This document shows, one piece after another, positions 1 through 50,003 of a stretch of 50,003 nt of DNA. Position numbers and translations under genes: made by a program. Position 1 is the stretch's first letter, and the number at the start of each line of letters is the position of its first letter. The DNA is from Clostridia bacterium (GTDB taxonomy: Bacteria > Bacillota > Clostridia > DUPQ01). Below the pieces are notes generated by a model. It had not been told where the DNA came from. It ran no database searches and was given only the letters and a program-made list of their open reading frames with translations. Location: assembly GCA_016929655.1 (NCBI GenBank), contig JAFGIJ010000030.1, positions 1 to 50,003 of the forward strand, written 5' to 3'.

Positions 1-630
1 ATAAGCTGTCATGGTTCTGCTCCGGAACGTGGCGACAATGCCATCTACAAAATGGCTCCAATTATTTCAGAGCTCAAGGAACTCCACGAGGTCCTGATGG
101 ACAATGCTTTTCTTGGAAAAGGCAGCCTCACGGTTTCTGAGATTTTCTTCAGTTCACCATCAAGGTGCGCAGTTGCAGATGGCTGTTCAATCTCCATTGA
201 CAGAAGGCTAACCGACGGTGAAACATGGGAATATGCCCTAGAGCAGATAAGGAATCTTGAGTCTGTTAAAAAGGCCGGAGCTATCGTTGAAATGTATGAT
301 TATGACAGACCGGCATATACCGGACTTGTGTATCCGACGAAGAGCTATTTCCCGACGTGGGTTTTGGAAGAAGGGCATCCGGCTTGTCAGACCTTGGTTG
401 AGGCATACAGGAATCTTTTTGATAAAGAGCCATTGGTGGACAAATGGACGTTTTCAACCAATGCAGTATCCATAATGGGCCGTTTCGGGATTCCATGTGT
501 TGGATTCGGTCCGGGACATGAAGACCAGGCCCATGCACCAAATGAAAGAACCTGGAAGGATGAACTGGTAAAGGCTGCAGCAATGTATGCGGCCATACCA
601 TCTGTATATACAAAAAAATACGCAAAATGA
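1..630 (+). CDS. ygeY: YgeY-type M20 family metallohydrolase (3' part only)
   Basis: This gene is cut by the left edge. The frame is open from base 1, 17 codons before the tracked ATG at 52, and reads [18 protein letters not shown], so the ATG at 52 is internal. The visible 209 residues cover the end of the M20 dimerisation domain and the C-terminal part of the catalytic domain, with motifs such as [15 protein letters not shown] and the metal-site-like histidine in DQAHAPNE. These match YgeY, the peptidase-like hydrolase linked to selenium/purine-type catabolism in enterobacteria and clostridia; the true substrate is not established. The next two genes are a YgeW-type carbamoyltransferase and carbamate kinase, the same partners as in the E. 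coli ygeW-ygeX-ygeY-yqeA region. Together they suggest breakdown of a ureido or carbamoyl compound. A generic M20 deacylase is the alternative. Confidence 0.85.
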
Positions 631-643
631 AGGGGTAGATAAT

Positions 644-1627
644 ATGAAAACTGAATTCAAGGGAAAACACTTTATAACACTGCAGGAGTGGAACAAGGAA
701 GAACTGGACACGCTTCTTGACGTATCTTTTGATCTGAAGAGAAAATACGCCATGGGGATTGATACTCCGTATCTCCTTAGAAAGACTATGTTCCTTATGT
801 TCTTTGAGCAGTCCACAAGGACAAGGAATTCCATGGAGGCAGGTATTGCACAGCTCGGAGGTCATGCCAACTTCCTTGATACAAGCACCATGCAGATATC
901 CCATGGGGAATCTGCAAAGGATACGGCAATAATACTTTCCAGATATGGTCATGCAATAGCATGCCGGAATTGCTTCTGGGAATCAGGAAACAAGTACCTG
1001 AGAGGAATGGCTGAGCATGCAACTGTTCCTATAATGAGTCTGCAGTGTGATCTTTACCATCCCATGCAGGGAATTGCAGACCTTATGACCATAAAGGAAA
1101 AGACTGAAACGACGAGGAACCTGAAAGTTTCTATTATATGGGCATATGCCACAAGCCATAAAAAGCCAATATCGGTTCCATTGACACAGGCTTTGCTTTT
1201 CCCGAGATATGGAATGGATGTTACACTTGCATATCCTGAAGGATATGATCTTCCGGATTGGGCAATTGCACAGGCAAAGGAAAATGCCGAGAAGAACAAT
1301 GGTAAATTCAGGATAACCCACAACATGGAAGAGGCATACAAGGATGCGGATGTTGTAATTCCCAAGAACTGGGGAAGCTGGGTCAACAACCAGAGCACTG
1401 CTGTAGTCGATGACCTTCTTGAGTCCTACAGGGGATGGAAATGTACTGAGGAAATGATGGACCTGGCAAGCCGTGATGTAATGTACATGCATGCACTTCC
1501 GGCTGACAGGGGGAATGAAGTTGTTGATTCCGTAATTGACGGACCGCATTCCATAGTTTATGACGAAGCAGAGAACAGACTGCATACGGCAAAAGCAGTA
1601 ATGGCCCTTACAATGGGTGGCAAATAG
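644..1627 (+). CDS. ygeW: YgeW-type carbamoyltransferase (ATCase/OTCase superfamily)
   Basis: The protein has 327 residues and carries the carbamoyl-phosphate loop STRTRNS, the HPMQG motif and the C-terminal HALPAD motif of aspartate/ornithine carbamoyltransferases. The stretch WAYATSHKKPISVP and the later GWKCTEEMM resemble E. coli YgeW, a carbamoyltransferase of unknown physiological substrate, more than ornithine transcarbamylase. The tracked start at 587 would overlap the previous gene; the ATG at 644 follows an AGGGG sequence at a normal distance and gives MKTEFKGKHF, so it is preferred. The gene is shorter than E. coli YgeW (about 396 residues), mainly in the last third. It lies 13 bases after ygeY and 8 bases before carbamate kinase. 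A catabolic role, releasing carbamoyl phosphate for ATP synthesis, is inferred from this coupling. Confidence 0.85.
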   Translation: MKTEFKGKHFITLQEWNKEELDTLLDVSFDLKRKYAMGIDTPYLLRKTMFLMFFEQSTRTRNSMEAGIAQLGGHANFLDTSTMQISHGESAKDTAIILSRYGHAIACRNCFWESGNKYLRGMAEHATVPIMSLQCDLYHPMQGIADLMTIKEKTETTRNLKVSIIWAYATSHKKPISVPLTQALLFPRYGMDVTLAYPEGYDLPDWAIAQAKENAEKNNGKFRITHNMEEAYKDADVVIPKNWGSWVNNQSTAVVDDLLESYRGWKCTEEMMDLASRDVMYMHALPADRGNEVVDSVIDGPHSIVYDEAENRLHTAKAVMALTMGGK

Positions 1628-1635
1628 GAGGCATT

Positions 1636-2583
1636 ATGTCAAAACTTGCCGTCATAGCAATAGGCGGGAATTCCCTCATCAAGGATAAGGAGCACCTTAA
1701 TGTCGAAGACCAGTATGAGGCAATATGTGAGACAGTCCGTTACATCGTGGACCTGATTGAAGAGGGCTATGAGGTTGTTGTAACCCATGGAAACGGTCCT
1801 CAGGTAGGATTCATTATGAGGCGTTCTGAGATAGCCGAAGAAGTCGAACACATGCATCCGGTCCCGTTGGTGAGCTGCGATGCAGATACCCAGGGAGCAC
1901 TTGGCTACCAGATACAGCAGGCCCTTCACAATGAGTTTGCCAGAAGGAACATATCCAAAAATGCAGTAACCATAGTTACTCAGGTGGAAGTTGATTCCAA
2001 TGACCCTGCCTTTTTGCATCCCACAAAACCAATAGGATCTTTTTATGGGCCTGAGCAGATAGATAGAATACGGAATAATCATCCCGATTGGGTGGTTGTG
2101 GAGGACTCCAACAGAGGATACAGACGTGTTGTTCCATCCCCTATGCCTAAAAGCATCGTTGAGATTGATGCCATTGAAAATCTGGTGAAAGCCGGATTCA
2201 CTGTCATTGCAGTAGGCGGCGGAGGAATCCCAGTAACAATTGATGAAAACAATTTCTTTACCGGAATAAATGCTGTAATTGACAAGGATAATGCATCCAG
2301 TATGCTTGCCAGCAGACTCGATGCAGATATTTTCATCATATCAACGGCAGTTCCCAATGTCTGCATTAACTTTGGGAAGCCCAATGAAGTTCAGTTGCGG
2401 GATATTGATTCCGTTTCACTTCGAAAACTAAAGGAAGAAGGCCACTTTGCTCCGGGCAGCATGCTTCCCAAAATAGAAGCAGCCCTTTCGTATCTTGAAA
2501 TGGGAGGCAAAAAAGCAATAATTACCTCCCCGGATAACATCCTTAAGGCAGTCCGTGGACAGGCCGGCACAATAATCACCTAA
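1636..2583 (+). CDS. arcC: Carbamate kinase
   Basis: This enzyme interconverts carbamoyl phosphate plus ADP with ATP, ammonia and bicarbonate; in fermenters it runs toward ATP. The 315-residue protein has the normal family length. It starts with the amino-acid-kinase glycine loop AIGGNSLI, followed by THGNGPQVG, the central VAVGGGGIPV loop and DKDNASSMLA, all typical of ArcC/YqeA. The ATG follows a GGAGG sequence just after the ygeW stop. It is the last gene of the visible operon and is followed directly by a strong terminator. Its pairing with YgeY and YgeW rather than arginine deiminase suggests the yqeA-like branch (purine or ureido-compound catabolism), not the arginine deiminase pathway. 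Family assignment is sure; pathway is inferred. Confidence 0.95.
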   Translation: MSKLAVIAIGGNSLIKDKEHLNVEDQYEAICETVRYIVDLIEEGYEVVVTHGNGPQVGFIMRRSEIAEEVEHMHPVPLVSCDADTQGALGYQIQQALHNEFARRNISKNAVTIVTQVEVDSNDPAFLHPTKPIGSFYGPEQIDRIRNNHPDWVVVEDSNRGYRRVVPSPMPKSIVEIDAIENLVKAGFTVIAVGGGGIPVTIDENNFFTGINAVIDKDNASSMLASRLDADIFIISTAVPNVCINFGKPNEVQLRDIDSVSLRKLKEEGHFAPGSMLPKIEAALSYLEMGGKKAIITSPDNILKAVRGQAGTIIT

Positions 2584-2601
2584 ACTAAATCCATAACCTT
2601 G

Positions 2602-2629
2602 AAGGACCCCTCACCCCGGGGTCCTTTTT
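2602..2629 (+). terminator. Rho-independent terminator after arcC
   Basis: A perfect 9-bp stem AAGGACCCC / GGGGTCCTT with a 7-base loop is followed by a T-run. It begins 18 bases after the arcC stop and closes the ygeY-ygeW-arcC operon. Confidence 0.93.
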
Positions 2630-2641
2630 AATACAAAAAAA

Positions 2642-2687
2642 AAATAATTACCCCTGTCGTAAATATTTACGACAGGGGTAATTATTT
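2642..2687. repeat. 46-bp perfect palindrome, CGTAAATATTTACG family (copy 1)
   Basis: Both halves read the same on the two strands over 46 bases, with no unpaired centre. The centre is CGTAAATATTTACG, flanked by CTGT/ACAG and CCCC/GGGG blocks and AT-rich ends (AATAATTA). The same central 14 bases occur in the palindrome at 48947-48988, and its half TATTTACG is the start of the 19-bp tandem unit at 34247. It lies between the arcC terminator and the next gene, so it is not needed as a terminator. Function is unknown; a regulator site or a small dispersed repeat are both possible. Confidence 0.85.
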
Positions 2688-2688
2688 G

Positions 2689-2817
2689 GTTTGCACAGGA
2701 TTTACCGGATTTATAACAGGTTTTTCCACAGAAATGGATAAATTAGATGTAGTTGAAATAAGTTTGCACAGGAAATACACATGTTTCCACAGACTTTTGT
2801 GGAAAACCATTTATAAT
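2689..2817 (+). promoter_or_regulatory. Putative control region of the URO-D-like gene
   Basis: A 12-base direct repeat GTTTGCACAGGA occurs at 2689-2700 and 2762-2773. An inverted repeat TTTCCACA-6-TGTGGAAA lies at 2784-2805, and a TATAAT hexamer at 2812-2817 would place the transcript start just before the ribosome binding site. TTTTCCACA also appears at 2722. The inverted repeat overlaps where the -35 box would sit, as expected for an operator, but no good -35 hexamer is visible. Function is inferred. Confidence 0.4.
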
Positions 2818-2839
2818 TGAGGCAGGAGTGCAATTTGTT

Positions 2840-3985
2840 GTGAGTAAATTAAGTCCAAGGGAAAGACTGAGAAAAGTGATAGAAGGCGGGATTCCCGACT
2901 GTGTTCCTGTTGCTCCGGACATATCGAACATGATTCCAGCAAAGCTGACAGGCAAACCCTTCTGGCAGCTGTATCTTTACAAGGATCCCACGATATATAT
3001 GGCATATATTGATGCTGCAAAGTATTTTGACATTGATTCCCTTTTGGATGGTTATGCGCCTGTTTTTATGCCTAATGAAGAAGATGATCAGTGGGAAGAG
3101 ATGATTGTTTATGAGAACGATGACAGAATTGTAACCCAGAGGTACAATCTGTTTGAATCTACAATTCATAAAAAGGTCTGGGAAGAAACAGTAAAAGTAT
3201 ATTACAGAAGTGATCCTCCGACCCACAGGGTTAATCCGGAATCAATAGGTCTTTCGAAAGTTCCGGTAAGTCCAAGGAGAATTCATGGGATTAAGAAAGA
3301 AGCCAAGGGTTCAGACTTGCTCAAACAAGTCAAACAAAAGATGGGTGAGCAAGGTTATGTAGGAGTATTCTGCGGAACATCTGCTCTTCTTGGCAATCCG
3401 GCTGATATATATGAATATTATGATAATCCTGAAAAGTATAGAATACTAAGAGATGAAAAACTACAACAATTCACAAGAAGATTTCACTGGTTTATGAGTC
3501 TAGAAGAAAAACCTGACTTCATCTGTACGGGAGCAAGCGGAACCCTTGTGTTCCAGACACCGGAAATTTTCAGGGAACTGGGATTACCGATAGTTAAGCA
3601 TATCACCAGATTATGCAAAGAGCATAATATACCATCTCATTTACATTCATGCGGCCCGGAAAAAGAGCTGGTCAGGATTTGTGCAGAAGAAACTGACCTG
3701 ACGGTTATAGACCCCCTTGAAATTCCTCCGATGGGGGACTGCAATCTTGCCGAAATCAAAAAACTGTATGGAAAGAGGTTGGTTTTAAAAGGCAATCTTC
3801 ATACTACGGACGTAATGCTCCACGGAACAACAAAGGATGTAATTGAGGCCAGCAAAAGAGCCATTGATGAAGCAGCTGAAGGCGGAGGATTCATCCTGTC
3901 CACTGGTGATCAGTGTGGCCGAGACACGCCATATGAAAATATCCACGCAATGGTGGAAACCGCCAGGACCTATGGAAGATACTGA
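2840..3985 (+). CDS. Uroporphyrinogen decarboxylase-fold protein (methyltransferase-like)
   Basis: The protein has about 381 residues and belongs to the URO-D superfamily, which includes uroporphyrinogen decarboxylase (HemE) and corrinoid-dependent methyltransferases such as MtbA/MtaA. Family signs are the opening SPRERLRKVIEG, the HLHSCGPEKEL stretch with His/Cys, the LKGNLHTTDVMLHGT segment and the C-terminal FILSTGDQCGRDTPYENI. No other haem gene is nearby and the conserved HemE N-terminal arginine motif is not evident, so a methyltransferase or decarboxylase of another substrate is more likely than HemE. The tracked GTG at 2828 touches the ribosome binding site; GTG at 2840 (MSKLSPRERLR) lies about 11 bases after GGAG and is preferred. 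It converges on the SAM hydrolase operon with only 2 bases between stops and no evident terminator. Confidence 0.75.
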   Translation: MSKLSPRERLRKVIEGGIPDCVPVAPDISNMIPAKLTGKPFWQLYLYKDPTIYMAYIDAAKYFDIDSLLDGYAPVFMPNEEDDQWEEMIVYENDDRIVTQRYNLFESTIHKKVWEETVKVYYRSDPPTHRVNPESIGLSKVPVSPRRIHGIKKEAKGSDLLKQVKQKMGEQGYVGVFCGTSALLGNPADIYEYYDNPEKYRILRDEKLQQFTRRFHWFMSLEEKPDFICTGASGTLVFQTPEIFRELGLPIVKHITRLCKEHNIPSHLHSCGPEKELVRICAEETDLTVIDPLEIPPMGDCNLAEIKKLYGKRLVLKGNLHTTDVMLHGTTKDVIEASKRAIDEAAEGGGFILSTGDQCGRDTPYENIHAMVETARTYGRY

Positions 3986-3987
3986 TC

Positions 3988-4827
3988 CTATACTTTCCTG
4001 AATTCCACGGTCCAGCTAGGATCCGTTGAAATATTGTAGGCTTTTGCGAAATTGCCCTGGTTTATTGCAATTGCCATCCTATACAACGAATTCACATATA
4101 TTATCTGTTCACTTATATAAACATCTGCAAAGGATTTTCCGAATCTGATCCTGTTGTTGTATATGGTCCTTGGACCGTTTCTGATTATAACTTCAACCTT
4201 GTCTCCGTATTGGAATCCAAGCCCAAGGAAATCCTCCCTTGAGATATTTGTCCATAGTGACCCAAACCGTACATCCAGAATGTCTATTGAACCGGTTATA
4301 CTGTCGCTTGAAATGGTGACATCACCGGTCTCGAGTTCAACGATGCCATTTGCATCCAGTTCCGGGCCCACCTCCTCAAATGTTATGATGCCAGAAGCTA
4401 GTTTTGCTCCGGTATATGCGTAGACATCCCTGCCGTGGAATGTATGTGAGTGCTCTGATTCCTTCCGCCGGTGTTTGCTTTCCTCGATTTCCCTTACTTT
4501 GGCGATGCCCACATATTTTTTCAGATGGGTCAGGGTACCATTGTCAGGAGTGACCACATACTGGTCCTTTACGGTTCTTGCCACCACACTCTTCCTTCCG
4601 CTTCCTACTCCGGGATCCACCACGGAAACGAAGACCGTTTCCCGGGGCCAGTATTCCATTGCCTGGAAAAGTCTGTAGGAGGCTTCCCATATGTTGTACG
4701 GCGGAATGTCATGGGTGAGGTTATATGCCTTAAGACTCTCATCCACTTCGAATGCAACCCCATACATGGCTGCAACAGCACCGTCAACCAAACCGAAGTC
4801 ACTCTGGAAAACAAGCAATTTCTTCAT
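3988..4827 (-). CDS. SAM hydroxide adenosyltransferase (DUF62), distal paralogue
   Basis: This family splits S-adenosylmethionine with water to adenosine and methionine. The 279-residue protein has the family's usual length and keeps the proposed catalytic triad: Asp71 and Arg78 in DPGVGSGR and His131 in FHGRD. TPDNGTLTHL and the C-terminal beta-barrel domain are also typical. It overlaps the upstream paralogue by 4 bases (ATGA), so the two are translationally coupled. The two copies share long conserved blocks (ASYRL.Q, VFVSVVDPGVG, FHGRDV.AY.GA.LASGII.FEEVGP), consistent with an old tandem duplication rather than a recent copy. It ends the ECF operon. Why two copies are kept is unknown; they may form a hetero-oligomer or have different specificity, for example chloride versus hydroxide. 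Confidence 0.88.
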   Translation of the reverse strand: MKKLLVFQSDFGLVDGAVAAMYGVAFEVDESLKAYNLTHDIPPYNIWEASYRLFQAMEYWPRETVFVSVVDPGVGSGRKSVVARTVKDQYVVTPDNGTLTHLKKYVGIAKVREIEESKHRRKESEHSHTFHGRDVYAYTGAKLASGIITFEEVGPELDANGIVELETGDVTISSDSITGSIDILDVRFGSLWTNISREDFLGLGFQYGDKVEVIIRNGPRTIYNNRIRFGKSFADVYISEQIIYVNSLYRMAIAINQGNFAKAYNISTDPSWTVEFRKV

Positions 4828-5678
4828 TTGGCAGTCTCCTTTGAAAATTCCACGGTCCAGTCGCTTCCATAACCTATGCCATATGTTTCAAGAAAACTGC
4901 CTTGGTTGACCGCAAAAGCAATGTTCATGAGCTCATTGTTATATATCATCGGCTGTCCCTTTTGGGCGAACCCAAATGATTGGTGGAAAAGGATTCTTTT
5001 ATCAAAGACAATCTGATCCTTGTTTTTTATAACTACATCAATCATGTCTCCATATTCAAATCCTGCTGACTTGAATTCCTTGAGCGGGATGTTTGTCCAG
5101 GAGTTGCCGAAGTTCGGATCAGGTATTTCAATGATTCCACTGGCTCTGTTCATTGAAATTTCGGGTTTATGTATCTCGTGCTCTATTATTTCATCAACCG
5201 GATATGAGGGACCGACTTCTTCAAAGCTGATTATCCCTGAAGCAAGCCTTGCTCCGCAGTAAGCAAATACATCACGGCCGTGGAAAATTGCTACATCCTC
5301 GGTGCCCTTTCCTTTCAATCTGTTTATACTTTCATCTATCTCCCGTATTTCATCAATACCAACAAGCTTTTTTAAATGTGTAAGCGAACCATTGTCCGGG
5401 GTAACCACATAATAACCATCACTGGTTCTTGCAACTGATGCTTTTCTGGGAGTCCCCACACCCGGATCCACAACGGACACAAAAACAGTGTCCTTCGGCC
5501 AGAACTTCATCGATTGATATAATCTATACGAGGCACTCCAAGTATCATATTGCGGAATTTCATGGGTTCCATCAAGGATTTCCAGTTCCCTGTCAACACT
5601 CTTCACAACTCCGTACATTGCACACACGGCACCTTCCTTGTATGTAAAATCTGTTTGAAAAACCATAAGTGATTTCAT
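4824..5678 (-). CDS. SAM hydroxide adenosyltransferase (DUF62), proximal paralogue
   Basis: A second DUF62 enzyme of 284 residues. The triad is present as Asp71 and Arg78 (DPGVGTPR) and His133 (FHGRD), so it should be active in SAM hydrolysis. It starts at an ATG preceded by AGGAGGACGAATT on the minus strand, 26 bases after ecfT. Its stop overlaps the start of the next paralogue. Clustering of DUF62 genes with an ECF transporter suggests that the substrate brought in by the transporter is connected to adenosine, methionine or SAM, but this is an inference. The rest of the protein follows the family pattern without insertions. Confidence 0.88.
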   Translation of the reverse strand: MKSLMVFQTDFTYKEGAVCAMYGVVKSVDRELEILDGTHEIPQYDTWSASYRLYQSMKFWPKDTVFVSVVDPGVGTPRKASVARTSDGYYVVTPDNGSLTHLKKLVGIDEIREIDESINRLKGKGTEDVAIFHGRDVFAYCGARLASGIISFEEVGPSYPVDEIIEHEIHKPEISMNRASGIIEIPDPNFGNSWTNIPLKEFKSAGFEYGDMIDVVIKNKDQIVFDKRILFHQSFGFAQKGQPMIYNNELMNIAFAVNQGSFLETYGIGYGSDWTVEFSKETAK

Positions 5679-5704
5679 AATTCGTCCTCCTGTTATAATT
5701 TACC

Positions 5705-6538
5705 CTAAATAAACGGGTTGTAGAACCTGCCTCGATTGATGAAAAATGCAACGGACAATGTTGCAGCAAGAATAACAATTGAAACAGCAAGAGCAATATA
5801 ATCACCCTTTGTCATCTTTTTTCTGCTGTACCATGTTCTCTTTTTGTGTTTGCCGAATCCTCTTAGATCCATTGCATTTGTTATGGTTTCAATTCTGTCC
5901 AGTGTTGAAAGAATCAATGGCAGTAATATTGCCAGGGCTCTCTTGAACCTATCCCACATTTTTGCTTTACGGGACATTTCAAGTCCCCTTGCCTGCTGTG
6001 CCTGGGAGATATCCCTGTAGTCCCTTTGTATGTCAGGAAAGTAGCGGAGGGTCAGTGAAAATGAAAATGCAATCTTGTAATGGACACCAACCGCATTCAA
6101 TGAAGATGCCAACTCGCTGGGATCCGTAGTAAGAAGGAATATCATTCCAAGGGGAATCACCGATGAGTATTTCATGAACTTCGTTACAATGAAAAAAACC
6201 GTTTCTGCAGTTATATCATATCTCCCGAAAAGCTTCAGCCAAATGTGTCTTGTACCATAGACTTCTGTCCCATACCCCGGGGAGAAAAGAAAAGTCAGTA
6301 TTGCATTGACTGCAAGAAAAACAACCACGTAAATCACCATCAGCTTAATCTGGCTGAATTTAATTTTTGAAATCTTAAGTATTATGAATGAAAATACCAT
6401 TACACACAGTATTACCCGCAGGTCGTATGAGTACATGACTGCACCTGTCAGAATCAAAAAGCATATAAGTTTTGTAAAACCCGACAAGTTATGTATAGGG
6501 GAATCCAATTTCTGGGCTGTGAAGAAACCTGCTCTCAT
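5705..6538 (-). CDS. ecfT: ECF transporter transmembrane component EcfT
   Basis: EcfT joins the ATPases to the substrate-binding S component in energy-coupling-factor importers. The 277-residue protein has several hydrophobic segments in the first half (LICFLILTGAVMYSY, VIYVVVFLAVNAILTFLF), a cytoplasmic region with the two coupling motifs QARG (SQAQQARGLEMSRK) and LRG (AMDLRGFGKHKKR), and a last membrane helix near the C terminus. The start overlaps the ecfA stop by 4 bases (ATGA). The gene is the third of a five-gene minus-strand operon ecfS-ecfA-ecfT-samH-samH, so this is probably a dedicated (group I) ECF transporter, with all modules in one operon. Confidence 0.9.
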   Translation of the reverse strand: MRAGFFTAQKLDSPIHNLSGFTKLICFLILTGAVMYSYDLRVILCVMVFSFIILKISKIKFSQIKLMVIYVVVFLAVNAILTFLFSPGYGTEVYGTRHIWLKLFGRYDITAETVFFIVTKFMKYSSVIPLGMIFLLTTDPSELASSLNAVGVHYKIAFSFSLTLRYFPDIQRDYRDISQAQQARGLEMSRKAKMWDRFKRALAILLPLILSTLDRIETITNAMDLRGFGKHKKRTWYSRKKMTKGDYIALAVSIVILAATLSVAFFINRGRFYNPFI

Positions 6539-8247
6539 TTTTTCTCCACCTGCCTTTCAAAATCAATGAAACGCTGAACAAATGAAGTTTCATCTTTAAT
6601 CCCAACCATCTGGGCAAGTGTGAAAAGGGATGTTTCCTTCAGGTTGGCCGCTTCAATAACTTCATTTGAAGTCAGGACAAATGAAGCAGGCTTGTCACAT
6701 ATGATTCTTCCATCGGTTATAACAACCGACCTGGGAGTGTATTCAAGCATAAGGTGCATGTCATGGGTTATCATGAGAACTGTTACACCTGATTGATTTA
6801 TTTTCCTTAGAAACTCCATTATTTCCGTATAATGCTTATAATCCTGCCCCGCAGTAGGTTCATCCAGGATAATAAGTTTGGGATCAAGTGCAAGTATAGA
6901 TGCAATGGTTACTCTTTTTTTCTGACCATAGCTCAGTGCAGATACCGGCCATTTAATAAAAGGTAACAGACCGCAGATGTCCAGTGCTTTTCTTACCCGA
7001 CGGTCTGTTTCATCTTCTGGTATATTGCGCAGTTTTAAACCCAGTGCAACCTCATCGAATATCATGGGCTGGGATAGCATCTGATTTGGGTTCTGCATGA
7101 CGTATCCGATTTTTTCAGCCCTTTCCTTTATACTTTTGCCGGCTATGTCTTCGCCCATATAAAGGATTCTTCCTTTGTTTTCTTTCTCAAAGCCGCACAT
7201 CAATTTTGCAATGGTTGATTTTCCCGCACCATTCATGCCAACCAGCGAAAGCATTTCCCCTTGTTTGATTTCAATGCTGATGTCATGCAGAACTTCAACC
7301 CCTTCATCGTAACTGAAAAATATACCATCCATTTCCAATATGTTTTCATTTGATTTCTGTTGGAAATCCGTATCAACTGATTCATACCATTTTGTAACTG
7401 CTGTTTTTGTTTTTTCATCAATTGACAAGGTTGTTATATGGCCGGGTTTAATTTCGGGTGTTACATTTATACCGGAATATTTGAGTGCAGTTACATACAA
7501 AGGTTCCCTGATTCCTGTTTTCTTCAGAATGGGTGATGAAATGAGTTCATGTGGACCCATGTCTGCAATTATACGACCTTCGTCAAGGACTATTATCCTG
7601 TCTACAGGTCTGTGAAGAACGTCCTCAAGCCTGTGTTCAATAATGATTATTGTTTTGCGGGATTCCTCATGGATGTCATGTATAATCTCTATAGCCTGTC
7701 TGCCGGTGGCGGGGTCAAGATTGGCAAGAGGTTCATCGAATAAAAGCACATCCACATCATCTATCATGACGCCTGCGAGTTCAGTTCTTTGTTTTTGTCC
7801 GCCTGATAATTCATAAGGCGAACTTGAAAGCCATCTGTCCATGTCAACCATCCTGGAAACCTTGTGTACACGTTCTTTCATTTCAGGCTGCGGTATAAGA
7901 TCATTTTCCATGGAAAATGCAATATCTTCACCAACGGTAAGTCCTACGAACTGGCCGTCAGCATCCTGGAGTACGGTTCCGATTGTTTTGGATAATGTGA
8001 AAATATCCTGGTCACGTGTTTCATTGTCTTTTATTTTCAAGCTGCCTTTAATTTCTCCTTTGTAGGCAAAGGGGATGAGGCCATTCAAACAATGGCCCAG
8101 GGTGCTTTTTCCGCTGCCACTGGGCCCTGCTATCATTATTTTTTCTCCTGGATAAATTTCCAGGTTTATATCGTGTAAAGTAGGTTCTGACTGGCTGAAG
8201 TATTGAAATGAGAACCCACTGAATGCGATAATCGGTTCTTTTTTCAT
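6535..8247 (-). CDS. ecfA: ECF transporter fused double ATPase (EcfA-EcfA')
   Basis: One 570-residue polypeptide carries two complete ABC domains. The first has Walker A GPSGSGKST (about residues 37-45), signature LSGGQKQR and Walker B VLLFDEPLANLDP. The second, starting near residue 303, has Walker A GMNGAGKST, signature LSYGQKKR and Walker B LIILDEPTAGQD. Both domains look active. Fused pairs like this energise ECF importers of the type with UPF0397/PF07155 S components. The start lies 8 bases after the ecfS stop. It works at the inner face of the membrane with EcfT and EcfS. Confidence 0.93.
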   Translation of the reverse strand: MKKEPIIAFSGFSFQYFSQSEPTLHDINLEIYPGEKIMIAGPSGSGKSTLGHCLNGLIPFAYKGEIKGSLKIKDNETRDQDIFTLSKTIGTVLQDADGQFVGLTVGEDIAFSMENDLIPQPEMKERVHKVSRMVDMDRWLSSSPYELSGGQKQRTELAGVMIDDVDVLLFDEPLANLDPATGRQAIEIIHDIHEESRKTIIIIEHRLEDVLHRPVDRIIVLDEGRIIADMGPHELISSPILKKTGIREPLYVTALKYSGINVTPEIKPGHITTLSIDEKTKTAVTKWYESVDTDFQQKSNENILEMDGIFFSYDEGVEVLHDISIEIKQGEMLSLVGMNGAGKSTIAKLMCGFEKENKGRILYMGEDIAGKSIKERAEKIGYVMQNPNQMLSQPMIFDEVALGLKLRNIPEDETDRRVRKALDICGLLPFIKWPVSALSYGQKKRVTIASILALDPKLIILDEPTAGQDYKHYTEIMEFLRKINQSGVTVLMITHDMHLMLEYTPRSVVITDGRIICDKPASFVLTSNEVIEAANLKETSLFTLAQMVGIKDETSFVQRFIDFERQVEKK

Positions 8248-8255
8248 TTATTTTT

Positions 8256-8816
8256 TCAGTCTTCTTTCTTGAGTGATCCCTTTTTGGTTCTTGTCAATGA
8301 GTATGCCCATAGCAGCAATGACCCAAATACACCTGCGCTTATTACATTCATCAGGCACGCAACTGCTCCCTGTGTGAAAACGAGATTTACAGGCTCAGCA
8401 TAAATTACAATGTCAAGTACCGGTGCGACTATTATCCATGCTATTACATTACCGATAATCTGGATTATGTTGAAGGTAAGCACGTCCTTCCAGGTGAAGA
8501 TTCCTTCTTCAGCCCTGCATTTAAGGAATGCAAAACCGAAAACAAAACCAGCAACTCCACTTGCAATTACCCAGCTCCACCATGGTGAACCATACTGAAT
8601 TGCATCACTCAGAGCATGCCCTATGAATGCTATGAGCGCACCTGCAATAGGTCCGAATAATGCAGCGAACATTGCTCCGAGTCCGTATGCGGTTTGGAAA
8701 CTGGTTTCAGGAATTGGTGAAGGTATCTTTACCCACATGAACAGCAGGGTAAAAATAGCTGCTCCAAGACCTGTTGCCACTATTGTTTTTGTTGTGACCT
8801 TGAACAATTTTTTCAT
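8256..8816 (-). CDS. ecfS: ECF transporter S component (UPF0397 / PF07155 type)
   Basis: This is a 186-residue integral membrane protein that determines substrate specificity. It reads MKKLFKVTTKTIVATGLGAAIF and contains the family block GPIAGALIAFIGHALSDAIQYGSPWWSWVIASG, typical of UPF0397 proteins, which are often labelled riboflavin-type S components although the substrate is not proven for most members. About five to six hydrophobic segments can be seen. The tracked start at 8834 is rejected: the ATG at 8816 is preceded by AAGGAGACTATATTT, a strong ribosome binding site. It heads the operon with ecfA, ecfT and two SAM hydrolases. Given those partners, a nucleoside, methionine-related or cofactor substrate is as plausible as riboflavin. 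Confidence 0.88.
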   Translation of the reverse strand: MKKLFKVTTKTIVATGLGAAIFTLLFMWVKIPSPIPETSFQTAYGLGAMFAALFGPIAGALIAFIGHALSDAIQYGSPWWSWVIASGVAGFVFGFAFLKCRAEEGIFTWKDVLTFNIIQIIGNVIAWIIVAPVLDIVIYAEPVNLVFTQGAVACLMNVISAGVFGSLLLWAYSLTRTKKGSLKKED

Positions 8817-8910
8817 AAATATAGTCTCCTTCATGATAATTTGACTTTACTACGGTCAATGAAGTCCTGTTCATATGACTACGTAACAAATTCCTGTGTA
8901 CATTATACAT
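8817..8910 (-). promoter_or_regulatory. Promoter and leader of the ecfS operon
   Basis: On the minus strand a TATAAT hexamer lies at 8907-8902, leaving a leader of about 80 bases before the ecfS start. The leader contains a short inverted repeat TTGAC-9-GTCAA (in TTGACCGTAGTAAAGTCAA) just upstream of the AAGGAG site. It does not match a riboswitch class I can recognise by eye. No clear -35 hexamer is seen. Confidence 0.4.
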
Positions 8911-8931
8911 TATCAAAGAAAAAGTTTCATT

Positions 8932-8958
8932 AAAAAGGACCGTTTTTTCAAACGGTCC
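8932..8958 (-). terminator. Rho-independent terminator after the fasciclin gene
   Basis: On the minus strand a 9-bp stem GGACCGTTT / AAACGGTCC with a 4-base loop is followed by TTTTTA. It ends the fasciclin transcript before the ecfS promoter. Confidence 0.9.
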
Positions 8959-8981
8959 CAGTCATTATGCTTAAATCAACC

Positions 8982-10010
8982 CTACTTCTTCTTTGAAAAT
9001 AGAAGACCTGCAATACCTGCTGCTCCAATAAGTGCAAATGGAAGGATTCCGGCTACACCAGTCTTTGGAATTTCAGTGTCATGTTCTACTTCCTGAAGAG
9101 TAAATCCTTCGGGAACAAGAACGGTATCAATTACGTGTATAACACCATTTGAGGCTTCTACATCAGTTCCGATTACAGTGCTCATATTTACTTTTACACC
9201 ATCATCCAGGTCAAATGTAACTGATTCACCATTGAGTGTTTCGGCTGTAAGACCATCTGTAAGATCGGTGCTCATTACCTTGCCCCCAACTACATGGTAC
9301 AGAAGTACTTCTGCGAGATCCGGTTGAAGCAAAAGCTGTTCTGCTGAAATATCAAGTGCTTCCAGGAGAGCTGCAAATGCATCATTTGTCGGTGCAAATA
9401 CTGTGAATGGTCCTTCGCCCTGAAGAGCTGAAACCAAGTCTGCCTGCTGGAGTGCAGCAACAAGTGTGCTGAAATTCTCATCTGCAAGAGCTATATCAAC
9501 TATGCTCATTTCTTCTTCCATATCAAGAGTGAATCCTTCAGGAATAAGAACGGTATCAATTACATGAATTACTCCATTGGTTGCTTCAATATCAGCTGTG
9601 GTTACTGTTGATTCATTGATCTTGACTCCATCGCTTAAATCAACTTTTATTGACTCTCCGTTGAGCGTTTCTGCCATCATTTCATCAGTTAGATCAGTGC
9701 TCATTACTTTACCCTGTACTACATGATACAGAAGAACATCAGCAAGACCTGACTGTGAAAGAAGCTCTTCAGCGGTTATATCCAATGCTTCCAACAGAGA
9801 TGCAAATGCTTCGTCTGTAGGTGCAAATACTGTGAAGGGTCCTTCACCCTGAAGTGCTTCTACTAATTCAGCTGTCTGAAGAGCTGTAACCAGGATTGAA
9901 AAACTTGAATCATTCGATGCTATATCTACTATATCGCCTTCTGCTGCACTTGTGGGTATCGCTACCATCAACAGCATGACTGCCATTATTAAACTTACTA
10001 CCTTTTTCAT
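8982..10010 (-). CDS. Cell-wall-anchored protein with two fasciclin (FAS1) domains
   Basis: The 342-residue protein has a signal peptide (KKVVSLIMAVMLLMVAIPTSA), two FAS1 domains (about residues 25-155 and 165-300), a short linker and a sorting signal: IPKTG at 314-318, a hydrophobic stretch and the tail SKKK. FAS1 domains are adhesion folds. The two domains are very alike (GEGPFTVFAPT, LLYHVV.GKVMSTDLTD, AETLNGES, NGVIHVIDTVL.PEGFTL in both), pointing to a fairly recent internal duplication. AGGAG lies 8 bases before the ATG. The divergent neighbour is a sortase, so the protein is probably its substrate and is covalently attached to the cell wall. The pairing is inferred; a housekeeping sortase elsewhere could also use it. 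Confidence 0.92.
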   Translation of the reverse strand: MKKVVSLIMAVMLLMVAIPTSAAEGDIVDIASNDSSFSILVTALQTAELVEALQGEGPFTVFAPTDEAFASLLEALDITAEELLSQSGLADVLLYHVVQGKVMSTDLTDEMMAETLNGESIKVDLSDGVKINESTVTTADIEATNGVIHVIDTVLIPEGFTLDMEEEMSIVDIALADENFSTLVAALQQADLVSALQGEGPFTVFAPTNDAFAALLEALDISAEQLLLQPDLAEVLLYHVVGGKVMSTDLTDGLTAETLNGESVTFDLDDGVKVNMSTVIGTDVEASNGVIHVIDTVLVPEGFTLQEVEHDTEIPKTGVAGILPFALIGAAGIAGLLFSKKK

Positions 10011-10101
10011 TTTTTTAACTCCTATTTTAAATTAAAAATTCAATTTTATGAAACATGATTACCCGGAAGCTTTTTTAATAAACATTTTGCAACTTAATTT
10101 G

Positions 10102-10116
10102 TGTGACATTGTCACA
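10102..10116. promoter_or_regulatory. Palindromic operator candidate between fasciclin and sortase genes
   Basis: TGTGACATTGTCACA is a perfect 7-1-7 palindrome in the 144-base divergent intergenic region. It resembles Crp/Fnr-superfamily half-sites (TGTGA/TCACA) but has a 5-base rather than 6-base centre. It could let one regulator control both genes. No strong promoter hexamers were assigned on either side. Confidence 0.45.
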
Positions 10117-10154
10117 TACGATGTTTTCCACATGAATAGGGTATATAGGAAAAT

Positions 10155-10988
10155 ATGAGATATATGAAAAAAACAATAAGAATAATATTAATATTAGCAG
10201 TTGCAGTCAGCTTTGTAATAATAAGTATATATATATACAACTTGCTACAAAACAAGAGAACAACGGATGAGATACAGGCGATATATGACAATATGCAACA
10301 AAGTAGCATAAATGCGGAACCAAAGCCCTCAGAAACACCTGATGCAAAACCAGAAGTTGAAATTTCTGAGACTCCTTCAAAAGAGGAAGTGGAAACAATT
10401 CCGGATAATATAACCGGTTATGTCATTGATTTAAGAAAAAACCCTAACAGTGAACTTCTTGCAATAAACAGTGATTTTGTAGGATGGGTCAAGGTTGAGG
10501 GAACAAATGTAGATTATCCTGTTGTAAAACACAGTGACAATGATTTCTATCTTAATCGGGATTTTTACAAGGAAGATAATATTGCCGGAAGTATTTATAT
10601 GGATTACAGGAACTTTGGTAATAAACTCGACGGCAATATAGTTATTTACGGACATAATATGAAAAACGGTACGATGTTCAACAGTCTGAACAATTACAAG
10701 GATGAAGGGTTTTTCAATGACAATATGATAATAACTTTCAGTAATTTATATGAAACATTTGAATATGAAATATTTTCTGTGTACTGGGTAAGTGCAGATG
10801 ATTATAAACTGGAGTTTGATTTTAAAAGTAATGATATAAATGAATATTACAATTTTTTGAAAAGTGAGTCGATTTTCCAAAGGGAATCAGTGATAACTGA
10901 TGTCAATCAAATCATAACCCTGGCTACCTGTTCGTATGAGGTAGATAACGGTAGACTGATGGTTCATGGCGTTTTAATTAATAATTAA
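10155..10988 (+). CDS. Class B-like sortase
   Basis: This membrane transpeptidase cleaves a sorting motif and joins the surface protein to the peptidoglycan. The 277-residue protein has an N-terminal membrane anchor (residues 9-31), a Pro/Glu-rich linker, then the sortase domain. Catalytic His167 (IYGHNMKNG), Cys259 (TLATCSYE) and Arg267 (NGRLMVHG) are all present. The sequence GWVKVEGTNVDYPVVK and the insert before the Cys favour class B. Class B sortases of some clostridia accept PxTG-type motifs, which fits the neighbouring IPKTG protein. Two starts are possible: ATG 10155, 4 bases after AGGA, or ATG 10164, 13 bases after it; neither spacing is ideal. It is divergent from the fasciclin gene and upstream of, but not co-transcribed with, the Tad locus. 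Confidence 0.88.
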   Translation: MRYMKKTIRIILILAVAVSFVIISIYIYNLLQNKRTTDEIQAIYDNMQQSSINAEPKPSETPDAKPEVEISETPSKEEVETIPDNITGYVIDLRKNPNSELLAINSDFVGWVKVEGTNVDYPVVKHSDNDFYLNRDFYKEDNIAGSIYMDYRNFGNKLDGNIVIYGHNMKNGTMFNSLNNYKDEGFFNDNMIITFSNLYETFEYEIFSVYWVSADDYKLEFDFKSNDINEYYNFLKSESIFQRESVITDVNQIITLATCSYEVDNGRLMVHGVLINN

Positions 10989-11007
10989 CAAAAAATGTAA
11001 AAACATC

Positions 11008-11036
11008 TTGTCAAATAAGGTAAATTATGTTATTTT
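11008..11036 (+). promoter_or_regulatory. Promoter of the Tad pilus operon
   Basis: TTGTCA (11008-11013), a 17-base spacer and TATTTT (11031-11036) with an extended TGT before it make a good sigma-A promoter. Transcription should begin near 11043. The leader is then only about 24 bases and the next gene has to start close to 11067. Confidence 0.7.
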
Positions 11037-11066
11037 ATAAATGACAATAAATACCAGTGAGGCAAG

Positions 11067-12500
11067 ATTATCAAAAAGCTAAATGAAAGATATCGAATAA
11101 TAAAGGAGATTTCCAGCCATAAAAACCGGGTTGTTTATCTAGCCTATGACGAAATAACAGGTGCAGAAAGAATAATCAAGGAAATAAAGGAAAACGGCAG
11201 AAGCAATGCCAATGATTATACAGCACTAAGGAAACTCCATCACCCGGGTATTCCGGAAATCTATGATGCATTTGAAACAGGATCTTCTCTTTTCATAGTC
11301 ATGGAATTCATTGAAGGAAAAAGCCTGCCGGAGATTTTGCAATCAGAAAGTCATGAAGAGTTCAGGATAGCAGGTTATATACTGGACATTTTGGATGTAC
11401 TGGTATCAATGCACTCACTTAAACCGCATCCTGTAATCCACGGTGATATCAAGCCTGAAAATATACTGATTTGTGATAACAGGGCAATCCTGATTGATTT
11501 TGGTTCAATTTCAGGAACAAGTGGGTCTTCGGGTTTTTGTGCACCTGAAAAACTTGCAGGCTTTGATTCAACAATACAATCAGACATTTATTCAATTGGT
11601 CAGGTTATGCATTACTGTCTCACCGGCAGAACAAGAAAGCTTTTTGACAGCAACAAAAGAGAAATAAAAAAGGGATTTAATTCAATAATTGAAAGGGCAG
11701 TCAGGAAGCTTCCATCAGACAGATATGTTTCAGCCATGGAAATGGCCAATGACCTGAAACGATGGACCAAAGGTGTTGGTTCTGATAGCCAAAAGGAAAA
11801 CAGCACAACCCTTTTGTGTATACCCGGTAATCCCCACCTGTGCTGTGAAATGGCTTATGTAACCTCATGTTATGCAAATACCCTTCTTGCTGACCTTGAT
11901 TTGCTTTCTCCGGGAATTGATATGCTGATGGGTCTTCGAAAATTAAATGGTTCATCCCATGAATATGGATTTTCAGGAGATATTGAAGCAGGTTATGGTA
12001 TCATCCCGGGAAAGAAGTCAGGAAGACCTGACATTTTGCCATGCTTTTCAAGCTATGATGCCTATGAGGAAACACAGAATGGAATTATAAAAAGAATAGC
12101 AAAAATCTATAGTGATATTTATGATGTGATTATTATTTGCTGCAGTGCTTTTCCATATGACAGCACTTTGGTTGAAGCTCTTTTTACATGTGACCATATT
12201 TTATTCTCAGTCGAGAAAGGACCTTTGGACATCAGAAAGCTGAATTCCATGGCACTGCACTTTTCCAGAAGACAGGGTGTTAACATCAAACGTTTAAACC
12301 TGATAGGGTATGGATTTTCTGAAAAAAGCATTGATCCTGCTATTGCCGGAATATCAGCGGAAGTCAGGTGGCTGGGTCAGTTGCCGCATATAAGCCAAAG
12401 GGTAACTCAGTCTATGAACGGAATGGCGTATCTTCCAGAGAAAAAAAGCAGAGGCTTCAAAGCAATTACAAGAATCCTGAAGAAACTGGAGGTGATCTGA
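11067..12500 (+). CDS. Hanks-type Ser/Thr kinase fused to a TadZ/CpaE-like domain, probable AUU start
   Basis: The track begins at 11301, inside the kinase, but the frame is open back to a TGA at 11058. It encodes a full N-lobe, MIKKLNERYRIIKEISSHKNRVVYLAYDE, with no ATG, GTG or TTG in between. The only well-placed initiator is ATT at 11067, a few bases after GTGAGG. Kinase motifs: Lys38 (RIIKEI), HGDIKPEN with Asp127 (an HGD, not HRD, loop), DFG at 144, APE at 159-161; the glycine loop is weak. The kinase ends near residue 232. Residues from about 247 to 477 look like a MinD-family TadZ/CpaE domain with a degenerate P-loop (CIPGNPHLCC) but a kept DLDLLSPGID segment, and end in QLPHISQRVTQSMNG. 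It overlaps cpaF by one base. A role in pilus placement controlled by phosphorylation is inferred. Confidence 0.82.
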   Translation: MIKKLNERYRIIKEISSHKNRVVYLAYDEITGAERIIKEIKENGRSNANDYTALRKLHHPGIPEIYDAFETGSSLFIVMEFIEGKSLPEILQSESHEEFRIAGYILDILDVLVSMHSLKPHPVIHGDIKPENILICDNRAILIDFGSISGTSGSSGFCAPEKLAGFDSTIQSDIYSIGQVMHYCLTGRTRKLFDSNKREIKKGFNSIIERAVRKLPSDRYVSAMEMANDLKRWTKGVGSDSQKENSTTLLCIPGNPHLCCEMAYVTSCYANTLLADLDLLSPGIDMLMGLRKLNGSSHEYGFSGDIEAGYGIIPGKKSGRPDILPCFSSYDAYEETQNGIIKRIAKIYSDIYDVIIICCSAFPYDSTLVEALFTCDHILFSVEKGPLDIRKLNSMALHFSRRQGVNIKRLNLIGYGFSEKSIDPAIAGISAEVRWLGQLPHISQRVTQSMNGMAYLPEKKSRGFKAITRILKKLEVI

Positions 12501-13684
12501 TGCCTTTGGTTAAAACACTGTTTGAACCCATTGGAAAGACAGCTGAAAAAGACAGAAAAAACGGAATATCAGTGGAAAGTCTGGCAATGAAGATAACCGG
12601 TGAGATTATTGAAGATAAACCGTATTTTGTCATGGACTCCTTTAGGGAAAAAGACGACAGGGATGGGCTTCGAAGGGAAGTCATAAGAATCCTTGACAGG
12701 GATAATCTGTATTTTTCTGTCAACAGAGATGAACTTATCAGGGGCATATTTGATTTTATGTTCGGGTATGGAGCATTGCAGAAGTATATTGATGATGAAG
12801 ATATAAGTGACATTGATGGAACCAGATACAATGAATTTACAATCAAGAAACTGGGGGAAAGATACAGAATAGATGTTGATTTCGGTGACGAAAGGGCATT
12901 TGAAACATACTGCCGGCTGATAGCTGTAAGAAGCGGTGGCTTTTTGAATGAGGATGATACCCATTGCAGGACTGCAGATATTAAAAGCAAGCTTAGGATA
13001 AATGTTTCAATTCCGCCTCGAAATGTATCAGGACCTGCTATCAGTATAAGAAAACACAGACAAAATGCCTATACCCTTGAAAACCTGAAAGAGCTTTGCA
13101 TGCTGGATGATGAAGCTTTCAGGATTATACAAAAAATGACTCACAGTAACTCGAGTATCCTTTTCTGTGGGAAGGGAGCTGCCGGAAAAACGACACTTCT
13201 AAGGGCTTTCCTTAATTCACTTCCGGAACTCGAAAGGGTTCTGGTCGTTGAATCCGATGCTGAAATCTATCCAAAGAAAGCATTTTGTATAGAACAAAGA
13301 ACCAAGAGACCTGAAGAAGGAGGCAGACCTGTTTCACTAGAAGGACTGGTCAGAGACGGGCTTACAATGTCCCTGGATACCTACTGTGTCGGAGAGTTGG
13401 TAGGAGAAGAGGCATACTCATTCATCAAGGCATCATGCACAGGTCACAGGATGCTTGGAACAATCCACTCAAAAAATGCCTTCGAAGCCATTGGAAGGAT
13501 TGTTTCCCTTGCCGCCGGTGCCGGTTCAAATGACTCAGTTGAAAGGCTGATGGATTCTGCGGCTTCCGGAATAGACTGCGTCATCTATCTAAAGGAATTC
13601 AAAGTCATTGAAATCATATTGGTTAAAGGCATGGAAAATGGTGAACCCGGTTATGAAAGTATTTATAGAAAGGATACAGAATGA
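12500..13684 (+). CDS. cpaF: Tad pilus assembly ATPase CpaF/TadA
   Basis: This secretion ATPase powers assembly of Flp pili at the inner face of the membrane. The ATG at 12500 overlaps the previous TGA (TGATG) and follows GGAGGTGAT, so the tracked start at 12368 is rejected. The 394-residue protein has the CpaF N-terminal region, INVSIPPRNVSGPAISIRKHR, a Walker A GKGAAGKTT at about residues 224-232, the acidic box around VVESDAEIYP, and the His-box-like region CTGHRMLGTIHSKNAFEAIGRI. The Walker A has Ala-Ala where Gly/Ser is more usual, but Lys and Thr are kept. It is co-transcribed with tadB, tadC, flp and cpaB. Confidence 0.9.
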   Translation: MPLVKTLFEPIGKTAEKDRKNGISVESLAMKITGEIIEDKPYFVMDSFREKDDRDGLRREVIRILDRDNLYFSVNRDELIRGIFDFMFGYGALQKYIDDEDISDIDGTRYNEFTIKKLGERYRIDVDFGDERAFETYCRLIAVRSGGFLNEDDTHCRTADIKSKLRINVSIPPRNVSGPAISIRKHRQNAYTLENLKELCMLDDEAFRIIQKMTHSNSSILFCGKGAAGKTTLLRAFLNSLPELERVLVVESDAEIYPKKAFCIEQRTKRPEEGGRPVSLEGLVRDGLTMSLDTYCVGELVGEEAYSFIKASCTGHRMLGTIHSKNAFEAIGRIVSLAAGAGSNDSVERLMDSAASGIDCVIYLKEFKVIEIILVKGMENGEPGYESIYRKDTE

Positions 13685-14478
13685 TTTATTTTACTGCAAA
13701 TCTGCTGATTATATCTATCTTGTACATATTGATGACTAACACTGATATTTTGCATAAGATAACTGGCTATAAAAGGAGTCTCAGGGTAGCTTTTGATAAA
13801 AGAATGGTTCTTTCTACCAGTGCCGTTTCGTTCGTATTATCTTTCATCATATTCAGTATAATTCTTGGTAGTACCGCTGCTGCGCTTTCCATTTCAATAA
13901 TACCTGCCTTTTGTGTATATGGTGCATTTGACATGATTTCAAGGGCAAGGCAAAGCCGGGAAGCAGGTCAGATCACATATTTTCTTATGACCATGTCCAA
14001 ATGGAGTGCTGTAAGGAATGACATGGTTTTCTGTCTGAAAAAAACAACAGAGGCCGGAATTGAAAAGCCTGTTGGGGTTCTGCTTGAAAGGACACTTGGA
14101 AGAATAAACGGAGGAATGGATATAATCAGGGCATTTTCTCTGCTTGAAGAAGAAAGCAGCAGTGAAGACCTCAGGTATCTTAGCAGGAGTATAAGATTTG
14201 CGGCAGAAAAAGGTGGAAATCTGCAAAAACTGTTCACCGGAATGGAACAGCAGTATTTCAGAATCGATGAAGAAACATTCAAAAGAAAGATTTCAACAGT
14301 CAGGGACAGAGGAGCAGTTTACCTGACCGTAATAATAGTTATTGCAACAGCATTTTGGTTTTTGCTCAGCAATCCTACTGCAGGAGAATTCTATCTCTAT
14401 ACATCATTCGGGAACTATCTGCTGATGGCATTTTCAGCAGTATTTGCAACGGCACTGATATTTATGACGGGTAGGTGA
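13681..14478 (+). CDS. tadB: TadB-like pilus assembly membrane protein (T2SSF family)
   Basis: The 265-residue protein has two membrane segments near the N terminus (about residues 4-20 and 45-75), a cytoplasmic helical domain with the T2SSF pattern (LLERTLGRINGGMDIIRAFSLLEEE, YLSRSIRFAAEKGGNLQKLFTGME) and two further membrane segments at the C terminus. TadB and TadC form the membrane platform that works with the CpaF ATPase. It overlaps cpaF by 4 bases (ATGA) and lies 3 bases before tadC. The sequence is divergent, so the assignment rests on domain pattern and position in the operon. Confidence 0.8.
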   Translation: MIYFTANLLIISILYILMTNTDILHKITGYKRSLRVAFDKRMVLSTSAVSFVLSFIIFSIILGSTAAALSISIIPAFCVYGAFDMISRARQSREAGQITYFLMTMSKWSAVRNDMVFCLKKTTEAGIEKPVGVLLERTLGRINGGMDIIRAFSLLEEESSSEDLRYLSRSIRFAAEKGGNLQKLFTGMEQQYFRIDEETFKRKISTVRDRGAVYLTVIIVIATAFWFLLSNPTAGEFYLYTSFGNYLLMAFSAVFATALIFMTGR

Positions 14479-14481
14479 TTT

Positions 14482-15258
14482 ATGATTTTAGCCATTTTTC
14501 TTCTAAATGTATCGGCAGCCTTGATATTTTTGAACCATATAAATGCTGCAAAATTGAAGGGAGTCAATCCCTCAAAGGTGAAAAAGGGTAAACTACTGTT
14601 TCCAGGTCTTTCTGACAGACTGAAAAAGGCCGGCATTCATTCGAAGGCTGACACAACCTTCTATATTCTTTTACCTGCAATTATGATTCCGCTTGGGTTG
14701 TTAACTGCAATACTGGTTGATGCTGCCGGTGGTTTTTTGCTGATGGCTGCCCCTGCATTTTTATCCGGCATGTTTTTAAAGATAAGAAAAAGAAGGCACG
14801 ATTCTGCATTTCAAAAAAATGCCTACAGAATTTACAAATACATTTTAAATCAAATAGCTGCGGGAGTAAGAACAGTTGATGCTCTTAGGAACATGCATGA
14901 AGTAATTGAGGACAGGGAGTTGTCTGCAATTTTTACGGAAGCTTGTGCTGCATATTCTGTTTCATACGATGGTGTGAAACTTGCAGATGACATATCCCAG
15001 AGAATAGACACACCTGAATCAAGGAGTTTCACGATGTCTATAAGAGATGGTCTGTTTGAAAGCCGTGATGAACAGCTATTGGACAGGCTTGAACAGATGA
15101 TGTTCAACAGATATTTTGCATATGTGCAGAGGATGACGGATTCATTGAAGACCAGGTGTCTGATAACTGTAATACTTCTTTGTTCCATTATTGTATGCAT
15201 GATCCTGATACCTACAATCATGGATGTGCAAAGTGCACTGGACAGTATATTTACATAA
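14482..15258 (+). CDS. tadC: TadC-like pilus assembly membrane protein
   Basis: The 258-residue protein has an N-terminal hydrophobic segment, a second hydrophobic pair around residues 58-95 (ILLPAIMIPLGLLTAILVDAAGGFLLMAAPAFL), a cytoplasmic helical part (QIAAGVRTVDALRNMHEVIEDREL) and a C-terminal membrane helix (CLITVILLCSIIVCMILIPTI). This layout and its place right after tadB indicate TadC, the partner platform protein. A short AGGTGATTT sequence precedes the ATG. The match is by architecture more than by strong motifs. Confidence 0.75.
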   Translation: MILAIFLLNVSAALIFLNHINAAKLKGVNPSKVKKGKLLFPGLSDRLKKAGIHSKADTTFYILLPAIMIPLGLLTAILVDAAGGFLLMAAPAFLSGMFLKIRKRRHDSAFQKNAYRIYKYILNQIAAGVRTVDALRNMHEVIEDRELSAIFTEACAAYSVSYDGVKLADDISQRIDTPESRSFTMSIRDGLFESRDEQLLDRLEQMMFNRYFAYVQRMTDSLKTRCLITVILLCSIIVCMILIPTIMDVQSALDSIFT

Positions 15259-15268
15259 GGAGATCAGT

Positions 15269-15487
15269 ATGAAAAAGAAAATCAAAGGATGGTTATTGGC
15301 AAACCTCAATTATTTGAGGAACACAAATGGCTTCGGTTTATATGAAGTCATAGGAATTGCGGCAGTATTGATTGTTGCAGCATTTGTAGTTATACCGGGT
15401 TTTCGTAATTTTGCCCAGGGAATAATGGGCCAGATGGACAGCTGGGTTAATGACAGCATCATCGGAAAGATATTCCCGGCAAGCTGA
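15269..15487 (+). CDS. flp: Flp-type major pilin
   Basis: A 72-residue small protein. The start at ATG 15269 follows AAGGAGATC at a good distance, so the longer tracked ORF from 15224 is rejected. It has a basic N-terminal leader (KKKIKGWLLANLNYLRNTNG) and a hydrophobic helix FGLYEVIGIAAVLIVAAFVVIPGF. Cleavage after the Gly of NTNG would leave Phe1 and put Glu at position 5, as in type IV pilins. It is probably the structural subunit of the pilus built by CpaF, TadB and TadC. No prepilin peptidase is present in the window, so one encoded elsewhere would be needed. Confidence 0.85.
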   Translation: MKKKIKGWLLANLNYLRNTNGFGLYEVIGIAAVLIVAAFVVIPGFRNFAQGIMGQMDSWVNDSIIGKIFPAS

Positions 15488-15867
15488 TGGCGGAGAGAGC
15501 ATTGGTATCAGCAGTATTGCTGGTCATTGTGATGAGTATTTGCCTGTATATGACGGAGTGCTTTGTGCCTATTGGAAGGAACATGGATTTTCGTGATACA
15601 TGCAGGGATTATCTGATGAGGATGGAGTACAACTCAGGACTTGGTTCGTCAGACTGCAATGAACTCGAGGATGAACTCGAAGCAATGGGATTCGATGACA
15701 TCAGAATTACTGCTCCTGCTTCCGCAAAGGCGGGTACTGTGATGACTCTTTCCGTAAGCGTTATTTACAATCAGTCAGGGCTGTTCGGTATTTTGGAAAG
15801 AACAAGCCGCAACTATGTCATGAACTATGAAAGGCAGGCAGTGGCACGAAAGGTGGTTAACAGATGA
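15487..15867 (+). CDS. Small pseudopilin-like protein of the Tad operon (DUF4320-like)
   Basis: A 126-residue protein with one N-terminal hydrophobic helix (ALVSAVLLVIVMSICLYM) and an extracellular domain including NMDFRDTCRDYLMRMEYNSGL. The ATG overlaps the flp stop by one base (TGATG) and the end overlaps the next gene by 4 bases, so it is part of the operon. Similar short proteins (DUF4320 or TadE-like) occupy this place in Firmicutes Tad loci and may act as minor pilins or tip proteins. I do not recognise specific catalytic motifs. The function is inferred from context. Confidence 0.6.
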   Translation: MAERALVSAVLLVIVMSICLYMTECFVPIGRNMDFRDTCRDYLMRMEYNSGLGSSDCNELEDELEAMGFDDIRITAPASAKAGTVMTLSVSVIYNQSGLFGILERTSRNYVMNYERQAVARKVVNR

Positions 15868-16325
15868 TCCGGTGGAACAAGGGTTTTGGTGTAGGGCAGA
15901 GCATTGTTTTACTGGGTTTTCTGGTATTCCTGCTTATTCCTCTGTTTACATTCATGACAGAAAAAATCTATATCAAGTATGTTGTACATATAATGAATGA
16001 AGCGGCTGATTTGGCAGCAATGACAGCTTACCAGGAAATAAACGCAGAAATCCTTGCCTCTGGCAACATAGGATTTTCCTCAGCTGATTGTATTGAAGAC
16101 AGGATTATTCATTCATTGGAAGAAAACAAAATAGAGGGAATCAAAATAAACAAGTGCGATGTAGCCATACATGCAGCAGGAGAATGCTGCAGGCTTGGGA
16201 ATACATCACAGTATGACTTCATACATCTGCTTCTAAAAGTTACGGTAAAACGTATACACGACAGCAGCAGAGTGCAGTTCTATATACACAGGGATGTGGA
16301 GATACCCTGTATAAGGATGGAATGA
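15864..16325 (+). CDS. TadE/TadG-like minor pilin-type protein
   Basis: A 153-residue protein with a single N-terminal membrane helix (SIVLLGFLVFLLIPLFTFM) followed by a short basic region and a predicted extracellular domain (VHIMNEAADLAAMTAYQEINAE). The pattern of a helix followed by an 'A.DLAA..A' region is typical of TadE/TadG-type proteins that contribute minor components to Tad pili. It overlaps both neighbours by 4 bases. Three cysteines (in SADCIED, NKCDVAI and GECCRLG) could form disulfides outside the cell. Family assignment is tentative. Confidence 0.6.
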   Translation: MIRWNKGFGVGQSIVLLGFLVFLLIPLFTFMTEKIYIKYVVHIMNEAADLAAMTAYQEINAEILASGNIGFSSADCIEDRIIHSLEENKIEGIKINKCDVAIHAAGECCRLGNTSQYDFIHLLLKVTVKRIHDSSRVQFYIHRDVEIPCIRME

Positions 16326-16966
16326 TGAGAAAGACAATTTATATAGTGCTTGCAGTTCTTTTAGCTGCAGGACTGACAGTTATTCAGGCAGTTATTGCAA
16401 AGTCTGCTTCGAGAAGCAACGAAACAATAGTATATGTTGCAGCGGATGATTATAAAAAAGGGACAGTCCTTGAAGACTCACACTTGAACGAACTTGTGAT
16501 TTATACGAAAAATGCAGATATTCATACATCGGTTGAAAGCAAGCAGGACCTTATTGGTATGACACTTTCGGGAGATATTGTCAAAGATGAGATAATTACA
16601 TCGGCGATAATATATGACAGTAAATTGCAGGCGGAGGATGAAAGGTATGTTGCCCTCAAGGTGGATGGAAGCAATTTCAATGCCGGCTTTCTGACAGCTG
16701 GTGATATTGTTGATATTTTCTTTCTTCCGGATTTTGAAAAACTGGAAAATTATCAGATTGTGTGGTTGAATGAAAATCTTGTGGGTTATTCTCGATTTAT
16801 AAAAGGTAAAACACCGGGGATACTTATAAATGATCTGCGCATAAACCATATTAGTAAAACAGCTGGAGACCAGGCTGAATATGTAAGCGTATGTGTCCCG
16901 GGAGAGGTTGATGAAGTGATAGCTTTTCTTGAACAAATCAGTGAATATGAGTTCATCGGGCATTGA
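16322..16966 (+). CDS. cpaB: CpaB/RcpC-like SAF-domain pilus assembly protein
   Basis: The 214-residue protein begins with a membrane anchor (TIYIVLAVLLAAGLTVIQAVI) and then a SAF-type domain: VYVAADDYKKGTVLEDSHLNELVIYTK, DLIGMTLSGDIVKDEIITSAIIY and YVALKVDGSNFNAGFLTAGDIVDIFFLP. This order is that of CpaB/RcpC, an outside-facing Tad assembly protein thought to contact peptidoglycan or the pilus channel. Two adjacent ATGs (16322 and 16325) overlap the previous stop; either may be used. It is the last gene of the operon. No terminator is evident before the trmN6 promoter. Confidence 0.82.
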   Translation: MMRKTIYIVLAVLLAAGLTVIQAVIAKSASRSNETIVYVAADDYKKGTVLEDSHLNELVIYTKNADIHTSVESKQDLIGMTLSGDIVKDEIITSAIIYDSKLQAEDERYVALKVDGSNFNAGFLTAGDIVDIFFLPDFEKLENYQIVWLNENLVGYSRFIKGKTPGILINDLRINHISKTAGDQAEYVSVCVPGEVDEVIAFLEQISEYEFIGH

Positions 16967-16968
16967 AG

Positions 16969-16977
16969 TGATATAAT
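16969..16977 (+). promoter_or_regulatory. Extended -10 promoter of trmN6
   Basis: TGATATAAT is a consensus extended -10 located 17 bases before the trmN6 ATG. No clear -35 box is seen, as is common for extended -10 promoters. It would separate trmN6-rsmI from the Tad operon. Confidence 0.55.
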
Positions 16978-16994
16978 CATAACCGGGTGGATAT

Positions 16995-17735
16995 ATGTTG
17001 AAGGAAAATGAACAGCTCGATGACCTCCAGATAAAGGGGCTTCGTATAATACAGGACAGCACAAGGTTCAAATTCGGTACCGATGCTGTATTACTCTCAA
17101 ATTACGCAAAATTAAAGCCCGGTGGAAGATGCATCGACCTTGGAACCGGAACCGGAATAATTCCATTACTGTTGAATGCCAAGAACAATGTTTCTGAAAT
17201 AATCGGACTTGAAATTCAGGAAGAACTGTGTGAAATGGCAGCCAGAAGCATTGAACTGAACGAAGGACTGGCAGAAGGCATTAAGATAGTACATGGTGAT
17301 ATAAGGCAGGTGGACAGACTTTTTACAGCATGTTCATTCAGTAATGTTGTATCAAATCCTCCTTACATGAAAGATGGCTCGGGATTCCAAAGTGAAGATC
17401 AGTCAATCGCCATGTCCCGCCATGAAATCAAATGTACCATAGATGATATTGCAAAGGCTGCAAGTTATCTTTTGAATGACAAGGGGGTCTTTACACTGGT
17501 TCACAGACCCAACAGGCTTGTTGATGTCCTTTCAGCGCTTAGAGCAAATTCCCTTGAACCAAAAACAATAAGATTTGTTCACCCATATGCAGGAAAGGCA
17601 CCAAATCTTTTTCTAGTCAATTCAGTGAAAAATTCCAAGCCGTTTTTAAAGGTGGAGGAACCACTGATAATACGCAAGAGTGATGGAAGTTATACCGATG
17701 AAATATTTAAAATCTATGGAATAGACAGGGAGTAA
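16995..17735 (+). CDS. trmN6: tRNA (adenine-N6)-methyltransferase, TrmN6/YabB family
   Basis: The 246-residue SAM-dependent methyltransferase has motif I IDLGTGTGIIPLLL (about residues 48-61) and the N6-adenine catalytic motif NPPY (in VVSNPPYMKDGSG). The start QLDDLQIKGLRIIQDSTRFKFGTDAVLLSNY is the signature of the YfiC/YabB group, which methylates adenine 37 of tRNA-Val in enterobacteria. GGGTGG precedes the ATG. It lies one base before rsmI and near abrB, the same order as yabB-rsmI-abrB in Bacillus, which supports the assignment. Family is sure; the exact tRNA target in this organism is not known. Confidence 0.92.
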   Translation: MLKENEQLDDLQIKGLRIIQDSTRFKFGTDAVLLSNYAKLKPGGRCIDLGTGTGIIPLLLNAKNNVSEIIGLEIQEELCEMAARSIELNEGLAEGIKIVHGDIRQVDRLFTACSFSNVVSNPPYMKDGSGFQSEDQSIAMSRHEIKCTIDDIAKAASYLLNDKGVFTLVHRPNRLVDVLSALRANSLEPKTIRFVHPYAGKAPNLFLVNSVKNSKPFLKVEEPLIIRKSDGSYTDEIFKIYGIDRE

Positions 17736-17736
17736 T

Positions 17737-18552
17737 ATGCTGTATCTTGTTGCAACACCGATTGGAAACCTCGGAGATATTTCAAAAAGAGCTTTGGAAG
17801 TACTTGGGAGCTGCGATGTTATTGCATGTGAAGATACAAGGCATACAATAAAACTTTTGAATGCATATGAAATTAAAAAACCATTGGTTGCTTTTCATAT
17901 GCACAATGAGAAAGAAGCCGGTGAAAAGCTGTTGGAAAAAGCATTGGAAGGAAACACCATATGTCTTGTTTCCGATGCAGGCTGTCCTGGAATCTCAGAT
18001 CCGGGTGAATATCTGGTGAAACTTTTCCATGAAAACAATATTGGGGTCAGCGTCATCCCTGGACCAAATGCCGCACTTTCAGCACTTATGGTTTCAGGCC
18101 TTCCCACTGAAAAATTTGTCTTCGAGGGATTCCTACCAAGCCAGGAAAAGATTCGCAGGGAGCACTTGGTGAATCTTTGTGACGAAGAGAGAACGATGCT
18201 TTTTTATGAAGCACCTCACAGAATCGGTAAAACCCTGTGCAATATGAGGGATATTCTTGGCAAAAACAGGGAAGCTGCTGTTATAAAGGAAATTACGAAA
18301 CTGCACGAAACAATAATCAGGGGTCCACTGGGATTTCTTTTTGATAAGTTCTCAGATGATAAACAAAAAGGAGAATTTGTTATTGTAGTCAAAGGAGGGG
18401 TTTCTGAATTTGTTAAGACTTCTGTATCAGTGTCTGAAAGATACAGCGAATTGATTGAAAATGGAATGGACAGAAAAGAAGCTATGCGAACCGTAGCAAA
18501 GGAATTCAATATTTCAAGAAGAGAAGTCTATTCAAAGGTCAATGATATCTGA
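17737..18552 (+). CDS. rsmI: 16S rRNA (cytidine1402-2'-O)-methyltransferase RsmI
   Basis: RsmI adds a ribose methyl group to C1402 in the decoding centre of 16S rRNA, using SAM. The 271-residue protein has the tetrapyrrole-methylase fold with the full family signature: LYLVATPIGNLGDIS at the start, CEDTRHT, VSDAGCPGISDPG and VIPGPNA. Its length is usual for the family. It follows trmN6 by one base with the GGGAG ribosome binding site inside the end of trmN6. Its stop lies 2 bases from the end of the convergent abrB gene. Confidence 0.96.
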   Translation: MLYLVATPIGNLGDISKRALEVLGSCDVIACEDTRHTIKLLNAYEIKKPLVAFHMHNEKEAGEKLLEKALEGNTICLVSDAGCPGISDPGEYLVKLFHENNIGVSVIPGPNAALSALMVSGLPTEKFVFEGFLPSQEKIRREHLVNLCDEERTMLFYEAPHRIGKTLCNMRDILGKNREAAVIKEITKLHETIIRGPLGFLFDKFSDDKQKGEFVIVVKGGVSEFVKTSVSVSERYSELIENGMDRKEAMRTVAKEFNISRREVYSKVNDI

Positions 18553-18554
18553 GG

Positions 18555-18791
18555 TCACACCATGTTTTCGATGCAGTCCCTGCAAACGATTTTATCCCTG
18601 TAATCAATGGTGTTTTCAGTAGCACCGCAGAAAACACATGAAGGCTGATGTTTCTTTATTATAATGCTGTCATCCTGCATATATATTTCAACTGCATCCC
18701 TGTCACCGATCCCAAGGGACCTTCTTAATTCTATAGGAACTACAATACGTCCCAGCTCATCAACTTTTCTTACGATTCCAGTGGCTTTCAT
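18555..18791 (-). CDS. abrB: AbrB-family transition-state regulator with zinc-ribbon tail
   Basis: A 78-residue DNA-binding protein. The N-terminal swapped-hairpin domain MKATGIVRKVDELGRIVVPIELRRSLGIGDRDAVEIY is the AbrB/SpoVT signature. The C-terminal part CVFCG...CRDC has two CxxC pairs, a probable zinc ribbon, which is present in clostridial AbrB versions. The tracked start at 18842 adds 17 residues without conservation; the ATG at 18791 follows AGGGGGAC and is used. AbrB represses many growth-phase and sporulation-related genes in Bacillus; here targets are unknown. It is convergent with rsmI, as in Bacillus. Confidence 0.93.
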   Translation of the reverse strand: MKATGIVRKVDELGRIVVPIELRRSLGIGDRDAVEIYMQDDSIIIKKHQPSCVFCGATENTIDYRDKIVCRDCIENMV

Positions 18792-18997
18792 AATGTTGTC
18801 CCCCTGAGGAATTACTAAAATTTGGTAATTAAATGATAACATCAGACATTCAGGCAGTCAACAGCACAGAAAATATGAATCCTTGGAAATCAGGAGGTAT
18901 TGTTCAATAACTGAGTTGTATATTTGAAGTCTAAAAATGGAATTATTCAGAAAAATACTATATATTATTAAGGTAAAAAGTAACTTGGGAGGCTTCG

Positions 18998-19723
18998 ATG
19001 ATTAATATCAATAATGTCACAAAAACCTATGGAAGCGGTATCAAGGCCGTGGATGGTCTGACCCTGGAAATACGCAAAGGTGAAATATTCGGTTTCCTTG
19101 GACCAAATGGTGCAGGAAAAACAACTACAATAAAAATGGTTACCGGTATTCTGCCGCCTGACGAAGGAACTATTTTGATAAATGGATATGACATTTCCAA
19201 GGATCCCATTAATGCCAAGATGGAAATAGGATTTGTTTCAGACGACCCTAATGTCTTTGAAAGACTCAAAGGTCTTGAGTACCTCAATTTCATGGCGGAC
19301 ATTTATAAAGTTCCCGCAGAAGGACGCAGGGAACGTATTCTTGAACTGGCAGAAGAATTTGATATGAAAAATGCCCTTGATGATAAAATACAAAGCTATT
19401 CACATGGTATGAAACAGAAAATCGTAGTTATGGGTGTTTTGATTCATGACCCTGATGTGTGGATTCTTGATGAACCTCTTTCAGGACTTGACCCCAAATC
19501 TTCATTTACACTCAAAAAAATAATGAGGGACCATGCAGACAAAGGAAATACCGTTATGTTTTCCACCCACGTTCTTGAAGTGGCGGAAAAGGTCTGTGAC
19601 AGGATAGCCGTAATCAACAAAGGTAAGATACTCTTCGTGGGAACCCTTGCACAAATGAAGGGCAGCCTTAAAACAGATACAAGCCTTGAAAAAATGTTCC
19701 TGGAGATGACTGATGATGAGTAA
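18998..19723 (+). CDS. ABC transporter ATP-binding protein
   Basis: A 241-residue ATPase with Walker A GPNGAGKTT, signature-type SHGMKQK (in YSHGMKQKIVVMG), Walker B VWILDEPLSGLDP and the switch histidine in FSTHV. The sequence INNVTKTYGSGIKAVDGLTLEI is typical of ABC-2 type exporters of drugs, lantibiotics or lipids. GGGAGG lies 7 bases before the ATG. It overlaps the next gene, a large membrane protein, by 11 bases and forms one transporter with it. The substrate cannot be told from sequence. The 155 bases upstream, facing abrB, hold only AT-rich promoter-like sequence. Confidence 0.93.
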   Translation: MININNVTKTYGSGIKAVDGLTLEIRKGEIFGFLGPNGAGKTTTIKMVTGILPPDEGTILINGYDISKDPINAKMEIGFVSDDPNVFERLKGLEYLNFMADIYKVPAEGRRERILELAEEFDMKNALDDKIQSYSHGMKQKIVVMGVLIHDPDVWILDEPLSGLDPKSSFTLKKIMRDHADKGNTVMFSTHVLEVAEKVCDRIAVINKGKILFVGTLAQMKGSLKTDTSLEKMFLEMTDDE

Positions 19724-21353
19724 TGTTATTAAGCTTATTAAAATAGGACTTCTGACAACATTCAGGGGACAGGTAGGAAAGAAAAGGAAAATCCAAAAAC
19801 CATTGTTTGCCGTTTTGATGCTCGTTGCATTTTCACCGATGGTATTTTCATTGGTTGAAATTATCCGGGTTATGTATGGCTCCCTTGATATGTTTGGTCA
19901 GGGCGACTCCATTATGGCACTAGGCTTGCTGGTTGCTTCAATGGTGGTGTTTATCTTTGGAATATTCTACACCATTGGCTCATATTACATGGCCCAGGAT
20001 ATCCCAATATACCTTCAGCTGCCACTGAAACCATGGGAAATCTCAATATCAAGGTTTGCGATGGTATTGCTTTATGAGTATCTTACAATGCTTATATTCT
20101 TCCTTCCTGTTGTACTTGGATTTGGAATAGCAGCAGAAAAAGGTGTCTTTTACTATCTGCTTTCAGTTCCGGTATTTTTAATGGTGCCAATATTACCTTT
20201 GTCACTTGCATCAATGCTGGTTATTACAATTATGAGCTTTTCTAAAAAAGCAATAAACAAAGATAGATTCACAATGATTGCAAGTTTGCTGGGCCTTGGA
20301 ATAGGTGTCGGGTTCAATTTCGGTTTCCAGTCACTTATAAGTAGGGTTGACAATGCAAATGGGTTCCAGGAAATGGTACTTTCAGGAAAAATTTCGATGG
20401 CTGAGAATATTGCCCGTTTTTTTCCTGGAATACCCAATGCAACAAAGGCACTTGTTGAAAACAATGTACTGCACCTAATAATTTTTATTTTGGTTGCAGC
20501 TGTTGCAATTATTTTATTCATGCTTGTTTCAAAGGCTTTGTACTTCCGTGGTGTCCTGGGTATAAACCAACAGGTTTCCAGGAGAAAATTTGATGAAAAG
20601 CGTATTGACGGTTATGATTCCAAAAACCCCATCAGAACATATTTGAACAAGGAACTCAAGTTGATTTTCAGAACACCCATATATTTCATGAATCTTGTAC
20701 TTATAGACATTTTACTGCCTTTGTTTATGATAATACCAATGTTCATATCGATAGGTGCTGAACAGATAAATGCCATAAAAGATCAACTGATTGCATCAGC
20801 AACACCCGGAATATTCATAGCCGTTTCATTCATTGTTTTCATGTTTATAAGTGCCATGAACGGTATTACTGCAACATCAATATCGAGGGAAGGCAAACAG
20901 ATATATATGATGAAATACCTGCCCATCAGTTATACTGAACAGCTCAATGCAAAACTTCTCTCGGGAATGGTTGTTTCATCAGCAGGAATGATTTTGCTTG
21001 TAGTCATCCTGACGATTTTCCTTGAAATTTCAATACCGATTGCGATGCTTATGCTATTATCTGGATTCAACGCAGTTATTCTCACCCGGCTCACGGGGAT
21101 GTACATAGATGCTGCCAATCCTAAATTGAAGTGGGACAATGAGCAAAAGGCTGTAAAGCAGAACATGAACCTGGTTTTCAACATGCTCATTGGAATGGGA
21201 GTAGCGGGACTTGCAGTAATATTCATAATATTTGCCGGTCAGTCACTGCTGTTGAACTCATTGGTTTTCATAGTTGGAATGGCATTTGTGAATGGGATGA
21301 TTTATAAACTTCTTTCAAGAAGCTTTCCCAGAATGATCGAACGAATTGAATGA
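19713..21353 (+). CDS. ABC exporter permease, 546 residues
   Basis: A large integral membrane protein with about twelve hydrophobic stretches arranged as two halves of roughly six each, split by a charged loop around GINQQVSRRKFDEKRIDGYDSKNPIRTYLNKELKLIFR. This suggests that the gene encodes both halves of the permease, working as a monomer with a dimer of the upstream ATPase. Two adjacent ATGs (19713, 19716) follow GGAG inside the end of the ATPase gene. The family resembles the ABC-2 type exporters of Firmicutes without an assigned substrate. No terminator is obvious after it. Confidence 0.82.
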   Translation: MMSNVIKLIKIGLLTTFRGQVGKKRKIQKPLFAVLMLVAFSPMVFSLVEIIRVMYGSLDMFGQGDSIMALGLLVASMVVFIFGIFYTIGSYYMAQDIPIYLQLPLKPWEISISRFAMVLLYEYLTMLIFFLPVVLGFGIAAEKGVFYYLLSVPVFLMVPILPLSLASMLVITIMSFSKKAINKDRFTMIASLLGLGIGVGFNFGFQSLISRVDNANGFQEMVLSGKISMAENIARFFPGIPNATKALVENNVLHLIIFILVAAVAIILFMLVSKALYFRGVLGINQQVSRRKFDEKRIDGYDSKNPIRTYLNKELKLIFRTPIYFMNLVLIDILLPLFMIIPMFISIGAEQINAIKDQLIASATPGIFIAVSFIVFMFISAMNGITATSISREGKQIYMMKYLPISYTEQLNAKLLSGMVVSSAGMILLVVILTIFLEISIPIAMLMLLSGFNAVILTRLTGMYIDAANPKLKWDNEQKAVKQNMNLVFNMLIGMGVAGLAVIFIIFAGQSLLLNSLVFIVGMAFVNGMIYKLLSRSFPRMIERIE

Positions 21354-21415
21354 GTGGCACTTACCAAGTGTCTTGGGCATTTAATATATAATATTGAATA
21401 CAGTTGTGGGTTTAA

Positions 21416-22633
21416 GTGTTAAGAAGAGAAAAAGACATAAGGAGAACAGGATTTAACAAGGGGATGCTCTCCATGGTAATCATGGTGGTATTCATTGGTT
21501 TTGGTGAAAAAATGGGGGAGAGGTTCCTGCCTCTTTATATTATGTCACTTGGCGGTACGGCTGTGGCTGTTGCTTCCCTGAATACCATTGACAACCTTCT
21601 GAGTTCAATGTACTCATATCCTGGCGGGTGGATTGCGGATAGGCTGGGTTATAAAAAAGCATTGGTTATATTCACCCTGGTTGCCCTGTTCGGTTATTTG
21701 CTGGTAATTTTAATACCGACATGGCAGTCAGTGCTGATTGGAGCAATTTTCTTCATAGCCTGGACAGCAATATCACTTCCTGCAGTAATGAGTCTTGTTT
21801 CAAGGACAATGCCGGGGAACAAGAGAGTCACCGGTGTTACAATACATTCCTTTGTAAGGAGGATTCCAATGGCTCTTGGCCCGGTTGCCGGAGGGGCATT
21901 AATTGGAATTTACGGAGAAATAACCGGTATGAGAATAGCCTTTTCTGTTGCGGCAGTACTGGCTGTTCTCTCAATAGGATTTGTAATTAAATTCATGCCC
22001 GATGATAAGGTAATAAAACCAAAATCAAAGGGATTCATTAAAACCATCAGTAACCTGAACAAACCACTTAGAACACTTTTAATATCCGATATACTTATAA
22101 GATTTGCTGAACAGATCCCATATGCCTTTGTTGTAATATGGGCGGTAACCATGAATGGACTTTCGCCGGTGAAATTCGGTGTGCTGACTATGATTGAAAT
22201 GGTTACTGCAATGGTAATATATATTCCCGTGGCATATTTTGCAGATAAATACAGGAAAAAACCATTTATTCTTGTAACCTTTATATTTTTTACATTGTTC
22301 CCTTTGATACTTATCTTCTCAAAATCATTCGGCATGCTGGTGGTGGCATTTGTTATACGAGGAATGAAGGAGTTTGGTGAACCAACCAGAAAGGCACTTA
22401 TCATGGACCTTGCTCCGGAAGAAGAAAAGGCATCTACTTTCGGTGCATATTATCTGATCAGGGATATTTTTGTTGCCATGGCTGCATTTGGAGCTGCTTT
22501 TTTGTGGAATATTTCCCCTGAAGCAAACTTTATTGCGGCATTTATTTTTGGTGCAATAGGTTGCATAATTTTTGCAAAATATGGCCGGGATTCCGGTTTG
22601 GATACTATTTTAGAAGCAACAGCAAAGCAATGA
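21416..22633 (+). CDS. MFS transporter
   Basis: The 405-residue protein has about twelve membrane segments. The MFS signature loop between segments 2 and 3 is seen as GGWIADRLGYKKAL and its second-half echo as AYFADKYRKKPFI. The start is a GTG at 21416 with a weak ribosome binding site; an ATG at 21464 would remove the first basic stretch MLRREKDIRRTGFNKG. The acidic/basic motif KEFGEPTRKALIMDLAPEE in segment 10-11 is common among drug or sugar-phosphate-like efflux members, but the substrate is unknown. It stands alone between the ABC exporter and the rny promoter. Confidence 0.85.
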   Translation: MLRREKDIRRTGFNKGMLSMVIMVVFIGFGEKMGERFLPLYIMSLGGTAVAVASLNTIDNLLSSMYSYPGGWIADRLGYKKALVIFTLVALFGYLLVILIPTWQSVLIGAIFFIAWTAISLPAVMSLVSRTMPGNKRVTGVTIHSFVRRIPMALGPVAGGALIGIYGEITGMRIAFSVAAVLAVLSIGFVIKFMPDDKVIKPKSKGFIKTISNLNKPLRTLLISDILIRFAEQIPYAFVVIWAVTMNGLSPVKFGVLTMIEMVTAMVIYIPVAYFADKYRKKPFILVTFIFFTLFPLILIFSKSFGMLVVAFVIRGMKEFGEPTRKALIMDLAPEEEKASTFGAYYLIRDIFVAMAAFGAAFLWNISPEANFIAAFIFGAIGCIIFAKYGRDSGLDTILEATAKQ

Positions 22634-22656
22634 ATAACTATAAGACCATTTTTACA

Positions 22657-22715
22657 ACCAATACTTGCTGCAGAGGGGTTTATTTCTTGACAGTATTGGT
22701 CAATGACTATAAAAT
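22657..22715 (+). promoter_or_regulatory. rny promoter with overlapping inverted repeat
   Basis: TTGACA (22687-22692), a 17-base spacer and TAAAAT (22710-22715) form a near-consensus promoter. A perfect 9-base inverted repeat ACCAATACT (22657-22665) / AGTATTGGT (22692-22700) starts upstream and its right arm overlaps the end of the -35 box and the spacer. This could be an operator or a DNA loop site. The transcript leader before rny would be about 67 bases. Confidence 0.75.
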
Positions 22716-22788
22716 GAACTTCAGTGTAATATGAAAAAATAAATTTAATGGCATATGAACATTGAAAATTTAATAAGGAGGTGCTGCA

Positions 22789-24345
22789 ATGCCGAATATA
22801 ATTATTATTATATTATTTGGCGCTGCTTTGCTGATAATTGTCGCGATTGTATCGTTTTTGATCGGTGGTGTCGCTGCCAGAAACAAAGCGACCAAAACGG
22901 TCGGAGATGCAAAGACTCAGGTCCAGAAAATAATCGCAGAAGGCGAGAAACAAGCTGAGGCCAAAAGACGCGAAATAATGATTGAAGCCAAGGAAGAAAT
23001 TCACAAAAGCAAAGTTGCATTAGAAAAAGATCTGAAGGAAAGACGCAGTGATATACTGCAGATGGAAAAAAGAATTCTCCAAAAAGAAGAGAATCTTGAA
23101 AAGAAACTTGAATCCCTTGAGAGCAAGGAAGAGCTACTGACGAGCAAAGTCAAAAAGATCGAGGAAAAAGAGAAGGAAACCACAGAACTGCTTCACAAGC
23201 AGCTCGAAAAACTGGAAACAATATCAGGACTTACGGTAGAGGAAGCAAAAAGCTATATGCTGAGCTTACTTGAAGATGAAATTAAACATGAAAAAGCCGT
23301 TATAATCAGGGAACACGAGACCAGAATCAAGGAAGAATCGGAACAGATTTCCCAGACGATAATTGCAACAGCGATTCAGAACAATGCTGCAGACTATGTA
23401 GCTGAAAATACTGTATCGGTTGTTGCTCTTCCCAATGATGAAATGAAGGGGAGAATAATAGGAAGGGAAGGCCGCAATATAAGGGCACTTGAAACCATGA
23501 CCGGGATTGATATCATCATCGACGATACACCCGAAGCTGTTGTGCTTTCAGGGTTTGATCCCATCAGAAGGGAAATAGCCCGTATAACCCTTGAAAAACT
23601 TATTGCTGACGGAAGAATCCATCCGGCAAGAATTGAAGAGATGGTAAACAAGGCAACCAAGGAACTTGAAAGCACGGTCAAGAAGACCGGTGACCAGGCA
23701 GCCTTTGATGCCGGAGTCTTCGGACTACACCCTGAACTTATAAGTTTAATAGGAAGACTGAAATACCGTACAAGTTATGGACAGAATATCCTCAAGCATT
23801 CCCTTGAGGTAGCTTCACTTGCAGCCGTTATGGCCGGTGAACTGGGGCTTGATGTAAAACTTGCAAAGAGAGCAGGTCTGCTGCACGATATTGGGAAATC
23901 CATAGACTTTGAGATGGAAGGATCCCACATTACCATCGGTGCTGACATTGCCAAGAAATACAAGGAAAATGATGTAGTAATCAATTCCATAATGTCCCAC
24001 CACGGTGATGTAGAACCTACCAGTGTCATATCTGTGCTGATTCAGGCGGCGGATGCAATATCAGCTGCACGACCCGGAGCCAGAAGGGAAACCCTGGAAG
24101 CTTATGTCAAGAGAATTGAGAAGCTTGAAGAAATTGCCTCGTCCTTTGAAGGCATTGAAAAGTCATATGCTGTTCAGGCCGGCAGGGAAGTCCGCATAAT
24201 GGTTAAACCGGATGAATTGTCAGATGATGATATTGTTCTCACCTGCAGGGCGATAGTCAAGAAAATCGAAGAAGAACTTGATTACCCTGGACAGATAAAG
24301 GTCAATGTTATCAGGGAAACAAGGGTAACAGAATACGCAAAATAG
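22789..24345 (+). CDS. rny: Ribonuclease Y
   Basis: RNase Y is the membrane-bound endoribonuclease that starts mRNA decay in Firmicutes. The 518-residue protein has the standard architecture: N-terminal membrane helix ([22 protein letters not shown]), a long coiled coil to about residue 200, a KH domain ([29 protein letters not shown]), and the HD metal-dependent nuclease domain with HSLEVA, LLHDIGK and HHGD. The ATG follows AAGGAGGTGC. It has its own strong promoter and is followed by a terminator and ymdB, the same order as in Bacillus. Confidence 0.98.
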
Positions 24346-24348
24346 AGG

Positions 24349-24372
24349 AAAACGCGGTTTGTCCGCGTTTTT
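24349..24372 (+). terminator. Terminator between rny and ymdB
   Basis: A 9-bp stem AAAACGCGG / CCGCGTTTT with a 5-base loop ends in a short T-run. It lies only 21 bases before the ymdB start, so read-through or partial termination probably sets ymdB-lspA expression, because no new promoter is visible in between. Confidence 0.8.
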
Positions 24373-24393
24373 CTTATGCCTTTCGGAGGACTA

Positions 24394-25176
24394 ATGAGAG
24401 TAGTTTTCATCGGAGATGTATGCTACAAATCAGGAAGACAGATATTGAAGGAACGGCTTCTTGGAATATTAAAAAAATATGAAGCTGGGTTTTGTGTTGT
24501 AAATGGTGAAAATGCCGCAGGTGGAAAAGGAATAAATGGCGCATATGCTAAGGAAATATACGAAGCTGGTGCAGATGTAATAACCACAGGTAACCATGTA
24601 TGGGCAAGAACTGAAATCTATCATTACATAGACAGCGATAAGAATTTATTGCGACCGTTGAATTATAGCAAATCAAACATGGGAAGAGGAGTAGCCTATA
24701 TTGAAAAAAATGGGTCAACACTTGCTGTGGTTAACCTGAGCGGAAGAGTCTTCATGGAACCCTGCGACTGTCCTTTTGATGAGATGGAAAGAAAACTGCC
24801 TGAAATAAAGGAAAGAACCAAGATTGTACTTGTGGATTTCCATGGTGAAGCTACCAGCGAAAAAGCAGCCTTTGCCTGGAATTTCGACGGAAGGGTAAGC
24901 GCAGTTATCGGAACTCATACCCATGTACAGACGGCAGATGAAAGAATACTTCCATTTGGCACAGCCGTGATTTCTGATGCGGGTATGACAGGACCATACG
25001 ACGGTGTAATTGGTGCTGATAGAGAAATAATTATTGATAGATTCAGGACAGGACTCCCTTCACACTTTAAGATGCAAAAGGGAAGAGCGCAGCTGAATGG
25101 TGTCTTTTTGGAAATTGATGACACCACAGGTAAATGCATGAAGATTGAAAGGATAATGGAAATTGAAGAAGAATAG
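24394..25176 (+). CDS. ymdB: YmdB-family metallophosphoesterase (TIGR00282)
   Basis: YmdB is a phosphodiesterase acting on cyclic nucleotides such as cAMP in Bacillus, where it affects biofilm genes. The 260-residue protein shows the metal-binding motifs GDVCYKSGR (family GDI/GDV..), NGENAAGG, TTGNHVW, DFHGEATSEK and GTHTHVQTAD. The tracked start at 24376 lies in the terminator region; the ATG at 24394 follows CGGAGGA at about 5 bases and is used. It overlaps lspA by 14 bases. The rny-ymdB order is conserved in Firmicutes. Confidence 0.96.
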   Translation: MRVVFIGDVCYKSGRQILKERLLGILKKYEAGFCVVNGENAAGGKGINGAYAKEIYEAGADVITTGNHVWARTEIYHYIDSDKNLLRPLNYSKSNMGRGVAYIEKNGSTLAVVNLSGRVFMEPCDCPFDEMERKLPEIKERTKIVLVDFHGEATSEKAAFAWNFDGRVSAVIGTHTHVQTADERILPFGTAVISDAGMTGPYDGVIGADREIIIDRFRTGLPSHFKMQKGRAQLNGVFLEIDDTTGKCMKIERIMEIEEE

Positions 25177-25696
25177 TTTTAAATGGAAATCTCTTTTGTG
25201 GTTTCTTGTAACGATATTTGGATTGTTGGCAGACAGGGTAACAAAGGCTGTTATATCCGGTAATTTAGCAGAAGGAGAAAAGATTGAAGTCATTGAAAAT
25301 TTCTTCTACATAACACACCACACAAATACGGGGGCTGCCTGGGGCATACTGCAGAATGCAACCATGATACTTGGAATTTTAAGTGTAGTTGTTTCCATAG
25401 GGCTATTATATTTTTTCTTTAAATTTGATATGTGGCCTGCAAGACTTTCCCTTACCATGATTATCGGTGGAGCAATTGGTAACGCAATAGGAAGAATATT
25501 CAACGGTAGAGTAATTGATTTTCTTGACTTCTATATTTTTGGATATGATTTTCCAATATTTAATGTTGCAGATATGATGGTTACAGTCGGAACTATAATT
25601 CTTGTTGTTTTTATTCTTTTCTTTTATAAAGAACCAAAGGAAGAAATCCCCGGTGCAGCAAAGGATGGGGAGTTGTCTGATGATAATAAAAATTAA
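25163..25696 (+). CDS. lspA: Signal peptidase II (lipoprotein signal peptidase)
   Basis: LspA cleaves lipoprotein signal peptides in the membrane. The 177-residue protein has four membrane helices and the two catalytic aspartates in RVIDFLDFY and FNVADMMVTVG. HTNTGAAWGIL is the conserved NxGxxF/AW-like segment. The start is a TTG at 25163 inside ymdB; no better start exists before the first helix. The C-terminal tail of about 25 residues is hydrophilic and rich in charge. It is coupled to rluD by a 17-base overlap. A likely client in this window is the phosphodiester glycosidase lipoprotein near 45 kb. Confidence 0.95.
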   Translation: MKKNSFKWKSLLWFLVTIFGLLADRVTKAVISGNLAEGEKIEVIENFFYITHHTNTGAAWGILQNATMILGILSVVVSIGLLYFFFKFDMWPARLSLTMIIGGAIGNAIGRIFNGRVIDFLDFYIFGYDFPIFNVADMMVTVGTIILVVFILFFYKEPKEEIPGAAKDGELSDDNKN

Positions 25697-26588
25697 TGGC
25701 GATGAAACTGGGAATCGGATAGATGCTTATATTTCTGAAATCATGGAAGATGTATCACGTTCCTATGTCCAGAAATTGATATCTACCGGTGCGGTTCTTG
25801 TGAACGACAATATTATAAAAGCGGGATACAAACTAAGGGATGGGGATTCTATTTCCATTGATATTCCTGGCCCTGAAACACTGGATGCTGTTCCTGAAGA
25901 CATACCAATTGAAATAATATACGAAGACGATCATATAATCGTTGTGAATAAACCCAGGGGAATGGTTGTTCATCCGGCTCCGGGAAATTATAACGGAACT
26001 TTGGTCAATGCACTTTTATTTCACTGCAAGGGCAGGCTTTCTTCAATAAACGGTGTTGAAAGGCCGGGTATAGTCCATAGGATTGACAAGGACACCTCAG
26101 GAATTCTGGTTGTGGCTAAATCAGACCAGGCACACAGAACCCTTAGCGATATGTTTTCAAGGCATGATATCCAAAGGGAATATACCGCTATTACTGTCGG
26201 TGTAATAAGCGAAAATGCAGCAAAGATTGACGCACCCATCGGAAGGCATCATGAAGACCGTCAAAGAATGGGTGTAAATCTGAGAAACGGAAAAGAAGCC
26301 GTAACCCATTTTACTGTATTGGAAAGATTCAGAAAAACAACGCTGATAAAAGCAGTGCTGGAAACCGGCAGAACTCACCAAATCAGAGTTCATATGGCAT
26401 ATATAGGATATCCCCTGGCAGGCGATACCACTTATGGAAGGGGAAAAAGAAAATTCAATATTGAAGGACAGGCATTGCATGCAGGGAGGCTTGCTTTCAA
26501 TCATCCTGTTACCGGGGAGTTCATGTCATTTGAAGCAGAACCTCCTTTTGAATTCATGGAACTTCTGGAGGAGCTTCGGAATGAATGA
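25680..26588 (+). CDS. rluD: 23S rRNA pseudouridine synthase RluD family
   Basis: This enzyme isomerises uridines in helix 69 of 23S rRNA in the best-known members. The 302-residue protein has an N-terminal S4 RNA-binding domain (RIDAYISEIMEDVSRSYVQKLISTGAVLVND) and the catalytic motif HRIDKDTSGILVVAKS with the active-site Asp. The tracked start at 25602 is not used: the ATG at 25680 follows GGGGAG with 7-base spacing and gives MIIKINGDETGNRID. It follows lspA as in many Firmicutes and overlaps tcdA by 8 bases. The RluD subfamily is likely; RluA/RluC-type specificity cannot be ruled out. Confidence 0.93.
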   Translation: MIIKINGDETGNRIDAYISEIMEDVSRSYVQKLISTGAVLVNDNIIKAGYKLRDGDSISIDIPGPETLDAVPEDIPIEIIYEDDHIIVVNKPRGMVVHPAPGNYNGTLVNALLFHCKGRLSSINGVERPGIVHRIDKDTSGILVVAKSDQAHRTLSDMFSRHDIQREYTAITVGVISENAAKIDAPIGRHHEDRQRMGVNLRNGKEAVTHFTVLERFRKTTLIKAVLETGRTHQIRVHMAYIGYPLAGDTTYGRGKRKFNIEGQALHAGRLAFNHPVTGEFMSFEAEPPFEFMELLEELRNE

Positions 26589-27297
26589 TTCAATCTTTGG
26601 AAGAACCAATGCACTTCTGGGAAGTGAAGCAATGAAAAAACTTCACGGAAGCAGTATTTGTCTTTTGGGATTGGGAGGGGTTGGTTCATATGCTTTTGAA
26701 GCCCTTGTCAGGGCTGGGATAGGAAGACTGATAATAGTTGACCATGCCAGGGTGGATATAACAAATATAAACAGACAACTCATTGCGCTGGAATCAACAA
26801 TCGGACGGTATAAGACTGAGGCTGCTTCAACTAGAGCAACGGAAATAAACCCCAACATAAAGGTAGAGTGTCACAATCTGTTCATCGATGATACAAACAT
26901 TGAATCAATTATCCCGGACGATGTTGATTATATCGTTGATGCAATCGACAGTGTATCATCAAAATTAGTTCTGGCTGAATTCGCTAATAAAAAATCAATA
27001 CCGGTTATAAGCTGCATGGGTACCGGAAACAAACTACATCCCGAGAAACTTATGATAGGTGATATATCAAAAACATCTGTGGACCCTCTTGCGAGGGTAA
27101 TGCGGACTGAATTGAAAAAAAGGGGAATAAAAAAGCTGGAAGTTGTATGGTCTGATGAGCTGCCACTTCTCAAAGGTGATGATCTTCCCCTGGACAAAGA
27201 TGGTAGAAAAGTGCCTGCAAGTATATCGTATGTTCCATCTGCAGCAGGTATTTTAATGGCATCCGTTGTGGTCAACCGTATCACAGGAAATGCCTGA
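26581..27297 (+). CDS. tcdA: tRNA threonylcarbamoyladenosine dehydratase TcdA
   Basis: TcdA cyclises t6A in tRNA to ct6A using ATP; it belongs to the E1/ThiF/MoeB superfamily. The 238-residue protein has the nucleotide loop GLGGVGSYAFEAL, DHARVDITNINRQLIAL with the arginine-containing NxxRQ motif, and DAIDSVSSK. The longer tracked start is inside rluD; the ATG at 26581 follows GGAGGAG and gives MNDSIFGRTNALLG. A cysteine-containing stretch ISCMGTGNKLHPEKL is like the family. It is in the lspA-rluD-tcdA run. Another ThiF-like role is possible but less likely. Confidence 0.92.
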   Translation: MNDSIFGRTNALLGSEAMKKLHGSSICLLGLGGVGSYAFEALVRAGIGRLIIVDHARVDITNINRQLIALESTIGRYKTEAASTRATEINPNIKVECHNLFIDDTNIESIIPDDVDYIVDAIDSVSSKLVLAEFANKKSIPVISCMGTGNKLHPEKLMIGDISKTSVDPLARVMRTELKKRGIKKLEVVWSDELPLLKGDDLPLDKDGRKVPASISYVPSAAGILMASVVVNRITGNA

Positions 27298-27301
27298 CAT
27301 A

Positions 27302-27310
27302 TGATATAAT
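27302..27310 (+). promoter_or_regulatory. Extended -10 promoter before yerC
   Basis: TGATATAAT, a consensus extended -10, lies 60 bases before yerC. It would give yerC-secA-folC its own start. No -35 hexamer at 17 bases is evident. Confidence 0.5.
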
Positions 27311-27338
27311 GATTTCACACGTTAAAGTGCTGAATTAC

Positions 27339-27358
27339 GTTTCCGCTCTACCGGAAAC
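27339..27358 (+). promoter_or_regulatory. Hairpin directly before the yerC ribosome binding site
   Basis: GTTTCCG-6-CGGAAAC is a perfect 7-bp stem ending 3 bases before CGGAGG. In the mRNA it would sit next to the ribosome binding site and may affect translation. No T-run follows, so it is not a terminator. Confidence 0.45.
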
Positions 27359-27370
27359 TCGGAGGTTCCC

Positions 27371-27673
27371 ATGAATGGAAAAATAAAAAACCAACATATA
27401 GATATATTGTTCAAGGCAATACTGGAACTTAAGAATACAGAAGAGTGCTATATGTTCTTTGAGGATATTTGTACAGTAAGTGAGCTAAATGCAATAGCAC
27501 AGCGGCTTGAGGTTGCGCGGATGTTGAAGAACAAAAAGACCTACTCAGAGATATCTGAAGAATCCGGAGCAAGTGCCGCTACCATAAGCAGGGTTAACCG
27601 TTGTCTTAATTATGGTGCAGACGGTTATAATCTGATACTTGAACGAATGGCAGAAAAATACGGAGAAAAATGA
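27371..27673 (+). CDS. yerC: YerC/YecD-family TrpR-related DNA-binding protein
   Basis: A 100-residue all-helical protein of the TrpR-like fold. It shows the family pattern: [51 protein letters not shown], with a helix-turn-helix at [23 protein letters not shown]. YerC-type proteins are common in Firmicutes and their ligand is unknown. CGGAGG lies 5 bases before the ATG and a hairpin precedes that site. It is placed directly upstream of secA, with the secA start one base beyond its stop, so it is co-transcribed with secA. Whether it regulates this operon is not known. Confidence 0.92.
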
Positions 27674-27674
27674 A

Positions 27675-30404
27675 GTGAAGAAGATATTCGAGAAAATATT
27701 GGGCAGCTACAGTGACAGGGAACTAAAGAGAATCATTCCTATAGTAGACGAAATAGAATCCCATGAAGAACACATGAAAAGCCTTGATGACAGTAGTCTG
27801 AGGGCTCTTACCGATGTGTATAAAAAAAGAATTGCCGATGGTGAAGACCTGAATGACATACTTCCGGAAGCATTTGCCACAGTAAGGGAAGCTGCAAGGA
27901 GGGTCCTTGGACAAAGGGCATTCCGTACACAGCTGATAGGCGGAATAGTAATACATCAAGGCAGGATAGCAGAAATGAAAACCGGTGAGGGTAAAACACT
28001 TGCTGCAACATTTCCACTGTATCTGAATGGTCTGACTGGTAAAGGAGCACATCTTGTAACTGTAAATGATTACCTGGCTTCCTATCAGGGCGAAATGATG
28101 GGAAAAGTATATGATTTCCTCGGACTGACAACAGGTATCATTGTACATGGTATAACAAATGAACAAAGAAGAGCAGCATACGAGTGCGATATAACATATG
28201 GTACAAACAATGAATATGGATTTGATTACCTGCGTGACAATATGGTCATATACAAAAGGAACATGGTTCAGCGAGGTCATGTTTTTGCAATAGTAGATGA
28301 GGTAGACAGTATTCTGATTGATGAAGCAAGAACACCGTTGATTATATCCGGCCCCGGTGAAAAATCAACCGACCTCTACGAAAAGGCAAATGCCTTTGCC
28401 AGAAGTCTTTCAAAAAAAGTTTTTGCTGAAACAGACGATAAAAAAGAAGAAGAGGACTATGATGTTGACTACATAGTAGATGAAAAGGCAGGCAGTGCAA
28501 CTCTGACCGAAAAAGGTCTTGCAAGGGCGGAACGGCATTTTGGAGTAACCGGTCTTTCTGAACCTGAAAACATGACACTGATGCATCACATAAACCAGGC
28601 ACTCAAAGCCCAAGGAACCATGAAGCGGGAAAAAGAGTATGTAGTCAAGAACAATGAAGTTATAATCATCGATGAATTTACAGGCAGAATGATGTATGGA
28701 AGAAGATATTCAAATGGACTGCATCAGGCAATAGAAGCCAAGGAAGGTGTAAATGTCGAAAGAGAAAGCAAGACTCTTGCAACAATAACCTTCCAGAATT
28801 ACTTCAGGATGTATGCCAAACTTTCAGGTATGACCGGTACGGCTCTGACTGAGGAAGAAGAGTTCAGGGAGATATATGGTCTTGATGTAATAGTTATCCC
28901 AACCAACATGCCGATGATAAGGAGCGATGCGCCTGACGCAGTTTATAAAACAGCAAGGGGGAAATTCAATGCTGTCCTTGAGGAAGTCCGCGAAGCTCAT
29001 CTGAGGCAGCAGCCTGTTCTAATAGGAACGATTTCCATAGAAACATCTGAATTCCTAAGTACAATGTTAAGGCGAAACGGCATAAAGCATGAGGTTCTAA
29101 ATGCCAAATACCATGAACGGGAAGCAGAGATTGTAGCTCAGGCCGGAAGGATCGGAGCCGTTACGATAGCTACAAACATGGCAGGCAGAGGAACTGACAT
29201 CATGCTGGGCGGGAATCCAGAATTCATGGCTCTTCAGAGAATGCGCAAGGAAGGTTATGAAGAACATCTTCTGATTCAGGCAACTGGTTTCAATGAAACC
29301 AATGACACTGAGATTTTATCTGCCAGGGAAAAATTCAGGGGTTATGAAAAAGAACTTAAAGGCAGCATTGAACAGGATAAGAAAACAGTCATAGAATCCG
29401 GAGGACTCTATATTGTTGGTACGGAAAGGCACGAATCCAGGCGTATTGACAATCAGCTCCGAGGTAGAAGCGGAAGACAGGGAGACCCCGGTAAATCCAA
29501 GTTCTTCATATCTTTGGAAGATGACCTGATGAGACTTTTCGGCCAGGACAGGCTGACCGGTGTTGTCAATGCATTGGGATTGCCCGAGGATGTTCCAATA
29601 GAGCACAGGATGCTTTCCAATGCAATTGAGAGTGCTCAGAAAAAAGTTGAAGGCAGAAACTTCAATATAAGAAAACATGTACTTCAGTATGATGATGTAA
29701 TGAACAAACAAAGGGAAGTAATATATGAGCAACGCCAGAAAGTTCTCGATGGTGAAAATCTGAAGAACATTTATATCGGCATGATCAGGGGAATCATTGA
29801 TTCTACGGTTTCCTCATATTGTATAGAGGAAGTTAATTCAGCAAAATGGGATTGGTTCAGTCTCATTTCATTCTTCAATAATACATTTCCCTCAGAGCAA
29901 CCCTTTGTTTTTACTGATTCAGAAAAAGAAGGTCTTACCCCGGAAAGTTTCATTGATATAATCAATGATAATGTCATGGAAAAGTATGAAAACAAGGAAA
30001 AGGAACTTGGCGAAAAGACCATGCGTGAAGCAGAGAGGGTTGTGCTGCTGCGTGTAGTTGACGATAAATGGATGGACCATATTGATGCAATGGATCAGCT
30101 GAGACAGGGAATCGGACTAAGGGCTTACGGACAAAGGGATCCCGTAGTGGAATACAAGTTTGAAGGGTTTGAGATGTTTGAAGAGATGAATGCAAACATC
30201 CGGACTTCTGCTGTAAAGATGATGATGGGAATCAAGGTGGGAAGGCAGGAGGAAATAAAACCTGTACAAAGGCAGATGAATCTCAATGCATCCCATAATT
30301 CAGCCAATGCACTAAGACAGAAAAAGCAAGTCCCGAAAGTGGGAAGGAACGAACCTTGCCCATGCGGAAGCGGGAAAAAATATAAACATTGCCACGGAGC
30401 ATAA
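27675..30404 (+). CDS. secA: Protein translocase subunit SecA
   Basis: SecA is the ATPase motor that drives preproteins through SecYEG. The 909-residue protein has Walker [12 protein letters not shown], the [19 protein letters not shown] helicase motif [27 protein letters not shown] (motif VI), the preprotein-binding and scaffold regions, and the C-terminal zinc and SecB-type tail [18 protein letters not shown]. The tracked start at 27639 lies inside yerC; GTG at 27675 follows GGAG by 9 bases and gives [20 protein letters not shown], the usual SecA start. It lies 3 bases before folC. Confidence 0.98.
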
Positions 30405-30407
30405 AAG

Positions 30408-31715
30408 ATGAAATACGAAGAAGCAATTGAATTCATAGAAGCGGCATCTCTTTTTGGGAGCAAACTTGGTCTTGAGAATATAAGGTATCTGCTGGATTTG
30501 CTGGGTAATCCCCAGGATGATATAAAATTTGTACACGTAGCAGGAACCAACGGTAAAGGCAGTGTTTGTTCTTATATCACACGGGTTCTTATGGAAGCAG
30601 GGTATAGAACGGGTTTGTTTACATCACCATACCTTGAAAAATTCACTGAACGTATTCAGGTAGACCTGATTAATATACCTGACGACAAGCTGATTGAATA
30701 TGTTGTGCTGCTGAAGGAAAAGATCGGCATAATGATAGAGGCAGGTCAGAATCACCCGACATTCTTTGAACTTAATACAGCAATATCAATGCTGTATTTC
30801 CGGGATATGAAATGTGACATTGCAGTGCTTGAAACGGGTTTGGGGGGCAGGTTGGATTCTACAAATATAATCAAGGATCCAATAGTATCTGTTATAACTG
30901 CCATCGGACTTGACCATACTGCAATTCTAGGTGATACAATTCCCCAGATTGCATACGAGAAAGCCGGTATTATAAAACCTTCAAGACCTGTTGTTGTTTA
31001 TGGTGATAATCCTGATGAAGCAATTGAAGTCTTCAGGAATTTTGCAGGGAAAATTAATTCCAGTGTAATAATTGCAGATATGGACGGAATTTCTAATATA
31101 ATCAATACTGAAACGGGTTATTCCTTCGATTATAAAAACATCCATGACATTAAGATTTCTTTACTTGGCAGACATCAGATCAAGAATGCTGTCACCTCAT
31201 TGGAAGCTCTTAATGTAATTGGAGAAAATGGATTCAATATAAGTGAGGATGACATCAAGAGGGGTCTTGAAAAAACCAAATGGCCAGGCAGGGTGGAAAT
31301 CCTGCAAATCAAACCTACGATACTTTGCGATGCAACCCATAATCCCCATGGTGCAGCAGTGCTAAGGAAAACCCTGGAGGAAAGATTCGATACCAGGGAA
31401 ATAGTCTATGTAATGGGCGTAATGAAAGATAAGGATTATAATTCCATGGCAGCCTTGGTTTTACATGATGCAAAGGCTGTTATAACAGTACGACCCAATT
31501 GGCACAGGGCACTTGATGCAGCTGAATTGCTTGAAACGGTCAGAATATACTGTAAAAACAGTTATGCGGGTGATACAATTGAGGAGGGTTTGAAAAAAGC
31601 CCTGGAAATTGCAGGAAGCGATGGGGTAATCTGTACTTTCGGGTCGTTGTATTATATTGCTGATGTAAAGAAGTTTGTGAGGGAACGGCTTAGTGGAACT
31701 CAAGGAATTGATTAA
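30408..31715 (+). CDS. folC: Folylpolyglutamate synthase / dihydrofolate synthase
   Basis: FolC adds glutamate to folates (and in many bacteria to dihydropteroate). The 435-residue Mur-ligase-family protein has the P-loop VAGTNGKGSVCSYI at about residues 43-56, LFTSPYLEKFTERIQV, the conserved VLETGLGGRLDSTNII and IGLDHTAILG motifs, and the C-terminal DATHNPHGA. It starts 3 bases after secA and ends 23 bases into the TPR gene. Folate polyglutamylation would match a one-carbon metabolism of an anaerobe. Confidence 0.96.
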   Translation: MKYEEAIEFIEAASLFGSKLGLENIRYLLDLLGNPQDDIKFVHVAGTNGKGSVCSYITRVLMEAGYRTGLFTSPYLEKFTERIQVDLINIPDDKLIEYVVLLKEKIGIMIEAGQNHPTFFELNTAISMLYFRDMKCDIAVLETGLGGRLDSTNIIKDPIVSVITAIGLDHTAILGDTIPQIAYEKAGIIKPSRPVVVYGDNPDEAIEVFRNFAGKINSSVIIADMDGISNIINTETGYSFDYKNIHDIKISLLGRHQIKNAVTSLEALNVIGENGFNISEDDIKRGLEKTKWPGRVEILQIKPTILCDATHNPHGAAVLRKTLEERFDTREIVYVMGVMKDKDYNSMAALVLHDAKAVITVRPNWHRALDAAELLETVRIYCKNSYAGDTIEEGLKKALEIAGSDGVICTFGSLYYIADVKKFVRERLSGTQGID

Positions 31716-32832
31716 AGACATTAAAAAAATTGATCTGGGAATTGTAAAAAGTTCAGATGTCAAAATGTTTCAAAGCGAAAAAGAAGCTATTGAATACTAT
31801 AATGATGCGGTGGACAATGTTTTGTCCGGAAACACGGATATTGCGATTATAAAATTGAGGAAGGTATTGAACCTTTCTCCGGATTTTGACGAGGCAAACA
31901 TACTGCTTGACAAAGTCAGACAATATGAAGCGTCAAAAAGCATAGGCGACAAAGTGTACGAAAACATCAGGGGAAATGATTCGAGAAATATAGGAAGAAA
32001 AAAAAGTCTTCCCCAGAAACTGCACATCAATCCCAGGATATTATTGAAAATAATCATAGTGTTCTTTGTTATAGCAATAACAACATTTGTATGTATACTT
32101 TTAATTAAATTGCTTGGAAAACCCATTGAAAAAGAACCTGGAGTTACAGAAGTAACTTATTCACAACAGGAGGTCAATGAACTGAATCAACAGATTCAGG
32201 ACCTAAGGGATAATCTTGCGCTGAGCGAACAGGAAACTCAGGATGCGCTGAGTGGTTCCCAGGACAGCCAGGAAACCTTAACCCAGCTGCAGAATGAGAT
32301 AAACAAGAACGAAGCATTGCTGGAATTGTATAGGGCGGCATATCTGTTTGAGATTGAACAGTTCATAACCAGTGCTGATATTGCCGGTACCCTTGATGCA
32401 GAAATATACAAGGGAGCAGAAAAAGAATTATACAACGAGGTTTATTCCAAAGCTACTGCCATGGCTGCAGACAGTCTGTTTTCAATTGGTCTTGATTTAT
32501 ACAATCAAAGCGATTTTGAAGGTGCAGTTGCAAATTTATCAAAGGTTGAAGGTTACAATCCCATCTATGAAGATATTGGCAGATGTTACTATTTGATGGG
32601 AAGGTCATATTTTGAACTGGGCAATTCAACAAAAGCAATTGAAATGTATGAAAAGGCAGATAAAGTTACCACATATACCAATAAAACAGGTTTACTCTAT
32701 TACACTGGCAAGGCTTACCAGCAGCTTGGCAATTATGAGAAAGCCAAGGAAAATTATAATACATTGATAAATGAATATCCAAAATCCGATCTGGTTGGAT
32801 ATGCAAAAGACAGACTTGCAGAAATGGAATAA
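31693..32832 (+). CDS. Membrane protein with coiled coil and C-terminal TPR repeats
   Basis: A 379-residue protein of unknown role. Residues about 30-75 form a first TPR-like pair (EAIEYYNDAVDNVLSGNTDIAIIKLRKVLNLSPDFDEAN). A single membrane helix follows (ILLKIIIVFFVIAITTFVCILLIKLL, about residues 115-140), then a coiled coil (QQEVNELNQQIQDLRDNLALSEQETQDAL) and at the C terminus TPR repeats with the patterns GLDLYNQSDFEGAVANLSKV, YYLMGRSYFELGNSTKAIEMYEKA and YTGKAYQQLGNYEKAKENYNTLINEYPKSD. The start is GTG 31693 after GAGGGAA. Such anchored TPR proteins usually bind partner proteins outside the membrane. Confidence 0.75.
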   Translation: MELKELIKDIKKIDLGIVKSSDVKMFQSEKEAIEYYNDAVDNVLSGNTDIAIIKLRKVLNLSPDFDEANILLDKVRQYEASKSIGDKVYENIRGNDSRNIGRKKSLPQKLHINPRILLKIIIVFFVIAITTFVCILLIKLLGKPIEKEPGVTEVTYSQQEVNELNQQIQDLRDNLALSEQETQDALSGSQDSQETLTQLQNEINKNEALLELYRAAYLFEIEQFITSADIAGTLDAEIYKGAEKELYNEVYSKATAMAADSLFSIGLDLYNQSDFEGAVANLSKVEGYNPIYEDIGRCYYLMGRSYFELGNSTKAIEMYEKADKVTTYTNKTGLLYYTGKAYQQLGNYEKAKENYNTLINEYPKSDLVGYAKDRLAEME

Positions 32833-32890
32833 AAGTTTAAAACATTTTGAGAAAATATGCTAAATATATAACTATCCATGGTAAGATAAA

Positions 32891-32907
32891 TATACATTGA
32901 ATGTATA
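32891..32907. promoter_or_regulatory. Palindrome upstream of gdhA
   Basis: TATACATTGAATGTATA is a perfect 8-1-8 palindrome ending 34 bases before the gdhA start. It is a plausible regulator site. It is AT-rich, so chance is possible. Flanking TAAAATATATT could hold a -10 box, but no -35 was assigned. Confidence 0.4.
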
Positions 32908-32941
32908 AAATATATTCGATACTTGTGGGGAGGAAATTACA

Positions 32942-34195
32942 TTGAAGAGCTATAATCCATATGATAACTTTTTGGAAACGGTTGAAGCCGCTGCCGCAAT
33001 TCTTGAAATGCCTAAAAACGACTATGAAGCAATAAAATATCCCGAAAGAGAATTGAAGGTGGCCATTCCCGTTGAAATGGATGATGGAAGAGTAAAGGTG
33101 TTTGAAGGTTACAGAGTCCAGCACTCCAGTTCGAGAGGCCCATGCAAAGGGGGCATTAGATACCATCCTGATGTAGATATTGATGAAGTCAAAGCCCTGG
33201 CTGCATGGATGACATTCAAGTGTGCAGTAGTAAATATACCTTACGGCGGAGGTAAAGGTGCCGTAGGTGTTGATCCTGCTCTACTATCAAAGAATGAGCT
33301 TAAAAGACTTACAAGAAGATATACAGCAATGATTCTGCCGCTGATTGGTCCTGAAAAAGACATACCGGCTCCTGACATCAATACCAATGCAGAGATAATG
33401 GGATGGATAATGGATACCTACAGCATGTTCAAGGGTTATACGGTTCCGGGCGTTGTAACCGGGAAGCCTGTGGGAATAGGTGGTTCGGTAGGAAGAAGTG
33501 CTGCAACAGGCCGTGGTGTAATGCTGATAACCAAGGAAATCCTGCACAGAATGGGTACACCGGTCTATGATACAACAGTAGCTGTACAAGGCGCAGGAAA
33601 TGTAGGAGGAGTGGCAGCGAGGTTGCTGCATAATGAAGGCATGAAGGTTATAGCCCTCAGCGATGTTTCTGGTGGTGTATTTAATAAAAGAGGCCTGGAC
33701 ATACCGAAAATCATGGACTTCATTGATGCCGGAGGTTTTCTCAAGGATTATGAGAACGGTGAATTTGAATATATAAGTAATGAAGAATTACTGACTTGTG
33801 AGGCACATGTTCTGGTACCTGCAGCTATGGAAAACCAAATAACAGCTGAAATAGCGAAGAAACTCAAGGCAAAGGTAATTGTAGAGGGTGCCAATGGACC
33901 AACAACTGTTGAAGCTGATAAAATACTGAATGATATGGGTGTCATTGTTGTTCCTGACATACTTGCAAATGCCGGTGGTGTTGTTGTTTCATATTTTGAA
34001 TGGGTTCAGAACATTCAGTCACTTACATGGGATTTTGATGAAGTCAACAGAACCCTGGAAAAAATTATAATCAGGGCATTCAATGAGGTTTGGGACAAAA
34101 TGCATGAGAAAAAGAGCACAATGAGAATGGGTGCATACATGGTAGCCCTGGAAAGACTGGCAGACGCAAAGAAAATCAGAGGAATTTTCCCGTAA
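32942..34195 (+). CDS. gdhA: Glutamate dehydrogenase (Glu/Leu/Phe/Val family)
   Basis: This enzyme interconverts glutamate and 2-oxoglutarate plus ammonia using NAD(P). The 417-residue protein has the family length. It contains SSRGPCKGGIRYHPDV, PYGGGKGAV with the catalytic Lys, APDINTNAEIMGWIMD and the Rossmann motif VQGAGNVGG. The start is TTG 32942 after GGGGAGG. A terminator follows. In amino-acid-fermenting clostridia this is usually the catabolic NAD-dependent enzyme; coenzyme preference is not decided here. Confidence 0.97.
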   Translation: MKSYNPYDNFLETVEAAAAILEMPKNDYEAIKYPERELKVAIPVEMDDGRVKVFEGYRVQHSSSRGPCKGGIRYHPDVDIDEVKALAAWMTFKCAVVNIPYGGGKGAVGVDPALLSKNELKRLTRRYTAMILPLIGPEKDIPAPDINTNAEIMGWIMDTYSMFKGYTVPGVVTGKPVGIGGSVGRSAATGRGVMLITKEILHRMGTPVYDTTVAVQGAGNVGGVAARLLHNEGMKVIALSDVSGGVFNKRGLDIPKIMDFIDAGGFLKDYENGEFEYISNEELLTCEAHVLVPAAMENQITAEIAKKLKAKVIVEGANGPTTVEADKILNDMGVIVVPDILANAGGVVVSYFEWVQNIQSLTWDFDEVNRTLEKIIIRAFNEVWDKMHEKKSTMRMGAYMVALERLADAKKIRGIFP

Positions 34196-34210
34196 ACCGA
34201 AAAACATTCG

Positions 34211-34239
34211 AACCGCCTTCGTCGAAGGCGGTTTTTTTT
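34211..34239 (+). terminator. Terminator after gdhA
   Basis: A 10-bp stem AACCGCCTTC / GAAGGCGGTT with a 3-base loop followed by eight Ts, 15 bases after the gdhA stop. Confidence 0.95.
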
Positions 34240-34246
34240 CGCCTAA

Positions 34247-34403
34247 TATTTACGTCTGGGTAAAATATTTACGTCTGAGGAAAATATTTACGTCTGGGTA
34301 AAATATTTACGTCTGAGGAAAATATTTACGTCTGGGTAAAATATTTACGTCTGGGGAAAATATTTACGTCTGGGTAAAATATTTACGTCTGGGGAAAATA
34401 TTT
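34247..34403 (+). repeat. Tandem array of eight 19-bp units (38-bp higher-order repeat)
   Basis: Eight units of exactly 19 bp, TATTTACGTCTGGGTAAAA and variants, run head to tail, followed by a broken ninth (TATTTGG). Units alternate: odd copies end GGTAAAA, even copies end AGGAAAA (copies 2 and 4) or GGGAAAA (copies 6 and 8). The real period is therefore 38 bp, copied four times. AAATATTTACGTCTG is shared base for base with the right half of the palindrome at 48947-48988. The array lies between the gdhA terminator and the GH2 start, ending 36 bases before that ATG. There are no spacers, so it is not CRISPR. Repeated regulator sites or a slipped-strand minisatellite are the main options. Confidence 0.95.
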
Positions 34404-34439
34404 GGTATTATATATTGAGAAATGTGGGGGTGTTATATC

Positions 34440-37391
34440 ATGGCTAAAAATGATGTTTTTGCAGGAATTGCTGCAAATGGGATGTCCGGGAGAAAGGATT
34501 GTCTGGAAGAGACTTTGCCTCTTGCTGTTCCGGATATTTATTTTTCGGAAGCCGTTGACGTTTGTCCAGATATAACAGAAATTTCGCACATTGAAAAATT
34601 AAGTGAGTTTAAAAAGGGAATCAATGAATTAAAGGAGCTATATTCTCCATTCTTACAAAGATACTGTGCACAAACCACAGATACAAGAATCAAAAAGTAC
34701 ATAAATGATTTTTCATTCAGGTTTGAACATGAAGAAATAAGCCGGGATATAACCATACCTCATTATACCGGTCCTGCAGGAAGATGGACTGCTTCATATA
34801 CCTCATTTTTCAACGCAGATAAAATAGAGCCAGGGGAAAAAGTATTCCTTGTCTTCAAAGGCGTGGATTATATTGCAAATGTGTATGTCAATGACAGATA
34901 TGTCGGAAGCCATGAAGGTTTCTTTTCACCATTTGAATTTGAAATCACTAATTTCCTTTTATCGGAAAACAAACTTGAAGTTATTGTAAAAAACGATATT
35001 CCAACAATTGGGAATGGCGATATGAAGATAAATGGAGACAAGCTATATGCAGCAACGGGACCGGGCTGGGATGGTCCCGAAGATGGTTGGCACCATTGCC
35101 CTGCCGGGGGAGGCATCTTCGACAAGGTATATCTTGAGACGCGTTCCGAATCATATATAGAAGACATTTTCATCAAGCCCGACATTGATAATGGTACTGC
35201 AGGTATTTTTGTAACATATTACTCAAATCTGGTTGAAAATTCTCAGGTTCACCTTGTTTTCAATGTGAATCCATATAATTTTCAAGGAGCTGTTTACAAA
35301 ACAGAAAAAACTTTTCCAAGCGGATATGGATATAATTATTACAGCATTGATATTCCAATGGATGAATTCAGGTTATGGGAAATGGATACTCCCTGGCTTT
35401 ATCTTGTTTCTGTTACAGACGGGTATGACTCCTATGAACAGACATTCGGGATGAGAAAATTTCACATGAACGATTCTGAAATTCCCAAAGGAGATTTATT
35501 CTTAAACAATGAACCTATATTGCTGCGTGGAGCCAATGAAATGGGGCATTTGCAGTTATGTGTCATGAGAGATGATTTTGAGCAGTTGATTGAAGACATA
35601 CTGATAGCAAAATACTGCAACATGAACTACTATCGCATGACTCAAAGGCCGGTGCAGGAAGAAATATACTTTTACTGTGATATGCTCGGAATGCTTTGTC
35701 AGACCGATTTGCCTCTTTTTGGTTACATGAGAAAAAACAAGTTCCATGAAGGTGTAAAACAGGCAGGTGAGATGGAACGGCATGTCAGAAATCACCCTTC
35801 GGTGATAATGTCAACATATATCAATGAACCATTCGCACCCGAAAAATACGATCTTGCCCATCGTCATTTATCCAGAAGGGAACTTGAGCTTTTCTTTGAT
35901 GCCTGTGATGCTGCTACATATTTTGAAAATCCGGATAGAGTGATTAAGCGGGTTGAAGGGGACTATGACCCCCCTACAGAAAAAGGAATGTCGGATTTCC
36001 ACTGTTACAACATGTGGTACACAAACCATGCACTGCCGATTGGGATGCTATACAAAGGTTTCCTTCCTGCATTGAACCGGGGATGGAAAACAGGATGTGG
36101 AGAATATGGGGCTGAAGGACTGGATAATTATGAAGTAATGCGAAAATACTATCCGGCTGACTGGTTGCCTGAGAATGATGACGACTGGTGGATTTCTGAT
36201 AAGATTGTCAAATCCCAGACAAATACAATGCATGGTGACTGGTATGAGGAGCAGTCCAATATAACTGACTGGATAGATGCCAGCCAGGAGCACCAGGCTT
36301 TTGCGACTAAGCTAATGACACTGGCATTTAGAAGAAGGTCCGACAGAATAGTTTCCACCGCTATTCACCTATTGATTGATGCATGGCCTTCGGGATGGAT
36401 GAAAACTCTGCTAGATGTAGACAGAGTTCCCAAAAAGGCATATTTTGCATTCAAGGAAAGCCTTGAACCATTGAAAGTCAATCTTAGAAGTGACAGATGG
36501 TCCGGTTATACCGGTGATGTTATTCCGGTTGAAGTATGGATCCTGAATGATTTGCGCAAAGGCCTGGAAGGACTTTCCCTAAGAGCATCTCTTAAAATTA
36601 ATGATGCAGTAATTTCAAATCATGAACTGGCTGACGTCAAAATAAAGGCATGCTCTTCCATTGTGGCAGGAGTGATAAGGACAAATCTGCCGGCTGTAAC
36701 AAGAGAAACAAAAGCTCGTATGGATATTTGTATTTTAAAGAATGGTCAGCAGATTTCCAAGGATTCCATGGCAATAACAATTTATCCAAAACCTACGGAA
36801 ATAACCGGTGTTTTCTGTGTTGGCAAAGAGGCGGAATCTGTAGCAGAGAGCTCACCTTATCTGTACAGAGTTCAGGATGACAGTGCAAAAGCAATACTTG
36901 TATCCTCCTCTGAAGGATATAAAGAGCAAGGGAAAAATTTGCCGGGTGGTGCCAGGACAGTGTTCCTGATGAATGAAGAAAAAGATAAATATTATGAAAT
37001 AAATGGGGAAGTCTATGCTTTTCTGCCTATATTCGACCCCGGCGAAGTCGGTGAGAACGGTGAATTGAAAGGCCTTTCTTTTGTGGCACTGTCAGATAAA
37101 ATGAAGCAATCATATGGTAAAAATGACTGCTCCTACTGGTATAATGGTGAGAAGGACTATATTGATCATGTAGCTGAATATTATGTCGATGTTGAGCCTG
37201 ATGGTCTGTATGCCTTTGGTTTTGAAAAACCACCCTGGGGAAAGAGAACTGAAGGATTGAAGAGGAAACTCCCGGTTGTTTGTGTAAAGAATGATTGTGT
37301 TTTTATGTCATTTGAAACCAAGGGAAGAACTGGATTCAATCCTGTTCTTGATAAAATAATCAATCAAATGTTAACGGGAAAACTGATATAA
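34440..37391 (+). CDS. Glycoside hydrolase family 2 protein
   Basis: A 983-residue enzyme without a signal peptide, so probably cytoplasmic. It has an N-terminal sugar-binding jelly roll (SRDITIPHYTGPAGRWTASYTSFF ... VFLVFKGVDYIANVYVNDRYVGSHEGFFSPFEFEI), an immunoglobulin-like domain, and a TIM barrel starting at LLRGANEMG. The acid/base Glu is probably in YINEPF (about residue 463) and the nucleophile Glu in GCGEYGAEG (about 555). The C-terminal 300 residues form further beta domains. Beta-galactosidase, glucuronidase or mannosidase activity cannot be told apart. The tracked start at 34422 is replaced by ATG 34440, after GGGGGTG. Ahead lies the tandem array; malic enzyme follows. Confidence 0.85.
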   Translation: MAKNDVFAGIAANGMSGRKDCLEETLPLAVPDIYFSEAVDVCPDITEISHIEKLSEFKKGINELKELYSPFLQRYCAQTTDTRIKKYINDFSFRFEHEEISRDITIPHYTGPAGRWTASYTSFFNADKIEPGEKVFLVFKGVDYIANVYVNDRYVGSHEGFFSPFEFEITNFLLSENKLEVIVKNDIPTIGNGDMKINGDKLYAATGPGWDGPEDGWHHCPAGGGIFDKVYLETRSESYIEDIFIKPDIDNGTAGIFVTYYSNLVENSQVHLVFNVNPYNFQGAVYKTEKTFPSGYGYNYYSIDIPMDEFRLWEMDTPWLYLVSVTDGYDSYEQTFGMRKFHMNDSEIPKGDLFLNNEPILLRGANEMGHLQLCVMRDDFEQLIEDILIAKYCNMNYYRMTQRPVQEEIYFYCDMLGMLCQTDLPLFGYMRKNKFHEGVKQAGEMERHVRNHPSVIMSTYINEPFAPEKYDLAHRHLSRRELELFFDACDAATYFENPDRVIKRVEGDYDPPTEKGMSDFHCYNMWYTNHALPIGMLYKGFLPALNRGWKTGCGEYGAEGLDNYEVMRKYYPADWLPENDDDWWISDKIVKSQTNTMHGDWYEEQSNITDWIDASQEHQAFATKLMTLAFRRRSDRIVSTAIHLLIDAWPSGWMKTLLDVDRVPKKAYFAFKESLEPLKVNLRSDRWSGYTGDVIPVEVWILNDLRKGLEGLSLRASLKINDAVISNHELADVKIKACSSIVAGVIRTNLPAVTRETKARMDICILKNGQQISKDSMAITIYPKPTEITGVFCVGKEAESVAESSPYLYRVQDDSAKAILVSSSEGYKEQGKNLPGGARTVFLMNEEKDKYYEINGEVYAFLPIFDPGEVGENGELKGLSFVALSDKMKQSYGKNDCSYWYNGEKDYIDHVAEYYVDVEPDGLYAFGFEKPPWGKRTEGLKRKLPVVCVKNDCVFMSFETKGRTGFNPVLDKIINQMLTGKLI

Positions 37392-37428
37392 AATAGAATT
37401 ACAAAACTTGAAAAAGACGGAGGATATC

Positions 37429-38601
37429 ATGGATATTAGAAAAAAGGCACTGGAACTGCACGGACAATGGAAAGGCAAGATTGAGGTTATCAGCACAGTT
37501 GCCGTCAATAACAAAGAAGATCTTTCCATCGCCTATACTCCCGGTGTTGCTGAGCCGTGTCTTGAGATAGAGAAGAATCCTGACCTGTCATATGAGTATA
37601 CAAGAAGACACAATCTGGTGGCTGTTGTTACCGATGGAACTGCAGTCCTTGGGCTTGGTGATATAGGTCCTGAGGCAGGAATGCCTGTAATGGAGGGCAA
37701 ATGTGTTCTGTTCAAGACTTTTGGCGGGGTTGATGCATTTCCGTTGTGTATAAGGAGCAAGGAAGTTGATGATATAGTAAAAACTGTCACCTTGCTTGCA
37801 GGTTCATTTGGTGGAATCAACCTTGAAGATATTTCAGCTCCCAGATGTTTTGAAATAGAAAGAAGACTCAAGGAAGCGTGTGATATTCCCATATTCCATG
37901 ATGACCAGCATGGAACAGCAGTTGTAACACTTGCAGCCATGATAAATTCCCTTAAAATTGCCAAAAAAGAAATTTATGATATTTCAGTTGTGGTAAATGG
38001 TTCAGGCGCAGCAGGAATTGCGGTTACAAAACTTCTGATGAGCATGGGCCTGAAAAAAGTCATTCTTTGCGACAGACAAGGAGCAATATATAAAGGCAGG
38101 GAAAATCTAAATGATGAAAAAAAGCTAATGGCTGAAATATCAAATCTGGAAAAGAAAAAGGGAGATCTGGGCGAGGTAATAAAAGGGGCTGATGTTTTTA
38201 TTGGAGTGTCTGCACCCGGAATGCTGACAGGAGAAATGATAAGGACAATGGCAAAAGATCCCTTGATATTTGCAATGGCAAATCCGGTACCGGAAATAAT
38301 GCCTGATGAAGCCATTGCGGCAGGTGCGCTGGTTGTAGGAACAGGGCGGTCTGACTTTAAAAACCAGATAAATAATGTTCTTGCATTTCCCGGCATATTC
38401 AGGGGAGCACTGGATGTAAGGGCTTCTGATATAAATGACGAGATGAAAATTGCCGCTGCATACGCCATTGCGAATCTAATAGATGAAAAAGAGTTGTGTC
38501 CCGAATATGTCATACCTGAACCCTTCGATCCAAGGGTTGGACCCGCAGTTGCCAAAGCAGTTGCCCAGGCAGCCAAAGATACCGGAGTTGCAAGATTATA
38601 G
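37429..38601 (+). CDS. Malic enzyme (NAD-dependent type)
   Basis: The enzyme oxidatively decarboxylates malate to pyruvate and CO2. The 390-residue protein is the short bacterial form without the phosphotransacetylase-like domain. Motifs: VAVNNKEDLSIAYTPGVAEPC, TDGTAVLGLGDIGPEAGMPVMEGK, GINLEDISAPRCFEIE, IFHDDQHGTAV (metal-binding) and the nucleotide loop VVNGSGAAGIAV. ATG 37429 follows CGGAGGA; the tracked ORF starts upstream. It stands 37 bases after the GH2 gene and may be read with it, although the functions do not belong together. Cofactor preference is uncertain. Confidence 0.94.
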   Translation: MDIRKKALELHGQWKGKIEVISTVAVNNKEDLSIAYTPGVAEPCLEIEKNPDLSYEYTRRHNLVAVVTDGTAVLGLGDIGPEAGMPVMEGKCVLFKTFGGVDAFPLCIRSKEVDDIVKTVTLLAGSFGGINLEDISAPRCFEIERRLKEACDIPIFHDDQHGTAVVTLAAMINSLKIAKKEIYDISVVVNGSGAAGIAVTKLLMSMGLKKVILCDRQGAIYKGRENLNDEKKLMAEISNLEKKKGDLGEVIKGADVFIGVSAPGMLTGEMIRTMAKDPLIFAMANPVPEIMPDEAIAAGALVVGTGRSDFKNQINNVLAFPGIFRGALDVRASDINDEMKIAAAYAIANLIDEKELCPEYVIPEPFDPRVGPAVAKAVAQAAKDTGVARL

Positions 38602-38646
38602 TCTTTTTGGGTATAACTCAATGAGAACATAAAAAGGATGTGGAAC

Positions 38647-39594
38647 ATGGAAAATAAATATAAAAAAGCAATTCTAGCTGGAGGATGTTTCTGGTGCATG
38701 GAACAGCCGTTGGTTCAAACCGAAGGGGTTGTTTCGGTTCTGCCCGGCTATACCGGAGGACACATAAAAAACCCGACATATGAGCAGGTCTGTACAGGAA
38801 CGACAGGACATTTTGAGGCCATAGAGGTAACATACGACTCATCAAAAGTCTCTTTTAAAGAAATACTTGATGTATTCTGGAGGCAGATTGACCCCACTGA
38901 CGACGGTGGACAGTTTGCCGACAGGGGATCACAGTACAGGCCCGCAATATTTTATGGGAATGAAGAAGAGAGGCTGACTGCAGAAGAATCAAGGGATGAA
39001 ATAGAGAGGACTTTTAAATTTGACAAACCCATTACAACATTGATTCTACCTGCTGAAACTTTTTATACAGCAGAAGATTATCATCAGAAATATTATGAGA
39101 AAAATCCCGGAAGATACAAGATGTACAAAAAATCATCAGGAAGACAGGACTTTATTGAGAGGGTTTGGAAAAATGAAAACAAGGACCTCCGTGACCGGCT
39201 CACGCCAATCCAGTTTGAAGTAACACAGAATAATGCTACTGAACCTCCGTTTAGAAATGAATACTGGGATAATAAAGAAAAGGGTATTTATGTAGATATA
39301 GTAACTGGAGAACCTCTTTTTACATCCAGGGATAAATTTGATTCCGGTTGTGGGTGGCCGAGTTTTACAAAACCACTTGAAAAAGAGGCAGTCATTGAGA
39401 AGTTTGACGGAAGCCATGGAATGGCCAGAACAGAAATCAGAAACAGCTCTGATTCAGCCCACCTTGGTCATGTTTTCGAAGATGGTCCGGATCCTACCGG
39501 ATTGAGATACTGCATCAATTCTGCAGCCCTGCGGTTTATACCCGAGAAAGACATGGAAAAGGAAGGTTACGGCGAATATCTGAAAAAAATCTAA
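38647..39594 (+). CDS. msrAB: Bifunctional peptide methionine sulfoxide reductase MsrA-MsrB
   Basis: The fusion repairs both epimers of oxidised methionine. The 315-residue protein has MsrA in its first half with [10 protein letters not shown] (Cys14 is the catalytic residue) and MsrB in the second half, with [36 protein letters not shown] and the catalytic Cys in RYCIN. The zinc-binding CxxC pairs of many MsrB proteins are not seen, which is normal for one subgroup. ATG 38647 lies 8 bases after AAGGA; the tracked 38638 ATG overlaps this site. The protein has no signal peptide and should be cytoplasmic. A hairpin repeat follows. Confidence 0.97.
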
Positions 39595-39619
39595 TATCAT
39601 ATGGCACTTAATGCACTGA

Positions 39620-39654
39620 TTTCGAGCAAACACCCTTCGGGTATTTGCTCGAAA
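39620..39654. repeat. Hairpin repeat, TTTCGAG(C/T)AAA family (copy 1)
   Basis: TTTCGAGCAAA-C-ACCC-TTC-GGGT-A-TTTGCTCGAAA is a 15-bp stem with one C/A mismatch and a 3-base loop. It is followed by AATTTAA, not a long T-run, so it would be a weak terminator for msrAB. Its relatives are at 44807-44875. It is unrelated to the CGTAAATATTTACG family. Confidence 0.8.
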
Positions 39655-39747
39655 ATTTAACTGTTTGTAACTTTTTCCCCAAATACTAAAAAGGTGATTT
39701 GCTGATTATGGTATATAATAGGATAAAGTGTTTTTTGGAGGTGGGAT

Positions 39748-40593
39748 ATGAAACTTGGAATTCATGCATATGCATGGTGCAGTGAATGGAACAATGACCA
39801 GCTTGATTTAATAGACAGAGCTCAGAAACTGGGGATGGATTTCATTGAACTTCCACTAATGGTTCTAGATAAATTTGATTCCGGTGCCGTTGGAAATAGG
39901 TTGAAAACACTTGGGTTCAGTGCATGTACCTCAACGGTTCTGCTTGATGATACTGACATTACCAGTGAAAGCCCTGATATCAGAGTGAAGGGTGTGGAAT
40001 TTCTCAAGCGATGTGTAAAGGCAACGTCAGAAATAGGTGCAACAAATTTTTCGGGAGTTATATATTCAAAGCATATCAGACAGCTGGACGGACGTCCTAC
40101 TGAAAGGGAATACACCTGGTCCGCCGATTGTCTCAGGGAAGTTGCTGATTACGCAGATGGACTTGGTGTTATTGTAGGCCTCGAACCGGTAAACAGGTAT
40201 GAAACATTTTTGGTAAACACATGTGAACAGGCCTTGATGCTTAAGGAAATGATTGGAAGAGATAATATCAAGATTCATCTGGACACATATCATATGAACA
40301 TAGAAGAAAAATCATTCTATGATGCAACCCTGGCAGCCGGCAAAGATCTGATGCACTACCATCTTTGTGAAAATGACAGAGGTATTCCAGGGACAGGACT
40401 TGTTGACTGGGATAATATTTTCAAGGCTCTTTCTGAAATCAATTATACAGGTTATGCTGCACTAGAGAGTTTCGTTGACTGTACAGACAACATGAATACA
40501 TGGGTATGGCGTCAGTTGGCAAAGGATGGAGATACTTTGGTTTCACAGGGAACGGAATTTATCCGTGGAATGATGAAAAAATACGGTCTGTGA
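39748..40593 (+). CDS. Sugar phosphate isomerase/epimerase (D-tagatose 3-epimerase-like)
   Basis: The 281-residue TIM-barrel protein belongs to the AP-endonuclease-2-like sugar isomerases. Metal ligands can be assigned from the family: Glu in VGLEPVNRYE, Asp in IHLDTYHMN, His in HYHLCENDRG and Glu in AALESFVD. The ENDRG and HLCEN motifs are those of ketose 3-epimerases (D-psicose/D-tagatose). The start follows GGAGGTGGGAT. It overlaps the next gene, an MFS transporter, by one base (TGATG), so epimerase and transporter probably act on the same sugar or polyol. The real substrate is not known. Confidence 0.87.
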   Translation: MKLGIHAYAWCSEWNNDQLDLIDRAQKLGMDFIELPLMVLDKFDSGAVGNRLKTLGFSACTSTVLLDDTDITSESPDIRVKGVEFLKRCVKATSEIGATNFSGVIYSKHIRQLDGRPTEREYTWSADCLREVADYADGLGVIVGLEPVNRYETFLVNTCEQALMLKEMIGRDNIKIHLDTYHMNIEEKSFYDATLAAGKDLMHYHLCENDRGIPGTGLVDWDNIFKALSEINYTGYAALESFVDCTDNMNTWVWRQLAKDGDTLVSQGTEFIRGMMKKYGL

Positions 40594-41792
40594 TGGAACA
40601 GAACTGGAGGAGAACCCTATACATAGTTTGGTTTGTCCAGATACTGTCGTTGATGTCATTCAGTTTCGGGATTCCATTTTTACCATATTATATTCAGGAA
40701 ATGGGGGTCACTGACCCCGACAGACTCCGTTTGCTTACAGGAATAATCAGTTCAGCTCCCGCTATAGGCATGGGAATAATGGCACCCATTTGGGGAATCA
40801 TGGCTGACAGATTCGGTAAAAAGCCTATGCTACTTAGGGCTCTATTCAGCTCTTTTGTTATACTTACGGCACTGGGACTGGTTAATTCAGTAGGATGGGT
40901 TTTGGCCTTAAGAAGTATCCAGGGGTTTTTATCTGGAACAGTTACAGCTGCGGGAGCATTGGTCGCGGCAAAGACACCTCAGAAGAACATGTCATTTGCT
41001 TTGGGAATCCTGGCATCGTCGACATTTTTAGGCAGATCCATTGGTCCGGCCATCGGAGGCGTTTTAGCTGAAGCCGTCGGCTATAAACTAAGTTTCATTT
41101 TGGGCGGAGTTATAATGCTGGTTGCTTTTTTGCTTATTCTTATTTTCATAAACGAAACAAAAACAATCCAAAGTGACGATGGTGCAAAAAGCAAGGGAGA
41201 ATTTTGGAAAGTATTCACATTGCCCATTATACTTGTATTAGTATTGATGTTCTTCATGGGAATAAGCCGAACAGTTGCCTCACCGTACCTGCCTCTTTAT
41301 GTTCAGGAAGTAAGGGGAATGATAGAAGGATCTTCACTTACCACAGGAATTATTACTGCAGGAGCAAGTATAGCGACAGCATTATCAGCATTGTTATTCA
41401 CAAGACTGGGGGACAGATACGATAAAAGAAAACTGGTTGCAACATTTCTTGGTGCAGGTGCATTAGCGGTTATCCCACTTCTTCTGGCAGGCTCTTTAAT
41501 ATGGTTTGGAGTTTTTTATGCTCTGATGTTCTTCATGCTTGGAGGAACAGATCCCCTTATTATGTCTTACTCCCTGACCTTGGTCCCTGAAAACAAAAGA
41601 GGACTTTTGTTCGGCATCCGGACTTCCGTCGGTTCAATAGCATGGGCTATAGCACCTTTGCTTGGAAGCTATGCAACCATCAATTACTCGCTTGAAGTGG
41701 TATTTTATCTTATTCCGGTGTTTTTGATATTGGCCTTGATTACGACTCTGATTATAATGAAAAAGCGGGTCGAAAGCCCGCTTGTAATTTAA
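40593..41792 (+). CDS. MFS transporter coupled to the epimerase
   Basis: The 399-residue protein has twelve predicted membrane segments and the MFS loop GIMADRFGKKPML between segments 2 and 3. The second half has RLGDRYDKRKLV. SFGIPFLPYYIQEMGV and FALGILASSTFLGRSIGPAIGG are typical of the drug:H+ antiporter group, though many sugar-linked members look the same. The ATG at 40593 overlaps the epimerase stop by one base and replaces the tracked 40500 start, which lies inside that gene. The last codons fold into the deoD terminator, read on the other strand. Confidence 0.88.
   Translation: MEQNWRRTLYIVWFVQILSLMSFSFGIPFLPYYIQEMGVTDPDRLRLLTGIISSAPAIGMGIMAPIWGIMADRFGKKPMLLRALFSSFVILTALGLVNSVGWVLALRSIQGFLSGTVTAAGALVAAKTPQKNMSFALGILASSTFLGRSIGPAIGGVLAEAVGYKLSFILGGVIMLVAFLLILIFINETKTIQSDDGAKSKGEFWKVFTLPIILVLVLMFFMGISRTVASPYLPLYVQEVRGMIEGSSLTTGIITAGASIATALSALLFTRLGDRYDKRKLVATFLGAGALAVIPLLLAGSLIWFGVFYALMFFMLGGTDPLIMSYSLTLVPENKRGLLFGIRTSVGSIAWAIAPLLGSYATINYSLEVVFYLIPVFLILALITTLIIMKKRVESPLVI
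41760..41783 (-). terminator. Terminator of deoD, lying inside the end of the MFS gene
   Basis: Read on the minus strand, AAGCGGG-7-CCCGCTT is followed by TTTTTCATT. The stem is in the last codons of the convergent MFS gene, so one DNA segment serves as coding sequence on one strand and terminator on the other. Confidence 0.75.
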
Positions 41793-41801
41793 AATCATAT
41801 A

Positions 41802-42509
41802 TTATGCCAGTTCCAGGGCTATTTCCATCATTTTTGTAAAAGCTGTCTGCCGTTCCTCACTGGTCGTTACTTCGTGGGTTACCAGAGAATCAGAAACAGT
41901 GAGTATGCATAGGGCATTGACACCGGCTCGTGCAGCATTCATATATAGTGCTGCAGCTTCCATCTCAACCGCAAGAACTCCCAGCCTTGCCCATTTTTTC
42001 CAGACATCTGGATTATCATCATAAAATATATCTGAAGACAAGATGTTTCCAACAGTAACAGGTGTACCCTTTTCCTTTGCTACTTCTACAGCTTTGCTGA
42101 GAAGTTTCCATGAAGCTGTTGGGGCATACGTTCCGTTCAAATCATATTGGGATGCAAAATTGGAATTGGTTGATGCGCTCATTCCGATGATAACATCATA
42201 TAGATTCAGGTCTCTCTGAAAAGCTCCGCAGGAGCCGACTCTTATAAGATTTTCAACGCCATAGGTATGAATCAATTCATACGAGTAAATACCAATGGAA
42301 GGCATTCCCATGCCTGTTCCCATAACTGAAATCTGTTTTCCGTTATAAGTTCCGGTATACCCAAATGCATTTCTGACAGCATTGAATTGTACAGGATTTT
42401 CCAGATAGGTTTCTGCTATAAACTTTGCTCTAAGAGGATCTCCGGGCAAAAGAATTGTCTTTGCAATGATACCTTCTTTGTCTACGCCGATATGCGGTGT
42501 TTTATTCAT
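41802..42509 (-). CDS. deoD: Purine nucleoside phosphorylase, DeoD type
   Basis: DeoD splits purine nucleosides (often including adenosine) with phosphate to the free base and ribose 1-phosphate. The 235-residue protein shows all family signs: [54 protein letters not shown] and VEMEAAALY; the catalytic Asp is in TVSDSL. The start follows AGGGGG on the minus strand. It is divergent from apt, the next step of adenine salvage, with 146 bases between the starts. It could recycle the adenosine made by the SAM hydrolases (inference). Confidence 0.97.
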
Positions 42510-42552
42510 TTAAAATTTCCCCCTTGCTTTTTAACTTTACCCCTGTGTATTG

Positions 42553-42561
42553 ATTATATCA
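42553..42561 (-). promoter_or_regulatory. Extended -10 promoter of deoD
   Basis: On the minus strand TGATATAAT, an extended -10, lies 43 bases upstream of the deoD start. No matching -35 hexamer. Confidence 0.55.
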
Positions 42562-42591
42562 TACAAAACAATTCGTCCTTTTAATAAATAG

Positions 42592-42620
42592 TTTAACAAA
42601 GGGTACCCATATGATAAAAT
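42592..42620 (+). promoter_or_regulatory. Promoter of apt
   Basis: TTTAAC, a 17-base spacer and TAAAAT with an extended TGA. The tracked ATG at 42611 falls inside this promoter, which supports the later start at 42656. Confidence 0.6.
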
Positions 42621-42655
42621 GTAGTCTGCTAATATGTATCAAAGGAGTAGTTCAA

Positions 42656-43171
42656 ATGGACTTGAAATCTAAATTCAGACATGTACTTGATTTCCCGAAG
42701 GAAGGTATAGATTTTATTGATATAACAACTGTACTTCAGGATCCGGAGGCGTTTGCATACAGCCTTGAAAAAATGAAGGAAAGCATGAAAGACTTTGGTG
42801 AATTTGACCTTATTGTTGCTCCTGAGGCAAGAGGTTTCATATTTGGTACACCGCTTGCATACATGACAGGCAAAGGTTTTATTCCTATTAGAAAACCTGG
42901 AAAACTTCCTCATAAAACCATCAGCCTTGAGTATAAGCTGGAATATGGAACCAATACCCTTGAAATACATGAAGATGCAATAAAACCGGGTCAACGGGTT
43001 GTAATCGTAGATGATCTTCTGGCAACCAGTGGAACGACGGAATCCATAATCAAGCTTGTAGAAAAAATGGGCGGTGAAATTGCAGGGGTACAGGTGCTCA
43101 TTGAGCTGGCTTTCCTAAAGGGCAGGGAAAAGCTCAGGGATTATAAAGTCAAATCAATTGTGCAATTTTAA
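42656..43171 (+). CDS. apt: Adenine phosphoribosyltransferase
   Basis: Apt turns adenine and PRPP into AMP. The 171-residue protein has the usual length. It has the PRPP-binding motif VVIVDDLLATSGTTESII, APEARGFIFGTPLAY and FPKEGIDFIDITTVLQD near the N terminus. ATG 42656 lies 8 bases after AAAGGAG; the tracked upstream start overlaps the promoter. It is divergent from deoD, giving a purine-salvage pair, and ends in a bidirectional terminator shared with the DUF4234 gene. Confidence 0.97.
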   Translation: MDLKSKFRHVLDFPKEGIDFIDITTVLQDPEAFAYSLEKMKESMKDFGEFDLIVAPEARGFIFGTPLAYMTGKGFIPIRKPGKLPHKTISLEYKLEYGTNTLEIHEDAIKPGQRVVIVDDLLATSGTTESIIKLVEKMGGEIAGVQVLIELAFLKGREKLRDYKVKSIVQF

Positions 43172-43178
43172 GTAAAAA

Positions 43179-43204
43179 AAAAGAGACCGTGCAGGTCTCT
43201 TTTA
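43179..43204. terminator. Bidirectional terminator between apt and DUF4234 gene
   Basis: AAAAGAGACC-5-GGTCTCTTTT is a 10-bp stem with T-runs on both strands. It ends both convergent genes. Confidence 0.92.
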
Positions 43205-43213
43205 ATGTCCAGA

Positions 43214-43567
43214 TCAAACCTCGGTGTGGTCGATTACTATATTCATTGAATTTTGCATCAGGCCTACATTTACTATGCTCAGCCCGAAAATTGCCAGTAC
43301 CAGATAAAGCACTGCATTGTCCTCAATTGCAACCCCTGCCTTTTCCTGACAAGTTGATACATATTTACCATATTTATACATCCAGTAAATAGAATATATA
43401 CCACAGGTTACGATGGAAAGTAAAACCTCTAGGCCCGGATTGATGGTTTCATCATCAAGATAAACCTTGATGTCATTGGAGAAAGAATATATCCAGTAAA
43501 GGTAATAAATTCCGCAGGTAATCAAGGACAAAATGATTACTTCAGCTATTGAACGTTTTTTAATCAT
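43214..43567 (-). CDS. DUF4234 small membrane protein
   Basis: A 117-residue protein with two copies of the motif (L)SIVTCGIYSIYWMYK-type, here LSLITCGIYYLYWIYSFSNDI near residue 14 and LSIVTCGIYSIYWMYKYGKYV near residue 50, then a third hydrophobic stretch (AVLYLVLAIFGLSIVNVGLMQNSMN). This is the DUF4234 pattern. It starts after GGAG with 8-base spacing on the minus strand. The function is unknown. The 202 bases between it and mreB hold the mreB promoter and an AT-rich segment with no other recognised element. Confidence 0.85.
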   Translation of the reverse strand: MIKKRSIAEVIILSLITCGIYYLYWIYSFSNDIKVYLDDETINPGLEVLLSIVTCGIYSIYWMYKYGKYVSTCQEKAGVAIEDNAVLYLVLAIFGLSIVNVGLMQNSMNIVIDHTEV

Positions 43568-43716
43568 GGGGTGTCTCCTGTTCGTTTTATTTCGTTACTA
43601 TATTAACACAGGGTTATCAGAGGTGCAATCAACACTCTTGAATAACATTGTTTGAACCACAAAACATACAAAGTATAATTTATATTGTCATCTTTTGTCT
43701 AAACCCCCGTTTCTTC

Positions 43717-43745
43717 TTGAAAGCCCCTGTGCCGTGTGAGATAAT
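43717..43745 (+). promoter_or_regulatory. Promoter of the mreB-like gene
   Basis: TTGAAA, a 17-base spacer and GATAAT with an extended TGA before it, 24 bases from the start codon. Confidence 0.75.
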
Positions 43746-43769
43746 GAAAAAAAAGATTTAGGAGAAATT

Positions 43770-44798
43770 ATGGCTTTAGGTCTTGATATAGGAATTGACT
43801 TGGGAACATCATCGGTTCTTCTTTATGTAAAGGGCAAAGGAATCGTTCTTCGGGAACCTTCCGTTGTTGCCATGGATGAAGAGGGGAATATACTTGCAGT
43901 GGGTGAAGAAGCCAGGCGAATGATGGGAAGAACTCCCGGTAATATAACAGCCGTCAGGCCACTTCGGGATGGCGTTATTTCTGACTATGAGACAACAGAA
44001 AAGATGCTTAAATACTTCATCCAAAAAGTCTGCGGAAGAAGAATATTGTTTTTCAAGCCCAGGGTAATGATATGTGTTCCAAGTGGTATTACTGAAGTCG
44101 AAAGAATGGCAGTAAAGGACGCAGCTGACAATATCGGTGCCAAGGAAGTATATATAATTGAAGAACCCATAGCAGCAGCAATAGGTGCCGGGCTTGATAT
44201 ATCAAAACCATATGGAAGTATGGTGGTTGATATAGGCGGAGGTACAACAGATATCGCGGTAATGTCACTCGGAGGAATTGTTACCAGCCGTTCGATAAAG
44301 ATTGCCGGAGACAAATTTGATGAAGCAATAATACGATATATGCGTAAAAAGCACAGCATGCTCATAGGAGAGAGAATGGCTGAAGAGATGAAGATGCGCA
44401 TAGGTACTGTGTATCCACTGGAAGAAGATATAACAATGAATGTCAGGGGAAGGAACCTTGTCCTTGGATTACCCAGAACCATTGAAATATCCGCAAATAA
44501 TCTTATGGAGTGTTTCGATGAACCCGCATCCAATATTGTGGATGCCATAAGATATGTGCTGGAAAGAACTCCACCGGAACTTGCTGCAGATATAAGTGAC
44601 CGAGGTGTGATTTTAACCGGCGGAGGAAGCCTTATCAATGGGCTTGACAAACTCATTGCTGATAAGACCGGACTCGATGTTATTGTAGCTGATGATGCCA
44701 TATCATGTGTTGCTCTTGGTACAGGAGAAGCAATCAACGACATCGACAAGATAATCAAAGCGAAAATTGTTAAACTTGAACAGAAAAAAAGAAAGTAA
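43770..44798 (+). CDS. mreB: MreB/Mbl-family rod-shape actin
   Basis: MreB filaments guide cell-wall synthesis along the side wall. The 342-residue protein has the normal length and the actin ATPase motifs: phosphate-1 IDLGTSSVLLYVKGKGIVLREPSVVA, phosphate-2 MVVDIGGGTTDIAVMSLGG and adenosine motif GVILTGGGSLINGLDKLI. The hydrophobic membrane loop region is present. It stands without mreC and mreD, so it may be the Mbl- or MreBH-type paralogue rather than the main MreB. Its own promoter lies upstream. The next gene's frame begins inside its last 32 bases. Confidence 0.94.
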   Translation: MALGLDIGIDLGTSSVLLYVKGKGIVLREPSVVAMDEEGNILAVGEEARRMMGRTPGNITAVRPLRDGVISDYETTEKMLKYFIQKVCGRRILFFKPRVMICVPSGITEVERMAVKDAADNIGAKEVYIIEEPIAAAIGAGLDISKPYGSMVVDIGGGTTDIAVMSLGGIVTSRSIKIAGDKFDEAIIRYMRKKHSMLIGERMAEEMKMRIGTVYPLEEDITMNVRGRNLVLGLPRTIEISANNLMECFDEPASNIVDAIRYVLERTPPELAADISDRGVILTGGGSLINGLDKLIADKTGLDVIVADDAISCVALGTGEAINDIDKIIKAKIVKLEQKKRK

Positions 44799-46071
44799 AT
44801 CTAACATTTCGAGTAAACACCCCTCGGGTATTTACTCGAAAATCAAGCAAATACCCGAGGGGTGTTTACTCGAAAATCAGCAAAAAACTCCGCATGAGTT
44901 TTGTCGAATCAAGGGATTTTTGTCAGTGACAGCATTGCTCCTGTTGCTGTCGTTACTTTTTGTATCATGTAAAGGTCAGGAAGAGGGAATAGTTTCGGAG
45001 AAACCTGTTTTTTCTGAATTGCCTTATGCAACTCTTGAACCAACCCGCACTCCTTTGCCTATAACAACCATTTTACCTGCACCAACACCAGAAGAAGATG
45101 TTCCGGTGGAGTTTTCTGAAAGAACATTTACCATCAATGGCAGAGAAAACCGGATTTTTGTATTGAAGATTGATACTACTGACAGCCGGGTCAGAGTTGT
45201 TCCATATCTTTCATTTAATAAAATCTATGGATATGAAACTCTTTCTGACATGATGGAAAAAACAGGGGCATATGCCGGAGTGAACAGTGGATTTTTCTTT
45301 GAATACGGACGCCCGTCGGGATTGGTTGTAATCGATGGGGAAACCATAAGTCCAGGAACTGGACGATTCGAAAGCATTGTGATAAGTAATGGAGATATAA
45401 GGTTTGAAACCATTGAAACCAAAGTTACTCTGGAAATAGAAAACAAACAAATTGAAATAAAAAGTTTCAATCAACCGTTGGAAGCAGGAGGTACCGCTGT
45501 TTATTCATCACGATATGGAAATACTGATCGCATTGCCGAATTCAGAAAATATATGGTCATTAAAAGCAATACTGTCGTTGATTATGGAACGGCTTCCTCT
45601 CCCTTGGGAATACCGGAAGGAGGTTATGTTGTGGTGCTTCCTGATGAGTATGCATTTCCTGAAAATCTTAAGGATTTGACTATCAGCATCAGCATAACAC
45701 CTTCATTTGAAGAAGGTACGATGGCATATGAAGGCGCATCCATGCTGATAGAGAATGGGATATCCCTTGCGGGGGATGTAATGCCATGGGTCGGTAATCT
45801 CAATCATTATGACCCAAGGACTTGTATTGGAAAATTCAGTGACGGTAGTCTGGGATTGGTTGTAATTGATGGAAGACAGGAGGGCTACAGTTCCGGCACA
45901 ACCGGACGGGAAACGGCTGATATTCTTCTTGAACTTGGGTTTACCGATGCATTCATGCTGGATGGAGGTGCAAGCTCTGCCATGTATTTTGAAAGTGGCA
46001 TAGTGAACAGTCCTTCGGACATGGGTATCGAGAGAATACTGGCGGGAGCAATTCTTGTCACTATTGAATGA
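44767..46071 (+). CDS. Phosphodiester glycosidase-family lipoprotein, start uncertain
   Basis: The C-terminal 300 residues are a NAGPA-type (DUF2233) domain: AGVNSGFFFEYGRPSGLVVIDGE, YDPRTCIGKFSDGSLGLVVIDGR and TDAFMLDGGASSAMYF. Members remove N-acetylglucosamine from phosphodiesters or act on exopolysaccharides. Ahead is a lipoprotein signal, ALLLLLSLLFVSC, with lipobox FVSC. The open frame begins at TTG 44767 inside mreB and passes through the inverted hairpin repeat at 44807-44880. The true start could be TTG 44920 or GTG 44926 after AAGGGA, but those leave out the basic RIK residues expected before the hydrophobic core. Coordinates are the longest frame; the N terminus is open. Confidence 0.78.
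   Translation: MLNLNRKKESKSNISSKHPSGIYSKIKQIPEGCLLENQQKTPHEFCRIKGFLSVTALLLLLSLLFVSCKGQEEGIVSEKPVFSELPYATLEPTRTPLPITTILPAPTPEEDVPVEFSERTFTINGRENRIFVLKIDTTDSRVRVVPYLSFNKIYGYETLSDMMEKTGAYAGVNSGFFFEYGRPSGLVVIDGETISPGTGRFESIVISNGDIRFETIETKVTLEIENKQIEIKSFNQPLEAGGTAVYSSRYGNTDRIAEFRKYMVIKSNTVVDYGTASSPLGIPEGGYVVVLPDEYAFPENLKDLTISISITPSFEEGTMAYEGASMLIENGISLAGDVMPWVGNLNHYDPRTCIGKFSDGSLGLVVIDGRQEGYSSGTTGRETADILLELGFTDAFMLDGGASSAMYFESGIVNSPSDMGIERILAGAILVTIE
44807..44880. repeat. Inverted pair of TTTCGAG(C/T)AAA-family hairpins
   Basis: Two copies lie head to head. Bases 44807-44833 are the exact reverse complement of 44849-44875 (27 bp), separated by 15 bases. Each copy can also fold alone (44807-44841: ACCC-CTC-GGGT core; 44849-44868: AAATACCC / GGGTGTTT core). 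TTTACTCGAAAATCA repeats directly at 44831 and 44866. The element begins 9 bases after the mreB stop. It may end mreB transcription or control the lipoprotein gene. Confidence 0.88.
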
Positions 46072-46087
46072 ATATCTACGCTTTTCT

Positions 46088-46115
46088 TTGACAGATAAAG
46101 GGTATTATATATAAT
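46088..46115 (+). promoter_or_regulatory. Strong promoter of the dehydrogenase gene
   Basis: TTGACA and TATAAT, both exact consensus, with a 16-base spacer, 27 bases before the start codon. Confidence 0.85.
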
Positions 46116-46142
46116 GAGTGTGAAATTCAGGAGGATTGATGA

Positions 46143-47393
46143 ATGAAAACAAAAGCAGTAAGGCTATATGGAAAGAATGATCTAAGGCTCGAGGAATTTG
46201 AGCTTCCAGAAATTAAGGATGATGAAATTCTAGCGAAAGTTATAACAGACAGCATATGTATGTCATCATATAAAGCAGCTTATCAGGGTCCTGACCATAA
46301 AAGGGTACCGAATGATGTTGCGGAGAATCCCATTATAATCGGCCACGAAATGTGTGGAGAACTGGTTCAAATCGGCAGTAAATATAATGAAAAGTTCAAG
46401 GTTGGCCAAAGATTCAGCCTTCAGGCTAATATAAACCATCCTGACCTGCCATACGCAGCTCCCGGATATTCATTCAAATATGTCGGCGGAAATGCCCAAT
46501 ACATCATTATCCCAAAAGAAGTTATGGACATGGACTGTCTTCTTTTATATAACGGGGCTTCTTTTTTCCAGGGATCACTTGCAGAACCTGTGTCATGTAT
46601 TATTGGCGCATACCATGCAATGTATCACACTAAAATGGGAAGTTATGAGCATAATATGGAAATCAAGGAAGGCGGCAACATGGCAATTCTTGCCGGGGTT
46701 GGACCAATGGGACTTGGTGCAATCGACTATGCCGTAAACCAACCTTTGAAGCCATCGAAGCTGGTTGTTACAGACATCAATGATGACAGACTCAATAGAG
46801 CTGCAGAGATTTATACTGTTGAATGGGCGGCATCGCATGGTGTAGAACTGCTTTATGTGAATACCGGAAATGTTGAAAACCCAGTTGAACATCTTCTGTC
46901 ACTGACAGATGGAAAAGGATATGATGATGTTTTTGTATTTGCACCTGTAAAACCTGTCATTGAGCAGGGTGATGCCATTCTGGGAATGGATGGATGTTTA
47001 AATTTCTTTGCAGGACCGACTGATAAAAAATTCAGTGCCAACTTTAATTTCTATAACGTCCATTATGCTTCAACTCATGTTGTAGGAACCAGCGGAGGAA
47101 ATACGGATGATATGAGGGAAGCCCTCTCAATGTTCTCAGATGGAATCCTGAATCCTGCATCAATGGTTACCCATGTAGGTGGACTTGACAGTGCAGCAGA
47201 AACGACACTTAACCTTCCTAACATTCCGGGAGGCAAAAAGCTCATATATACCGGAATAAAAATGCCGCTGACGGCAATTGAGGATTTTGAGGAAAAAGGG
47301 TTCAAGGAGCTTGCAAAAATCTGCAATGCGAACAATGGTCTCTGGTGCAAGGAAGCGGAGGATTATCTTCTGGAACATTCTGAGAAATTATAA
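46143..47393 (+). CDS. Zinc-type MDR dehydrogenase (L-sorbose 1-phosphate reductase-like)
   Basis: The 416-residue protein is a medium-chain alcohol/polyol dehydrogenase. Its catalytic-domain block is IIIGHEMCGELVQIGSKY and the nucleotide loop is AILAGVGPMGLGAIDYA. In place of the usual catalytic-zinc Cys in GxCxSD it has DSICMSSYKAAYQG, where the Cys is kept; the structural-zinc four-Cys lobe is not seen. The length and the segment HYASTHVVGTSGGNTDDMREAL match the SorE-like L-sorbose-1-phosphate reductases. GGAGG lies before the ATG. It has its own consensus promoter and terminator, so it is a single-gene unit. The epimerase at 39.7 kb could share a sugar pathway, but this is only a guess. 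Confidence 0.82.
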   Translation: MKTKAVRLYGKNDLRLEEFELPEIKDDEILAKVITDSICMSSYKAAYQGPDHKRVPNDVAENPIIIGHEMCGELVQIGSKYNEKFKVGQRFSLQANINHPDLPYAAPGYSFKYVGGNAQYIIIPKEVMDMDCLLLYNGASFFQGSLAEPVSCIIGAYHAMYHTKMGSYEHNMEIKEGGNMAILAGVGPMGLGAIDYAVNQPLKPSKLVVTDINDDRLNRAAEIYTVEWAASHGVELLYVNTGNVENPVEHLLSLTDGKGYDDVFVFAPVKPVIEQGDAILGMDGCLNFFAGPTDKKFSANFNFYNVHYASTHVVGTSGGNTDDMREALSMFSDGILNPASMVTHVGGLDSAAETTLNLPNIPGGKKLIYTGIKMPLTAIEDFEEKGFKELAKICNANNGLWCKEAEDYLLEHSEKL

Positions 47394-47404
47394 AAAGCTT
47401 CATG

Positions 47405-47431
47405 GAGCCCGGGCAACCGGGTTCTTTTTTT
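47405..47431 (+). terminator. Terminator after the dehydrogenase gene
   Basis: GAGCCCGG-GCAA-CCGGGTTC (8-bp stem with a GNRA-like loop) followed by seven Ts, 11 bases after the stop. Confidence 0.95.
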
Positions 47432-47441
47432 GGTCGCGTTA

Positions 47442-47470
47442 TTGACATATGTGCAAAACAGGAGTTTAAT
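47442..47470 (+). promoter_or_regulatory. Promoter of the flavoprotein gene
   Basis: TTGACA, a 17-base spacer and TTTAAT, about 40 bases before the start codon. Confidence 0.7.
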
Positions 47471-47510
47471 AACAAGTGGTGTCAACCAAAATTTTTCGGA
47501 GGTAAGAGAC

Positions 47511-48857
47511 ATGATAAAAACAGATATTCTGGTCATCGGTGGAAGTGCAACAGGACTTGTTGCAGCCATGACTGCTAAATCAAACAATCCTGATAAAAAA
47601 GTTACTGTTATCAGGAAGGAAGAAAAAGTTATGATACCCTGCGGGATACCATATATTTTTGGAACCGTTGAAACAAGCGATGACAACATTCTGCCTGATG
47701 GCGGTTTGCTGAAACTCGGTGTTGAAATAGTTGTCGATGAGGTTCTGTCCGTCGATACTAAAATAAAGAAATGTTCGACAAAAGCTGGTGAAACATATCA
47801 ATATGATAAGTTGATAATGGGAACAGGATCCCTGCCGTCAGTCCCGAAATGGCTGAAGGGTACGAACATTGAAAATGTATTCACAATTCCCAAGGACAAG
47901 GTTTATCTCGACGGAATCGTCGATAAACTTACAGGAATGGATGATGTTGTAGTAATAGGAGGCGGATTCATTGGAGTTGAAGTTTCAGATGAGCTCAACA
48001 AGAAAGGAAAGAATGTCACCCTGGTGGAAATTCTTCCATATATCCTTGGTGCTACGTTTGATGATGAATTTGCTTCGGTTGCCCAGGAGCTTCTTGTTGA
48101 AAGAGGAGTATCTGTCATAACCGGATCAGGGGTAATGGAAATAAAGGGAAATGAAAGAGTAAGCGGAGTTGTACTTCAGGATGGAAGGGAAATAAAGGCT
48201 GATGCAGTCATCCTTTCACTCGGATACAATCCAAATACAAAGCTTGCGGTAGATATGGGGCTTGAACTCAATGAATTTGGATTCATTAAGGCTGACCAGT
48301 ATAGAAGAACAAGCATACCTGATGTTTTTGCGGCAGGAGATTGTGCGGAAAAAGTTGACTTTGCAACAGGCAGGCTGAGCAGAATCATGCTTGCATCAAC
48401 AGCATGTACCGAAGCAAGGACCGCAGGCTTGAATTTATATGGACTGAATACATTCAGTGTTTTCAGGGGAACAGTTGGAATATATTCAACATGCATAGGG
48501 GATACTGCATTTGGAGTTGCCGGTCTTATTGAGAAACATGCTGCCAAAGAAGGTTTCAGAATAATAACCAGTTCATTCACCGGAGTAAACAGACATCCCG
48601 GCAAAATTGATGATGCTCATAAAGAAATGGTAAAATTGATTGTTTCATGCCAATCAGGTGTTGTTCTTGGAGGAGAAGTCATGGGTGGAAAATGTGCCGG
48701 AGAACTCACTAATGTGCTGGGTTTCGCAATCCAAAACCACATGACAGTGCATGACCTGATAATGACGCAGATAGGTACACAGCCTTTGCTTACTGCATCC
48801 CCGGCAGGATATCCGCTGATCAAGGCAGCAGAAGCCGCTGTAGCAAAACTAAAATAA
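47511..48857 (+). CDS. FAD/NAD(P)-dependent disulfide reductase-like protein (CoA-disulfide reductase / NADH oxidase group)
   Basis: The 448-residue flavoprotein has an FAD loop ILVIGGSATGLVAA at the N terminus, an NAD(P) loop VVIGGGFIGVEVSDEL near residue 150 and the flavin-binding PDVFAAGDCAE near 285. A single cysteine, Cys44 in MIPCGIPY, sits where CoA-disulfide reductases and NADH oxidases/peroxidases keep their one redox Cys; it lacks the CxxxxC pair of dihydrolipoamide dehydrogenase. So it is not the E3 partner of the following acyltransferase gene. ATG 47511 follows GGAGGT; the tracked start is upstream of this site. It has its own promoter and terminator. A role in thiol balance or oxygen removal is likely. 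Confidence 0.85.
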   Translation: MIKTDILVIGGSATGLVAAMTAKSNNPDKKVTVIRKEEKVMIPCGIPYIFGTVETSDDNILPDGGLLKLGVEIVVDEVLSVDTKIKKCSTKAGETYQYDKLIMGTGSLPSVPKWLKGTNIENVFTIPKDKVYLDGIVDKLTGMDDVVVIGGGFIGVEVSDELNKKGKNVTLVEILPYILGATFDDEFASVAQELLVERGVSVITGSGVMEIKGNERVSGVVLQDGREIKADAVILSLGYNPNTKLAVDMGLELNEFGFIKADQYRRTSIPDVFAAGDCAEKVDFATGRLSRIMLASTACTEARTAGLNLYGLNTFSVFRGTVGIYSTCIGDTAFGVAGLIEKHAAKEGFRIITSSFTGVNRHPGKIDDAHKEMVKLIVSCQSGVVLGGEVMGGKCAGELTNVLGFAIQNHMTVHDLIMTQIGTQPLLTASPAGYPLIKAAEAAVAKLK

Positions 48858-48875
48858 CCTGAAACCCATGAAATA

Positions 48876-48904
48876 AAGGAGGGAATGTAAATCCCTCCTT
48901 TTTT
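48876..48904 (+). terminator. Terminator after the flavoprotein gene
   Basis: AAGGAGGGA-7-TCCCTCCTT (9-bp stem) followed by further Ts. Confidence 0.94.
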
Positions 48905-48946
48905 ACGCCGAATAATTGCTCAACCAGTTAGAAATACAACTGGGCG

Positions 48947-48988
48947 ATAATTACGACAGACGTAAATATTTACGTCTGTCGTAATTAT
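48947..48988. repeat. 42-bp perfect palindrome, CGTAAATATTTACG family (copy 2)
   Basis: Every base pairs with its partner over 42 bases around the centre ACGTAAATATTTACGT, with flanks GTCTGTCG / CGACAGAC and AT-rich ends. Its right half carries AAATATTTACGTCTG, the exact core of the 19-bp array at 34247. Five bases separate it from the -35 box of the next promoter. A small hairpin CCAGTT-8-AACTGG lies just upstream at 48924-48943. Confidence 0.88.
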
Positions 48989-48993
48989 TAGGA

Positions 48994-49022
48994 TTGACTG
49001 AATGTAAGTCTGATGATAGAAT
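48994..49022 (+). promoter_or_regulatory. Promoter of the acyltransferase operon
   Basis: TTGACT, a 17-base spacer and TAGAAT, giving a leader of about 43 bases. The palindrome directly upstream is well placed for an activator or repressor site. Confidence 0.75.
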
Positions 49023-49071
49023 CTAACATGTAAAGTTAGAAGTTATCATTTTGAAAATAGGAGGGGTTTAA

Positions 49072-50003
49072 ATGGCTAATGCAGTAATAATGCCAAGGCA
49101 GGGAAATACAGTTGAAAGCTGTATTGTAACCAAATGGCATAAGAAAAAGGGTGATGAAGTCGCAGTCGGCGATATTTTGTTCACATACGAAACTGACAAA
49201 GCTACATTTGATGAAGAAGCAGCAGTAGCAGGAACTATTCTAGAAATATTCTTTGAAGAAGATGATGATGTTCCTGTTCTTTCCAATATGTGTGTCATAG
49301 GAGACAAGGGAGAGGACATCTCCGAATTTTCTATGTCGGGTGTTTCAGGTAAATCTGAGGAACGGGTAGAAATAAAAGCAGATGATGATGTCGTTGCTGA
49401 GATTAAGAAACCTGTTGAAACGGCAAAACCCATTGAAGGTGAAATGAAAATTTCTCCAAGGGCAAAGAATCGTGCTGAAAGGAAAGGTATTGATGCTTCC
49501 TTTGCCGCACCTTCAGGCCCGGGTGGAAGAATCATTGAAAGAGACATTGAAAAACTTGAGCAGAGTGGGCCTGTATTCACCAAAGCTGCATCATCCACTT
49601 ATGTTCAGGGAACGGCATATGTAGGTACCGGCATCGGCGGAAGAATAACAGCTGCAGATACTGAGTCCAAGGTTATTCCAACTGACTTCGTTGAATATGA
49701 AGATTCAAAGGTAAGCAATATAAGAAAAGTCATCGGTAACGCAATGCATGCTTCACTATCAAACATGGCACAGCTCACACTGAATGCTTCTTTCAATGCA
49801 ACATCCATCATGAACTTCAGAAAAAGCATCAAGAACATGAAAGATACCCTGGGACTGCCGAATATTACCCTGAATGACCTGGTAGTTTTCGCAACTGCCA
49901 AAACACTCCTCAAACATAAGGACCTGAATGCTCACTTTACAGGTGATTCCATGAGAAGGTTCAATACGGTTCATATGGGTATCGCAGTTGACACGGAAAG
50001 AGG
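49072..50003 (+). CDS. 2-oxo acid dehydrogenase acyltransferase E2 (5' part)
   Basis: The gene runs off the right edge and is missing from the ORF track. The ATG at 49072 follows GGAGGGG. Residues 1-80 are a lipoyl domain with the lipoylated Lys43 in YETDKATFDEE. A peripheral subunit-binding domain is at about 126-162 (KISPRAKNRAERKGID ... GPGGRIIERDIEKL). A second short piece GIGGRITAADT at 188-197 looks like a repeat of that domain's end. The catalytic acyltransferase domain begins near 213 (SNIRKVIGNAMHASLSNMAQLTLNASF). The acyl group (acetyl, acetoin-derived or branched-chain) cannot be decided. It is the first gene after a promoter, so E1 and E3 may follow outside the window. Confidence 0.92.
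   Translation, partial: MANAVIMPRQGNTVESCIVTKWHKKKGDEVAVGDILFTYETDKATFDEEAAVAGTILEIFFEEDDDVPVLSNMCVIGDKGEDISEFSMSGVSGKSEERVEIKADDDVVAEIKKPVETAKPIEGEMKISPRAKNRAERKGIDASFAAPSGPGGRIIERDIEKLEQSGPVFTKAASSTYVQGTAYVGTGIGGRITAADTESKVIPTDFVEYEDSKVSNIRKVIGNAMHASLSNMAQLTLNASFNATSIMNFRKSIKNMKDTLGLPNITLNDLVVFATAKTLLKHKDLNAHFTGDSMRRFNTVHMGIAVDTER

Follow-up and report, generated by a model that had tools for sequence, protein, structure and literature searches.

Comparative support for a non-canonical AUH start codon in the kinase gene of a clostridial Tad pilus operon

Comparison with related genomes strongly supports a non-NTG start of the type sensitive to initiation factor 3 (IF3), at an AUH codon (AUU, AUC or AUA), for the kinase gene that stands first in the Tad (Flp) pilus operon of a Clostridia bacterium. 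The AUH codon, the Shine–Dalgarno (SD) sequence ahead of it and the promoter are conserved across two genera. The non-canonical start proposed in a preliminary description of this DNA is thereby upheld, but the codon is most probably the AUC at 11070 instead of the AUU at 11067, so that the earlier call was most likely off by one. An AUH start is a device best known from infC, the gene for IF3; to our knowledge few natural, conserved AUU, AUC or AUA starts are on record, and gene finders ignore them. The gene lies in a window of 50,003 nt (the whole stretch analysed) from a draft genome of 229 contigs, and the relatives named below are MAGs of uncultured Clostridia.

The kinase frame and its operon

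The features to which the text refers are as follows.

11008–11036, + strand: sigma-70-type promoter, TTGTCA-17-TATTTT, with TG ahead of the second hexamer; predicted transcript start near 11043; kept in the six-genome alignment
11058–11060, + strand: in-frame TGA closing the kinase frame upstream and leaving GGC AAG ATT ATC before the conserved domain
11059–11062, + strand: Shine–Dalgarno core GAGG
11067–11069, + strand: ATT, the start proposed earlier; less likely, unconserved, SD gap of 4 nt
11070–11072, + strand: ATC, the likeliest start codon; SD gap of 7 nt; an Ile codon in all six genomes
11070–12500, + strand: kinase/MinD-like fusion gene, 476 codons plus stop; predicted protein beginning MKKLNERYRIIKEIS
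11127–11684, + strand: Pfam Pkinase match (E 9e-26), residues 21–206 counted from the ATT; the N-lobe precedes the first ATG
11301–11303, + strand: first in-frame ATG, the start picked by gene finders; inside the kinase domain and too late
12488–12497, + strand: full-strength SD GGAGGTGATC of the next gene, within the 3' end of the kinase gene
12500–13684, + strand: TadA-type ATPase (T2SSE), its ATG overlapping the kinase stop (TGATG)
13681–14478, + strand: TadB/C-type membrane protein (T2SSF)
16322–16966, + strand: CpaB-like pilus assembly protein, below the NCBIfam cut-off

The kinase frame is bounded by the TGA at 11058–11060 and a terminal TGA at 12498–12500, and the codons after the first of these read GGC AAG ATT ATC AAA AAG CTA AAT GAA AGA TAT. 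Reading of the frame bears out the earlier statement that ATG, GTG and TTG (here NTG) are absent between TGA 11058 and ATG 11301; the latter, the first in-frame NTG, lies 78 codons past ATT 11067 and 77 past ATC 11070. The mechanical ORF call for the kinase is 11301..12500, shortened just as had been foreseen for gene finders, and the call for the kinase of the relative L049 is likewise shortened.

That a complete kinase N-lobe is encoded ahead of ATG 11301, also claimed in the preliminary description, is confirmed by the Pfam match and by the family profile, which aligns from its position 2 to the kinase domains of S. aureus and pneumococcal Stk1/StkP. The window's protein has the features of a Hanks-type Ser/Thr kinase (PknB/Stk1-like), namely the N-lobe, a non-RD catalytic loop (HGDIKPEN) and DFG. 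All 11 genomes examined for the family have a match. In the three closest genomes (G003, G007 and G009), the first 70 codons show purifying selection on the N-lobe (dN 0.03–0.09, dS 0.41–1.31, dN/dS approximately 0.07–0.10), with changes concentrated in third codon positions (for example 9, 4 and 27 at positions 1, 2 and 3 between G009 and G003). The stretch ahead of the first NTG is coding. Translation from ATG 11301, giving a truncated kinase, would make use of the first canonical in-frame start, but it would remove an N-lobe that is conserved, under purifying selection and homologous to the beginning of the Stk1/StkP domain, and the first NTG falls at differing codons in the three genomes that have no earlier one (77, 60 and 70 codons downstream of the aligned start). 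Conservation, selection and homology of the N-lobe led us to reject this internal start, to which we give practically no chance.

The C-terminal half (window 11790–12500) gave Foldseek matches to FleN/MinD, from a low-confidence AlphaFold model (5 sequences, mean pLDDT 58, poorest in the kinase N-lobe) that serves as a hint for a MinD-like fold of this half only. The P-loop (deviant Walker A) was not recognisable at its expected place in the C-terminal half, which reads IPGNPHLC. On this weak model, the protein would be a kinase carrying a C-terminal domain of degenerate CpaE-like type that resembles MinD/FleN by fold. The order kinase–tadA is kept at the loci L047, L048 and L049, where the genes upstream are unrelated; the TadA-type ATPase adjoins the kinase in the window and at all three of these loci, and a T2SSF gene follows it in the window, L047 and L049. 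In the window a sortase gene (10155–10988) lies directly upstream of the kinase gene on the same strand, a place taken by other genes in L047–L049.

Conservation of the start region among relatives

Six genomes of the genera g1 and g2 with an intact kinase start, including that of the window (G000), were aligned on a conserved xRY. The start regions read GTGAGGCAAGATT-ATC (G000), GCTGAGGTGCAGACA-ATC (G001), TTGAGAGGTGATATT-ATT (G009), TTGTGAGGTGATACC-ATA (G003), TTGTGAGGTGATATT-ATC (G007) and AAAAAGGTGATGAAA-ATA (G005). The codon equivalent to 11070 is therefore ATH in six of six genomes (ATC in G000, G001 and G007, ATT in G009, ATA in G003 and G005), and this conserved Ile codon stands, in every case, five codons ahead of xRY and 7–8 nt past the SD core. 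At 11067 the equivalent codons are ATT in G000, G007 and G009, ACA in G001, ACC in G003 and AAA in G005. GAGG is separated from ATC 11070 by 7 nt and from ATT 11067, described earlier as suitably distant from GTGAGG (11057–11062), by only 4 nt; among the window's ATG genes with a strong SD, gaps of 6–8 nt prevail. We place the start at ATC 11070 because that codon is ATH in all six genomes, 11067 is unconserved and the SD gap is 7 rather than 4 nt. A start at AUU 11067 would add one residue and leave the mechanism otherwise identical, and AUU too is known as a non-canonical start; given the short gap and the three genomes in which another codon stands at this position, among them G003, which also lacks any NTG, we consider it quite improbable.

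The strength with which the individual genomes speak for an AUH start differs. G000, G003 and G007 have no NTG in the usable stretch, and G003 and G007 belong to another genus than the window; the first NTG after the aligned start comes at 60 codons in G003 and at 70 in G007, with none earlier. An ATA start is forced in G003, since the codons after its stop (GGT GAT ACC ATA AAA) offer nothing else, ATA being the sole near-AUG codon at a workable distance. The remaining genomes have in-frame upstream NTGs, namely a GTG in G001 and GTG-ATG in G005, which overlap the SD itself, and a TTG and an ATG in G009, the ATG sitting in the promoter spacer, ahead of the predicted transcript start. A non-NTG start is thus forced in only three of the six genomes (G000, G003 and G007), and the Ile in G001, G005 and G009 could be conserved for the sake of the protein.

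If the A5 run at 11073–11077 were altered by a single base, the GTG at 11057 would join the kinase frame (GTG AGG CAA GAT TAT CAA AAG CTA), and a canonical start might thus be hidden by a programmed frameshift at this run or by an error of sequencing or assembly. Both eventualities, named in the preliminary description as what would overturn its proposal, are contradicted by G003 and G007: the kinase frame of each is, independently, devoid of an NTG start, and in both the equivalent GTG meets a stop at once (GTG AGG TGA); moreover, no SD lies ahead of GTG 11057. We regard this reading as extremely improbable.

The promoter reported earlier was located at 11008–11036 and aligns with the TTGnnA-17-TAAnnT of the relatives, and the predicted leader is 27 nt long. 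The SD core of the window is short (GAGG) compared with the 8-nt GAGGTGAT found in genus g2 (G003, G007 and G009); G001 has GAGGTG and G005 AGGTGAT. The leader gave no structure (fold z-score +1.2) and no Rfam match, and 16S rRNA for confirmation of the anti-SD was not found in the 11 genomes, all of them incomplete drafts of many contigs. Both genera keep an AT-rich element (window 10986–11036) above the kinase promoter, with AACAAAAAATGTAAAAACATCTTG followed by the -35, and copies of ATGACAATAAAT appear close to the promoter at positions that are shifted; these sequences are possibly an operator.

Kinase homologues beyond genera g1 and g2 have NTG starts available; the version in genus g3 is diverged and starts at ATG. 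In these g3 kinases (L008, L009 and L010) the catalytic loop is HGNIHHDN, HGSIHHDN or HGNIHDEN, DYG replaces DFG and Ser stands at the position aligned with the beta-3 lysine; judged from these residues, they are probably a pseudokinase version.

Comparison with infC and with the genome at large

The infC gene, located in eight of the 11 family genomes, offers an internal control. Read from its SD, its predicted start is ATC in G000, G001 and G002 and ATA in G004, G006, G007, G008 and G010; by genus, ATC is found in g1 and ATA in g2 and g3, after GGAGG. The start region in G000 reads GGAGGTGAAAAAT-ATC-GCT. Since an AUH codon at SD-appropriate distance, AUC or AUA, also appears to open infC in this family, the same ribosomes presumably already handle an AUC start. 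The likeness ends at regulation: infC is autoregulated, whereas the kinase is no translation factor and hence has no evident feedback loop. The infC loci of the family are L133 (that of G000), L130 and L132, and L126–L129 and L131; in some genomes an ATG or GTG overlaps the SD, and annotation would choose that codon.

We also considered, and rejected, the possibility that this genome uses AUH starts generally, no such class being visible: the arrangement GAGGTG-N4-6-ATH is not enriched genome-wide (72 occurrences against 70 in a reversed control), and among 30 such loci that were read there were three candidates, none of them convincing.

Proposed mechanism and precedents

Our working model, which we consider likely, is that the kinase is translated from AUC 11070, 7 nt past GAGG on a short leader, that this start is disfavoured by IF3 and gives low output, and that tadA need not be subject to the same limit. 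Initiator tRNA-fMet would pair with AUC 11070 with a third-position mismatch, and IF3 would be expected to reject most of the resulting initiation complexes; kinase output would then be low and would track IF3 activity. Having its own full SD and ATG, tadA would allow the pilus machinery to escape the limit set on the kinase, and, read most simply, the arrangement would keep kinase amounts low compared with that machinery. What we infer is the use of AUC for initiation, a low yield, sensitivity to IF3 and this purpose, a substoichiometric kinase.

IF3 selects against initiation at any codon but AUG, GUG and UUG (PMC4611024), and infC, cited earlier as the known example of such starts, has several documented companions. 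In S. aureus, ccpN (AUA) and cvfC1 (AUU), both with strong SDs, yield in poor medium approximately 10% of what AUG gives, and the ccpN start up to 30% in rich medium (PMC13009471). Like the kinase, these are Gram-positive genes with conserved AUH starts (the non-canonical start of ccpN is conserved in B. subtilis, the AUU of cvfC1 in Staphylococci); one is a proven regulator, and cvfC1 is first in its operon, as is the kinase. Their strong SD resembles that of the genus g2 kinase genes, that of the window being shorter. They encode unrelated proteins, and their starts were tested by Ribo-Ret and reporters, whereas that of the kinase is predicted from sequence. The AUU start of E. coli pcnB, an unrelated gene in a different organism, restricts its expression (Binns and Masters 2002, as cited in PMC13009471), a limit comparable to the one proposed here. 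The GUC start of Streptomyces sigR is repressed by IF3, and SigR is held below its anti-sigma factor (PMC5472188); as proposed for the kinase, a non-canonical start subject to IF3 holds a regulatory gene at a lower level than its partner, although sigR differs in its codon, which is not AUH, and in having an anti-sigma factor as the partner.

It is tempting to speculate that assembly of the Tad pilus is coupled to the condition of the translation apparatus, with IF3 level or growth rate setting the amount of kinase through the conserved AUH start, and pilus control and infC sharing one translational switch; we consider this conceivable but unlikely.

The phenomenon itself is already known, and the kinase gene adds a new, comparatively well-supported candidate for an AUH start in a gene other than infC. 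Standard ORF calling loses approximately 77 residues of its N-lobe, and comparison of relatives can decide which codon serves; here the call moves from 11067 to the next codon. The list of AUH starts appears to gain a signalling kinase from a pilus operon, found from its sequence and supported across two genera, and if its start is indeed AUH, the kinase should stay scarce.

Follow-up and report, generated by a model that had tools for sequence, protein, structure and literature searches.

A kinase-headed TadZ-like protein encoded at the start of a Tad pilus operon in Clostridia

The fusion gene and its Tad operon

The window analysed here is a stretch of 50,003 nucleotides from a draft genome of an uncultured member of the Clostridia. 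A gene at 11067..12500, which we call KinZ, encodes a fusion protein of 477 amino acids, and it is followed by a compact Tad operon in the order fusion gene, cpaF, tadB, tadC, flp, two genes for small putative minor pilins and cpaB, all on the forward strand. The fusion protein consists of a Hanks-type kinase domain (residues 5-231; 11079..11759) and a MinD/ParA-fold, P-loop-less TadZ-like domain (residues 243-477; 11793..12497).

The motor ATPase gene cpaF/tadA (12500..13684; T2SSE E=3.5e-23, TIGR03819 E=5.6e-37) overlaps the fusion gene, as the TGA of the latter and the ATG of the former share the sequence TGATG, and the Shine-Dalgarno sequence of cpaF, GGAGGTGAT, lies within the fusion gene. 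The tadB-like platform protein is encoded at 13681..14478 (T2SSF E=1.9e-6) and the tadC-like one at 14482..15258, the latter being assigned by a weak T2SSF match (E=0.0067) and operon position. A Flp-type prepilin (15269..15487) carries the processing motif NG/FGLYEV, and this prepilin is conserved in relatives. Two small proteins conserved in the operon follow: a membrane-anchored putative minor pilin at a TadE-like position (15487..15867), with no Pfam match, and a second TadE-like putative minor pilin (15864..16325) with a weak match to TIGR03816 (E=0.075). The last gene is cpaB/rcpC (16322..16966; TIGR03177 E=2e-9, with SAF and RcpC matches in Pfam). The operon encodes the Tad (type IVc) set of CpaF, two platform proteins, Flp prepilin and CpaB, with TadC resting on its weak match and position. 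Neither a phosphatase nor an FHA reader is encoded in the Tad operon of the window's family, f1.

No clear match to a prepilin peptidase (PF01478) was found in the whole genome containing the window. Since five relatives have clear matches and the assembly is 89% complete, the missing gene is best explained as a gap in the draft assembly. Elsewhere in this genome, an FHA-domain protein (G000:C97:6447-6647, L202; an open frame of 325 amino acids) is a possible phosphothreonine reader. In the region 8982-10988, just 5' of the Tad operon, a gene for a fasciclin-like protein with two repeats and the sorting-type signal IPKTG at its C-terminus adjoins, in divergent orientation, the gene of a class B sortase (TIGR03064 E=1.7e-56).

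The reading frame of the fusion gene contains no stop from 11061 up to the TGA at 12498-12500, and the 477 residues are counted from a non-canonical ATT at 11067; an ATC at 11070 is the other candidate start. A Shine-Dalgarno-like GTGAGG (11057..11062) is located 4 nt 5' of the ATT and 7 nt 5' of the ATC. No ATG, GTG or TTG was found ahead of the kinase N-lobe, in frame after the upstream stop, in the window or in two related loci (L095 and L096). The first in-frame ATG of the fusion gene is at 11301, and a start there would cut off Lys38. The same start position is occupied by ATC, ATT or ATA in all members of the window's genus (g1) and of a second genus (g3) that have the region. In four loci (the window, L092, L095 and L096) a GAGG precedes the rare start by a few bases, the last three having a Shine-Dalgarno-like GAGG or GGTG at equal spacing. 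In one g3 locus (L097) an ATG is present two codons 5' of the rare-start position, and the fusion genes of the third genus, g2, have an ATG start after GGAGG. A non-AUG start codon (ATT, ATC or ATA) is thus apparently common to two genera (window 11057-11072, L092, L094, L095 and L096). From these sequence features, initiation of the window's fusion gene at 11067 or 11070 is likely, and if true it would keep the fusion protein scarce.

The kinase domain and the MinD-like domain

The N-terminal domain matched the Pfam kinase family PF00069 over residues 21-206 (E=9e-26, 91.3 bits against a curated cut-off of 31.7), with further kinase matches in NCBIfam and the PDB. Alignment placed the ATP-anchoring β3 lysine at Lys38 (11178..11180), the catalytic loop at His125-Gly126-Asp127 (11439..11447; HGD at the HRD position) and the metal-binding DFG motif at Asp144-Phe145-Gly146 (11496..11504), followed by a short activation segment and the APE motif at residues 159-161. 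The β3 lysine, the Asp and Asn of the catalytic loop and the Asp of DFG are all kept (K38, D127, N132 and D144), and the acidic residue of αC is Asp50. The original prediction of a Hanks-type kinase with Lys38, Asp127, DFG and an HGD rather than an HRD loop, in a gene heading a Tad pilus operon, was borne out on each of these points. The Gly-rich loop, in contrast to the sequence LGKGGMGTVY of kinase-type relatives, has no glycines in the window (EISSHKNRVVY). In the alignment, the GxGxxG loop was absent from every f1 member with an N-lobe and present in the fusions of f63, f216 and other families. The PASTA kinase profile NF033483 gave the window kinase 107 bits, below its cut-off of 450 bits, and no PASTA domain was matched in the protein. 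AlphaFold2 modelling of the full-length fusion on three sequences yielded an unusable model (pLDDT 43), and the kinase was therefore assessed from its sequence alone. By its residues the domain may be competent for catalysis.

As a single sequence, residues 243-477 gave no match in Pfam or NCBIfam. A profile built from ten relatives of this C-terminal domain retrieved MinD structures from the PDB (1ion, E=1e-7; 1g3q, E=1.5e-6). The AlphaFold2 model of the domain had a pLDDT of 72 and a pTM of 0.79, and Foldseek matched it to FleN, FlhG and MinD with a probability of 1.00, E of about 1e-8 and TM of about 0.7. Profile, model and structure search hence agree on a MinD/FleN fold, in line with the MinD-like part predicted originally. 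Alignment with P-loop TadZ proteins located the lost Walker A position at 11817..11852 (CIPGNPHLCCEM). In the window, Walker A has shrunk to GNPH with no GK[ST], in keeping with the predicted loss of the P-loop, and the Walker B Asp is substituted. All aligned members of the subfamily, whether their N-terminal domain is kinase or receiver-like, share the missing GK[ST], the contracted Walker A and the loss of the Walker B Asp; the Asp of the A-prime strand is retained in most of them when aligned with canonical P-loop TadZ. Judged from these motifs, the MinD-like domain is one that has lost the site for binding ATP in the manner of MinD. The original prediction had tied this loss to the presence of the kinase, and this part did not hold: since the receiver-like relatives also lack the P-loop, its loss belongs to the C-terminal domain family and is independent of the kinase.

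The protein ends in a basic amphipathic helix (12444..12497), seen as a helix in the model and putatively a membrane-binding tail. Its hydrophobic moment is 0.56 and its net charge +5, with a shuffle P of 0.04 for the window and 0.01-0.22 for relatives.

Conservation in the family and distribution in the class

The fusion is present at full length in 10 of the 11 genomes of family f1, which cover three genera; the eleventh holds a fragment cut by the end of its contig, and is still followed by cpaF. Where the contigs extend far enough, the family keeps one gene order, which begins with fusion, cpaF, tadB, tadC and flp. The kinase motifs differ among the genera. The window's genus, g1, retains the Lys, HGD and DFG, and g3 retains the Lys and HGD with DFG changed to DFA or DFD. 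In g2 the β3 Lys is replaced by Ser, HGD by HGN or HGS and DFG by DYG, which makes this domain a pseudokinase. The dN/dS of the g2 kinase domain is 0.10, a rough value from the one pair with estimable, and high, dS. It is similar, at 0.105-0.135, for the more intact kinase domain of g3, and the C-terminal domain gave 0.05-0.07. The g2 pseudokinase is still under purifying selection. Since it is so without the catalytic Lys and Asp, catalysis is not the sole conserved role of the domain, and at least part of that role is non-catalytic.

A profile of the C-terminal domain was searched against 391 genomes of the class and matched in 37 of them. The proteins behind the better hits were read for the type of their N-terminal domain, and doubtful ones were checked with Pfam. 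A kinase joined to the same P-loop-less C-terminal domain occurs in 22 genomes from 10 families: eleven in f1 (one as the fragment), two each in f214 and f67, and one each in f63, f216, f205, f12, f22, f16 and f209. The fusion gene lies directly 5' of cpaF in f1, f63, f216, f205, f12 and f214. A search for the predicted fusion beside cpaF in relatives thus located it repeatedly, often just before cpaF, which shows that it is no artefact. The Gly-rich loop is intact and the catalytic loop of RD type (YRD or FRD) in the fusions of f63, f216, f205, f12, f22 and f16, and DFS replaces DFG in that of f209.

The remaining loci, in f16, f209, f67 and f22, were assigned by eye from gene order and the starts of the sequences. 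Those of f16, f209 and f67 (L194, L195, L196 and L201) form a second kind of Tad-like locus, in which the fusion and a divergent gene resembling cpaF are one to three genes apart, and those of f16 and f209 encode a separate second MinD-like protein besides it. At the f22 locus, MinD-like and cpaB-like genes follow the fusion and no cpaF was seen. Because of the second MinD-like protein in f16 and f209, and because the fusion does not adjoin cpaF in f16, f209 and f67, there may be cases in which the fusion is not the only TadZ.

Families f21 and f26 have the same C-terminal domain behind a shorter, non-kinase N-terminal domain. A profile of the C-terminal domain made from f1 alone matched the whole of the f21 domain with E of about 1e-29, while reversed controls gave E of 9 or more; the f21 proteins so matched are of a receiver-like TadZ type and are located before cpaF. 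Their type of N-terminal domain is homologous to that of one P-loop TadZ (hhalign E=8e-6). Comparison with canonical receiver domains gave no hhalign link, and Pfam called no receiver in them. We call this domain receiver-like on the basis of its size and its homology to that one TadZ N-terminal domain. A phmmer search with a receiver-like relative against the PDB set gave no TadZ match. One genome of this receiver-like TadZ type, G160, has its Tad operon (L116:7479-18973) directly beside conjugation-like genes on the same strand, which by eye encode VirB4-, VirB6-, PrgI- and VirB8-like proteins and an M23-like peptidase.

These relatives agree with the prediction that the kinase stands in the place of the receiver domain, since other proteins of the family carry a receiver-like domain there. 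As either type is found on the same C-terminal domain and in the same place, the N-terminal domain has been exchanged. On the tree of the C-terminal domain the type of N-terminal domain changes several times, with a provisional count of five, and the starred branches force at least two changes for the kinase label. The tree of kinase domains has fusions at two or more positions, a pattern compatible with one or several origins of the fusion. When the f63 fusion served as query, most matches were ordinary kinases, and none of 30 loci had a MinD-like domain or cpaF.

Proposed role and comparison with known systems

We propose, with a probability of roughly 55%, that the fusion is a variant of TadZ/CpaE, the protein that normally helps to place and organise the pilus motor. 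In this variant a kinase or pseudokinase would replace the receiver domain in a ring around CpaF; it would be a scaffold and, in certain lineages, possibly a phosphorylating switch too. The analysis shows directly how the protein is built and folded, where its gene stands in the operon, how far it is conserved, which catalytic residues it has, its drift to a pseudokinase and the selection on it. The fusion occupies the TadZ/CpaE position in the Tad (type IVc) pilus machine of a monoderm and probably functions in a TadZ-like way. In the Caulobacter Tad system, six CpaE dimers ring the CpaF hexamer, and in the piliated state CpaE moves to the base of CpaF (PMC13170226). The receiver domains of CpaE are thought to join neighbouring dimers, and a C-terminal amphipathic helix is predicted to hold the membrane (PMC13170226). 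By analogy with this diderm machine, from which we infer the ring placement, we would expect the MinD-like domains of the fusion to dimerise and its kinase domains to take the place of the receivers, bridging dimers at the CpaF ring. The kinase domain would then be a docking or scaffold module which organises or positions the motor, a role we likewise infer as common to the active and pseudokinase versions. Any phosphorylation would be confined to lineages that keep the catalytic residues, such as that of the window, where CpaF, the platform or the fusion ring itself may be phosphorylated and extension tuned.

An active kinase dedicated to the pilus, delivered by the MinD-like tail and turning extension on or off by phosphorylation of CpaF or TadB/C, would explain the intact catalytic residues in the window's genus, the full Gly-rich loops and RD-type catalytic loops of the f63, f216, f205, f12, f22 and f16 fusions, and the coupling of the fusion gene to cpaF. 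This explanation is possible but doubtful, because the Gly-rich loop is lost throughout f1, the Gly of DFG is replaced in g3 and a full pseudokinase is still selected in g2, and the f1 operon supplies neither a phosphatase nor an FHA reader. It is a similarly tentative idea that the fusion protein, as an integral part of the ring, phosphorylates CpaF or the platform and so gates Tad extension, having decayed to a structural pseudokinase in some lineages.

The kinase pocket could instead have taken over ATP binding from the MinD-like domain and made dimerisation and membrane cycling responsive to ATP without phosphotransfer. The loss of Walker A and B together with the retention of Lys38 and the DFG Asp in g1 and g3 would fit such a sensor, as would the use of ATP by canonical TadZ to dimerise (PMC13170226). 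We regard it as improbable, since the receiver-like relatives lack the P-loop as well and have no kinase pocket, and g2 lacks the ATP-anchoring Lys. A chance fusion or an assembly artefact might be suspected, given a draft genome of 229 contigs and a fusion gene that lacks a canonical start. The ten full-length matches and the contig-end fragment among eleven f1 genomes, on independent contigs and in the same gene order, together with fusions in nine further families, leave practically no room for it, and it was ruled out.

We found no published description of a kinase-headed TadZ and none of a kinase gating layer for type IV filaments; both searches covered the open-licence literature, so they are not proof of novelty. 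Papers on Gram-positive Tad loci, the evolution of type IV filaments and monoderm pili mention TadZ and not a kinase (PMC3244431, PMC6668835, PMC6916266). TadZ/CpaE is among the very few accessory proteins of monoderm systems, and it has been asked whether TadZ holds the assembly complex together (PMC6916266). Exchange of the receiver-like domain for a kinase throughout the family, together with the loss of the ATPase site, tells apart two sets of features: the protein must keep its MinD fold and some partner domain at the N-terminus, and it can do without ATP hydrolysis and catalysis. Active-looking kinase, weakened kinase and pseudokinase form a natural series within one conserved operon, and this series makes the choice between scaffold and switch directly testable.

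The best structural matches of the C-terminal domain, FleN and FlhG, are MinD-like proteins that regulate how many flagella are made and where, and they are P-loop ATPases without a kinase domain. The Hanks-type PASTA kinases of Bacillota, PrkC and StkP, share the kinase fold and the core catalytic residues with the fusion, whereas the fusion has no PASTA match, has lost the Gly-rich loop, has a short activation segment and carries a MinD-like domain. TadZ of Eubacterium rectale and CpaE of Caulobacter have the same MinD/ParA-fold C-terminal domain and are encoded with cpaF, tadB, tadC and flp; the amphipathic C-terminal helix may be a further common feature. They differ in having an atypical receiver domain where the fusion has a kinase, and the deviant Walker A of known TadZ binds ATP (PMC13170226, PMC6668835), whereas the fusion has no Walker A. 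With neither a P-loop nor a receiver domain in its sequence, the fusion ought not to be classed with the ordinary TadZ proteins. EssB/YukC of type VII secretion resembles it in being a kinase or pseudokinase built into a machine, with active-looking and dead versions (PMC11217815). EssB and TscD-type proteins are membrane proteins of a different machine, for which a MinD-like fusion is not described (PMC11217815). As an analogy, the EssB parallel shows that such machines can use kinase folds both ways, as pseudokinases and in active-looking form.
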